Positions 1 through 64,000 of a DNA stretch of 64,000 nucleotides are shown in pieces (within the stretch, counting starts at the first letter, position 1; each line of letters starts with the position of its first letter). The notes beneath the pieces were generated by a model. It saw only the letters and a program-made list of their open reading frames with translations. It made no database searches and was not told the DNA's origin. This stretch comes from Stichopus chloronotus (lineage: Eukaryota; Echinodermata; Holothuroidea; Aspidochirotida; Stichopodidae), in NCBI GenBank assembly GCA_021234535.1, contig SFZH01000008.1:6766897-6830896 (forward strand), written 5' to 3'. Made by a program: the position numbers and the translations under genes.

Positions 1-41
1 ATTGTATTTTTTTTTTGGTTTTCTTTCGTCTTCCTTGTCAG

Positions 42-164
42 GGACAGTGGGCTGAGTAGATCTTCTCATTCTTCCGAGAGCATCAACGGCAGCCAGGAGT
101 CTCACAAGTCTTCCTCCAACTCTCTGAATAGTTCTCCAGATGTCAACCAAACCAGTAAATCTAG
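42..164 (+). CDS. Coding exon, serine-rich segment
   Basis: Pyrimidine-rich acceptor with AG at 40-41; donor gtgagt at 165. It enters one base before the GAC codon and leaves two bases of an AG. Composition is dominated by Ser, Asn and Gln. Confidence 0.8.
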
Positions 165-3100
165 GTGAGTCCATTTTCTCTTCGCCTAATTATTCTGGTT
201 GGGATGCTGAATGTGTGGGACTTTTTCCGGTTCCCCATCTAGAAAGAAACCAATGAGAATGAACTCGAATTCGACTCTTTGTTTGTCTGTCACAAATTTT
301 CTTTTTTCTGAGGGTTGAGCTAGGGAAGGGGGATTGTGATGTCATCTGCCTGATAAACTTCCTTGTATAAACCTTGGCTGCACTAGAAAGATTGTAAGTA
401 GTCCACTAAGAGGTACACTTGAGGCTACCAGGTGAAATAACATTAGCTTTCCACTTTGGGGGTACCCTAGTAATGAACGTCATCATCCAACACTTGAGTG
501 CAGTATGTGGGTCAACATAACTCTTACCCACAACCCGCTTCATGAAGTACCAAGAGTCCCACGTGAACATGCCATGTGGATCTATTTACAGTTTAACTAT
601 GGCTGTCGCTCCTTGTGAGATTGTGACAATAAAAACAGGGAAACCGGCAGCAATCCATGTTTCCATGTTTGTGCCAGAAGGGTGACATGTTGACATGCAA
701 ATACAGCTTGTGAATTATGCTGGTGAATCCCAGTTGTTTGTAATTATTGTAGTTCCTTCATGAGATGACCACAGTGGTAGGAGGAATGTAAACCTGGACT
801 TGTTGATAGTTTGGTGAATTTCTGTGTCCATTCTCAGCTTACAAGGACCGAAACTATCTCCCAGTAATTCCCTGGACAGCTTTAACAGTGAAGAGGACCA
901 TGGTCATATAGAACATGAGGATTCTGACACAGGAATGGTAAGTGAATCCACATTGAGATAAATACCAAAAGTGTATTATGTGTTAATGTAACGAACCATT
1001 GCTGACCTAGCGCAGGGTTGTACATTACATGCATCATCAAGATTCTGGTTATCATCATTAGTACCACTGTCATTATCATCATTGTTGCCACTATCAACAT
1101 CGTTGCTGCTTTTATCATTACCACAATCAACATTATCACTGTTATCATCATCATGACCACTATTATTGCTACTGCTATCATCATAACCACTGTAATCATC
1201 TTTACCACAACCATCATCAATACTGCTGTTGTCACTTCTGCAATTATCTTCATCATTACTGCTATCATCATCATAACCACTACCATCATCACTATTACTG
1301 CTTTCATTATCATTACCACTATCATCAGTACTGCTATCATCATCATGTTTGTTGCCTTTCTCTACTTCTGACAAATGATATGTTGTTGTGGTCCTGTCTA
1401 CACTACAGTAGCTTTTTACCGTGACATTAATGGGGTTCTCTGTACCAGATAACTTTCACCTGTCAGACTACTTTCGCTGTGAGTTACCAAGACACCAGTA
1501 TTATTTGGTACTGGGATATACAGCCATATCTGTCAATGCATCATCCATTCATTGTCTGTCACCATTTAAGTGGTTATTAACTTTGACTCCTCAGAAGTTC
1601 CCTCCAAATTTCCTCTTCCTCCATCTCCTGCTTTCCAGCAATCATCCTCCCCCCCTCCCCCTTCAAGGCACCATTTGAGATAGTAAAGTCAGTCATATTT
1701 CTTTTCATTTTCATTGTTTTAAAAATTGCATCGTTTACTTTATTTGCCATTTTCTGTTGTAATTTCAGGGAAGTCTTTCGTCATCCGGATGCATTCCAAG
1801 TAGTAAACAGAGTCCATTGAACCCCTGCCTGTGTCAAGACGGCAAATGTTCTGCAGCCCTGGAGCTCGAGAGTAAGTGGCACCCTTCGGTTTTTGTGTCA
1901 GTCCTCTCAGTGAAGAAACCATAGGCACTCGTATCAGGGTGAAGTTAGGCCTTCCCTTCCTACATACATTCCCTTCTTCAAAACATCCCCTGTTGTTCAG
2001 TTTAGGAGTCTGTTGGGGAAGAGACAGAGGAAGGGACAGGGGGGCAGGACTTTACTTTTAAAGGAAACAGTCACCACCATATTCCTGTCATACCTGCCTA
2101 TTAGCTTACTCTATCAAGGGAAGAGTGTCGCTCTCTATCAGTTATATGCACAGCTAACAGTATCAGCTGTCTGAACATCAAATAGCTATACAGAAGTGTA
2201 CACTTCCTGGTGGAAGCTTAATCAACTGGCTCTCAGTCTCTGCTGATCACTTTTGATGGTGTACTCCACTTTTTGTCTCCAGAATGCCAAGAGAAGTTCT
2301 CTCGTGACTTGTTTTACTTTCTCCTTTCTTATCTCTCATTCAAAATGGACTTGATCATTTGCCATCAAAATGGCCAAAATATCTTAACCACAAAATTACT
2401 TTGTCTCTGCATTGTTGTCACTGATTGGAAAGATCAAGGCCAGCCTGGGAATGAAACAAAGAAGACCTTCAAACGTTTGCAAAGCCCTGTTGTAGGAACA
2501 TGTCTTCAGAGTCACCTGCAATCGCTTGACGTATATAGATTGAAAGTATCAGGACACCTAATCAATGTTTAGATAATCATACTTCCTGTCTGTCTGTTTG
2601 TCTCCCAAAATAGACAAGCGATCACGACGATAAAATTACATCTACAGTCAGAATGTGCTTTTGCAGACTGTGTATAGAAAGTAGTTTCTGGGAAATCGCA
2701 GAAAGAAAAAATGAATAAAATAAAGTAGTTGATTATTCATAAATGTAACTTCAGAGAAGAGCAAAAGGAAGTAAAAAGTGAAATGCTACCTTCCTTAAGT
2801 TGCAATTTTGCAATGTTTTTATTATTTTTTTTCAATAATATGTGGAATCAATTATTCAGCGACTTTCATGATGGGAGAGGGGGGGGGGGGAACATGTGGA
2901 TAGGTGGCCATTAGCTGGAAGCATGTTACACTTGTATGTAGTCAGCTGAGAAGGGTCAAGTCAAGGGTCAAGTTACTGACTTTGACATGTTGTTCATTTT
3001 CTAAGTGAAAACTGGGAGTGCATTGTGTTTTTAACTAACATATATCTTCCACAACTGTCATCATTTGAGGATGATCGGGGGAGCCTTGATCCTTCCATTT

Positions 3101-6100
3101 GAGATCAAACGGCAAGATGCTCCATTACTACTGTTTTGTTGTTGTATGTTCTGAGGAAAAGAAGTAAACCAAACTCTGTAATGAAATTAATCTTCATCTC
3201 AATGCGAGTAACACAAAACTAACTCCTACAATCTTAAAGAAGTAAGCAACATTGTTTTCAGAGGCTGCTGATAAACTTTGAAACTAAATAGCTTATGAAG
3301 AAGATATTTTTGTTGCCCTCTTTTGGGGTCCTTTGACCCCGCGGGTAATTCTTTCAAATTTCCTACTTCCTACGATAAAATTTGTGAATGGTTCTTTATC
3401 TCATGATAAACCTTTAAGGATGGCATTTTATACCCTGATCCCGTGACACGTCTCTGTCTGTGACACTTTTGAGAACTTGAGGTGAATTTCCTCTGGTAAA
3501 ATGGCCCTTCCTCCTCAAACCAGACGGTAGTATCATTCCCTCCATGTACTTTTATCATTATGATCTACTTAATGTTAATCTATCAGTCAGTAGATCAATC
3601 AATCAATTAATTGTAGGAAGCATTCTAATATCTTCAAAAACAGTGCATGAACAGATCTCTCTTCACTCGTTAAATTGGAAATGAACTCTGTTGTACTTTC
3701 TTGCCAATTTCAACAAACCGACAAAAGAAAAAAAAAAGGAGAGAAAAACTAAAGTAAATAGAACAGTTCTTGCAAGTTTTCACTCAAAGGAAGGAAGCAC
3801 ATTTTGACTGCAAGTAAGTTTATTTGTGGCTTTTCTCCAGTGGTGACAAGTATTACTGTAACTTGGCTTTTGTGAATGGGCATACAGTATTATCTATAGA
3901 GAAAGAGTAAGTTGCCAAAGGGAATACAACTGGGAAATTTCCCTCAGAAAAAGAGGAGGAAATAAACCGAGAATCGGTTTTGATGGTGGGAGGGTAGTGA
4001 TGAACGTGCTGTGAGGTTGATATTTTCAACTGAAACATTAATTTGTAGTCACAAAACAATGCCTGGCTGAGATATAAATTAAAGACAGGAAGTGTTGACA
4101 CTTCTTTGTTCTTTGCATGAGGTACATTTTTCCTCATTTCAGGGTGACAGAATGTGTTTGTTTTTTGGCACATTCACAGTTTGTCTCAAGATGGAATGTT
4201 GCTTACATTTCATCTTGGTTTGTTATTTGCTCAGTTTCAGTGATGGTTTTCAAGGTATTCGTAGGTCCAGTACCACAGAGGTCCTTCTAACACTCCAGCC
4301 CAGTCACTCAAATTTGCTTGAACTTCAAATTTGACAGGTCGATAGCACTTTGCGGGAAGTTGAACCTTGAAGATCGTTTGAGGTCGACAAAAGTCAATAG
4401 TGTGAAAAGGTCCAAAAGTTGTTAGGTCAAGAAGTGACATATTTTGGTTGAACTTTAAGCTGGGTGTGTGATTAGCCTGTAGCAAGTAGTTGACCATTAT
4501 CATTTTACATGGAATTTTGAAGACAAGTTTGGAAAACATTGAAAGTTAACACATCTTCTCTAAAGGAGAAAGTTTAGTACATAACCTTCAAATAAAATGC
4601 CTGGGGTAGACCTTGATAAGTTAAATGGTGTCTTGATTTTCCTCAAGGCATAAATTTTGTTTGAAAATGAGTTGAAGGTATTTAAAACTGTGGAGACCCA
4701 AATGTCAAGGAGGGAAATTACTTGAGCAGTAAAGTTGGTACCTCAGAAACAGCTGGAACAATGATCCTAGATTGCTTGTTATTTAGTTCTACCCTATCAG
4801 GGAGGCACATAAGTTTGGCAAAACGTGTACAGACATGCAAAATCTGTCACTTTCAGAACTCACTTTTGTGGTATAGTGAAAATGAAAGACATGTCCCTAC
4901 GTGCTGAACAGTGTGTTTGAGATACGGTGATTTCATTTCATGTGAAGTTATTTTAATCTCAGAGAGAGATGAAACGTCAGTGGTGTTAGGAATTATTTGG
5001 TAAAACAGTACGATCTGAAAGAGAAAAAGGAGTGTCACCAGACAGTTCACTGGAGCGTGCAAACGTAAAAAGCCCTGATGAAGAAGCGAGCAAAGCAAAG
5101 AGACAAATGAAGGAGGCTAAATTTTTTCATTGTGTTATAGTTGTTATTACCATTTTATGAATTGTATTGCAAAATGTTTCTTCTCTTTTTTTTTTTTACA
5201 GCAAATTATGTCCAGCAGATTGAAATAATGAAACTCGAAATCATCAAACTGAAGTCAGAAAAGGTTGACCTCTTACGACAGAATGTGGTAAGTGAAAAAA
5301 CTTTCTCGCACAGGGTGCACCTGGATATTTTTTCAGTCAGTGGATTTTGTGCCTCTGTAGCTGAAACTTTGATTTGTGTTATCCCCTAGTGATGCTTGCC
5401 TCTATTTTTCCTACCTTCATGTTTGGGTTTTATAAATCATGTAAGAAAAACGGGATGCTAACAATTTTTGGAAATATTCAGTACTCTGATATACATGAAA
5501 CAGGAAGGCATGCTGCATGTATGTAATGCCGTGGTACAAATGAACTTCATTGTGGGAAGATGAAAACATGATCCATGATGCCAACACTGACTCACAAGGG
5601 AGATGCATTTACTAACATGCAGTCCGTGGACAAAGAAAGTGCTGATAGATTAGTTTGATATGAATAACCATCGACCCTCTCACAAATCCATCTTAAAACT
5701 TTGTTCTCTTCCATTCATACGACACTTGGTGTTGGTGAATAAATTGTATGTATTTGCTACAGAGAATCACATACACTCCCAGCATTGGTAAGATGCACGT
5801 TCGTCTCCTGATTCTCTGCTTAACCTGTTTATCCTAACATGGATGGGTCCCATGGATAACACAAGTCATGTGTTCACTAAGCCACTGTGCATTACATAAA
5901 CTGATATGTTATTCTGTTAAAAAAGAAAAAGAATCTATGTCATAATTCTGGACAAAGTTCGTCTACCCTCCGAAAGATGCCAAACTGTTAGACTGTCATA
6001 CGGTTCATAGGAATGATCCCCACTGACAGTTTGTAGGGAAAAGTAAAAAGTTAAGCACAAAAAACATGGGCTATTATCTTCTTTTTGTGTCTGTGAAATT

Positions 6101-7236
6101 GCATTTATATTGTTCAACCAAAGTGGGTGCTTTTCCCCATGAACCACATGATCTCAGGGTTTTAGCATCACTTGCATTTTACTGTATATCAAAAGAGTGC
6201 CACATCTTTTGATAGGTAAAGTATCATCTTTGGTATTGGTCAACCAGGTGACTGGGTGTGACAAGTAAATTCATCATGTCCTAATCTTCACACACTGAGT
6301 GAGACGAGTATACTTGTCTTGTAATATGTGCACCAAAGTGAGTCACGTAACAATCTGCCAATCGACGGTACACTCTCGTAAGATTGTTCCCAGTGCACAG
6401 TGACAGCTCTAGCCCTATTCTGTGTTCGCCAATACACCAAGACTGTTAATTCATGTTTTTGTACTGAGACGTTCATCAAGTATGCAAAATCAGGAAGTGA
6501 TCTAGAATGCACTGCTCGACTTGCAGATAATCACTGCTTAAACCATGTGGATGTATTATTTTTTTCAAATGTTAATATTGCAATGGTCCCCTCTATTTAA
6601 TAGAAACAGAATTCTTGATTACAGATGCTTGGCAGAGGTTGTTTGATTTGAAGTTTGAGTCGTATAGTAACTCAGAAAATGAGGAAGAGGAATGGTTTTT
6701 GAGCATGACTTCTGATTCAGAAAGAATCCCTACAAATAAGATCTTGACACTGTATTTTCCTTGTATTTGCATCATAAAAAAGAAGAAAAAGGAGGTAGTG
6801 ACAAATTTTGTGGTAAATATTTACAGTTTATCATTTTTCCATTGTTAAGTTGAAATTTGAGAATAATTACGTTTATGCGAAAATTAATTCCGCAGTGGGA
6901 TGAAAGTTACGATGTTTTAGTTCGGCAGTCAACTGGTTAATAATAAATATGTCTTCCCGCCATTGAAAAGAAAAGCTAGACATCGTCTACAAAAAGACAC
7001 CATCCCTCGTGGTCCCCAATTTTTAAGTTGTGTCTGTCTTTGATTATGTCATTTCTCTTTCTTTGTACCCACAGGCATGGCAAAATGATATGAAAAAAAT
7101 GAGAGAGAAAGAGCTCAGGCACATGGCAGAAATCTCCGCAGCCAACAAAGCCTTGATGACCTTAAAGCACAGACAGTCTAAGTCACTGGACAACCCTTCA
7201 CCACATAACAGTCCAAACCACACTGTAGATTGTTGA
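42..7236 (+). CDS. Serine-rich protein with C-terminal coiled coil, 3' part only (5 exons)
   Basis: Five exons join in frame with GT-AG borders: 42-164, 838-937, 1769-1871, 5202-5287 and 7075-7236, giving about 190 C-terminal residues and a TGA at 7234-7236. The 5' part of the gene lies before the window. The first three exons encode a serine/asparagine-rich, probably disordered segment (DSGLSRSSHSSES, LSPSNSLDSFNSEED) and a small Cys cluster (CLCQDGKC). The last two encode a charged coiled coil (QIEIMKLEIIKLKSEKVDLL, then KKMREKELRHMAEISAANKA), then a Ser/Pro/His tail ending HTVDC. No signal peptide or membrane segment is visible in this part. A long acidic-serine region followed by a terminal coiled coil is common in cytoplasmic scaffold and GTPase-regulator proteins, but I do not recognise the family and assign no function. 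The exon chain is well supported by consistent reading phase; the identity is open. Confidence 0.82.
838..937 (+). CDS. Coding exon, acidic/serine segment
   Basis: Acceptor ttctcag ends at 837; donor gtaagt at 938. It completes the split codon of the previous exon and ends in phase 0 after ATG. The encoded LSPSNSLDSFNSEEDHGH stretch resembles a phosphorylatable acidic linker. Confidence 0.8.
1033..1350. repeat. Degenerate trinucleotide (ATC/ACC/ACT) repeat tract
   Basis: About 320 bp of imperfect triplets built from ATC, ACC, ACT and GCT lie inside an intron of the coiled-coil gene. The triplet phase is kept through most of the tract, so long open frames appear on both strands (Ile/Thr-rich on +, Asp/Ser-rich on -). 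These are consequences of the repeat, not genes. Confidence 0.85.
1769..1871 (+). CDS. Coding exon, Ser-rich with CLCQDGKC
   Basis: Acceptor aatttcag ends at 1768; donor gtaagt at 1872. Encodes GSLSSSGCIPSSKQSP followed by a Cys-x-Cys cluster and starts the Leu/Glu run leading into the coiled coil. Leaves phase 1. Confidence 0.8.
5202..5287 (+). CDS. Coding exon, first half of coiled coil
   Basis: Long T tract and acag acceptor ending at 5201; donor gtaagt at 5288. Encodes a Leu/Ile heptad-like run with alternating Lys and Glu (VQQIEIMKLEIIKLKSEK). Confidence 0.85.
7075..7236 (+). CDS. Terminal coding exon, second half of coiled coil and C-terminus
   Basis: Acceptor cccacag ends at 7074. 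It continues the coiled coil (AWQNDMKKMREKELRHMAE), then a Ser/Pro/His tail (SKSLDNPSPHNSPNH), with TGA at 7234-7236. Confidence 0.85.
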   Translation, partial: AWQNDMKKMREKELRHMAEISAANKALMTLKHRQSKSLDNPSPHNSPNHTVDC

Positions 7237-9130
7237 ACAGAGTCTGCCAAAAGATGTGGGGAGAAAAGGGGAGCTGGAATAGTCTACATGGGATAGGGAT
7301 ACTTAAACTGGAGAAAAGTCACAGCTAAGACTTCCACTTGGGGAATGTGAAAAGAAAATAACGTTTTTGAAGGTTGGAGAAGCATAAAGGTGATTGCAGT
7401 CTGCATAGTCTCCGACTTTAAGAGCGACAGAGAATTTACTTACAACACGGCAGAAGCAACAAAATTTTGGTAAAGATGAGAGCAGACGTTTCTCTTTTAA
7501 GTTTTCCCTTACAGAGATTCACATTGATCACAGTATTGAGATATTTTCTTATTAAAAAGTATGATAGAATTTTTGTATCAAAATTGGTGTATTTTGAAGG
7601 ATGAAAATACAGGTGACAGATGTTAGCAAGGGAAAAGCTGCACCATTATAGTTTCTCTATGACATGATATCGAATCATACATTTCTTTACAAATTGTACA
7701 AGCAGCTTGCAATATTTGCAACTTCCATCATTTCATTTTCAACAATTATTTTGTAAGCATCTGTGGTGCTTGTAATGTTGTAGTGCTTCAGTTCTTGGTA
7801 TTACGTCACATGCCGTTAATTTTTTTTTTTAAAGAGGTTTCTTACTTTCTTTTGCCAACTTACATACGGATTTTTTTAGTTGTTTTCACTTGTGACTTTG
7901 TAGACTCCAACATCAGTTTGCTTAAAGATATTAGACAATATGTATTCACATTTTATGGTAGTATTCCTAGATAGGGGGAGCAGGCAATATCAACTTTCTT
8001 TATTGAAGAATTGTTACAAAACGTTTGCTTTTGTTTTGTGTAATTTGGATTTTTTTTGTGGTGGTGGTATCCTCAAACTCAAAGTTATCAGCTCATTCCA
8101 AAATTCCTTTCGCGTCGTGGAAATTGTTACATGACAGAGGGCCATTCATATTACACCTTTTGGGAAAATGTTTTGCCAAAAGAGATTTGGTGAACAGGCT
8201 GTTTTTGGTGTGAAGTTCCACCAGAACCTGTTCAGTGTACTCTGCACTTGAATGTGAACACAATCAAGTTACCCTTAGCCCAAAGTGTCAGTGGTGTTGC
8301 TTTCTTTGTGGTGGAGTGTTAAGTTCTTTTATACCAAGGCTGGATGCTTTCAGACCTGTGCATGGCACAGAGTTCATTTGGTTTACATTCCTTTCATGTT
8401 TGCACTTCTTCTCGTGAGTGTTTCATAAGTAAGGGTTGAACAAAACTTCAAACTATGGCCGAATCATCCTCTGGGATATTGTTTCTAGCGCTCACACCAT
8501 GAGGGTGGACCAAGTAAACGGTGAAGCTATTCTTGTTTCACAATATCAATACTTTCCATATTTCTTTGTGTTTTTTAAACAATCATGTTTTTTTTTTCAT
8601 TTAGTGCACTTCAAAGTCAAAAGCCAATTGCCTCAAAATACTTGTACATTTTGCATTACTTATTTTGTATTTTTTTTTTGTTTGGTTCAAAATAATTTAT
8701 TTGTTTGTTTAGCTTCCACCATGTACAAACACTGTAGATAAAATGTACAGGAATTACAGAGTGTAGTTAATTAGGAGAGACAGGTGAGATATATATGACA
8801 AAGACCAAGAAAAGTTATAAAACTGCACACCTACATACACACGTACATACACACACACATACAAGTCGTAAATATGTGAAGAGCAGGTTTAAATATCACG
8901 GAAGTGTTTATCACAAAATGTGTAAATATGTAAAATGTTTGTGCAATCTGGAATCTTTTAGTGAATGGAGACTGCTCCTGGATAGCTCTTGAATGAAGCC
9001 AGTGGCTTGATGTCTGGAACTAATGCCTCAAACCAGCAAAAACCTAGTACGGTCTTTGTCAGGTACCATCTGATGAGACCGCCCTTCGCTTCGATTTGGT
9101 GCCCTGATAAAAGTATTTTACAGTTAAATT
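7237..9130 (+). other. Probable 3' UTR and downstream flank of the coiled-coil gene
   Basis: No coding sequence is recognised. The stretch is T-rich with many short T runs, and has a short CA/TACA-type repeat near 8828-8866. I could not identify a clear polyadenylation signal, so the UTR end is not defined. Confidence 0.4.
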
Positions 9131-12100
9131 AATGGTGTGTTATTCATTTATTTGAACAAAGTTGACATCCCCCACTGGGAAAATAATGTTATTTGAATTT
9201 CTTCTAATACAAAGATACTGTAGGTCCCTTTTACCAAGTGCGATATTCTCGTTCACAGTACCATGTAAGTCTCCTTTATTGCCAGATGAAATTAACTTTG
9301 TGATAATTATATCAAACAGCTGACCAAGTGTGCAACTGATTTGCATATATGCATGCTTTTGTGGTGGTGAACATCAGACATGAACTATTTACTTCTGGAT
9401 ACTTTTGGGTTTTTGTCGATGTTAAGGATAACCATACAGGAAAGGTATTTGGTTACAGTTAAGAATCTCGACGACCCTTAAAGCGATAAACCTTGTTGGC
9501 AACCAGAAATACGATAAAAGGTGACCCTGTTAGAAGGTTGCAGATTGTCTAGGGATAGAGATGACCCCTCCAAATCTGTTTGTAATTGATTGATGTGACT
9601 AGGGAGATGCTTCTGAGCTCCCTGATGTAACCAGCTGTACAAGTTTGTCCATTCTGAGTGCAGCAATTTATCTTTAGAAGTGGCGGTTGAAAGGGATATG
9701 GCCAATTGAATCTCTGTACATGATAGACACTGATGAACCAATTCTGTGCCAATGTGGGATCATCCACATCGATAGCTTGGTCGCTCACAAGCGACATGAT
9801 CACTAAGATTCAAAGACATCGTGGTGACAAATGCATTCACAAGCAGAACTCGATTATGATCTGTGGTCTGATGATGAGCCACTGTTTTTACAGGGTGAGA
9901 CCCTCAGAGATCCAGTGAAAAGGAGTTAATGGAGTATCAAACTCCAGACTTGCCAACCCCCATGGTGAAACTGTTGGTCTGATGGTTTCAGACATCATCT
10001 CAAGGTGAAAATGCCAGATCTCAATAAGGTGAAAATCATTTTGATGCAATGTGAGGTGTTCCTTAGTATATAGACCAAGGTCAGTGTTTTCCTTCACTGG
10101 TTTAAATTATTATTGAATCAAAAATGTATCACTGTCAGAAAAGTGACAAATTTAGCGAAAGATTTTCTAAATTAGATACTACCTTGAAAAGGGTGAAGTC
10201 ATAATGTCTGCACCATCCTAGATTGGAAAAAGCTTTTCATAAGTGTGGGCGTTTTAAAGGTCTCCAGGTTTGAAATGTGATTTCTAGGATTTCCTTGTGA
10301 GAATCTTGTGGTTTGCCGTTTCCGAGGTTGGTAAGTCTGTAACTCCCAGAATATTTTATACACTAATGGTCGCTACTTTGGCATAAAATGTTACTCTGCA
10401 ATCATATCTTGAAAATTTGTAGGATATCTTCAATTATTCTTAGTAATGTATGAAATCCTAGCAATGCTCCTTTAGCAAGTGCCAAACAAAGAGTGAGTAA
10501 TTGAACTCATTTAGATGTTTTTTTTTATTTCTTTTGCAAATTTGATGATCCATCCACGAAGTCCAAACATCAGAAGGCAGATTTTGGTCAAAAAGTGATC
10601 AAAAAGTTCTTGGCAAAATGCTTAAATGAATGAAGAATATCTGTGGCAACACATTGGAAACTTGATTTGTACAAGTTAGGGTTCCTTAAAGGATCCTTGC
10701 CACTTTTTCCTACATTTTAAAGTTTCATTGCTTGCTGTAAAGAATGTCATATTCGTGATTCATCTGATATTTTGCAATGTCGGCGTCAGACTGGACTAAC
10801 CTGACAGACGGGTTAGCTTCACTACTAAAATAACACTATAACACCATTAAAAGTCATTCATTTTGTGAAAAAAAAAAGAACAGGTTATTTAATGGAGATG
10901 TTACGTTAAATAACAAGCCCAGCTGGTATTGGCAGGGTTCACATGATATATCAGTAATTTTTGTGACATTAATCTACCTGTTGATGGGATTGGTCAATGT
11001 GGTATCGTATGGCTGATGTACAGAGAGAATATTTATAATTTGTGTCAATACTGACATAGTCTGTATTACATGAAGTGGGCCGATAACTGTTTGTTGGCCC
11101 TAACCATGGCTACTTCACTTGTATCATGTACAGGGGGAGTGATAGAATAGGCAACGGTCGCCTTGACGACAGCATCTTGTAGAAGGATTACTTGTAAATA
11201 TTTCCATCTCATGTGTGTGAAAGACACAGGCAGAGATGCAAAAATAAATTTATCATTCAATATAACAATTGTCTCTCTCTTTATTAGACTTTAAGAGTTG
11301 TACTGAAGAGGATGAAAAGTTAAGTGAGGAGAACAGAGGAAGAACTTTCTCTTATCAAGACTAGACCTTCTTCAGATGATTGCCCTGACAGCATGTCTTT
11401 TGTTTTGAAGGAAAAGGAAACAACATGCAAGGGGAATTTGGTCCCTATGGGATCCTGGTTACGGACAAAAGGGGTCATCCACAACATGGTCACATTCTCT
11501 TGTCCATGTGTGGGTCTGTGACATTTTGAGAATTTTATGAGCAAATATAACAAAAAGAACATGAGAAGAGAGACATGAAAGAAGATGAGAAGAACGTGAA
11601 AAGAGATGGTTCCTAACATGTTTTTCATGACACATTCATTTACACTCACTGGTAAAAAGCTTACCTTTTGAACCATGGAGGGTACAGAGTTGACTTCATG
11701 TCAGACAGTAGTGATTGTTTCTTTTTGCACAAAACAGACTGAACACTTGCAACAAATACCACAAGCACAAGCTGGTAATTCTGAGCAATATGTGCCAGAA
11801 CAATTGTATCAGTTGCAATGCTTTATGATACACATTTTAAATTTGATAGTTTCACAAAACACAACTAACTGCAGTCAGCCAACATCTAACATGTGCTTTC
11901 CACAAGATGACAGCTTTGAAGTCAATAACTGTGAGATATGAAGGCACACTTAACCTCAGCCTAATGGAAATGTGTACTATATGCATCAAACAAAGAAAGC
12001 AACAAAGCTATCGTAGAAATCGCTTATTGCTCTCGAATTTCTTTACTGGTTGTCATCTGATCAGTTCTAAAAAAACCAAAACCCTCTCTGTGCCTCTGTA

Positions 12101-12434
12101 ATGAAAAAGATGGGATACCATCATGACTTGTAATGAAACCTGCACACTTAGTTTGTTCACATTCCCTTATTCAGACAACTTTTGCTTTTAAGGGGGAGGG
12201 GGGGGGGGGCAATGGTATCTACTAAGGTGGAATCTGCTCGCATGAGTAAACATAACACTTAACCTTAAAAATAGTCCTAACCATGATTCCTGATTGGCCA
12301 AACTCTTGTTTGTATGAATAATTACCTTTTTTTCGGCACAAACATGTTCAGGCGGATAGGTACTATTACATTCCAAAGAATGGTACTTGTCTCTGGGTGC
12401 TGCATGCAAGAAAGTCCCCTCATTTGCTTCAAAA

Positions 12435-12691
12435 TTAAAGACAAAAACTCATCACCCCAGACAGTTCCAATTCTCCCAACCACCTACCTCTAGTCCCTCC
12501 CTCAGCCTGTCTTACATTCCTCCACATGTGTAATCAAAACAATGGATCCCTGTGTACGCTGTGTAATAGGAGCTGCTCTGCATCTTTCGAATTTGTTGTC
12601 AATCTAAGAGTACTGTAACTTAGAACCAGTTGAGAATTTTGCTTTCCGGGAGGTAAAAATATAGCTTAGGGTGATGCAATATAGCCTTTAA
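12435..12691. mobile_element. TTAA-flanked non-autonomous element, copy 1
   Basis: A 257-bp sequence shares most of its length with 34922-35176, in the same orientation. Both copies start TTAAAGACAAAAACTCATCA and end with CTTTAA, so a TTAA sits at each edge as expected for a duplicated TTAA target. It has no coding capacity. The family is piggyBac-like by target only; the short termini do not prove the source transposase. Confidence 0.75.
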
Positions 12692-15488
12692 GAGAGACAA
12701 CAAAATATCAATATCCCAAATGTTTTCAAACTAAAAAAACAGTTCCCCCCCAAAAAGCTTGAAATATTCAAACAAATATTCAAACCAACACTCATTGCAA
12801 GTTTGGTAAACTAATGTGAGTCTGAATGGTAACTTTAAAGGGGATAGCCATGGAAGGAAACTGATATTTCATAATATTAGGGATTTTAGGGATTTTGTTT
12901 TTTGTTGTTTAGAACTTTGTTTATTCCCACAGGGACTGTCCTTGTTTTTCACGCCCAAAAGGGTTTTTTAAGAAAGCTTCCATTCACAACACCACTTCCA
13001 TTCATAGCACCATTTTTATTGTTATTTGTTATACTTGCACATGAATCTATGTTTTGCTGTGAAAAAAAACAAAGAAATGAAATAAATGAAATTTTTCTCT
13101 ACTGGTAAGTAACACATCCCAATAGCACGTTCTGTTCAAAAGGTACAGAGTTTTTAAGAAATACTTGTTGTAAAATGTTACATTCCATTATAGGGAACTT
13201 TGTGACATCACCCGGGCACAGCTACATGAATATTATACTTATATTTTTATAATTTTGACTGTCTCAAAAAAAAACCCATCACAATAGACACAATAGACGT
13301 AATCTTAATTTCCACAATATTTTCAGGGAAATCTGCAGTATTCCCAATCTACATTTTCACTAGTGTCAAATTTCAAGGTTAAATGAGGGCTTCAATTTTA
13401 AAGAAAACAAAGAGTTCTTTGCAATAATTTGCCACTATTACAAGGCATTCTGGTGGTCTTTGCATCAAATGGAATTCTTTCTTCAAATAGTAATATCTGA
13501 TTTAGGAACAAGATATTTGCATTGGGTCTGGAATGCCTGCAGTAGAAAAATGTCTTGGAACCCATTCAACTGTCGATAAAGTACACCTTTAAGACACTGA
13601 TATACTAAAGCAACCAGCAAGTTAGTTTCCTGAACTGATTCCAACTTTTCTGGAACTATAACATACCAATCTAATGACAAGTATCAATTAAAAAACAATA
13701 AATACTACACTTCACTTCTGACAGATTCAAAGTTAAAAGGGACTAAACAAAAACACCGATCCAAACTATCAACAGGTCGCAAACTTCACTCACTTGAAAT
13801 TTGAAGTGACTTCATAAGTGAAGCAAAGGTAAAGTAGAGATTCATGGTGAATTCCTAAAGACAGAAGACAGTTTTGCTTTCAAGTCTCTTGTTCAAAATA
13901 CTGCGCCACCTCCATAAGTTAGGACAAGTTCAAAGAAAATCATGAAGCACTTTCCAAAGTGTTTAGACAGGCAACTGAAATTTAGAAGGAGATACGTCAG
14001 AATGTTTAATTTATGGTAATCGTATAAGATTTTCTGTAGTGAGGTAAGCGTTCCAATTTGTAAGGGATAATCAGAGTTTTAACGGTACCTTTTACTTTTG
14101 TGTGATATATCCGATTTCTAGTCCGTATCTCGGTAATCTCTATTCAGACCTGTTGATATCCTTTGACATGAATTCTGCAAAACAATGCTTCAATCTGAAC
14201 GTGAAACCAATCAGAATCTCCATCTCACGAATCAAAACGACTGGTCATCTCTTTGGAATCGAGATAGACTGGATAGACTGGTGTATAATAATAAGAGGTA
14301 AAGCTTTCACCATATGCAAATGACCGTAAAATGTCATAAGCCTATCATTTACTGTAATGTTTTGCCAATTTCTCCAAACTTTCCCAAGATGCAGAATGTA
14401 TACTCACTTCCAGAGGGTAACAAAACATGAAATTGGCCTACTGTAATGGGCGCCAAACAGAGACTGGCAATGTTACAGCTATGGACAAGATATTCCAAAA
14501 TTTACCATGTAGCAGAGGATATGAAACTTTTTGTTTAAGCTTCTACTATTCATTGAAGTCCATTGAATGTGTATGTGGTAGTCAAAAAGATGTTCTCAGC
14601 AGCATCAGGTTAACTCTAACGGTAGTAGATTTTGTTGTTTCTGATCCCGCATAACAGCTCCCTGACTTTAAAAAACAATTGCATATACGTAACACTCAAG
14701 CAATACTCCAGAATTTTGGGCAAGTGGATTACGCTCCATTGAGGAAATTTAGATTTTCATTCTTTTGTTTTGTGCTGTAGGATACAAGTAAACATCTCCA
14801 CAAACCTCTCTCAACAAAAATCATCGAGTGTAAGGAAAGATGAGACCAAATCTGCGATGGGGCTAAAACTGGTCTGCATGAGCCAATAATGTAAACGTAG
14901 CATGAAAGTTCACTATAACATCATTGAGCGAATTACCAGGAGTTTTTGTTTTGTATTACAAATCTGCCAGACATTGTTACATTATATAAAGCACAGTAAT
15001 AACATACATTGCTGACACAGATTCCCACTTTAAGTGTTGTCCAGTGTCCACTCACTTATGACACTTTCAGTGTATCAAGTACTTCAAAGTATCTTTAATA
15101 CATTAAGTAAGGCAAGAGAGCATTGCATCTGCCACTATAAATGGCAATTAAGTGCAGACTTTTTTTCACCATCAACTTGATGTAAGTATCAACAACAGAG
15201 GCAAGTTTACTCTCATTAACTGTTGCTGGCCAATTTTTGGGAGACGCACATCTTGTTCCAAATCTTCTCTGGAAAGGTGGATTTTCACGAAAAAAATCTA
15301 ACACAGATCAGGGGAAGAAATTCGATCTTTGGTTAGCCTCGTGGCATTGACGATTCACCGTTCAATCACTGCTACCACTCACATCCAGTTGAGACAGACT
15401 TTTACGCTACCAAACACTTGATACCGTCCTTCCACACCCTGCTTCAAAGCACCATAAGTAACAATTTACGAACAGTCCCTGACCTACA

Positions 15489-15604
15489 TGCAGCCAGTCC
15501 TCACATGTTTATGCCTTCTCGAGAAGAAACGTACACGTACCATTATGGTATAAACAGAGGTATAAAGACATAATCACATATGATATCATGTGAGGATTGG
15601 CTGC
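15489..15604. repeat. Short inverted repeat / hairpin
   Basis: The arm GCAGCCAGTCCTCACATG near 15490-15507 is matched in inverse orientation by CATGTGAGGATTGGCTGC near 15587-15604, one mismatch across 18 bases, with about 80 bp between. It could be a remnant of a small fold-back element. Confidence 0.5.
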
Positions 15605-16263
15605 TGCCTGTACTGACAACACAAATGCTATGAAGCAGGACACGAAGGCGCAGTACAGGAAATATTGTTACAACTCGGGTGCCACACATATCAAGCATAT
15701 TGCACACTCATAGACTGATTTGCTGTTCAATTTGCTCATGTGGGGTTACCAGCCTGCAAAGTATTTGTAATAAACAAAATAGATAGATTTGATGGGTGCA
15801 TATTCTGTCGGTCAGCGTTTGCATCGTTTGAAAGATGCCCGGAGAACGAACATAGTCGTAACAAAATTTGGCAATTAAATTCAGCTAAATTGTTTAAATG
15901 ACGTGAATCTCATAAAGGAAAGCGAACACTGACATAAGCATTGGTGCATTTTCACCAAATGATTTGTGCGATCACACCGGGCAGATGTAAACTTCCACTT
16001 TGCAAATAGGTGAATGAGAGTTGAAGATAGCATCCCTTCAGCAACTTGCTGACCAAACTAATGATAGGTGGTCATGGGTAGTCACCATTGCATGATGCCA
16101 TTGGACCTCTAGAAATGCTCCCACGTACTGGCAGCTATTCCTCCAAAGACAACTTTTCAGAAAACTGGACCCAATGTTGCCTGTATAAACCAGGGAATGT
16201 ACAAATGTGAATTTTTGCAGATCTGGCTTTCCACACGGAATCCTTCTCATGCGACAGCTCTTG

Positions 16264-16483
16264 TTACTTAGCAACTGTCTTGATCCATTCTTCTATACTG
16301 GCCATGTCCAGCGGTTTCTCGTCCGAACCCTTACAGATGCACTCTACGAATTCCACCTTCATCGGTGACAGGTGAGAAAATTCAAAACTCTTTCCCTCCT
16401 TGCCCAGAAAATATTCCTGGGACTGCCTGCTGGAGTCATCGGTTGAGGTCAGCGAGGCGGCCTTTGTGACTCTGAGGGTATTC
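16264..16483 (-). CDS. SRPRB: SRPRB exon 5 (terminal)
   Basis: Encodes NTLRVTKAASLTSTDDSS, then GKEGKSFEFSHLSPMKVEF and ECICKG; TAA at 16266-16264. The intron before it is about 2.3 kb. Confidence 0.95.
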
Positions 16484-19400
16484 CTGTAGAATAAAAATGA
16501 GACTCGGCATTTGGTGCATCACTCCTCCGAAGGGCATTATGCAAGAATTGGCAGTACTGATGAAAGATAATTTACTTTATGATTACTACAGGCATATCAG
16601 CTCTCCTCTGCTTGGAGGGAGCAAGACAGAACCTGCCCCAAAAATAATGATGACATTTGATCAAATTTCCACAAATGATGACACATGGATAACTTCAATA
16701 AAAACAAGGTCAATGGGATGTATCTATGTTTGAATGGATCTGATTTTAAAAACATATTACATAAACTTCATTGTAATATAACACCATCAAGCTACAGTTC
16801 ATCCCCCCCCCCCACACGTTATTTCAAGATAATGAGCTAGGACCATTTTTTCTACTATCCATGCAACATGTAAAGGGCTAGCCAAGTTAGGAAGCTCACT
16901 GTGGATTGGTACAGTTGTCAGTTTTTCCTGGCCTCAAATTTATGTTAAGTCAAATTGCTGCATCTTGCATGGTATATCTGACCCTCTCAGTAATAGCCTA
17001 AGTTTTCAGTTTCCAAATATCACATGAAAATCTCCATACTGCAATAAATGCAGCAGATGGCATGTAAACTTATGTTTATTTTATCACATATGTAAATCTG
17101 AACCACCAACAAAGTCCTACGGTAAGAAATCAACGATACATTTCCAAGACGATGTTTTTTGTTTCGAGCAAATGGGAAGTCTAGACGTATTCTTAGGGCG
17201 AATTATCAAGGCAAAACCAAGCGAACAATAGCAAATTCATTAGTTGCAACCAGCTGTGAGAGGTAGCTGCACACAAGAATTTCTGCCAATTGTTTCTGTT
17301 GCTAAGAAAGACTATTTCCCTGTGTGTTTAAACCCTACCCACTGCTGGCTCATTAACTTGAAAAGTGATCACAGCCAGCAGCTGCGATCACTGACCTGTG
17401 AGGAATATTCAGTAAGACAACAATATACACTGGACTTGTCTTCCAGTTGCCGTCAACCAGATACGGAGATGATCCCTAACTTATGACTCCCACAGTAAAG
17501 TACGAAGGTACAGTCTGAGGTTGTTCCAAATGGGACAGCAAACATTCTGTAAAACAGAACCTGTAATGTCCAATCATAGACCCGCGCTAGACCACCGCCC
17601 ACATTTTTCCTCTATGCACTCACTATACATGCTGCTGTGACCAGACCCAGTGAGTGACATTCATTGAATGTTTTGTAGACATGTGTTTCAGGAAATTTGA
17701 ATTTCCAGACGTTGCTTTCCTATGCTAAAGGGGATCGTAGTCAACTTTGAAGGACTATTGTGTAAGCGGCGGAGTTAGTATATTCATTGGGAATGACTGT
17801 GAGATAGGATTGATCACTATTTTCATTAAAAAAAAAAACCACGGGGAAGGCACCTCAGACATCGATCATAGCTAGACACGGCTTTGTGTTACATTTCTTT
17901 CATATATGCACACAGTGGGTAGGTATATTGAATTGTCGAGCATCGTACTGATGTAAAATCCTTTCTTGTGATGTTTACAATATCCTGGATAGTTTATGGG
18001 ACAAGCTGCTTCCAGAAGTGTTGATAATTAAGCAACAAAAACGCAAAGATCGGTCGGTTTTTTTTTAACCCCTACCTCTCATCTTATTCAACTTTGTTCT
18101 TTTTTGGATGAACAAGTTTTGTTAGCTCTTGGCAGGTTGCCAGGCTCCTAATACGTGCATATAACAACAGGTGGTCTTCTTCTGAGGGAGGAGTTTATTT
18201 GACCTACTTTCCTCAAGCAAGCATTTGCAGTTTGGAAAGAGCCAATTCCTACATTTTCAACTGTTTCCATAGGACTTCATCCTGACCTGCCACTTCAACC
18301 TGCTTTTTCAAAATTGAAATTAATCCATCTTTAAAGGACGGAGGAAAAAAACAGACATTAGCATTTATGAAATGGCTTAAAACTGGAATATGAGTTGCAC
18401 TGGTAATGGCCTGCTCATCTACGGGTTTTTCGTCAGTGTTTCAAGGAAGACAAAGTAGAGGAAAAGATTACATGTCACAAAACCTTAAAGAGAACTATGC
18501 ACTCATCTTAGAGATATCTGAATATGAAAATTGTCTCAACATTGTTGTTGGCCCGACAGTATTCAGACTCTCCAAGAAAGCATAGCAGTCAATCACCGCT
18601 GCTTGACATCAAACAGACCGGTTGGGAATAGATATGAATATTCATCTAAGCAAAAACAGGGCTTAAACAATGTTATTTTGTAGTGGCTATGACATATTTG
18701 GGGAATTTGAATTTCATGACTTTTACTGACAAATTTTCAACTCATATTCCAGCTTTCATCTTGCCTTTGTTTCTCTTTCATAATTAATGAAGCCATCAGA
18801 GTTTCACTCACAATTCTTTCTCCAGCTGTGACTGGATGACTTTGGCTGACTTTGCTAACGCGACGTCCTGCTTGTTACACGCCACCAGAAGCTGCAACTT
18901 TGAACGATGCACCGCAGGGTCGGTGAGGAGGATGTACAAGAACTCAGCGACCTCCTTGACTTCTTTCTGGAATTTAGAGCTGTCCACCATAAAGATAACG
19001 CCTCTGAAGGAGTGAAGTAAAAAGGATGGCATCAATTTAGCTGGAACTCTCCTAAATTAAGGCATCATATGGTATGAGCAAGATATGTAGACACTGCACT
19101 TCATCGAGTGCAAACAATTTAATCACATGCAGCAGACAAACAAATGCCAATATCTACTACTGTTGGTGAAAGATGAGAAAGGCTGAGGACCCAAGCTCTA
19201 ATCTCATATCTTAAGCTTTAAACTAGGCACAGGGAATCAGGAGAAATATTTCATTTTAATATGTGGTTGGCACAAAACATCTTGTCAACCATCTAAGTAA
19301 TTACTCACCAAAAGAAGTGGTGCTACTTTTCTTATGTTTCTAATGTAAAACAAAGTTGACTGCTCTACAATCTAATCATATGCCAAACTGAGCTGCCTGT

Positions 19401-22117
19401 TTAGGCACAGAAGAGACATTTGAGGCAGGTGGTACTGTAGTTAAGATTTCATTGGCTTAGAACTTTGAAAGTTTATTTCTTTATGAATACAATATACAGT
19501 AAATAGTGCATAACAGCAACAAACTTACCTCACTTCATTTTTAAATTTTTCCCAAAACTGGAGTCTCTGCCTCTCATTGCCCGGGATATCCACAAACGGG
19601 ACATCTCTTCCTTTTGATGCACAGTAGTAGAGACCGGAGTTTTCTTTAATTGATGTGTAAGTTTCTGTTTCTTTCTGGAAAATGAGCTGGAAATGGACAA
19701 TATGTAACTCACAACTTTAAAAACTATTTGAGGTAATCACACTGTTGGGCATGAATTGCTGGTATATTTAGCCCTAAGCGACTTTACGTCTCTAAATGTT
19801 TCACCAACTCCAGCATAAAGAGTTTCAAGCACAAAGACATCATCCTCGAGCATTGACTGAAATCTCAAAACATAATTTTTCTTCGTCCTTGACCGTAAAA
19901 CAAATTAGGAGGCACAGCAAGAAATTTTCAATTGCTGTAATTTTCACTTTTCAGAATGCTTGATGTGCATTCACTAGAGAACAAGTATGTGACATTGAGT
20001 GTTGAGTTACCATTGAGTGTTGAGTGTTAAGTAATACCATTGTAATAAATTGCTGTGAGCGGGACAAACAGTCTCAAATGCCAATGAAAAATACAAGAGA
20101 GCAAAGGCTGTGTATTTCACCCAACACGCGATTCAAGAAGACTTCTAAAATGTTGTTTCCATTGACATGCAATTTGGTTGTCTTATAAACGTAACTTGAA
20201 ACTTATGTAAGGGAAGGCTTTTACTGGAGGCCATGTGAAGCACAGCAAACATTGTCCACTCTGAAAAGGCATTCCTCAATGTGTAATACTTAATATACAC
20301 CACATATTTACCAATACCTTCATGTTCGTGATGATGACTTTGGCATCAATATAACTGAACCACTTGGAGTGAGGAAGAAAGCTGGTTAGAAGCCTGCCTT
20401 ATAAATTAACTTCATACAAAACTGGCAACAGCTGATGTCACAAACCTTTGTAAAGAGAGCAGTTTTTCCAGCCTCACTGACTCCAGTCAGTAGTATCGTC
20501 CTCTTTTTAGTCTTTCTGCCACTGAGAATGAACACCAGAACTAAATAGGAGAAAAGGATTTAAGACCATTTTATAACATGGAAGGAAAACTAAGCAATAT
20601 GTACTGTAGCTTGCAACCTACAAAAACAAAACAAAAAAAAAACTGTTATCAAACTAAGCAGTTCATGGTGGCATTCAGTCATCCTCTTGCATTGGTTCAC
20701 CATGGTAATTTGTCAATATCATTGTAGCAAAATATGTGTATATCTGAATGAGGGTAGGAATGAAGGAGGTAACCGGTCGTTTTGCTCCCATGCGAGTTTG
20801 TCCCAACAAGTTTGCCCCAAATTTACAGTTTGCCCCAAGCTGTTTACCAGTTTGCACCAAGTGCAGGCCAGTTCACCCCTGACTTGATGGTTGCAATGTG
20901 TCAAAAAAGGTGGGAATGAACTCAAATGGTCCTTTTATACTATCAACATACTACATTAATTTTGGTTGTGATGAGTGGTTTTGCATTTCATGTTCTATCT
21001 GTGTTCAAGTGTTTTCACGACATGTTTGATATTTCCCTCAAAATTTCCATTAAAAATCTCATTTGTTTTGTATAATGACAAGTGTATTTAAGGCAGTTGG
21101 AAAGAAAACATTGCTAAAAACAAAAATCTTCAATTAAAAACAGCAAGAACTGAACTTCACCTAGCGTAGGCATTGAGCACAAAATCATCTGATCAGTGGT
21201 CATTTGCTATAAATGTGGCTGGTATACTAGTTCCAAGTTTTCTCTTTTTTTCTACAATTTATCTACATTGCTACAGTTTTTGCTATCATGAAAACTGTTT
21301 ATTCTATCATATAAACTGAAGTTGAGAACTGTCACAATGGCACTGACATCAGGCAGTTCAAGGGAGCGAACTGGTAGGTATTTTGGAGTGAAACGACTTC
21401 CACTTTAGGGTGATCTTGCAAGGGGGCAAAACGACTGGTTGAGCAAGCTGGTTGAGGATGAACTTATAGGGATCAAAGTGACTGGTAACCTTGAAGGAGG
21501 GTAGTTTACATAGGCAGGTAGGATTAGGATTTAAAAGAGACACAGGTGGTGGAGTTGATGCTTGTGCAGAACACTGATATGTTGATGATTTGACTGTGCC
21601 TAGACCTAACTCAGACTATTAATTGTTACTGCAGACATGTGCCTACATGAATTGAAGTTTGGTGCAAATGTGAAGTCAGGCCAATGTTGTAATTGTACCA
21701 CTACCAGATATACATTTAGGCTGGCACGTCTGAAAGTGAACATGTCTGAAAGTAATCCAAGATTTCCAATTCTGAGATGCGAAAATGTTACTGAAGTGAA
21801 GAGGAACAAAGATTTCAGTATCTGGTGGTTGCATTTGGAGGTGTAACAGAATTTGGTCAGTAACTGTAAGTTAAGATTGTTGTAAGCCTGTAATGTAACT
21901 TACTACTGTAAGCAGTACAGGGGCAGTAATTTGTCCCACGGCTAAAAATAGCTTAACTTAACGTTATTCGTTAGCGATAGGCTGCCGCTAATGTAAACTC
22001 ACATATGGTGAAAACGATAAATGCAACGGCCGCGATAACTGCAGCTTGCGACACGTTGAGATCTCCAAAGATGTCTCGGAGTGTTCCAAGTGACTCTTTT
22101 ATGACTCTTGAAGACAT
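16264..22117 (-). CDS. SRPRB: Signal recognition particle receptor subunit beta (complete, 5 exons)
   Basis: Exons on the minus strand: 22117-22003, 20540-20446, 19686-19529, 19003-18812 and 16483-16264. They join in consistent phase to 260 codons (259 aa; the human protein has about 271). The product is the membrane-anchored small GTPase of the SRP receptor, which holds SRPRA at the ER membrane during co-translational targeting. Visible features: one N-terminal membrane segment split between exons 1 and 2 (QAAVIAAVAFIVFTI then FLVFIL); P-loop GVSEAGKT; switch-I Thr in TETYTSIKEN; DxPG motif VDIPGNERQRLQFW; NKxD motif ACNKQD; and the late ECICKG motif before a C-terminal amphipathic helix. 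The start ATG at 22117 gives the usual short lumenal/cytosolic N-terminus. Family knowledge plus clear motif order make the identification firm. The gene is divergent from SLC25A11 and convergent with the coiled-coil gene. Confidence 0.96.
18812..19003 (-). CDS. SRPRB: SRPRB exon 4 (NKxD)
   Basis: Encodes RGVIFMVDSSKFQKEVKEVA and the guanine-specificity motif ACNKQD, ending at QLEKEL. Strongly similar to the vertebrate protein in the same region. Confidence 0.96.
19529..19686 (-). CDS. SRPRB: SRPRB exon 3 (switch I, DxPG)
   Basis: Runs from LIFQKETETYTSIKEN to FWEKFKNEV and holds the switch-I Thr and the DIPG motif. Two bases of the final Arg codon are carried across the intron. Confidence 0.95.
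20446..20540 (-). CDS. SRPRB: SRPRB exon 2 (P-loop)
   Basis: Encodes the end of the membrane anchor, a basic stretch (GRKTKKRT) and the P-loop TGVSEAGKTALF. Ends in phase 0 at the donor gtttgt, a weaker but acceptable GT site. Confidence 0.95.
20771..21445. repeat. Inverted, degenerate copies of a GTCGTTTTGC-CCC motif family
   Basis: Around 20771-20880 the + strand reads GGTCGTTTTGCTCCC followed by several TTTGCCCCAA units. Around 21353-21445 the minus strand shows the related AGTCGTTTTGCCCCC. Both sit in SRPRB intron 1. They may be ends of a degraded element, but borders are unclear. Confidence 0.4.
22003..22117 (-). CDS. SRPRB: SRPRB exon 1
   Basis: Begins MSSRVIKESLGTLRDIFGD and contains the first half of the membrane anchor. 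Donor gtgagt follows on the minus strand; leaves phase 1. Confidence 0.93.
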
Positions 22118-22422
22118 GGTTGATTTACTCGTGGTGTGGACTAAAATATTGGTCTACAGGCCAGAGACTTCGCGGTTTTGGTTCCTTACAACATTACAGA
22201 CAGTTGCAGTGCTAGTGAACTACACCGTGTGGCATGTTGTACGTGTGCACACATGTGTACATGTAGAATTGGAAAAATGATTACAGTAGTTGCACGAAAA
22301 ACGGGGCGCTATTGCAAAACTAAAAACGTGATTCCGGCATTGTTACCTTCGTCGAACACCATCACAGCCAACCTTCTTTAAAGAGGCCATGACACTACAT
22401 ACACTAAAATGCAATGAAAACT

Positions 22423-22425
<3 letters not shown>

Positions 22426-22512
<87 letters not shown>
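22426..22512. repeat. (TA)n microsatellite
   Basis: About 43 uninterrupted TA units. It produces meaningless Tyr-Ile ORFs on both strands. Confidence 0.97.
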
Positions 22513-22515
<3 letters not shown>

Positions 22516-22601
22516 GACAAATTGATATCCAGAACTGCCATTGGTGTCCTTGTGACATCTTTCAATGTTATGCAATCAAATTTTTAAGTTCAAAGCTGGA
22601 A

Positions 22602-22732
22602 CCTACGAAAGTCGATTAGGACCAAACGAAAATTTATTTTTAATTCGTAATTACCGTTCGTAATGACGAATTAATAATTCGTAATTAAGAATTAGAAGTA
22701 AATTTTCGTTTGGTCTAATGGGCTTTCGTAGG
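22602..22732. mobile_element. 131-bp near-perfect palindromic fold-back element
   Basis: CCTACGAAAG at the left edge is mirrored by CTTTCGTAGG at the right, and the arms continue inward through GGACCAAACGAAAATTTA / TAAATTTTCGTTTGGTC to an AT-rich centre. Nearly the whole element can fold into one hairpin. It is MITE-like with no coding capacity, and no clear target duplication is visible. Confidence 0.75.
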
Positions 22733-22906
22733 AAACTCCTTCTTGAAAAACTTTTTTCCTACAAGGTGGCTTATGACGTCATATTAGGAACCCTTTCATG
22801 CTCGAGCTATCGATCCACAATCATTCAAAATGCTTCTACGTAAACATGCCTTGATGGATTTGCTCCAAACTTACATACAATCTCAGTTTCTTGGGGCCTG
22901 TGCTAT

Positions 22907-23329
22907 TTGGGGTGTCCAGTAATTGTTGGTCAAGGTATTTCTGAACACCCGAAAGGTGACACCATGCAGCAGAGCACCATTATGTCAAATCACCAACATT
23001 GTACAAGTGAATCTGTAGGAGAAGAACTTTTTGCAGAATTTCATAAAATCAGCCACAGGACCATGACCTTGTATGAAAAAATCTTGAACACACTGAATGT
23101 ACCAATAACAACTCATCACTTTGACAAACCAATTAGAGTGGACATGAAAATCTGTGGGAGGATGACCATTTTCATAAACTTGGGCCATATAGGGCCCACA
23201 TGGGACCTCTTACCAAAACTTACTGAATACCTCAAATGGTCCACTACTAAAGAAACGTTGTGTGCAAGTTTCAAACAAATTCATGAAAGTATGAGCAACG
23301 GTAAAAGTATTTTCAATTATGTATTGTGA
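22907..23329 (+). CDS. Unassigned ORF of 140 codons
   Basis: An uninterrupted frame begins MGCPVIVGQGISEHPKGD and ends SIFNYVL. It is longer than most chance ORFs in this AT-rich region and not repetitive. It has no signal peptide, no membrane segment and no motif I know. It lies between two fold-back elements, so it could be a transposon remnant, a single-exon gene or chance. I favour chance or remnant. Confidence 0.15.
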   Translation: MGCPVIVGQGISEHPKGDTMQQSTIMSNHQHCTSESVGEELFAEFHKISHRTMTLYEKILNTLNVPITTHHFDKPIRVDMKICGRMTIFINLGHIGPTWDLLPKLTEYLKWSTTKETLCASFKQIHESMSNGKSIFNYVL

Positions 23330-23838
23330 AGAGATAGCTAATGCATGAATCTGCTCGCAATATGACATTATATGAAGTCAATAGGAAACAAAGATTTTTC
23401 TTCCAACCGTCCCAACTTAAAATTTGATAGCATAACATTAGATGATGTCACAAGTACCCCAAAAGCAGTTTTGAATATCAATTTGCCCAAATATTTTAAA
23501 ACCAGTTTTTAAGGCATTTTAGTCTACATGTCATGACCTCTTTACGAAATTCGTTCCTAGGACTTTTTTTCCTATCTGGCTTTTCTTTTTTCTGCGTTGG
23601 CACTAGCTTTGTGTCTATTGTTTAAGTCAAGGTGAGTTTTAACATAATTATTACGTTTGACAAAATGCTGTTTTTTAAGACGAGCATGTACCCAATATCA
23701 ATATCATATACATATTTGTGAAGAGCAAACGAATTCAGCAAACATTTTTTTCTAAAAAAAAAACATAGCAGAAACGAAACAAAAGATGTAGCAGAAGCGA
23801 GTTTTCTTTTTAACAAGGTTTGTCCTAATGGTACTCCG

Positions 23839-24061
23839 TACACTCAGAGAATTATTTACTTAAATTATGTAAAATAAGAAGTCCATAAATTTTATGTAAA
23901 ATTAATGTAAGCAGTATTTGTAAATGTTACATAATTTTGGTAAATTTTACTACATTTTAGTAAAATTGTTATATCATAATGTAAGACTTACATTAACTGC
24001 GTGTAAAATTTTACCAAAAAGTTATGGAGTTCTTATTTTACTTTACGTTTTTGTGAGTGTA
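23839..24061. mobile_element. Fold-back MITE with CACTCA ends and TA target
   Basis: Left end TA-CACTCAGAGAATTATTTAC and right end GTTTTTGTGAGTG-TA are inverse copies. The arms match with gaps for about 100 bp each (for example AAAATAAGAAGTCCATAA against TTATGGAGTTCTTATTTT). TA on both sides fits a Tc1/mariner-type target, but no transposase is present. Confidence 0.7.
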
Positions 24062-26580
24062 GGATGTAACTGTCCGACTTTTTAAAGTTTTTGTTCCCTA
24101 CAAATTTCCGTTTTCACAATCCCATCCCAAAATTATATTAATCCTTCTCGTTACAAGTTCTTCACTACAGTAATGACTTAGAAACTTATCATGATTTTGC
24201 ACTTTTCATTTCTTCTTTCCACGGATGGAAGTTGCAGTCTTGTCAGACAAGTAAAATAAAGAAAATATTAAATGAATGATTTCAAGTGGAAGATTTTTTT
24301 GACGATTCAGAAGGTTTGCGTGGTTTCCAAAATAACACACTTCATATAACTGGTATTTGGTTTCGTAATGTATAACTTGGAAAGGTTGCCTCTTGGCCAT
24401 TTTGAAAAAAAAAAGCCCAACCAGATCTCAGATTAACCTGGCAGCTAAACGATTTTAAATTCACATGATTACGAGGCAGTTTTGTATCAAATGAAAAATC
24501 CTCCCCTTAGGAGAATTCTTGCTCCAAATTTATGTTTACTCAACAGCACATTTATTTTGACCAGCCATGGGTATTACAAAGCCAGCTTTGTCAGTTGACA
24601 TATCGAATAATTCAGAAGTCTAATGGAGGAACAGAGAGTTTTTTTTATTCAGTAGCTCCCTTCGAGGAACATAATCTGAGAGATTAAAAATTTCTCTGAC
24701 TGATCCACCTTAACAAAATCTGTCTCTTTGAGACACCTATGATCAACATTAGCAATTTGCAGGCATTTTCATGTATTTTAAGGTCGAAATAACCACAAAT
24801 ACATCTGCCTGTGTACTCTGCTGAAACTGCGAACTCTTTTTGACACATGAGAGTTCCGCGCCCTCACGTCAAGGGCGTCAGATCTCCCCACATGTGGCCT
24901 TTTGGAATATCCGTGGTGTCACTTATGCTCTCATTGTGCCATAATGCTAATTGCACTCCACAGTCACGTAAGTGACAGAAATATTTCCATTCTGTAAATT
25001 ATAACACTAGACCTATACTAAATCATGGACAGTTTCAAAGAAAGGTAACTGGATCTCCTTTCGGTGCCTTATCGGGTCTTCACTGGGCCAATAACATGAC
25101 CGTCACTTATATTTTTACTGTTCTGACCCAAAATTGGTTCAAATGGGGGATAAAATCATTGATTCCAGTGTATCCCAGACAGTCGCTCAGTGACAGAATA
25201 ACTTGAAGTTATCCTAACTTGGATTTCCCCAATACTTGCCCAATTTGAACCTCAATTGGCCCAAACAAACACTATTACAGGAATACTCACGACATATGAA
25301 TATCATAAACATCAGTGGATACATACAAAGCTCAAAGAAATTAATGCATAGTTACAGGGTGAGTGGTTTAAGAGACTTAGGGTGTATTGAATAAAATGTG
25401 GATACAGGTTTTGTATAAACATCCTCTTTTTTGTCAGTATCATTAAACTGGTTTTTCTCAAATTGTTATATTGCAATGATTTCTTGTTTTTATGTTAATG
25501 CACTGTCATCATCTTCGTCTGATCATGTGATTACGATGTATCGCTAGAAAGAAATGTGGGGGGGGGGGGGGGGGCAAGCATTAGAATACACTTGTTCTCA
25601 AAGAAGTCTTTTTACATCATCACTTTCAACATGGGCAGTCAGTCCTGTTGCCCAGTGACTGACTCCTAACCTAACCACGCAGGCCCTTAACTCATTCCTC
25701 ATTAGGCCCAATGATCCCTAAAAGTGTCCTCAACCGTCTATTGATGGAGGCTGTCCGCTTAGGGTCTATAACCCATAGTCCTCACTCCTCAGAGCCGTAG
25801 ATCTCTAAATACGGTTCTGATAGTCCTGAATGCGTCCTTCTTGATATAACCCTCTCAAAGAAGAAGAACAAAAGCCGTAGATCAGCGCCCCGGCACCTTC
25901 CTCAGTTTCCCCTCCCTTTGGCGAGTTGTTATTTAAAAACAGAGTCCCTGATCATGTGCAAGTTCATGATCAGTGGAAAGCACGCATCCAGCAAATGGGA
26001 GATTGAACTTTGGGTCACGCTGGCACGGATTGTAAGTAAAAGCTATAAACACCCGGTACTCTGTTTTGGTAGAGAATTTTTTTAGGCAGCACAAGGGTGC
26101 AGACATATTGTCTACTTAAATGGTTCGCTGTGATTGGCTCAATTGGACCCAACCCTCACCTCTATAGAAATCTGCGGTTTCGGCAAAGAACTATATCTAT
26201 ATTTCTATGGTTATCTATATTTCTATGGGTTTTGGTGGTGGTGCTGGATGCATGAGCTGTACGGATGTTAATCTAGCAACTTGGAAGTTGTTGTAACACT
26301 GAAGCCTTGCTAGCTCAGTCTAACTTCGGCCAACCGAACTTATTTACCCGGAGACCAGCGGCCTACTTCATTCCTTTTTCTATGAATCAGTTGTGAATCC
26401 CTTACTGGCCTTACCCTACTCATAACTCTTTGGTGCAACCAGCTCAGCATAGTCCGAAGCTGGTGCTTGCGTGAATTTGTCCCCGAGTCCGTGCCATGAA
26501 CCAGCTACTTTACGAGTTGCGAATCTAAATTAGGCTTACCTGGTAGTTGCATCGACGCGTAGCGGTTAGGAAAAAAAAAT

Positions 26581-26639
26581 ATGGCTCAGACTAAGCCCAT
26601 ACCCAAACCGGTAAAGTTTCTGTTTGGTGGAACTTCAGG
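26581..26639 (+). CDS. SLC25A11: SLC25A11 exon 1
   Basis: ATG after an A-run (aaaaaaaaatATGG, purine at -3 and G at +4). Encodes PIPKPVKFLFGGTSG and leaves two bases of a Gly codon at donor gtaagt. Confidence 0.93.
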
Positions 26640-29600
26640 GTAAGTCAACCCTACCTGGCTGTATAGGGCCTACTCGCTTCGTCCCTCAGTTAGAAACTTA
26701 GGCGAGGTCCTAACGTTAGGCTAGCCTATTACTAATCAAGTATTACTATTACTAACTTGTCTTCTGATTTACGTGTCTTGGCCTAGTACCACTACTGTGT
26801 AACACTTAATTCTGGCATGTTTTCAAGAAAAGTTTTTAACTTCAAAAATGTCAGCATCTGTCCCAAAATGGTAATGTCTGTATCTAACATGAAATGGCCC
26901 ATTTTACGATTGATTCAAACAACAACCGGGTGAAAACAACCAAATTTTCAACCGACATATAATATGTAAGACAAATGTTTACTGTTAACGAATAGCACTA
27001 AAGCTACATGTACTGTACATGTGAACTCCACATAAACCATGAATGAACAACACTCAAACTGCAGACTGTACCTACAAGCTCCAGGTTTGCTATTAATTGG
27101 CATAAACGACATTCTTGAAAGCAAAATACAGCTCCATACAGTACCACTAGAAGCTACTCACTCTATAGGTTACACCTTTTCCAGAAGGTTCAAAGTAGGA
27201 TCAATATTCGTCGTTACTTTTTTTCTCAGAGGGTAGTGAATGAGTGGAATGGGTTGCCTGATGATGTAGTGATGGCGAGAAGTGTAAATGGGTTTAAGAA
27301 TGCACTGGACAAGTACTTTAGGATCTGTGACCGGGTTTGATTTTTGTCACCTTTTTTTCAGGGTCCTTGATGGGGACTTAATTGTCCCTCCTGATCCTTT
27401 TTTTAAACTAAACTAAACCTTTACAGAGGATGCAGTGCGCTCCAAAGGTCTTATTTATTTGTCTCCAGATGATCAGTCATGGAGGGGGCTGGGTTAGCTG
27501 CAGGTAATTTGCACAATCCGGAATGTCTCATTTTTTTTTACCATCTCAGGCCGATGTATCATAGTCAGGACATCTGCCCTGGCATGATGTATTCAAGGTG
27601 TGGTTTTTACCTGTTTAAACCTGTTTTTACTCGGATAATGGTAAAAACTAGTAAATATTGGTGATGAACTGCATTTCCACTGGCAGGGAGACATGAAAAT
27701 GAACAAATGTGTCAAAAATATTTTTCTTTTTATCCTTTTTTGTCATTTATTGATGTTATAAGAAAACCCTTCTTTTACTTGGATAGTTTCACTAGTAAAA
27801 ACCATGGGTTAAAACCACATAGGGTAAAATCTGCCAACACCAGCAAAATACCTTGTACAAAGATTTGGAAACTTTTGTCCCAGGGTTGCAACAGACTAGG
27901 AAAGTTGACATTCCACAAACTAAAAACTCTTGCACCTGTTCACATTCGTGAAGATGGTATAATTGGTATGACCTTATGCAGGGTGTACTAGGGTAAAGTC
28001 CTTCCATTTCTTTTACAGTTCCTAAGTACAGTTTGCCCACATTGCTTTAACTTTTCAGGCTTAGTAGTGTGACAGAAATGCAGACTCAGAGGGTCTAAAG
28101 ATAAAGGCCCTGTTTGATAGTTGAGCATAAATGTTGTGAATCTTCACAGTAGAGTTACTGTAACCAGTTACTGCAGTAAGACATAGATATATATAGGGAT
28201 AACTGAATGAAATTACCAAAGTTTCAGCAGTGCTTCATTCTGTACAGTTTTTGTTTGCATACGTTCTTCCTTATACAGCCATTGTACTGTTTTGCTTATC
28301 ACACTCTAAAACATGTGTGAACTGCTTGCAGTACAGTACTGTACTGTACTGTACTGCAGATATCACTCAACAGTGTCCTGTCCTATAACACCAATTGGCA
28401 CCTTACAGTATTTGTATTGGGACATTGCTACAGTTAAGCAGAGTCCCCACGGTCATGGAAAACCTGGCAAAATCATGAAAATTCCAAAAATATTTCAAGA
28501 CCTTGAAAAGTGTTTGAAGTACATGCTGTCCTGGCAAGGGGTCACAGAAAGTTTGAATTGTAGCATAGTTTCTTTCCCATTTGTAAATGTGTTTTCACTC
28601 GTGATATCAAAATTTATTATTCTCCTAACCTTGTTTTGCTTCAGCTTTCGCTGTTGCCGTTGAAAGCTTTATGGACAAAGGTCCTGGAAATTCCTTATTT
28701 GTCCCTGGAAAATCATGGAAGAGTCATGAACATGTAGTGACTCTGCTTAATAAGCACATCATTGTCTTGCTTGAGAAGTAAATGATGGATCAATGACATT
28801 TCAGTTTTGTAGTAAATGAAGATACTAACACATCTAGCAGAGTTTAGTTCACTATTTGAGTTGACTGAATTAATCCCAGCCGAGGACCTTTCTTCTCTTT
28901 GCAGGATGGCAGCGACATTCTTCGTGCAGCCGTTGGACCTCGTCAAGAACAGGATGCAAATGAGTGGTAAATGAAAAATAAAATTCCTTTCCGTGAATAT
29001 GTCTGAATCCTTCAAGCATTGACCAGTGAAAAAGACAACGAGCTCGCTGACCTGCATTTGAGAACTATAGTCCCAACAATACCCTGTTTATTTTCATCTT
29101 CTGGGAAAGTGTCTTGGATCCCTTACTCGCTCCCACTCTGAGGGTATGTCTTGGCAACTGTGTGAGTGGACTGCAGCAAATTGCTCCAACCCATGCAATT
29201 TCTGTGTGCCTGTGTCTGATGTACAGTACTACTGGCAGTGAACTGGTTTGCTACTTGTGTGAGCCATTTTAGATCACAAAACTTGAGCCAATAGATGAAA
29301 CTCTCTTTTTGTGTAGGTGTGATTGCATACCAGTTGTCAGTATTCAATCTAATAAATTAGCAAATCAGTTAGAGAGAAAAAGACTCATCTAAACTGCTGT
29401 AAAATTCACTAGAATATCTGTTTCAGATAACATGTAGAGGTGGGTGGACCTCGCAGTTTGATCTTAGCAGGGTCTTCAGAATCAACCCTATTCTCATAAT
29501 GTCAGACATACTCACATTATTCACTGAGTAATAATCAGAAGTGGAGGTCAATTAAGGTTTGTAAATTTCAGAATCCGGAAGCTGTTTAGGGTTTATCAAG

Positions 29601-32600
29601 GTCACTATACATTGTTGATCACATGTATTACAGCATGCTCGCTTAGGGAAATCTTATTCTGTTGTTTCATATGCTTACCTTGAACCCTTACCCTTTAGTA
29701 CTTACTATTAAATAGTAAATAAAATATCTTACAACCTGCTCACTTTTGTCTCATGCATTGTTCAATGTTTAGGTGAAGGCGGGAAGGCAAAGGCACACAA
29801 GTCCAGCTTACATGCAATAAGGAACATTGTGTCTGAGGAGGGTGTTCTTGGTCTCTACAATGGGTGAGTGTGTAAAAACTCAACTTGAGCAAATCTGAAG
29901 AATATTATCACTATCTAAAAAACTTAATGTTTGCATCCAGCACCAGGGTACCCAACTGACGATTTCATGACCTGGTTATGTAATTTGTACCCAACTCCAG
30001 TTTCGCTGCATTAGGTACCTTGCGTATTAGACAAAAAAACTGAACATATTTCTTTTTTCTCACTGGTTGCATCATTCATTGAGCAAACTGCAGAATGTAT
30101 ACCTACAATAAACTAAGAACACTTCATTGTTGCTCTACGTCTGTACTTAAATGGAGTATAGCCATCTTTAGGAGACCCACAATTCTTGACAAATGGAAAC
30201 AGAGCCATGACAGGAGTATCGCAATGACTTCATTACTGCATTCGCAACCTCTAACTCTGGACTCAGGAAGTCCGAACTCCATAATAACGTACAACAGATA
30301 AAAATATATATTGTAAAGATAAACACAAGTAACATATAAATTTGCTAATTGTACCTAGAGTCTTTGGACGAATTGCATCTATCTATTAACACTTGTATGG
30401 CCAATAGATGTTACACACATTAAATATTTGGCTGCCTTCATGTGCACTGAAATACAAAATGTGTAGAGAAATATTTTCATTTACTTCAAAGTGTATTCTC
30501 CACAAGCCCATCCAATACAAATACATCTGGAGCTGATCAAGGTCGCTATACATTGTCGATCACATGTATTACAACATGCTCGCTTAGGGAAATCTTAGTT
30601 TGTTGTTTCATACACTTACCTTGCATCCTTACCCTTTAATACTAACTATTAAATAGTAAATAAAATATCTTACATCGTGCTTGCTTTTGTCTCATGCATT
30701 GTTCAAGTGATGGCATATTCATTATGAGAGCTTTAAATTTATGGAAAGTGGATCTACTCAAACCTTTAAAAAATTAGAAGCTATTCTGAATATGACATTT
30801 ACACAGAGATCTAGTATTCGATAAAATCAAAACTAATTTACATTCATCGTGTGAAGCGTTTTGCCCGGTGCGAGATGTGCCGTCTAGTAGCCAACCGACG
30901 ATCGTTATCAATTTCTCTCCAGTAACTGCGATTCCACTTTGGCAATCCAGTTATTGTGCCAAAAAAAACTGTGTTTTGATTTCTTGACTAATGCAGAATT
31001 GGTACAGAATTGTTCTCAAGCAGGTTGTAAGGGAAAATTTGACAACTTGTTGCCACATTTCTTTGACAGAATTTGATAAAGATAATATAAGAATGACAAC
31101 AGAACATGGAGGACACTGAAAGGTTCTGTTCCCATGCTTTTTCTAGCAACGTCACAAATGTTGTTGATCAATTGCCAGTGACCTTGAAAAGAGCTCTAGA
31201 CAAATTTCCCATGCAGCAAAACATTGCGGACTGTCATCATCACTAATGTCTATTTTTTGCTGGGCTTCAAAGTCAACTGAAGATCTGTGGCTTCTGTAGA
31301 AGCAAAAGAAATGTAATACAGTACAAATCATCTTAAGTGGTTGTCAGAACTTTGGGGTTTCTGGGTCACTTTTCTTCATAAAAAATTTCATCTGACCATT
31401 CGTTTGCACTGTTAAAAGTGACTAAATGTCTCCAATAAAATCCTTCACACCATAATTTGCCATACTTTGGTAGAATTAAAATGTAGCAATGCTGGAACTG
31501 AACATGGTCGTGAAATGTTTTCATAACTGGTACATGTATACAATCCGATGCAGGTTACAGATGACATGTTACCGTTTTGTTACCACTGACTTCTCTGTTT
31601 CATTTTTTCCAATTTGAATTCATTTTCATTTTGAAAGACAAATTTTTCCATTTTTCAAAGTATCACTGTGTACCTTAATCTAATGGAACATGATGATTGT
31701 GTCGACTGTTATGTTTTGGATGGGGTTGTGGACTCTAGGGTCTCACTTAAATGGCATATTTATTAATCAATGGTTGGAAAATACTGCATTTGGTTTATAC
31801 ATTTAGATACTTTCATTTTTCACAATTTTTTTTCTCAATTTTTTTGTGCTCGTTCAATTTCAGGATGATTTTCCATGATTTTGTTCTTCCAGTTTTTGCA
31901 AACAAGTGAGTTCATGTCCTTATAGGTGATGCAACGGAAAGGTTCATTTTTGTTCAACATTTCCATTGTTTGGGAAGATTATCAGTAATACTTGTTGCAA
32001 ATATGAATCTTCCATGTAGTGCCACAATACAGCATGTATTGTGGCTGTATATATACGAAAGATTCATATTTACTTTCAACATAACATAATTGAGCATCGA
32101 TCCCCAATTTGAAGAGATTGTTGAAGGGTGGTCTATTATCCTGAACACAGTCAGAATTGTCATTGTTACATCATTAAAAGGCAATCTAAATTGAAGACTA
32201 ATAATTTGTGATGGATGACAAATAGAGGAACTTCCTTCCTGATAGTATAACCTATCATGTGTTATTCATGATGCTCTTTTTGTGTCATTGTTGTTAACAT
32301 TTTGTGATTCCCACCTCCCCCCAGACTTTCGGCGGGCCTACTACGCCAGGCCACCTACACCACCACCCGACTAGGGATCTACACAACACTTTTTGATATG
32401 GTTTCAGGGTAAGTGTTCTTTGGCCAAGAAGGAGAACTAGAGGAGTGGGTGTGAAAGGGGTTATTGGTACCTTTCACGAGGAATAAAGGTTATGTAACAT
32501 CACATATATATGTGTGAAATGTGGAAACATGTTTGTGTATTTTGTTAAAGCCAGTTATGATCCTTTCTTGAGTGTGTGAAAAAGTATCTGAAGCCAAGTT

Positions 32601-35600
32601 TCTGCTCTTTGCATAAACTTGATTGCTTTAATGTCAGTACAGACATACTTGACATCTTTCGAAGCTCTGTTGTTTTTAGTGTTTGGTCTCATTGTATTTT
32701 CCTGTCGAAGTGGAAATGTGGAGAAATAAAAAAAATGTATTAAAAGCATGGTTAAAAGGACTAGCTACATATACTTCACCGAACCCTGCCATGAGTGGGA
32801 CTGCCAGAATGCATGCCATTGATGTGAGCCATCCTCTCCTCCAGCTAAATAAATGACAGGCATATTGCAGGCAGTAGCAGATTGAGTCCACTGGTAGCAT
32901 CCTAACCATTACCTTAATAATTCTTCCATGGGTTTGGCCATTCACTACCACAATGCCACTATTAAACATCTTACAAGTACAATTTTTTTCTTGCTTTGAT
33001 ACCATTGTTTATTTGGTAATGTTTTCTAATTTCCTTTTTTGTTTTATTATTTTATGTGTAATTTTTGTCTCATTGTCTTTTTCCTTTTCATATTTTAGTG
33101 TGGTATTGTTTTAATGCAGATGTGCAATTTCTCTTTTGAACTAGTTGTCTTATCCTACATTAATTGCTCACTACATGTTTGTGCCTTTTTCTCTTTACTT
33201 AATGTAATGTGGGGAGACATTGCCATCAATTTCATTTTAATCTTGGATAATTACTCCTTTTTCTATATTTTCAGGTCTGATGGGAAGCCGCCACCATTCT
33301 ACATGAAAGCGATGATAGGTGTGTTCCTCAAATACTGCGATAATGTCATAAGTTCTTTGGAACCCTTCGCAATTCTTTCATCTGTATAACATATGAATTA
33401 GTTACTCTTAGGCAAACTCTCACTTTGACAACAACGAGGTTTGTTTCAAGTCATAAAATCAAGTCATGAGATGTTTAAATTTTTGCGAGGGTTGTCTGCA
33501 GACCAATTTGAGTATTGGCCATTTAGTGCCTCACTATACCACCTATGAAATCTACCATACTTTTTAGCCATTATTTTTTCAGCCATTATGTTTTGAATCC
33601 CCCACTATTTGATTATCTTTTTATTTGTCCATGCTGAGTGCTTGTCAAGTGTGGTAGACTACTGCATACATTAGTGCAGTAGATAGGCCCGCAGTAGGAT
33701 AATACTCTACATTACCTGTGTGTGTGTGTTATTTCAGCACATTTTTGAAATCCAAGGATTACAATGCTAAAAGTCAGATTCACGTGATGATTCCCTGATA
33801 TACTTCATGATCAAATGGTATGTCGTAAATTGTGAATTTTGTTTGCGCTTTTTTTTCTGAAGTTGGTTATTTTAGTGCTGTTTAGAGGTCAGCAATGTTC
33901 CTGCCAGTTGGCAAGAGGCCCGACTGGTACTATCCGGCATGGTGACATCCCTGATTGTTGCCATTTGGGAAGTTATCAGAACTCCCTTCCTTCCCCATGG
34001 TCACGTGAAATGTATGTTCGTAGTGGAGATAATCTGTTGGTACTGTTCTTGTTATTGTGGTAAAATATGAGTTTTGTATGTTTACTTTTATTTAAATACA
34101 TCAATGACCCATTAGCCAATCCTACTTCTTCTCACTTCAAATGGGCAGGTATGTCTGCTGGTGCTGTTGGTGCTTTTGTTGGGACACCGGCCGATTTATC
34201 ATTGATCAGAATGACTTCAGACGGCAGGTAAATTTCTGATGGCAAGGGAGTCATGTTTCAGTCAGTGATATTTTCAGTCAGTAACGTTGTTCAGTCTGTA
34301 TTAAAGATTGGTAACTGTTGGTATCTGCATTGTACAATGCTGTATGGCTGATCGTTAAATCTCCAGCTGTTCTCGTTGTTTACCTCGGGCATATTTGTAC
34401 TTTTGTGAAACCAGATGGTAGGTAAAACATATATCGTGATGGCCTAATTGGAGAGCTTTTTATGGCATATCAGCGTGAAATATATAGTAACTAGGAGCAT
34501 GACCTCTTTTGTAGCATTGCAAGTCATATAAGTAATAAAATGGATAGATTTACCTTTATGTGTAGGTATGTTCTGTGCTGTATATCATCTTATGGCAGGG
34601 ATATCAGTTTTGAAGATGAAAATCTATTTATGTTTACTTGTCAAATTTGAAAGTGATGAAAAGAGCCAACTGCTTGTTACCTTATCAGCAACTGTGACAT
34701 TAAATTGATGTACCAAGATGCGCAGGTTATGGGTTTTTGATATTTTCATTTTTTCATCTAAGGTTACCACCAGAGCAAAGAAGAGGTTACACCAGTGTGT
34801 TCAATGCCTTAGCCAGGATAGTCAAAGAGGAAGGATTCTTTACTCTATGGAGGGTAGGTGAAGCAAAAAATTCCAAATGAAAAACAAAAAAATACCATCA
34901 TAGTTCCTCTTGTATTTCTTTTTAAAGACAAAAACTCATCACCCAAGACTGTCAATTCTCCCAACCACCTACGTCTAGTCTCTCCCTCGGCCTGTCTTAA
35001 ATTCCTACACATGTGTAATCAAAACAATGGATCCCTGTGTACTCTGTGTTATATGAGCTACTCTGCATCTTTCGAATTTGATGCCAATCAAAGAGTACTG
35101 CAACGTAGAACCAGTTGAGAATTTTGCTTTCCAGAGGGTAAAAATATAGCTTAGGGTGATAAGTTACGGCCTTTAATTTTGTAAAGAAAACTTTCTTGAT
35201 GCCAAGATCAAACAGCAGTGCTAGTGGTAAGGTTGAGTACATATATTGAAAGATGAATGAGTGAACATATTATCACTATTTTAAATGCTGTAAAAACCAA
35301 ACCTCAAGGTAGTTTTACAACCTATATTATTTCAAGATTGTCTAATTCACAGCTCCCTCCAAATTTTGTCACTAGTGGAATTAAAGTTTTGTTGATTCTT
35401 CGGTGGCATGATTTGTGTTGTTGAATGCTTTACTACTTTTCAAAGTGACAGAAGCTCTTGGTGGTGGTCGCTTAGGTTAATCGCAGGGAGGCTTGCATCA
35501 TCTTTCTCATCATTGGTTGTTTTCATAGAATGGGAGAAGTTAGACAAAAGTAGATCCATTTGCTATTGGAAATTCTGGCCGTTTTGTCCCAAAGATTAGC

Positions 35601-38600
35601 AGTTGTGTCAAATAGTTCTGACATCTCTGTTGAACAACACTTTCCTTTTTTTTTGGCCTGTATGATTTGTTGAATATGATGATGGCATTCTTTAATTACC
35701 TTTCACTTCCAGGGATGCGGACCCACCATCGCCCGTGCCATGGTGGTTAACGCTGCCCAGCTTGCCTCTTATTCTCAAGCCAAACAGTTTCTCTTAGGCA
35801 CTGGCTACTTTAAGGATAACATTGGCTGTCATTTCGGTGCCAGCATGATCAGCGGTTTGGTCACTACTATCGCTTCCATGCCTGTGGATATTGCAAAAAC
35901 CAGGTGAGGCAATCAGTTGCTTTTCTCTCTTGTAACCAACTATATTGTTGGGTGTCAAATTGTTGGTATCAGCTGCCCTGACCTTCTGAGAAATGAAAGC
36001 AAACATTGTGCAAGACCACGAAACAGGTTCTCCATTTTCTGCAAATTTTATGGCTGGTCCTTTGGACAATAATTTCACTAGTTTTAGTTGCCTGCTTAGG
36101 AAATTTAGGTGCCTGAATTTTTTTGGTAGATACATTTAACAAAGTGAAGGCAGATTTAACAACTGCTGTCATTCTAAATTCCTGATATGTTCTAGATGTG
36201 TGTTCATGTAATATTTGCTACGCTAGAGAGACAAAAAAGTTTATTAACATCGAAATATGATAATGATAAAAGAAAGCAATGTAGTACTGAATCAGATAAG
36301 AAAAATTTTTTTAATTTTTACTGAGACAAAAATGGTTGTCCATCAGAAAACCATTTTTCATTTCAATACATGTAGTAAACAAAATAGTTAGGGGTGAGAA
36401 AATACATATAATCAATCTTGTCGGAAATTATGGCCACAAAACTGCCTAAAACCTGGAAAAGATAGATCTTCTCCCACATGTTTGCATGCGGTACTTGAAT
36501 ATATCATAGATGTTTCAGTCCTTTGTTTGGATTGGTGGACCCTGGACAGTAGTTTTTTTCAGCTCCTCCTCCTTTGATCTGCTGTGATTGAACTGTGTAA
36601 TAGTAAAGGACAAAATAGTATTGCGGTTTTCAACTTCACTTTTCAACTTAAACGTAAAGTACAAAAGAAGAAGGTCACATGCCAAGTGTGCGTTTAATTT
36701 AGTCACTGTTAATATTTTAAGACTCACAATATCGAGGGAAGGTAAGTTCCTCAATCAGCTCAAAGTTATTTCATTCCTTTTTTTAAGTGATTCCAGTTCA
36801 ATATCATTCACCTACATCACTAAGTCAACTAATCCTTACACAATTAGCTCACTCAGAACAATGCTTTGAATCCGGGTGTTTCACTGCCCACGTTTTCAGA
36901 GAATGTGATGCAAAACTTGAAGCAAGCTGTTTAATTGACATAAAAGAATACATTTAATATGTTTACCTCATTAGCAAGGGATGGCATGCAAAATGAACTG
37001 GAGAGTCAGAAGCTTAATATTTTGTCAACCAGATTCAAACAGAATCTACCAGATTCATCAACCAAATACATCAACAAGATTCAAACTGCTCTATTTTTGT
37101 AGCCAATCTCTTCAATCACAAGTGAAGTGTTTCTTTTGCATTCAGAACTTCCTTACAAAGAAACATTAAACAACCAGAAGAAGTATTGAGATTCAGCGGC
37201 ATTGCTGCTCTAGTTAACTTTTGTTTGTCCTCCTTACAGAATTCTAGCTGTCACAAAAATTGTACAACCATGAAAATTGAGCCCTAATGAAAACATTCAA
37301 GTGTCTTTGTGTGAACCTATATCTGCACAGATCGTGTCAAGAGTGTCATATGTGGTGTCTGTTTCCATTAGAAGTTTTCATTGTTTTGTAATGTTTCAAG
37401 AATGTAGACAGTGGCAGAGCTAGCAGTTTCGGGGGGGGGGGGCAAAAAAGGCTTTAGGGGCACTGTTTAATAGAAATACCCCGTGCTCTTTAGTGATATT
37501 GGAGGAAGGGGGGGTACCGGCAGGGCTGTTAGGGTTCCTATATGTATAGAGGGGTGCGATTTTAGGTGCCATTTTGCCTTCTTCAACTGCGCAAACATTG
37601 CATGCATGTACAGCATGTAGATTAGTCAAATGGTGATACATGATCTTAACTTATTAGTGAAAACAAACATGTAAAACAGCCATTTCATTGCTTATCATGT
37701 GTCAGAAAGGATCAATAAGGTCTTTTTGTATCAGATGGGTTGATTTGATGCAAGAACTTTAAATTTTGCATCCTCTTTGCCCCCCCCCCCCCCGGCTATA
37801 TAGTAGTTCCGCCACCAGATGGAGTGTATCGGTTAACCTGTGTTTGATGTTGTCATGTCTAATCGGTGTCTTTGCTCCAGTACAAGTAAAGATGTTTGGC
37901 ATTGTGTCAATGTTTTAAGGCACATTGTGACTCACACGAATGCAGTTTAAAGTCATGAAGGGTACACCTTGTGCCATGTGCCATAAAAATATGTGGTAAA
38001 ATGTCTGAAATCATCTCATCCTCTTTTGCACCCATGCATCATTTACCAATGTGTGAGAAATTCATGACTTTTGGTTCTCTTGGTGTCAGTGACATTTCTG
38101 TCCAAAGTAAGCATCTTGATCGTCATAGCGTCTGTTCATTCATTTGCTATACCAACAGAATACAGAATATGAAAATTATAGATGGTGTACCAGAGTACAA
38201 AGGTTCCCTGGTGAGTATACCTGGTCTGTTTGCTCTTTTGTACTTTTTACGGCTTTTGTTTTTGCGAGATGTTTGTTTGCCAGTCTCAAACCGTTCTTCT
38301 GTCAGCCCCAGTTTGATTGCTCTGAACTCACCTACCCCTTACCCCTTTATTTGTTCAATCTTTGTTCAAATTTGTTTGGGTAGTTTCATTCATTTAAACT
38401 CAAGAATGGGGCTGTTACAGGCCTGCGGTGCCTGTTAAGGGAAGATGAAATGTTGGATGTTGGTCTGTCTAGATTCTGCTCGATGATGGATCACGTAAGA
38501 CTCATCTGATCACGTTGGCATTCAATACGTTTGTTACTCTGTTTTGTGTAGCCATTGTGAGTACCATTCAGTTTGCACGTGCAGTAAAGAACAATGGAGC

Positions 38601-41600
38601 CGGAGGAACAATACGTGTCTTTGTTTGAAATTGTAAACATTGCTAATTCAACAGTGCAGGGTAATAGGTTTTATCATCCTCTTAGAATCAAAAGTGCTTG
38701 CTCATTGCAACTTGGTAATCAGGGTTTTTGGGAGATCTGATAAAAGTGGGGTCAAAATATTATGATTTCAAGTGTTTTGCAATATAGGACCGTCCTATAC
38801 TTGCTCCTCACTTCACAGAGGGACAGCCTCTTCTAGCACCAGCAATTTTTATCCTTTTACCTGAAAGTTTCAAATGTTTAGTGGAGGCAAAATAATACAG
38901 TGACTCTTTGTTTTTAATTGCTTTGTTGGTATCTTGTGAAATGAGTCTCACAAAGAACTGTTTTAATGATGAAAGTTGGGGGGGAAGGTGATCCCAATAC
39001 CAACAACCCGCAACCACTAGACAGGTTTCTGGATGGAGGTGGGGATGGGATGACTATGCTTTCTTTCATTTCCTCAGCCAGGGTAAGTTTGTCCTTATCT
39101 CCAATTGGTGGAAACCCTACCCACCTTGTGTTAAAATGCATGCCAGAATTTTTTATTTATCTGTTGCATGCTTTGTAATATAGCTTCAACCATAATTTAG
39201 TAGGGTCTTGTTATCTGCTTCTTGTAGCTACTGTAGATCCAGCAGTAGTTAGTCACTTTGCCTGATTGATCAGAACTTGTCATCCATTCATTTTCTTTGT
39301 TTACTTCAAACCATTTTTTGCATCTTACCCAACTGCTGCATTTGGATAAAGCAAAAACCTAAGAAAACTTTCTGCGGGTGATTTGCTTTTTCTTCTAGGA
39401 GGTTGAAAATGAGAATTTTTGTAGAACATATTAGTTATATCTTTATGATAACATGATAACCTAACTTGCAATTATCATGCTGTCACTTAACTAAAATTGC
39501 TGCCAGAATAGCAGAAATTTTTAGTAAAGAAATATTTAACCAAAACGTTGATATTTAATGGTTATGCTCCCAGACTGTCTTTATGCAGTATATACCTGAG
39601 CAAAAACCCCCTGTAAGATTAGAATGGATGTATGCTTCTTGTACCTTTTGCAGTGTCGGCAATTAAATCTGGATCAGTGACGACCTGATCGTGAAAAGAT
39701 GCTGACAACTGACAATCAGACTAAAAGTGTTATTAGTAAAAGTAATCAATCAACTCGGCAATCGAGATGAGATCAGTGACTGTAAGTCAAAAACGGTCGA
39801 TGTCGACCATCCGACGTCCTATCTGAATGTCATATGCAATCGAATTGATCAGTAACTCAAGCTTTTGAGTTCATCGGGGTACGTTCATCTGTCATTCTGC
39901 TTTGTTCGTAGGATGTCATCATCAAAGTTGCCCAACAAGAGGGGATTTATAGTCTCTGGAAGGGATTCACGCCGTATTACTCACGTGTCGGGCCACACAC
40001 TGTCATATTTTTCATAGTTTTGGAAAGATCAAACGCCTTGTACAGAAAGCATTTCATGACCACCTGAAAACTAATCTTAACAATGGGAGTGGATTTTTAA
40101 AGGGATTTATTTTCTTTTCTACAGGTATGCATCCTCCAGTCAAACTAATTTTCATGAAATATCACATAAACAACATTCAATTCCATTTCATTTTAAAATT
40201 CATCTCTGTTTCATATTCATCTCAGCAGCTGATGTGATCATTTCTCTCTCTCTCTCTCATTTGAAATCTCCTCATCTTATGAGTTGATCCACATACTAGT
40301 AATGTATTCGTCAGTTGATAAACTTGGAACTGGGTAATTTTTTACTACGTTGCTGTCGGGTAGCCAGGTACCTGACAAAAATGTGGAACCAATCATTAAC
40401 CTTGTCATTTCAACAGCAACTTTATACCTCATAATCTGTGTGGCAGGGTCTTTCTAGTGTAGTTAATAGGTAATGATAATCGTAGTTGCAAATCCAACCT
40501 GATACATTATACTGCACAGTTTCTTTAAATTAACATTTCTAATATCTCAGAGATGACATACAATAATAAATATTGACCTTCAGAAGTGTTGCTGTTCACT
40601 TTATGTATTGAAGGAAAGGAACTGTTGGAAACAAGTGAATCACTTTCAGGTACCTAGATTACCCATGGATGAAAACACCGTACATGTGAGGTCATTTTAT
40701 TCTTGCATGCAGTCTTCCCTAGTCAATCATGGTTGTAGCAACTTGTAAAAACACATTACACCAGTCCTTTGAATTTTACAATCACAAGTTATTACTTGAT
40801 CAAACGTTAATTTGTGTTTGTCAACTAAATTTTAACAACCTTCAAAGTTTGTACTCTTCATGCTTCATAAATAATAATGTTCAGAACTTTGAAATTTGAA
40901 CATTTTTCTTTCTCATTGGTCAACGTTTGCGTAGTGCAATGCAGCTTCACTGTTACTGCTTTCCTTGCAATGCAGCAGCCCACCCTCACTGTGGCTCGTT
41001 CGTTTGCAGTGCAGCACATTTTTGATGTTTCTTCTTTGTTTGCAGTGCAGCACAGCACACCACACCATCAGTGTGGCTTCTTTGCTTGCTGTACACCATG
41101 CCGTCACCACAGCCAGTTTCCCTTGTAGTGCACTACACCATCACTATAGCCAGGTTAAAGTCCATGCACCACACCACCACTGCGGCTAGTTTGCTTTCAG
41201 TGCAGTGTATCTTTGCTATGGCAGTGTGGCATCCATAAGCAAATGTAATCATTTTGTCCTTTGTATTGTTTTGAAATAATATTCAGGTTGAATCAGTGTG
41301 ATCAACAGGTTGAGTGAGGGTCAGAATGTTTTGTTAATTAATGAATATTCATTCGTCCCATGATGATGTAATTTAGAGTTGTTTTCCTCCTTTTATTTGC
41401 TTATTGTAAGGGATACTCTACTTGACATCACATGATCCTCTTGGAAAGGAAAGTAACAGCCTCAATATTTCATACCATCCTTGGTTGTCTTGTTTTCTTC
41501 CGTTTCCTCCTCTTACCTTTAAGGTAATACTAATCCATCATGTGAGGCAGACAGTGAAGCTATGACTGCATTCTTTGCAAAGGGAGAGCTATTTCTTTAC

Positions 41601-44127
41601 TCTGTGTGTGGTGGTGGGGTTTGGTTTGTCTCCCCTCTGGTCCATCCTCTGAGACAACCAGTGCAGTATAAATCAAACACAGCTTGGACTGTCATCATCC
41701 TTGTGTAGCATCACATGACTGCATGAATTGGGAATTAAGGCTGTCGTTATCACTGCTGGATAAAAATGCTTACTTCCTAGGAAGGGAGTATAAATTTTCC
41801 ACAATTTTGTATAATATTTTTGTAAGAAAAGGGTTTATTTCCCTCAAGTGCCAAAATTTTCCTCCAAATACACAAATTACCCTCTGAATACACAGATTTC
41901 CTGGGGAGGAGCCTCCGGGCCTCTCAACTTTTCCCACAAATGGTCATTATTTTGCTCCTCCTTGGTGGGTTTTGATTTGGATTATTTCATCCATCATCCC
42001 TCCTCTGCTTCCTCTCAAGCCAGTCCTCTCAGCCATCCAGTAAAGTATTAATCAATAGCCTCTCGTGCTGCCATCCTTATTAGCATCACATGACTGCATT
42101 GGTGGGAAATCAGGGCTGTCATTAGTTCATTCTTCCGTGGTAGGTTTTTGGTTTGTTCCTCTCCATTCCCCCCTCCCTCCCCCACCCTTCCCTGCCGATC
42201 CTTACAGAGAGTAAGTGAAGTGCTATTAACCAATCATGTATGATGCCCAGTTGCCCACATGTATTGGGAAGCAGCCCATAATTTTCACTCCGTCCTTGGT
42301 GGGTTTGGTTTGTACCACGTCATTCACATCCATTCCATACCAGAGAGCAATTGAAGAGAATGCTCTCACAAACAATTTGCAGTCTTCGGTAACTTTGCAA
42401 TACTGGGAAATTGCAGTAGGTCTATGTGTTATAATCTCCCCCTGCAGCAAATTAAAATTTGGTGAAAGGAATCCATTTTCATCATTGTGTAGTAGCTTCA
42501 TTTGCATTAAAGGGGAACTCCAGTTAAGGAACATGTCTTCTGACTTTTTTAAGCCATTTCAAACCATTTTCATTCATATTCTTGACGTTTTGAAATGAAC
42601 TTCTGATGGGCAACATGGTATGTTCAAACTTCCCGCCCCACAGAGTTTCTAACACTATGCTTGTACATGAAGGGCCATTGTGATGTAATTGACTGTGATC
42701 TCTGTGGCTTGTGACGTAATCAACGACCAACCATGATAAATGTGATTAACCCACATAATTAGTTATTAGACACATTCAATGTGGCTATCACAAGATAAGG
42801 TAACCGATAAGATTGCAATAAAACACAGAAGAAGAGGAATTTTCCATCAAAAGGCAACATTACGCAGTGTGAGTCGGTGCGAACAATACTGTGAAGATAA
42901 AGAAAGGTAATCTTTAGTAAGCACTAAGTGAACGTTTTCAGAGACAGGGGAATAACTCATGTAATTACGAATTATGCAGGACAGTCAGGTTGGTCGTCAT
43001 GGATTAGAGCCGATCGTCGAGTACGTCATAAGCCTCAGAGATCATAGTCAATTACATCATTATGGCCGCGCCCTTCGTGTACATTCATGGTGTTAGAAAC
43101 TCTGTTGGGTGGGAAGTTTGAACATATCATGTTGCCCATTAGAACTTCATTTCAAAAGGTCAAGAATATGAATGAAAATGGTTTGAAATGTCTTAAATAA
43201 GTCAGAAGACATGTTCCTTGACTGGAATTCCCCTTTAAAGATTGGTTTGTTGTTAAAACTTGGCACACACTTTTCTTCCATTTAGGCGCCGTGCGAGTGA
43301 GTCACACTCAGGCATTCTGCAAAGAGAGTGACCAGAAACTGAGATAATCTTATGCCAAATAGCCCATTTCCCCTTGAGAGTGTTACACACAGTTCACAAA
43401 ATGTGTAAATTTCACTGTGTTCAGTTGATCTGGAATTTCTCAGGGCTAAAGTTTGATTTTACAGTGACTTTCAGCTCACGCAGGCAGCAGAGTGAATTTA
43501 GGTAACTGTGTACCTCTCTACTAGAGATTTGGTTTAGCCTCTAAATGTCACTAAAGTAAGTTTGTCCAAAACATGTGATATTGTTTTTGTGAAAAGACCT
43601 GTGTGTGTCTTGAAAATGACATTGAAGCTCTTCCGTTGTTATGAATGTTTACTCATGTTACATGACATAACAACAGTTACAATAAGAGCCATTAACATGC
43701 GTTCCAGTGTCTCTGTCAACGCTGTGTATGTCTATGTGTGACTTTAGCAGTACATATGTGTCAAATGTTTGCATAATTCATGAATAATTCATTGACTACA
43801 TCACAAAATTTGATAAATGTTGCTCAATCCTGTTGATGCGGTGGTTACCCCATTGTTTATGAGTTTAGAACAACACTGAAACTTGTTAATCAAGAACCAA
43901 TCAAATCTCATATTTTTCTCTTACTGTATAAACTTACTCTAAGTCTCATTGTTTATTCGTATCTTAGGATGTTTTGGTTCGCACTGTGAGCAAGGAAGGG
44001 TTCTTTAGTCTGTGGAAGGGTTTCACCCCGTACTACGTCCGGACTGGGACCTCACACCGTCTTGACTTTCATCTTCCTCGAGCAGATGAATGCTGCATAC
44101 CACAGATACGCTGCCAGCGGTTCATAG
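26581..44127 (+). CDS. SLC25A11: Mitochondrial 2-oxoglutarate/malate carrier, with two alternative last exons
   Basis: Exons 26581-26639, 28905-28966, 29773-29863, 32325-32408, 33275-33318, 34149-34227, 34763-34853, 35713-35903 and 38159-38210 join in phase. They end with either 39912-40067 (302 aa in total; human about 314) or 43968-44127. The product is a six-helix inner-membrane antiporter exchanging cytosolic malate for matrix 2-oxoglutarate in the malate-aspartate shuttle. All three carrier signatures are visible: QPLDLVKNR (exon 2), TPADLSLIR (exon 6) and MPVDIAKTR (exons 8-9). Family-specific stretches include LSAGLLRQATYTTTRLGIY and VVNAAQLASYSQAKQFLL. The start is MAQTKPIPKPVKFLFGGTSG, matching the vertebrate KSVKFLFGG start region but with a shorter N-terminus. 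No mitochondrial presequence is present, as usual in this family. The unusual point is the duplicated final exon. Confidence 0.95.
27100..27420 (+). mobile_element. 3' end relic of a non-LTR retrotransposon (CR1/L2-like reverse transcriptase tail)
   Basis: At 27197-27340 a frame reads RINIRRYFFSQRVVNEWNGL, then PDDVVMARSVNGFKNALDKY, then a stop. This is the typical C-terminal end of LINE reverse transcriptase proteins (RVVNxWNxLPxxVVxAxSVNxFKxxLDK). One base out of frame upstream, THSIGYTFSRRFK resembles the preceding GHSxKLxKxRxK region. A short untranslated tail ends in AAACT-type units. It is 5'-truncated and broken, lying in SLC25A11 intron 1. Confidence 0.8.
28331..28356. repeat. Short TACTG pentanucleotide repeat, partly palindromic
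   Basis: GTACAGTACTGTACTGTACT continues to a CTGCAG; the run can pair with itself. Minor microsatellite in SLC25A11 intron 1. Confidence 0.8.
28434..28750. mobile_element. TTAA-flanked non-autonomous element with GCAGAGTC termini
   Basis: The left edge reads TTAA-GCAGAGTCCCCAC and the right edge GTAGTGACTCTGC-TTAA. The termini are inverse repeats of about 13 bp with two mismatches, and each is bordered by TTAA. The interior has several CATGGAAAA / TCATGGAAGAG-type motifs and no ORF. Length is 317 bp including target sites. TTAA duplication is characteristic of piggyBac-type insertion. Confidence 0.8.
28905..28966 (+). CDS. SLC25A11: SLC25A11 exon 2 (first carrier signature)
   Basis: Acceptor tttgcag. 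Encodes MAATFFVQPLDLVKNRMQMS with the Px[DE]xx[KR] signature of the first carrier repeat. Confidence 0.95.
29594..29765 (+). repeat. Duplicated intronic segment, copy 1 (directly before exon 3)
   Basis: About 171 bp from ATCAAGGTCACTATACATTG to CATTGTTCAA end seven bases before the exon 3 acceptor dinucleotide. The sequence recurs in the same orientation at 30535-30705 with roughly a tenth of bases changed. Confidence 0.85.
29773..29863 (+). CDS. SLC25A11: SLC25A11 exon 3
   Basis: Encodes GEGGKAKAHKSSLHAIRNIV and EEGVLGLYNG, the matrix loop of the first carrier repeat. The acceptor is preceded by a 171-bp segment duplicated in the next intron. Confidence 0.93.
30535..30705 (+). repeat. Duplicated intronic segment, copy 2 (inside intron 3)
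   Basis: Direct copy of 29594-29765, about 940 bp downstream. The match stops at GTTCAA, just short of where an acceptor AG would be, and no second exon 3 follows. Confidence 0.85.
32325..32408 (+). CDS. SLC25A11: SLC25A11 exon 4
   Basis: Encodes LSAGLLRQATYTTTRLGIY and TTLFDMVSG, nearly identical to the vertebrate carrier at transmembrane helix 2. Confidence 0.96.
33275..33318 (+). CDS. SLC25A11: SLC25A11 exon 5
   Basis: Short exon encoding SDGKPPPFYMKAMIG, matching human ADGTPPGFLLKAVIG in position. Phases agree on both sides. Confidence 0.92.
34149..34227 (+). CDS. SLC25A11: SLC25A11 exon 6 (second carrier signature)
   Basis: Encodes MSAGAVGAFVGTPADLSLIR and MTSDGR, the second signature as found in this carrier subfamily. 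Confidence 0.95.
34763..34853 (+). CDS. SLC25A11: SLC25A11 exon 7
   Basis: Encodes LPPEQRRGYTSVFNALARIV and KEEGFFTLWR. A TTAA-flanked element sits 69 bp downstream. Confidence 0.95.
34922..35176. mobile_element. TTAA-flanked non-autonomous element, copy 2
   Basis: Second member of the family at 12435-12691, same orientation, TTAA at each edge. It lies in SLC25A11 intron 7. The two copies differ by scattered substitutions, so insertion is not recent. Confidence 0.75.
35713..35903 (+). CDS. SLC25A11: SLC25A11 exon 8
   Basis: Encodes GCGPTIARAMVVNAAQLASY, SQAKQFLLGTGYF and SGLVTTIASMPVDIAKTR, covering helices 4 and 5 and the third signature. Confidence 0.97.
37409..37816. mobile_element. Element with G-tract-containing terminal inverted repeats
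   Basis: The left end contains GTGGCAGAGCTAGCAG followed by a run of about 12 G and GCAAAAAAGG. The right end, read on the other strand, contains GTGGCGGAACTACTATATAG, a run of about 15 G and CAAAGAGG. The arms are about 40 bp and the whole is about 410 bp, in SLC25A11 intron 8. It has no coding capacity. Confidence 0.65.
38159..38210 (+). CDS. SLC25A11: SLC25A11 exon 9
   Basis: Encodes IQNMKIIDGVPEYKGSL and ends in phase 0 at gtgagt. The phase chooses the acceptor at 38157-38158 over a second AG a few bases downstream. Confidence 0.93.
39912..40067 (+). CDS. SLC25A11: SLC25A11 alternative last exon, upstream copy (10a)
   Basis: Phase-0 exon of 51 codons plus TGA. It starts DVIIKVAQQEGIYSLWKGFT and includes YYSRVGPHTVIFFIVLERSN, ending in KHFMTT. 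Helix 6 departs from the usual GPHTVLTFIFLEQMN, so this is a diverged but intact version. A candidate polyadenylation signal AATAAA lies at 40565-40570. Confidence 0.88.
   Translation, partial: DVIIKVAQQEGIYSLWKGFTPYYSRVGPHTVIFFIVLERSNALYRKHFMTT
40930..41225. repeat. Degenerate minisatellite, roughly 50-bp unit
   Basis: Variants of GCAGTGCAGCACACCACACC, then ATCACTGTGGCTAGTTTGCT, recur five or six times with indels. It lies between the two alternative last exons of SLC25A11, downstream of the 10a polyadenylation candidate. Confidence 0.6.
41530..42360. repeat. Old degenerate tandem repeat, roughly 170-bp spacing
   Basis: GGTTTGGTTTGT-like blocks recur near 41617, 41966, 42140 and 42299. TAGCATCACATGACTGCAT recurs near 41707 and 42082, and CCAGT(G/A)(C/A)AGTATxAATCAA twice. 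Unit borders are blurred by indels. Confidence 0.5.
42507..43238. mobile_element. 732-bp fold-back element with TTAA borders and about 220-bp terminal inverted repeats
   Basis: Left edge TTAA-AGGGGAACTCCAGT and right edge ACTGGAATTCCCCT-TTAA. The arms match for over 200 bp each (for example CATGTCTTCTGACTTTTTTA against TAAATAAGTCAGAAGACATG, and ATGTAATTGACTGTGATCTC against GAGATCATAGTCAATTACAT). The centre of about 270 bp is unpaired. It sits between exons 10a and 10b of SLC25A11. The ORFs seen here are shadows of the arms. Confidence 0.85.
43968..44127 (+). CDS. SLC25A11: SLC25A11 alternative last exon, downstream copy (10b), with one-base insertion
   Basis: Acceptor atcttag ends at 43967. 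The phase-0 reading gives DVLVRTVSKEGFFSLWKGFT and YYVR; one extra base near 44043 then shifts the frame. After skipping it, the sequence continues LGPHTVLTFIFLEQMNAAYH and ends SGS with TAG at 44125-44127, closer to the vertebrate C-terminus than exon 10a. Read literally, the frame stays open to TGA at 44229-44231 and encodes an unrelated tail. A possible AATAAA is at 45290-45295. The preserved sequence after the break suggests a very recent indel or an assembly error. Confidence 0.8.
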
Positions 44128-46608
44128 AAGATTGGCAAAAGCGGATCCTCCCCAAAGTCACTTCAGAAGTGGTGCAGAGCAGTCAATCAATATTAGATTT
44201 AAAGGTTTCTCAGCCTCTGTGTGAAAGCTGATATAGTATCTATGTGTGTGAGCAGAAAGTGAAGAGAAAAAAAAAGACAAAGCATTGGATTATTTATTGT
44301 TTATGGGAAAGTTTGCAAGGGGTCAGGTAGGATTTTTTTTTTCTGTAAATCTCAGAAAAAACCTTTGGTTGTGCAGTATGCTACATCAAGTGGCATTTAC
44401 ATTACATTACATTGTGGTCAATTTGAAGTCATTTTGCTTAATATTTAGGGCCTTCTGGTGGAGGACACATTTACATGTATTGTTTCTGTCAACACAGAGT
44501 GATTAAAATGCAATGCTTTCATAGTCTAGTTTTCCAGTGTGCTTGATTTTTTCAGCTGGTAAATTAGGTGTTTCTGGTTGAAAGATTACTATCACAAATC
44601 TTTAGAAGCGTCTTCGGTCAGAGGCATAAGAATCTTACATCGCATGTGGTATAAATTTGGGTGAATAGATGAATTTTATTTTACTGCTCGTTTTGTGATG
44701 GTAGAGAACAACCTTCATTTTCTCTCTGCTTGTTTATTGGGTGAAATAGTCGGTTTTATTAAAGCAGTGGACATTCTGGTTTGTTAGTTTATTGAGATAG
44801 GCAACACTTTGCACTACTCGGTTTAGGGAAAGATGCTTGGTGTGATAAAGGAAGTAAACACTTGGGACCATGTGGTTTTAAGGTGAAATGTGGTTTCATC
44901 GAGTTGTTAGGCTCTGTAGACCACATGGTTTTAAGTTGTACTACTTGTTAATATTTAAGGTAGTAGATATTCTATCAATTGCTTTCTATGCGGAAGGTAA
45001 TGCAATTTTTTTTGTATTCTCGTCACTGTTAAATGGTACATTTTTATGTTACTACTACATGGACAGTGCTCTCATTTGAAACCACTCAGCTATTTGACAG
45101 GGGACCCAATCTAAACTACTTAAGTTGTTCCTATTTCTTGGGTGGAGTCCACCCTAGACTTTTGGCCATTGAAGCTGTGGAACATCTCTGCATTGCTTGA
45201 CTTCGGCTTTTGTGCACTTTTCACTCGATATTACGCTATAAATGGTATTCTTTTATCACTGTAGTCTTGATTTATCATAATCAATTCAAAATAAAGAAAT
45301 TTCAGTGAAATTGTGATTCCCTTGGTGTTATACACCTCCTGAATGGAACTGGGAAACTCCTCCCCAAGGGGTTTGACATGCCTCAGTTCGTAATGTTTTG
45401 CCAAAGAAAAACAGAAGGTTGGCTTCAGGTTCTCCACAGCAATTGCTTCATAAGTCCTTTTTTTTTTCTGGTGAAAAGAAGGATCCGTAGGAATGATGGG
45501 ATAGAATGGATTAGACAAGTTTTCAAGTTTTATTTTAAGCACCTGTGTATGAAAATCTCCGAAAACACCTCAGTCACCCCAGCGACTGTCACCCAGTAAA
45601 GTTCATATATGAATTGTCTGGCATGCTGCCTATCTCCTGTATCATTTCATATGCTGTCCAAACCGGCATTTTTTTCCAATTAGACAATGTGACTGAGTTA
45701 ACGCTGTTACAAACACTATCAACTCATTTCAGCACACGTCAGCTTAAAATTCATTTCGTAGTTTACGAATCAATGTCGCCGGCTTACAAGCGGCATTGTA
45801 TGTCTGAAATGCATCCCACAAACTTAACTGTTGATTGAAGAGTATTTAATTGAGATCTCGATCCCTGTCTGACTTGTAAGTCTCTCCAGAATCGGGGAAA
45901 TGGTGGAGCCCTCTCTCCCCTAAAAAAAGAAAAATAGAATATTGTTACTTACCATTTCGACCTGGTGATCCAGGGACCAAATGACCAAATTTGCATTGCA
46001 GTTTGCAACCCATAAAAGTCCACTTGCAGTTCAATTTTAAGTAAGCTTGCCAATAGTTGCGAATCAATATTTTACTTGGGTCCCACCTGAAATTTCAAAT
46101 GCTCTCTCGAATTGTTCAAGGAGAAGAAATAAATTTTGTTGATTGCTCTCAGTGAGCTAAGTTTTCAACTTCTTTCCATGGCAATCTTTGTTTAACATCT
46201 GCTAATCTAAGTGGGTTGACTGATTCAAACACTGATTTGCAGAAATCTCTTATCGGTTTCTTTACACTATTTTGTACCTCGGAGAGATAAAACGCTGGAA
46301 GTATGCTGTATTTGTTTGCGTTGCCAGTATGGTGCCATCCTGTGGTGCATCACAAAGAATGAAAGGGGATAGCACAAATATTCCTGTTAACATGTCATGT
46401 AATCAAATTCCAGCCACATCATGCTGTATTGGCATTTCTATCCATGCTGTGTGTCACTGTTCTTACACTGCTGTCAAGTGATTAAAAGTTGCCCCTTGAT
46501 GTATTGCAGTTAGCTGTCACACATTAATGTGTTCTCAAATGTGACACCCATTGGTTTCTAGTATCGTATTACAACATTGGAGATCCTTCTGAAATGCTTA
46601 TAGCAGGA

Positions 46609-46641
46609 AACAGCCGCCATGTTGAAACAGCCGCCATGTTG
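46609..46641. repeat. Tandem 17-bp duplication
   Basis: AAACAGCCGCCATGTTG occurs twice in a row, differing only at the first junction. Confidence 0.85.
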
Positions 46642-47497
46642 TTTAGAGGGTAATAATTTCCTAGATTACTGTTTTCTTTGCATGTGGTGTGAGGCTGTCC
46701 CTGCAGTGTGACCTAACAGTTTAGACAAAATGTCACATTTGATTGGCAGATTGTTAGAGCATATGTTGTGACAGTGTGATGTGATTATGTGACATCAGGT
46801 ATAGCAATGTTACAGCAGCCCAGCTGTTGTTTCCTCTTTGTGAAATCAGTCAGGCAGGATGAGTCATCTTGTAGCTTTTATCAGTTTTTGCAGACTCTTA
46901 AATAAGATGAATTCACAGATGAAGATGAAACAGTTAGGTTTCAATACTTTTGCAATTTTACTGGCTACTGCCAGCTTCCATTCACCAACTTGAATCTCAT
47001 TTTAGAGAAGTGTTTTTTATTTCCATGCAATTGCTCCTGTTTTGGACACCTAAATTTTCCTCATTTTCTCAGTTTTGTTATTTCATTGAACAGAGGTTAT
47101 TTCCTACTTATTGAAGTTGATCTTTTATGTAAAGTTTATCAATGGATTCTGTGTTGACAGATGAAATATACCAGACGAGGCTTTCTACCAAAGTGTTTCC
47201 TCTTCACACAGAATGTAGACTATAGAAATAAATGTTGTTTATCAAGCTACGTCAGTAAAGTGAGGGCGCCTTCCATTGTATGTCCAAAGACCGGACGTGT
47301 GTCCTGCATACCGACAGTGGACATGCAAAGTTTGAAATTGAATTTGAAGTGTCACATGATTTGATCATACTTTCATTTGTCAAATTTGCATGTTTATTTG
47401 CGACATTTTTTTCTATCACAATTTCTAGTGAATATATGTTGATGTAGTACGTGTATCACCAACATTCTGTTACCGCAGTGACAGCTAATCGTTTGTC

Positions 47498-47750
47498 TTG
47501 AAAGGGAATAAGCAGTCACCCCAAATTTATTCCCCAGCAGCATCAGTCAAATCTCTCAAATCTCCTCTTTAATACCTTGCAAGTATCTTTCACGATATTT
47601 CAGACTATTGCGTATTCAAAATAAATAACTTGCATGTATTTACCAATCCAGTGACAAAAATATTGTGACTTGATGAAAAGAGCCATCCATGAATTAGGAT
47701 AGGGGACTATACTAATACAAACTGGTGGGGTGACTACATTTTCCCTTTAA
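47498..47750. mobile_element. Small element with AAGGGAA...GTCACCCC inverted termini
   Basis: Left TTGAAAGGGAATAAGCAGTC plus ACCCC; right end on the opposite strand TTAAAGGGAAAATGTAGTCA plus CCCC. Inverse arms are about 22 bp and the whole is about 250 bp. The left border is TTGA instead of TTAA, probably through mutation. No coding capacity. Confidence 0.65.
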
Positions 47751-48944
47751 GTAAAGCACGCATGACATCCTCTCTTCCTCCATTTCCACATCAATATCGT
47801 CAAATACTATATAGCCTGACAAACTCTGCAGCGATGGCATGGATGGGGGGGGGGGGGGGGGAGGAGAACTGGCCAGAACCTCAGTATTTTTTATTGGGGG
47901 GGGGCACACCAAAAGAGTGAAAGGATGCTTTCAGAACCTGGGAACGCAATTTTCCTGGATCTATTGGGTGTTTTTATCCAAATTGTTTTGGTACCCACTG
48001 AACCAATTATGGCAGCCCTCCACTGAAACTTCCTACAGTTGAGTCCCCCCCCCCCACACCCAGGAAGGATGCACACAGGCTGCCTCTGAAAGTGGGGGAT
48101 TTCATGATGACAAGGAACTAAGTTTGAAATTTGGACAGGTGTTCACTCATGCAGCCACTTACACTGCTTTTCTTTTTACCTTATCCTTATACCATCCAAG
48201 GTAGAGTTCCTCAAGTGTTTTATACCAAACTCGATGTGCCGCATGTGATAAAACAGAAGCTGATGCATGTGACAAAAATCAACCCCAAATATTCTTTCAG
48301 TTACCCTTTCCAAGAAATCGTAATATGTCAATTTCATATGGTATTATCATTATTGGGGGCTCTTCATTTTTTAAAACAACTGATCAATTCAACTAGTGTT
48401 GGTTGATTAGAGACGATGCCGCCGCCGTGTAGTAAAGGGAGATGAATCGGAAGTCTCCTATTTGAAATTCAAATATATTTGGAAGTTGATACAGGGTAGC
48501 ATGAACATGCCAAGGACGGCATATAACATTGGCTTGCGTGCGGAAAGGGCATTGGTGAGCTTGATATAATCATGAACGAATTTTAATGTGGTCATTAATA
48601 TTCATATCATACAATGTATAAAGTTGGAAAATTAATGAATCAATAAACATCCAATGGTTTGAAACTATGAAATGCTGAAGTAAAGGTCAATCTTTTGTGT
48701 GTCGGGTGTGTGTGTAGGTCTGTGCATGTGGATCGATGGTATCAGACATTCCAGAAATTCTAAAATTTTTCCCTTGCCTTCACCTTTGTGTCCAGAGATG
48801 TGATGCGGTGGAAATTGCAAGAGTTAGGCTTGTATCTAGTCGATCTACCTGTGTCGAACATTATCAGACTCGGCGAAACAAAGGAAAAAGCTTGGGGGAG
48901 AGGCCGGGCTGGCGGAGCGTTCAAGAAAATTTGGCCTATCAAAC

Positions 48945-49760
48945 CACCCAGATGGCAGGGAAAGGCGTTTTTCGGGTGAACTTGAACTGCATGTATCCAG
49001 CCTTGAAATGTGGATATCTTGTCTGTAATTCCGTGAAATTCATGTGAAAAGAAACATCAATCTATGAACAATGGTAATACGTATAAGGTGGTTTGAGGTG
49101 ATACAATTGAATCGTAATGAATTAAGCGTCCTCTTCCATTTTTTCTTCTGATAACTTGGCCAATATTTTGTAGCTGAACATGTAGAAACAATGACACCTA
49201 CTTTTTTTTTTCCAGAGGGACGGATTGCTTCCCCGAATCATGTTTGTAATGACTAGCAAGACTATAATTTCAATGGAGCGCCACCATTTGTTAATGCAGA
49301 GGGTACGCGAAATTTTGACGCTTCAAAAGCTATAGATGGCAGGAAAAGGCACGTCCCGTGTGTACTTGAACGGCTTTTGCCCAGCCTTGAAATATAGATA
49401 TCATGTCTGCAATTAATTATTTCAAGTGAAAAGAAAAATCATCCTGTTAAAAATGGTAATACAAATCTTTTTTTTTTTTGGGGGGGGGGGGTGGTTGGGG
49501 GTGATACAAGAATCATAATGAGCTATACATCCTCATTCATTTTTTTGAGTACTTTACAAATTAATTTTTGAAGAACACATTGGCACACCAACGCCTTTAT
49601 TTGTTACTAACTAGCGGGATTACTATCTAACAGGATCGACACCATTGTTGGAACGTACAAGAAACTTTTGTCTTTGTAAAACCTCCAGATGCATGCAGGG
49701 AACGGCATTTCCCCGATGTACTTGAGCTGCATGTACCCAGCTTTAAAATAGGATCCCCTT
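48945..49760. repeat. Three diverged tandem copies, period about 350-385 bp
   Basis: AGATGGCAGGGAAAGGCG near 48950, AGATGGCAGGAAAAGGCAC near 49334 and AGATGCATGCAGGGAACGGC near 49687 each start a conserved block that continues with TACTTGAACTGCATGTACCC-AGCC-like sequence. The first two copies stay similar for over 200 bp (ending near TCCTCTTCCATTTTTT / TCCTCATTCATTTTTT). The third is truncated. Confidence 0.7.
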
Positions 49761-49782
49761 TTGAAAAATTTTTCCCCCCGTA

Positions 49783-50180
49783 GCTAACCTTAGATGCGAT
49801 TTTGTGCAATACTTGGCGTCGTTTGAAGTTATAAAATCTGTTAGATTGAGGTAAGCACCTAAACTGAAATATAAAAAAAAATCCAACTGACATTTCAGAG
49901 TTATTGAGACGGTTTTCAATTACCAGATAACTTTAAACACAATCCGGTGCAATACTTTGCATCATTGTAAAAATTCATAAAATTTTTAGAATGATAAAAA
50001 ACATTCATAAAATGTTCTAGACTGCATGATAAAGTCCAACCGATATTTGAGACTTCCCGACTATCGTCGCCCCTGTACAGAAATATGAGAAATTCAAATA
50101 GTATTTCAGTTTTATCGAGAAATTTTTCAATCACCAGGTAACATTAGAAACGATATGGTGCAATATTTGGCATCTACTTA
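49783..50180. repeat. Second tandem repeat family with GGTGCAATAYTTKGCATC core
   Basis: Cores near 49810 (TTGTGCAATACTTGGCGTC), 49945 (CGGTGCAATACTTTGCATC) and 50156 (TGGTGCAATATTTGGCATC) are each preceded by a TAAC(A/T)TTA(G/A)A-like block. Spacing is uneven, about 136 and 212 bp. Confidence 0.6.
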
Positions 50181-52098
50181 TGTCATAAAATGAACTAGAC
50201 TGAGATATACGAGAAATTTCAAAAGGAATTTCAGATTTTCTGACTTTCCTCGCTTTGACAGATTTTTTTTGGGGCGGTGGGTTGGTGGGGAGGGGAGTGA
50301 GACACTCCCACCCCCGTTCGCGACTGCTCTGGTCGGGTTGATTCCTAGCCGAAGGCTGTACCATGTTAGTAACTTTGTTAGCCGAAAACTGTGCAAGTAG
50401 CATTAAATTAATTTGTTCAAATGCAGTTTATATGTACTGCTCCGTATTACACCCTTTCCGAGCTTGGTACTGGAAAGGCTATTCAAACAAATCGATCAAA
50501 AATTGGTCTCAGTAACTGAAGAATTGTTGGAAATATGAGTGAGATACTGTTTGTTACAAGGTTTTTCGTCAAGTGCCACGTGCAATGTCAGTCAATGCCG
50601 AAATGAGAACATAAACTGATAATTGCGACAGTCTGTTCACAGTCGTTCATCAATATATGTAAATATGTATGCTAAGGTTGAGTTGCGTAAATAGTCGGGC
50701 TCCTTCCCGTAGACAAAACAAAATACCGTACAAAACGATAGAAACTATGGACATCCGAAATTACAGTTTCGGAAGAGTTATACGTGTATAAAACCAAATA
50801 AGAGAGTAAATCAAAACAAAATGTCCTTTAAATCCACTTCTTCCTCGTCAGGCGCCGAAATATATATACAGTTTGAAAAAACTTCTGAGTCCACAGATAG
50901 TAATTTATTTGAGATATCGAATCTAATCCCAAATTCCAAAATTAATTTGAGATATCAAATTTCATATGTGCAAAGCTTCGTATTTGCTTTGATAGCTTTG
51001 ATAGCTTTGATATGCAATTGTTGAAAAAAATGTCTCTGTCCACATGACTAATGCATTTTTTCCAAGGCATGACCAATGGAAGTTTTCTTTTTCTTTTTTA
51101 ATGTTAATGAAATGAAACACAATTGATAACGTTATGGTCAGGGTTAGGATTAAGACATGCCCGACTATCTCCACATGTCCCTGGCAAAAGTATGAAAAGA
51201 GTTTGTAATAAGTTTGTCTAGCTAACCCTTGATACGAAGTCTCACACTATAGGTCTGCTACACCTTTCCCCTATACTTCTGATGTGTGCAAATACCTGTC
51301 ATGTACGTCGTACATAATGCACTAACCCGTCTATCCTAAACGACTGACCAGTTTAGTCGAGTGTTTATTCGAATAACGCACTCATAATATTTCTCAAACA
51401 ACCGATTAAATACAGTACTGTTTTGGGACCCTATCGTTGTAGTCACAACAGAAGTATCCCTACCTTGCATTTGTAATGGTTGTGATGTATGATTGGAGTT
51501 TAAATCATCGTCATTTAAAATCTTGTTGTTGCTGCTTATTAGATGTTTATTAGGAAAAAAGTTTAGGCAAACTCTGACAATGATTCTACCAAAATCTACA
51601 GACAGCTTTAATTTAGAGTTTATATAACTCTAGGATTGTGCGACAGTACGAACCCAAACGATAAGCACCTATATAAGTATATCTACATCCTTCAAATAAC
51701 ACCATGAAAAGCTCCTTTCACACTGGAGGGAAATAAAGTTACACTTCAAACTGAATCATGGTTTTGAAGGGATTAAACAATGGTGCATAGAGCAGAGGTT
51801 CTGGCCCGTCCCGATCAATGATTATCGATTTCCATTTGCGATCATGACGTCTCATTTCTCACTTTAAGTAACGGACCTAGGCTGTTCCACAAGCTTCTTC
51901 AAATTCGGACGAGGTGACGAAAGAGAGAGTCCGAGGACTTGTGTGCAGCAATATTCTGTAAACTTTCTGTATTTGTTAAATACATATCTTCCGTAGGGAA
52001 TAAACCGAGTGGAAATTACATGGCCATCACATTGGTGCTCTAAAGTTATCAGTAAATGTTGATCTGTCGTCAGTAGCGATACTGCGTTCTTTCTCAAA

Positions 52099-55000
52099 AT
52101 GGCGAGAGCTCAGTATCTGCCTTTGCTGGTGGTGACTATCCTAATGGTAGCGCACGCACAATTTGCTGGTTTTAACCCTTTCGGTGATGATTTTGGCTTC
52201 GATGTAGGAGACTTCAATCCCGAGGATTACAGTTACGGTTCTTTCGGTAATTGGTACGAGTATTCAGAGGATTCATGGAATTACTTCTATTCGTACTGGG
52301 ATTACTACTTTTACTCCGGTTCGTATCCGTACTACTACTACCACGGCGGCGACTATCCCGAGTTATTCCCCAGTGAAGGCGAAATCATCGAGGGTGTCTA
52401 CTTCTCCGATGTTTTGGATACATTGGGTAAGGCACTCAACAAACCGAACGTTAGGAAATCCATGGCATCGCTCTGCAATGATGTGGCTGACATTCTCTCC
52501 GAATTCTCGGAAGAGGCCGTTGCAATCTGTGAATACATTACCGAAGCCGCCGAGAACGACGAACCCCTAGAAGGATTTGAAGATCTCTGCACTGAAGGCG
52601 ACTACACCGATTATTATCATTATAGCTATGGTTATTATGATTATTCACATAGCTTTTATGATTGGTACGATTGGTATTATTGGTATGATCAATATGACTG
52701 GCTCGACGATGGACACTGGAGCAAACGAAGCATTGCTGACGACGATCACGGTGTGAGATCGAAAAGGGATGTTACCGACGGAAGATCCCATCGGGACATG
52801 GAATGGGAAACCAGATCATATCTGGATGACCTCATTTACTTTCCCCTTGCCGAAGAGTTTGGTATTGCTAATCGGACCAACGTCGTGGCATGTCAAGAGA
52901 TAGGACGTCACATCCGAAACGGCAATAAAAACATGAGCAAGGCATTTCGTGACATGGTTTACTATGCGACAGAAGTAATGATCAACGTAGGCTTAAACCA
53001 TTGCCCTCGAAATGAGAGCTTGGATGACTACTGGTTCCCCCCTAGCTATTCTTGGGGCTACAGCGATTATTCTGAAAGTGACCCATACAATTCTTATTCA
53101 GACTCAGAATCTTACACATATGACTCTGACAGCTACAACTCTGACAGCTACTGGTGGAATTTTGGCAGTGACTCGGAGAGCTGGAGCTACTGGCACGATT
53201 ACTCGGAGAGCTGGCGGAACTCGTATGACTATTCTTATTGGTATGACTCATATGACTATTCTGATTGGTATGACTATTCATATTGGTATGATTATTCATA
53301 TTGGTATGATTATTCATATTGGTACGACTGGTACGATAACTATGACTGGTACGATGACGGATTCATATCTGACGCAGAGGTGATCGGAGTTTTAGCCCAA
53401 ACGATTCTGGGCCATTCCAATATCACTCAGACCTGCGACGATTTGTTCGCGGCAAACGAAACGGGGTCGCTGGAAAGCTTCCGACAAGAGATCACAGAAG
53501 CAACGATTCAAATCATGACAAACTACGATCAGTGTTTGAATCATTTCATAATTTCAAATCAAACAAATGCTGCTTTCTTTCAATTTTACTTTGGCACTTT
53601 GAACTTCACCTATACGTGCGATTTGTTGGTAAATGCGTTTGTCGAACCAGATGAGGAGGTGATGCTTGATCTGGATTTCTTTTGGTATCTAGAGGACAAC
53701 GAGTGGGGAGATTCCTATTACTGGTGGGATTACTACTCGTGGTATGACTATTCATGGAATTATGATTATTCGTGGAATTATGATTATTCATGGACGTATG
53801 ATTATTCATGGCTTACCGACTATTCGTGGGGTGATTATTCTTGGTATGGTGACTACTCATGGTACAGCGATACATGGGATGAACCCGATATATGGAATGG
53901 GTACGAACTCGATTGGATGTTCACATTCCAGGTACTTAGTCCACATATCACACCAGAGTCATGGCTGGCCCTGCTTGGAAAACTTTACAATGCCAGAAAT
54001 TACCAGTGATGCCTTTCAGGAATTTTGCAACGCACTTCCCGAAGAACTCTACGCCTTCGAAATGAGAGAGATGTGTGACGGTGTTGTGCAAGGAGATTTT
54101 GACGCGTGGTTTGACGGTTGCTATCAATTAGGATCACAAGCATCTGGGGAGGGGTTTGAAGAAAATTGGATTGACGACTGGAGAGATTGGGAGAATTATG
54201 GTTTCTTCGATTGGTATGACGAATGGGACCAATGGCGTGATCATTACTTTGAAGGCTGGCGTTGGGATTATGCTCACAATGATTTGTCTTGGCTTGTGTT
54301 AGAATCGTTTGCGGAGGAGTTTTCAGTGAATGATCTGGACAATGACGAAACTTGTGAGAAGATGGGACGAAGCATGGAAAGGAGGGGAAAAAGAATGAAC
54401 GAAACCATCAACGATGTACTGTACCGATGGGCAGAAAAAACAAGTGACCTGGGGATATACTATTGTCTACAACATGAAGATTCTTACGAGGACTACAGTG
54501 TTTCATATGACTCATTCAGTAGCTCTTTTCTAGGTTCGTACGGCACCTACTCGGAGAGTTTGTCCTGGTGGTTCGGCTGGGAGTATTCCTACGACTGGTA
54601 TGACTGGAACGACGGATGGGATGACAACTGGGACGATTATTATTGGAATGAAGATGACAATCATCATTTCTCTGACTTAGACGTTCTGGGAGTAACGGTG
54701 AAAACGATTAAAGGTACAATGAACGCCTATGACGTTTGCCCTGAGCTTTTGAGCCATCGAAATAATGACACCATTGAGGAGTTTGTGGAATCACTCGTGG
54801 ATGGCGTGCTCATGATCTTGAAGAAACCAAACCATTGCTTTGAACATTTAAATATGACGCAGTACAGTGAACCTGGCTTCATTGAAACCTTCTTCGACAG
54901 TGACGATGTGGCTGAAATTTGTGACAGTCTTGCTGAGGCATTTACAAATCCTGCTGAAAATGTTCAGCTGGAGATGGATTTCTTTTGGTTCTTGCAAGAG

Positions 55001-56865
55001 TATAGCTATTATGACATCTCTGTGAGCTGGCTTGACTATGCCAATTACTGGACAGAGGATTTTAATGACGTAAACTGGGCTGTCGTGTTTGAATTTTTAG
55101 CCCCACACATCACACCTGACTCATGGATATCCCTGTTCGGAAAGATTTACAATGCCAGAAATGTATCAGATGCGTTCTTTGATTTCTGCTCGGCTCTCCC
55201 TGGTGAGCTGTATGATTTTGAAATGAGACACATGTGTGACGCTATGTTTGAAGGCGATATCTACGAATGGGAATACGAATGTAAGAGACTGGCTAACGGT
55301 TGGTGGCGATCAGAATATTGGGACTATACTTTTTATGATGACTCGTATAGCTGGTACAACTGGTACGATTCCTACAGCTGGGGAGACAGTTACGACTGGG
55401 TGGAGGAGGAAGAGAGATGGTTCTTTGAAGGGTTACTATCTGCTATCGAAAGCGCAGTTGAGGTAAATCACGGTGACATATTTGACATGTGTGAATTTGG
55501 AGGGGAATTCCTCTTATCCGACAATGAGGAGTACAGTCGAGGGTTCGACAATATAGTCGGAAATGCCTCGATTTACCTCATATACTGGGCTAATGGCATT
55601 TTAGACTGCCAAGGATCATATGGCCAGACCGAGGACTATTGGTGGACAGAGGATGATATTGTACTCTACAGTATGATAAGTGGGATGGTGCTTGGCCTCG
55701 GACGATATGAAAATCGTGATGATTTCTGTGATGAATTCAGTGACGGTTCGTTTCAGCATATTGACGTTATGGGTCATAAATTTGTCGAAAATTTTCATAA
55801 GCTGACGACTGGGAAGTCAAGGTGTATAGACTTTTTCGAAACTCTCTTAAGCTTCGAAGGCGTCTTACCAGAACTCGATGCCGATGCGAGAGAGGTATGT
55901 ACTTTTATGGTTGATAGTTACGCGGATCCAGACGTTGAGCTGGAAGTACCTGATGTAGAGGCTGGAGAAGATCTTACTCTGTTTATCATAGGCATGCTAG
56001 CTAAACTTCACAACAGTGACAACGTTATGGACGTGGCAATCGAATTCTGTGAGAGTTACACCGGCATTCTCAGCTACGTCTTCAGTGATAGGGAAATTGA
56101 TGACCTATGTAGCAACATAGTGGAGGAGGATATCACCTCGGTGGTTCGACAATGCGAAGATAAGTTGATCCCTATTGTGTACGGTGATGAGTATCCTACT
56201 GGTCTGCGGCCTTTACCAGTTGAAGAGATTCTCTATGGAATGACGAGCGAATTGTTCGATATTGACCCTGATGAGGTGACATATGAGACCCCGTGTGTCA
56301 TATTAGACATCGTGGTGAACGGTGACGACAATATCTTAGATATGAGCGAAGAGCTTTTAGATGTGGCATTGAAACAGACTGATACCTTGGTTCAGCGGTG
56401 CATGTGAAGCAAAAGACTTTATATTGCAGGAGATAATGAATGCCATAGAAGATGACGACTCCTACAGTTGGTCATACAACTGGTACAATTGGTATTCATA
56501 CTCGGAAGATGGGGAGGTTGAGTACTTCACCGTAGAGGATGCAGATGTCCTCCTGGGTATCATCACCGGGAAGGGAAGTATCGACGCCGTATGTGAAGAT
56601 ATTACAAGAGCCAATGACAGAGGTGAAAATGCCATCGAATCTCTTGCCGTCGAGCTTCGTGAAGCTGTATTCGGTATCATCAACGACCCGGGCAGGTGCC
56701 GTCTCTTTGTGAATTTTCTCAACGATAAGGCAAAAGAGATAATACCCAGCAGTGTGGATGAAGAGGAGTCTGAATTCGTGCTGGAGTTCACATGGGTCAC
56801 GGGATACACAACTGTGGAAGGATTCTGTGACGATCTTGTAGCTGCCATGACCCAGGATGCAGTCG
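52099..56865 (+). CDS. Giant first exon: four alpha-beta-gamma module triads with aromatic linkers, two frameshifts
   Basis: Frame 1 runs 52099-54000 (634 codons), frame 2 runs 54002-56404 (801 codons) and frame 3 runs 56406-56865, leaving one base of the next codon at donor gttagt. The breaks are single extra bases at about 54001 (AAT-T-ACC) and 56405 (ATG-T-GAA). The first is located by the sister repeat, which reads YNARNVSDAF without interruption. Approximate modules: alpha 52363-52600, 53905-54140, 55070-55290, 55972-56165; beta 52816-53030, 54275-54480, 55410-55612, 56215-56415; gamma 53365-53690, 54668-54990, 55635-55965, 56518-56865. A furin-type site RSKR (residues 220-223) lies before beta 1. 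The strongest module similarity is between alpha 2 and alpha 3 (HITPESWLALLGKLYNARN against HITPDSWISLFGKIYNARN). Confidence 0.88.
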
Positions 56866-59800
56866 GTTAGTGAAATGTTTTCGATTATTTCTGTTTTTAG
56901 TATCTCTCCGGTGAATGAAACTTCATAATTATATCGTTATATACATATTATAATTTCAACTGTCTAAGTTTGAAAAAAATTAGCATTATAAGTGTGAAGG
57001 TAGTTTACACATGAGTATTCAGCATTTTCATGTAAGTTGAATTATTATGTAAGTTACTGAGTTTCATCTTCGGGCTTTCTCATTTTGGTATATCTTTGGA
57101 CGTCTTAAGAATACTTTGCAGATATCCAATTAATTTACGTGAAACGTATTCATTTCACTTTCGCATTTTTTTTTCGTTGTGTCACAGAGGAGTGCAGGGG
57201 CATCGAGGATTGTGCCGGCGTTTGTAATGGTGATGCCAAGCCTGACTGCGCTGGTAAGTGTAATGGAGGCACTGACTACGATTGCGCAGGTCAATGCGAC
57301 GGGTCGGCCTACATTAACAACTGCACAGAATGCGTCGGTGGCAGAACTGGTCGTCCGTGGGACTTCGGTGCCGACAGATGTGGAAACTGCAAGGCATTCA
57401 GTGGTTACTACGAAGTGTGGGACTGTTACGGAACTTGTGACGGCACTGCCTACAGGGACAGATGTGGCACGTGCATTGGTAAGACAAATGGCTCTTACTT
57501 CTAATAATTATTTCATATTACATTTTTACAGTGGATATCATGCAATTTTCGTGACATATACAAAAAATAAGTTTCAATTGTTTCGATTTGTCTTATTAAG
57601 TCGATGTTCTGCATATCAATCAATAAACCAACTGATGCATATTCTATCAAAGTATATGCAAGTGTAGCGCGAGTCTCACGAATATTTTATTGGACTTAGA
57701 TAACCATACTTTCAGTGAAAACATCCACCAAAAACCATTTTAATTGTTATAATACTGTGCCAAAATTTTAGGAAATCATTGAAGTCAACATTTTAGCAAA
57801 CCTTTTTTTGTATCAAATGATACAATGCAGGTGCACACAACTCCTCAAACCCTTGATCTGTCGATTTTATCGGTCCAATCAATTTATTTGCGTGAATCAC
57901 GAAGTCAGAGAAATCAATTTCTCCATCTTTATTTTTTTTTTGATAACTGTGTACACACACACGTTTTAAATTAATTTGAATATTTTCACCACTTATCCCC
58001 TTAATTTCTTGTCGGTTAGGGGGATTGACCGGACGAGACGAGGATTTCAACGAGGACCGTTTTGACTGTCGTGGTATCTGCAACGGCGGTTGGGAGGCAG
58101 ATACCTGCGGATTCTGTGAACCAGCCAGCTTGGTGTCTTATGACGGAGGCAGCAAATACAAAGACTGTAGTGACACCTGCGTCACTCCCGGTGAGTGTGT
58201 ATCATAGAAATAAATGTAGGACATACGCTTCCCTGGTATAGTACCATGTGTGTAACAAGTGGCGCCTACCGAGCACGCAGAAAACCGTATAGAGGTGTGT
58301 GCTTTCGTCGTTCACGCTCTGCTAAGTACTTAAAAGGTTGTGGGACATGCATCTAGCCAGGGGAACAGCGAGCGTTAAACAGAAGTTGCAAAATAAAACC
58401 CTGACTGAAAATCCGTCATGGTTGGAATTTTGTTTACACCTGTTACCGTTTTTGAGATATGACTTTTCAAAGTTTGATAAAATGAAAACAGATGACGTGA
58501 AGTGTTGTACGGTGTCAGTATTTCTTTTGTTAAGCCTATATTTTGCCTCTTAATCACTTAATTACTTCGTTTTACATTGATAAGGGATATCAATATTTTT
58601 GAGGGAAAAATATATGCTTCCCAAAATAAAACCCTGTGGGTATATAAAATTCCCAAATGTTCTTGAAATAAAGATTAAGTATACAAAAGATTTACATAAG
58701 CCATATCATAGTAGTCCATCTCTTGACGTCACAAATCTGCATACTTAGCCAACGTTCTATTCATGATGCTGCTGTGAGACACTCATTTGCCTGTAACATT
58801 GTCAGCCTTTGATGGATTTTGAAAGAAGATGTGGCTATTTTCAACATTCCATTGATAAGTGCACCCGACGCTCGAAAAATGTCATTTTCATGTCACACGA
58901 CCTTTGAATTGCAACAAAATCTTTGTTTATTTCTATTAATTCTTAACCTTGCCTCTGTAAAGCTCCAGTCACGTCACCGTTCACACATGCGTTCCCCACT
59001 TTAACCAAAACGCCGGTAGCCACGAGCTTGGTTCCCCTCTACGCCCACCCCCCCCCCCCTCTACTGTCCTTGGCAAGTGTGGATATGGCTGGATTTTCAC
59101 CTTACAAAAATGTGAGCAGCTTAATATAAAAAAAAAATATTGTTTTCCTTGCGATTGAGTAGTGTGGCATAGGCAAAGAGACAAAGGTTAATGATTTTCC
59201 ATCCGTATCCGACAAGCGTATATCTGATCAGAGTTATTTTTCTGTTGACTACATTGATATCGTTCTCTGACGTCATAACATGTGACCTTACGTAAAGGTC
59301 ATTGCTTGGCACATGCAGGGTTCTTGTTTTTCTTGACTCTTAAATGTCACTTCTCACTGCTTACATATTTACGAGAATTCCTGAGAAAATTGAGTTAAAG
59401 CTTTCTTGCCTTTCAAAAAAATGGATCAAGTGCATCGTGTAGCTGGTTCGTTGAAAATGGCAAAGAAAAAAAATAAAGTTATTCGGGTATGATCAGGTCA
59501 AACTATCAGTAAACTGAAACAAGAAACCCTGGTGATATTTTAGTGCTTGTGAAGTTATCGATGTGAACTAGATTGTTTAAGTTAGTTCATTAATTTGAAT
59601 ACTGTCGATTCTAATACTTTCAGGATTTTCGAGGGCTACTGAGAACGATTGTGGTGAGTGCGTTGGTGGGTCTACCGGATTAGCCGATGACTATGGATAC
59701 AATGTCTGCGGACAGTGTGAATCTGACCCAGATGCCGACGAATCGTCTTGTGAGGGTTGCGATGGGGAACCGAACAGGTAACTACCCACCCACCCCGTCC

Positions 59801-62800
59801 CACCCTCATTCCGATGTCTTTACTCAGGGACAGATATCCCATCAAACTATCTATTGACTCTTTAAAATAAAACAAAAAGTTAGGTTCCACTTCCGACGAA
59901 GGTTTACGGCAAAATATCAACAAAGCTTGTACATCATTGTGTAGATTAAAACAACAAAAAATATGTATATCAAACATTTCAGTCATCACATTTCAGAGAG
60001 GAAATCTTCTAACTTTTACGGATTTCTTTGCTGAAATTATCACTCAAGTTCTCTTTTTTTTTTCTTAAGCAGACTCCAACAGTTACATTAATACTTGAAA
60101 AGAATCGTCAAACACTATTGGCCCATTACAGTCAGGTGACTGTGCATATTTCGTACGGACAATTTTAGAGGAAAATAACAGGCGGATGAATACAATAAAA
60201 ACGTATATCGACATTGTTTTGTCGTCTACACTTTATACAAAACAATGATGGTGCTTTGTTTATCGCGTACGAACATTGTTGACATGTTGTGAATCGCGTT
60301 AACCCTTTTCTCGGGGTTCGTTTTCATTGAAAATCGGGTTTTTCATCAAACAAAATTTGCCTCTGGTTTGGTCGTTTTCATCTAAAGTTTGCATTGTATG
60401 GATTAATAAATTTAATCAACCTTGGACCAGTGAATTAACTAAAGGATAATTCACGATCGAGGGTTAATGCAAGCGATGCATCAGGGCGCATCCCGGGTGC
60501 ATCCATGCAGCGATAGTATTAACGCAGAGGGTGTATTATCCTACTATTAATGTACGGTCCATCGTTTTATTAACCTTTCATTAATTATCTGTATAAGCTA
60601 CAGAGAAGGTGACTGAATACCACATGTGACAGTTCTCTCACGTAAGGTACTCTGAATACGATGAAAAAAAAATATATGTATATATATATAATACTGTGAT
60701 ATACTGTGAAAGATATACTGTGATAAGGTATGTGCACCAAAGTGGTCAGGCTGCACGGTGTGTTGCGAGAAAAGGAAAAAAAAAGAAACCGTAGGGTGGC
60801 AATAAATAGCGTATCACCTCGGGAAGAATGACGTCATAAAGGTACTATCCCAACTTCGAGCCCCAGAAAAAACACCAGACACTTTAAATTCGCGTTTACA
60901 ATAAATCGATCCATTTGACAGATTAAAGTCCAGTAAATCAGTTCTAAGGTTAATTCTTAGTCACGGATTTAAATCTGAACATTTAAATTTTGATTGTTTT
61001 GCTATAGGATAATTGTAATTATAATTTCTTTGAAATTATTTTTATTCATTTCTTTAATATCTTCTTTCTTCCCATTTACTTTTCTTAAATTGTTCAGTGG
61101 ATTAGTATTCGATACGTGTGGTGTATGTGGTGGAGACGGTTCGAACTGCGTGGGAGTGGGTACCGTTGTACCGGACTACATCCCTAACAAATCTGTTTTG
61201 GTAAGCAAAGACGTTTCTGTCGTCTGTTTTGTTATATAAATCAATATTTAGAAAGGAAGGTAATTTGTGAACAAAGAAATAAACAAACTTAACTTTCCAC
61301 AGCTAATGTAGCACAGATAATTGCCTAAGACTCAGCCTCAGCCTAACCTTATTATTTTCACGCATTATTTTTCCTCCATAAGTCTTCTTTTTTTTAAAAC
61401 GATTTTTCCAACCCTTACACTATAATGAGAAACCTAATAGATTTCATATTTGTTTACAACAATCAGAACGAAAATATTTTCTTTACCGAAAGTATATTCT
61501 TTTTGTGATGTAAGGAGTACTGGTCAGCAAATTCCTCGGTGGCATTGTTTAAATATTCATAACAGTGAATTGCATTTTTTTTATTTATTAGAACTTAAGA
61601 CAAGAGATGAGCCAGTGCACTTGTTTGTGACGTTGCATTTGTGTTCAGCTTTTGTTCGCTAATGCCTTTGTACCGAATTACAATGAATATTTCCAGAGAG
61701 ATATTGTGTCACTCAGGCTCCTTTAATGACAGAATAGGTCTCGTCATGTTTTTTTTTCTTACAATGTTCCAAAACAAATAATTTATTCCACTTTAACCAA
61801 TTAATTCCTACCAGGTGACAGTATTCGGGGCTGGTTTCACTGAGGGCTCCGACCTGACCTGCGTCTTCTATGACGAGAATGGAGATACCACAGATGGTGA
61901 AGTAGTCGATCGGTGGAGCAGTGTGGTAATAATATGCGAGGCAGATCTTGATCCAGGTAAAGTAAACTACATCCTCGGAGGTTTAATTTTACCTTCCTTC
62001 CAACCTCTGAATAAAAAATCCGGTGAAGGGATTTAAGGGGGGGGGGGGGTTAAGGGATACGTATAGAGGATGAGCGATGTTAGTCAGAGACAGAGGCAAT
62101 AGTTTAACTAGATAAATTCCTGTCTACTATACTTAGAAATACCACTGCAAATGGGAGGGCAAGGGAGAGAGAAGAGGCAGTGCTTAAAGGTGGGGTCATG
62201 CTGGCCTCATTTAGGCTGTGACACCTATAGGCTGCATCTCAATGATTATAACAGCGATTCTTATTCGTAAGCGACGAAAAAGAAAATCCTCCTATCACTG
62301 TATATATCTGTATTCATGTTCTCTTAGTTGTCGTTTCGCTACAATTTTGACAGGCGAATACACTGTGGGTGTGAGACGAGATTCAGACAACCCAAATGAT
62401 ATCCGAGCCAACATCAAAGTATACGAAGGTATGGAAATTTTTCTGCAAATGTGTTTCGTTTTTTTTTTCTTTTGTCAAAAACTTTGCATTTCATCGGTTG
62501 CAAACAACTTTATTTCATTTTTTGGCACCTGATTTTTTCAATATTTTAGCAAATACTACAACTTTATGGATAATACAAAAAAAGGAACTAAGACATTTTT
62601 TTTTAATGTTGCTATCCTATGCTTTAGACTTGCTTCAATTATCTATGAAAAACCGCTTCAGAACTAAGGACTCGCTTTGATGAAATTTAAATATACTGAT
62701 CTGAATCAATGCTCACCTGAGTTTGGTTTTACAAAACTAAACTTGGAAGTTTCATGTTCGAAAATGGAAACCTCCATGTAATAGTAATAAGTATAAAGTT

Positions 62801-64000
62801 ATTATCATTATGGTCGTTATTATCATTATTTGACTATATTTGCTACGTTAAACTGAAATCAATTGTTATTATATTTTTTCTCCGCTTTTAGATGTGACGG
62901 TTACCAGTTTCTCTCCGACCGAAGTGGACATTGATCCATCTCTAACAGAAGAAGAGTTCAACATCACCATCACCGTCTCTGGGTCTCCGTTTACTGCCAT
63001 GGAGAGCGAAACGGACTACTCCGTCGTGGCCTCACTCATCATCGAGGATGCAAGTGGTAAGAAGGGACAGCGCAAGTCGAATAAGGGTTTATTTTTTATT
63101 TGGTCTGTCCGGGCTGAAGAGGAAGCAAGATTTTTAGAAACAATACAAGAATTAATGTCTAAATATGGCACTCTTTGATTCCAGTGCGCATTGTAAATTG
63201 TCAGCGCTCATCACGATGATCATAATCAATCTTCTTTTTATCCTACTTAACGCTCTAATTAGTGAATTTTTTTCCGTGGCGCAGACGTGCCAGGTTGGTA
63301 TCAAGTAGAAGAGAATGATGGAGGATTAACGACGATACATGCTAAATTTTGTTTTCATCAAACAACAGATCCTGCTTTAAATGATGGAGATGTAGTCAAG
63401 GAGTGGTAGGATAATCGGAGAGTAAACAACTCCCCCCCCCCCCCACACCTCTCCCTCTTCTACTTAGGTCTGATGTAGATGATGTTTACGCCTGTAGAAG
63501 AGAAAAGTTTTTTGTTCAGGTGGCAGGCGTGTCATTCCGATAATAGAATGCTTCCAGCAGTTTTCTTTTGAGGGAGAGGGTGGTAAAAATTGGTAACGGT
63601 GGTAAAGGGTGGTAACGGTGGTAAAAATTTGCCCTCTAATTCTATTGGACAGGATGGTTCATAATGAGAGTCTGAGAATGTGGGAAGTGCCAGATATCCG
63701 ATTTACCCAATTATGTACCTGCTCGTGTTTTCTCCTTCCCCCTCCTCGACCCTCTCTTTCTACATTTTTAATTGCGCACGCCTCTTTTTTTATTTTTGTT
63801 CCTCGACAGGTGACACATTTGTCTTTTACGGTAAATTCATCTCCTCTAACGAGTTCATCGTCCCGATTAATATGCCGAGGATATCCGGACAATACACCCT
63901 CACCCCTTCCGTTAATCAGGTCCACGGTCTCGGTACGGAGAGTTTCACTGGGACAGTTTATTACCCGGCACCAGCCATGGAGGAAGCTAAGTTCTCTGAT
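52099..64000 (+). CDS. Secreted aromatic/acidic repeat protein with Cys-rich and beta-sandwich C-terminal domains (3' end outside window)
   Basis: Exons: 52099-56865, 57188-57478, 58020-58190, 59624-59777, 61098-61200, 61815-61956, 62354-62428, 62892-63056 and 63810 to beyond 64000, all in compatible phase. The start ATG (cAAAATGGCG) opens a signal peptide of about 20 residues (MARAQYLPLLVVTILMVAHA). The giant first exon encodes about 1588 residues: four triads of small helical modules with a fixed Cys count (3-2-3), separated by linkers dominated by Tyr, Trp, Asp and Ser. The following exons add CAGxCxG cysteine repeats, CVGGxTG motifs and CGVCGGDGSNC. Then comes an IPT/TIG-like strand-rich domain (VTVFGAGFTEGSDLTC) and further beta-sandwich-like domains. 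Many N-glycosylation sequons are present. I do not recognise the protein; signal peptide, sequons and cysteines point to the secretory pathway. A fibrous, matrix or adhesive role is inference from composition. Two one-base insertions in exon 1 interrupt the frame. Confidence 0.85.
53223..53355 (+). repeat. Tandem 18-bp coding repeat (YDYSYW unit)
   Basis: TATTGGTATGATTATTCA-type units recur about five times, encoding SYWYDY blocks, then degrade into DWYDNYDWYDD. The codons are nearly identical between units, so this linker has expanded recently at DNA level. Confidence 0.9.
53728..53862 (+). repeat. Tandem 15-18-bp coding repeat (DYSWNY unit)
   Basis: GATTATTC(A/G)TGG recurs with variable two-residue spacers (NY, TY, LT, G, YG), encoding repeated DYSW. 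It joins gamma 1 to alpha 2. Confidence 0.9.
57188..57478 (+). CDS. Mosaic gene exon 2: CAGxCxG cysteine repeats
   Basis: Acceptor gtcacag; completes a Glu codon. Encodes DCAGVCNG, DCAGKCNG and DCAGQCDG in series, then CVGGRTGRPWDFGADRCGNC and DCYGTCDG. 291 bp, phase 1 on both sides. Confidence 0.9.
58020..58190 (+). CDS. Mosaic gene exon 3: further cysteine repeat
   Basis: Encodes GLTGRDEDFNEDRFDCRGIC, CNGGWEADTCGFC and KDCSDTCVTPG. 171 bp, phase 1 on both sides. It completes the CIGG-LTG motif split from exon 2, which confirms the junction. Confidence 0.87.
59624..59777 (+). CDS. Mosaic gene exon 4: CVGGxTG and acidic Cys segment
   Basis: Acceptor ctttcag; encodes DCGECVGGSTGLADDYGYNV, CGQC and CEGCDGEPN. 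Enters phase 1 and leaves phase 2. Confidence 0.88.
59778..61097. other. Intron 4 of the mosaic gene
   Basis: 1.3 kb with no recognised exon. It contains a short TA-rich microsatellite near 60675-60692 and an otherwise unremarkable AT-rich sequence. Confidence 0.5.
61098..61200 (+). CDS. Mosaic gene exon 5: CGVCGGDGSNC
   Basis: Encodes GLVFDTCGVCGGDGSNCVGV and a Pro-containing linker (VVPDYIPNKSVL). The CGVCGGDGSxC motif is shared with several extracellular families such as ADAMTS proteins. Leaves phase 0. Confidence 0.88.
61815..61956 (+). CDS. Mosaic gene exon 6: IPT/TIG-like domain, first part
   Basis: Encodes VTVFGAGFTEGSDLTCVFYD and WSSVVIICEADLDPG. The GxGF....L.C.F.....C pattern fits an IPT/TIG fold; the assignment is by eye. 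Confidence 0.85.
62354..62428 (+). CDS. Mosaic gene exon 7: end of IPT-like domain
   Basis: Encodes EYTVGVRRDSDNPNDIRANI and KVYE, the last strands of the domain. 75 bp, phase 1 on both sides. Confidence 0.83.
62892..63056 (+). CDS. Mosaic gene exon 8: second beta-sandwich-like domain
   Basis: Encodes VTVTSFSPTEVDIDPSLTEE and EFNITITVSGSPFTAMESET with an N-glycosylation sequon. 165 bp, phase 1 on both sides. Confidence 0.85.
63575..63632. repeat. Short GGTGGTAA-type tandem repeat
   Basis: GGTGGTAAAAATTGGTAACG is followed by GGTGGTAAAGGGTGGTAACG and GGTGGTAAAAATTTG, in intron 8 of the mosaic gene. Confidence 0.8.
63810..64000 (+). CDS. Mosaic gene exon 9, cut by the window edge
   Basis: Acceptor tcgacag; encodes DTFVFYGKFISSNEFIVPIN, GQYTLTPSVNQVHG and FTGTVYYPAPAMEEAKFSD, still open at the last base. 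It continues the strand-rich domain of exon 8. Confidence 0.83.
   Translation, partial: MTHLSFTVNSSPLTSSSSRLICRGYPDNTPSPLPLIRSTVSVRRVSLGQFITRHQPWRKLSSL

Follow-up and report, generated by a model that had tools for sequence, protein, structure and literature searches.

A sea cucumber gene for a single-pass REJ/GPS receptor of the PKD1 (receptor for egg jelly) family, with an aromatic/acidic first exon

A full-length cDNA of SpREJ9 from Strongylocentrotus purpuratus had been cloned by 2007. SpREJ9 and SpREJ8 carry a REJ domain, a GPS and one transmembrane segment without any known domain upstream of REJ, and the N-terminus of SpREJ9 is of low complexity and rich in serine (PMC1934368). Human polycystin-1 and PKDREJ have eleven transmembrane segments and a channel-like part, and PLAT is found in the human proteins and in five SpREJs (PMC1934368). 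Cleavage at the GPS, after which the two halves stay together, has been reported for SpREJ3 and human polycystin-1, and the REJ region of relatives unfolds under force (PMC1934368, PMC3677617). The multi-pass REJ protein of a coral skeleton proteome, as presented in PMC4890752, is of a type different from the gene described below. A literature search on SpREJ8/9 gave PMC1934368 alone as relevant; the matches to 'rej' noted in PMC9763293 concern graft rejection.

The 64,000 nucleotides of Stichopus chloronotus DNA analysed here (the window) contain the 5′ half of a gene for an echinoderm receptor of the PKD1 family, a single-pass protein with REJ and GPS. Splice sites were sought among GT/GC-AG and the exon chain was fitted against P0002, a Holothuria leucospilota protein whose downstream regions align along the whole gene. 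The resulting gene has 25 exons from 52099 to 80622 (window numbering); the window ends inside it, about 16.6 kb before its end (Table 1). The exons are phase-compatible and stop-free across the joins, with one GC donor. Spliced together, they translate conceptually into about 3,204 amino acids, a single-pass membrane protein in which a hydrophobic leader is followed by the aromatic/acidic exon, a CAGxCxG/CGVCGGDG region, an IPT-like region, REJ, GPS, a transmembrane segment and a tail. The REJ domain (PF02010) matched with an E value of 7.8e-76 and 255.9 bits (cut-off 25) over profile positions 1-451 of 452, and the GPS motif (PF01825) with 6.9e-12 and 46.1 bits (cut-off 22.5). Apart from the leader, the hydropathy profile shows a single strongly hydrophobic segment close to the C-terminus, which starts at residue 3014 and is preceded by the GPS. 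PLAT gave no Pfam match at E ≤ 1 in this product. Scanning the window for Rfam families and for tRNAs found no match, and a Pfam scan of ten of the longer remaining open stretches within bases 1-52000 gave none above cut-off.

Table 1. Features of the gene within the window (positions in window numbering; those of the D-B-C units are residue positions converted by hand to bases)
Feature	Position	Strand	Remarks
Exon 1: ATG, hydrophobic leader, four D-B-C units, aromatic/acidic linkers	52099..56865	+	1,588 aa across two frameshifts
D-B-C unit 1	52402..53640	+	D 52402-52590, B 52822-53010, C 53380-53640
Longest aromatic/acidic linker	53011..53379	+	18-base tandem repeat at 53251-53329
Second long aromatic/acidic linker	53641..53952	+	18-base tandem repeat at 53743-53811
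D-B-C unit 2	53953..54943	+	D 53953-54124, first frameshift inside; B 54284-54472; C 54683-54943
D-B-C unit 3, structure predicted	55115..55918	+	D 55115-55282, B 55421-55612, C 55673-55918
D-B-C unit 4	55985..56849	+	D 55985-56158; B 56222-56408, second frameshift inside; C 56544-56849
Exon 2: CAGxCxG repeats, Cys-rich	57188..57478	+	85% identity to H. leucospilota
Exon 3: Cys-rich	58020..58190	+	splice sites, homologue alignment
Exon 4: Cys-rich	59624..59777	+	splice sites, homologue alignment
Exon 5: CGVCGGDGSNC	61098..61200	+	splice sites, homologue alignment
Exon 6: IPT-like, first part	61815..61956	+	PF01833 in homologues
Exon 7: IPT-like, second part	62354..62428	+	splice sites, homologue alignment
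Exon 8: conserved; between IPT-like and PKD/REJ parts	62892..63056	+	splice sites, homologue alignment
Exon 9	63810..64000 in window, runs to 64004	+	splice sites, homologue alignment

The original prediction had seen here an undescribed secreted mosaic protein, a matrix component for which no named protein was known. A mosaic with an extracellular front is supported by the order of the parts. However, the protein has REJ, GPS, one transmembrane segment and a tail, which place it in the REJ/PKD1 family, and the plan of SpREJ9 is alike as far as PMC1934368 describes it; an undescribed secreted matrix protein is therefore not supported. The family itself was already known, and what is new here is the D-B-C unit organisation of exon 1.

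A protein database search returned homologues of the REJ/PKD1 family, with counterparts in urchins, sea stars, crinoids and an acorn worm. In a tree of the shared half of the gene (11 rows), the sister of the window gene was the H. leucospilota 'PKD1-related protein' (P0002), and the pair was supported at 100/100. Identity to P0002 was 73% in the Cys/IPT as well as in the PKD/REJ/GPS regions. For exon 1, 47% of the residues that align are identical, and the best local alignment (E 1.7e-196) covers 39% of the query at 39% identity. REJ was recognised by profile search in eight further homologues (P0003-P0010; P0009 from the search listing), and a single C-terminal hydrophobic segment was present in 9 of the 9 close homologues reaching that far (P0002-P0010); P0001 and P0011 end earlier, and the remote matches P0012 and P0013, different in appearance, were not counted. 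The motif P-x-V-T/A-L/M-V occurs in eight of ten tails, and PPxY motifs, which may arise by chance in Pro-rich sequence, in seven of ten. The order of the parts matches that of H. leucospilota and other echinoderm protein models, and exon 1 is most likely joined to the Cys-rich and IPT-like exons as had been predicted. Among the other echinoderm proteins, known as database protein models, part order is alike and linker chemistry different.

The CAGxCxG repeats, the CGVCGGDGSNC sequence and further downstream exons like those predicted are present. The predicted IPT-like domains have a more indirect standing: PF01833 (IPT/TIG) scored above cut-off in the Diadema and Ptychodera homologues (P0004, 1.6e-5; P0008, 2.5e-5), below it in Patiria (P0005, 0.0078), and was absent from the Pfam matches of the window product at E ≤ 1, so that the label is putative for this gene and comes to it through its homologues. 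Current Pfam thus scores the region as PF01833 in some homologues, unlike the 'no known domain' description of SpREJ8/9.

Exon 1 comprises 4,767 bases up to a GT donor, and its hydrophobic leader, with a hydropathy peak of 1.88 at residue 7, is consistent on hydropathy with the signal peptide proposed earlier. The ordered small Cys modules are present as four D-B-C units. All 32 cysteines of the exon sit in these modules in a 3+2+3 pattern, with none in the linkers, and all 21 units that were aligned keep the eight cysteines without exception. Pfam gave no family match for the units, which, among the protein matches found, were seen in REJ proteins of echinoderms and the acorn worm and in no others. 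The structure predicted for unit 3 is all-helical (pLDDT 77.5, pTM 0.75), and no close fold to the model was found among solved structures.

The predicted compositional bias was confirmed, with D 11.8, Y 9.5, S 8.5 and W 5.0% across the 1,588 residues, and is stronger in the linkers between modules (Y 16.7, D 15.6, S 11.9, W 9.8%). Judged by eye, linker chemistry differs by class: Tyr/Trp/Asp in sea cucumbers, Ser/Trp in urchins, Asp/Gly/Ser in a sea star and His/Tyr/Gly in a crinoid. Faster evolution of linkers than of cores found no support within sea cucumbers, aligned identities being similar: 55.7 vs 58.5% for P0001 and 48.3 vs 46.7% for P0002, where the linker values are inflated by biased composition. 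Gaps are commoner in the linkers, with 609/724 linker and 838/844 core residues aligned for P0001, and 484/724 and 640/844 for P0002. Acidic surroundings were found for 54 of the 151 tyrosines of exon 1, close to the shuffle mean of 51.8 and reached in 192 of 500 shuffles. Therefore, composition alone hints at tyrosine sulphation, and a special signal for it was rejected.

From these features we infer a long adhesive or force-sensing surface receptor, in which a structural or adhesive role is possible. The disulphide-held D-B-C units and the aromatic/acidic linkers would form an elongated arm, sticky and negatively charged, with which the protein would attach to matrix, mucus or a neighbouring cell. 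The GPS is probably cut with both halves remaining associated, as in SpREJ3 and human polycystin-1; a pull on the arm would travel via REJ, an extensible region, as far as the GPS and the tail, which carries conserved short motifs and would recruit cytosolic partners. Taken jointly, the REJ/GPS receptor reading and this GPS-cleaved, force-passing arm are favoured with somewhat better than even confidence. We suggest only tentatively that the D-B-C units are an undescribed all-helical eight-cysteine ectodomain family, and that the linkers inserted in them were rebuilt class by class, giving a force-sensing GPS receptor an adhesive brush that can be tuned.

It appears unlikely that the protein is a genuinely secreted matrix component with a structural or adhesive role, arising for instance from a shorter transcript that stops short of the transmembrane exon or through shedding at the GPS. 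The extreme linkers are like adhesive or fibrous proteins in kind, and GPS proteins are able in principle to lose their ectodomain. An open stretch at 63285-63405, with an AG acceptor and continuing to a stop, would also suit a shorter transcript; however, it was rejected as an exon because the best splice against P0002 skips it, and REJ with one C-terminal hydrophobic segment recurs in P0003-P0010 as in the window product. It is equally improbable that the protein is a sperm receptor for the egg coat, whose fast-changing N-terminal units would serve species recognition, as might be expected from the family shared with SpREJ1 and SpREJ3 and from exon 1 being far less conserved to the urchin counterpart (27%) than the rest (51-52%). 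SpREJ9 transcripts climb during development to a peak at 65 h and, unlike those of SpREJ1, are not testis-restricted (PMC1934368), and Pfam searches of the window product detected no lectin domain.

The predicted 4.8-kb exon stood in its length, but its reading frame is broken by two single-base frameshifts, at about 54.0 and 56.4 kb, that had gone unmentioned. Its stop-free stretches still reach 648 and 904 codons, against at most 161 codons in bases 1-52000. The three frame segments are similarly conserved to P0001 (56.7, 56.2 and 62.1% identity), and sequence error is therefore the likely cause, while the two shifts leave room for this copy of the gene being broken. Programmed +1 frameshifting was considered because each old frame ends in a TGA near the shift, and found no support: judged against P0001 and P0002, the second shift lies about 30 bases upstream of its stop; as to the first, an ordinary change of one base, a few bases ahead of the stop, is in keeping with both the internal repeat (D3) and the homologues. 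A REJ-family pseudogene in decay, to which the frameshifts might point, is very doubtful, since the segments are evenly conserved, the remaining exons and the matching part of P0001 are stop-free, a search of the assembly at E ≤ 0.001 revealed no second copy of either exon 1 or exon 2 apart from the locus itself and the internal repeat, and sequence error is the simpler account.

Compared with known systems, the likeness to ADAMTS-type proteins is one short motif of theirs, CGVCGGDxSxC; the Pfam listing of the window product holds neither a protease nor a thrombospondin domain. REJ and GPS are common to the window product, human polycystin-1, PKDREJ and SpREJ3-6, whereas polycystin-1 proper has eleven transmembrane segments and PLAT in place of one C-terminal segment. 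H. leucospilota P0002, named 'Polycystic kidney disease 1-related protein', has an identical part order from exon 1 to the tail, with three D-B-C units against four and unlike linker sequences. The Lytechinus pictus counterpart (P0003), which resembles SpREJ9, has three units and Ser/Trp-run linkers, in contrast to the four units and Tyr/Trp/Asp/Ser linkers of the window gene. SpREJ9 and P0003 measure 2,965 and 2,945 aa, and both are Ser-rich at the same coordinates (76% for SpREJ9 in PMC1934368, 58% and 67% in L. pictus); the REJ domain called 'partial' in SpREJ9 (PMC1934368) is a full-length current-Pfam match in the urchin counterpart. Composition-biased exons resembling matrix proteins can be the outer part of polycystin-family receptors, and with this gene and its kin a human disease gene family gains single-pass relatives that are open to testing. 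With one transmembrane segment, a low-complexity N-terminus and no known domain upstream of REJ, the window gene is, by comparison with the published description, most likely of the SpREJ9 type.

A protein search with the exon 1 product gave two matches at E <= 0.01: P0001, 50% identical across 100% of the query length, and P0002, a 2,836-aa Holothuria leucospilota polycystic kidney disease 1-related protein that carries a REJ domain. TBLASTN of P0002 against the window and 39 kb of the S. chloronotus genome located the remainder of the gene, which ends at 80622 (window numbering) and encodes 3,204 aa. The second half of this product contains a REJ domain (7.8e-76) and a GPS motif (6.9e-12); beyond them lie a single strong hydrophobic segment, at residue 3014, and a tail about 170 residues long. 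The gene is real and interesting, but it belongs to a known receptor family and is not the new matrix protein of the original prediction. What is new is an eight-cysteine unit, made of the modules D, B and C, together with a class-specific linker chemistry.

Exon 1 runs through three successive frames, which lie inside stop-free stretches of 648, 904 and 165 codons; the longest such stretch in bases 1-52000 is 161 codons. Two single-base frameshifts lie in it, one near 54.0 kb and the other near 56.4 kb, and reading across them gives a product of 1,588 aa. The three frame segments are 56.7, 56.2 and 62.1% identical to P0001, whose matching part has no stop, and no further copy was found in the S. 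chloronotus assembly at the sensitivity used. Sequence error and a recent lesion are both compatible with the frameshifts. The aromatic and acidic bias first noticed in this exon is present and resides in the linkers between modules (724 residues: Y 16.7, D 15.6, S 11.9, W 9.8%), but the exon is not a single open frame. The module cores (844 residues) are richest in E (10.2%), L (9.0%), D (8.6%) and F (7.0%). Between two true exons, an open stretch running to a stop was left out of the best splice and is a possible alternative end.

Exons of the receptor gene and other open stretches in the window
Feature	Coordinates	Strand	Remark
Exon 1	52099-56865	+	ATG to GT donor
Downstream exons	57188-57478, 58020-58190, 59624-59777, 61098-61200, 61815-61956, 62354-62428, 62892-63056, 63810 onward	+	Phases matching
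Open stretch	63285-63405		AG acceptor, runs to stop
Acidic low-complexity open stretch	1049-1346	-	ATC/ATT-rich tandem repeats; no Pfam match

Iterated profiles detected four successive D-B-C sets in both the window gene and P0001, against three in P0002 and the same number in crinoid P0007. Having four units is not peculiar to the window's lineage, since D and C each occur four times in crinoid P0006. The extra unit relative to P0002 fits a unit duplication, because D2 and D3 are 83% identical at their starts, over a stretch of 60 bases. Of the 11 homologues examined, 10 (all except P0008) showed D and C, and B was recognized by profile in only 6 of 12 proteins (window, P0001, P0002, P0006, P0007 and P0010). 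Twenty units from homologues and one of the four in the window gene, picked in part because their linkers are short, were aligned; across these 21 the only invariant columns were eight cysteines, of which D contributes three, B two and C three, and this pattern held also in units whose B escaped the profile. All 32 cysteines of exon 1 follow it, with none in the linkers. None of the 21 units matched a Pfam family at E <= 0.01. The AlphaFold2 model of a window unit, built with 17 homologous units, has 13 helices (pLDDT 77.5, with linker residues 82-100 below 50; pTM 0.75), and comparison with solved structures found no close fold.

We established the domain order, family membership and conservation of the product. 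The linkers hold 170 D/E against 19 K/R, and 228 of their 724 residues are aromatic; the N-terminal arm would be disulphide-braced, acidic and aromatic, and might favour adhesion. Sulphation of the tyrosines is conceivable, and 54 of the 151 exon 1 tyrosines have at least three acidic neighbours; the shuffle mean being 51.8, composition alone accounts for this count. Two R/K-x-K-R motifs (residues 220-223 and 762-765, one of them in the D1-B1 linker) could be furin-type cleavage sites. Among 10 tails, the motif P-x-V-T/A-L/M-V occurs in 8 and PPxY in 7, which weakly suggests cytosolic partners. Among relatives, SpREJ3 and human PKD1 are reported to be cleaved at the GPS with both parts retained at the surface (PMC1934368), and parts of the human REJ module to unfold under force (PMC3677617; PMC1934368).

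When the C-terminal halves of P0002 (best 7,995 word-sharing candidates scored) and of the Lytechinus pictus protein P0003 served as queries, counterparts came up in Lytechinus, Diadema, Patiria, Acanthaster, Anneissia, Antedon and, with two proteins, Ptychodera, as did a divergent paralogue in H. leucospilota, P0010; the remote REJ proteins P0012 and P0013 were also hit and set aside. In the 11-row tree, the window protein pairs with P0002 (support 100/100), both species of every other echinoderm class pair up, and Ptychodera lies outside; deep order is not claimed because the root is a midpoint and P0010 a long branch. P0010 (4,079 aa) has D and C modules as in the window gene (five D and six C by iterated profiles) and two rounds of CAGxCxG-like repeats. 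P0008 of the acorn worm Ptychodera flava, named 'serine-rich adhesin for platelets-like', carries a Ser/Asp/Gln-rich N-terminus on the common REJ half; iterated profiles found no D-B-C units there, whereas its sister P0011 retains D and C.

Ten SpREJ cDNAs were cloned by Gunaratne et al. (2007), who describe SpREJ8 and SpREJ9 as having a single transmembrane segment and lacking any known domain upstream of REJ, and SpREJ9 as 2,965 aa long with 76% Ser in stretches 173-284 and 528-694 (PMC1934368). SpREJ9, matched by this description and not by alignment, is the likely named counterpart of the window gene, because P0003 resembles it in length (2,945 aa) and in Ser content at the same coordinates (58 and 67%). 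P0010 is possibly an SpREJ8-like partner. REJ-domain exons matched at 11 separate places in the S. chloronotus genome (contigs C1, C4, C5, C7, C8, C10, C18 and C23); S. purpuratus is reported to have ten REJ genes, a similar number.
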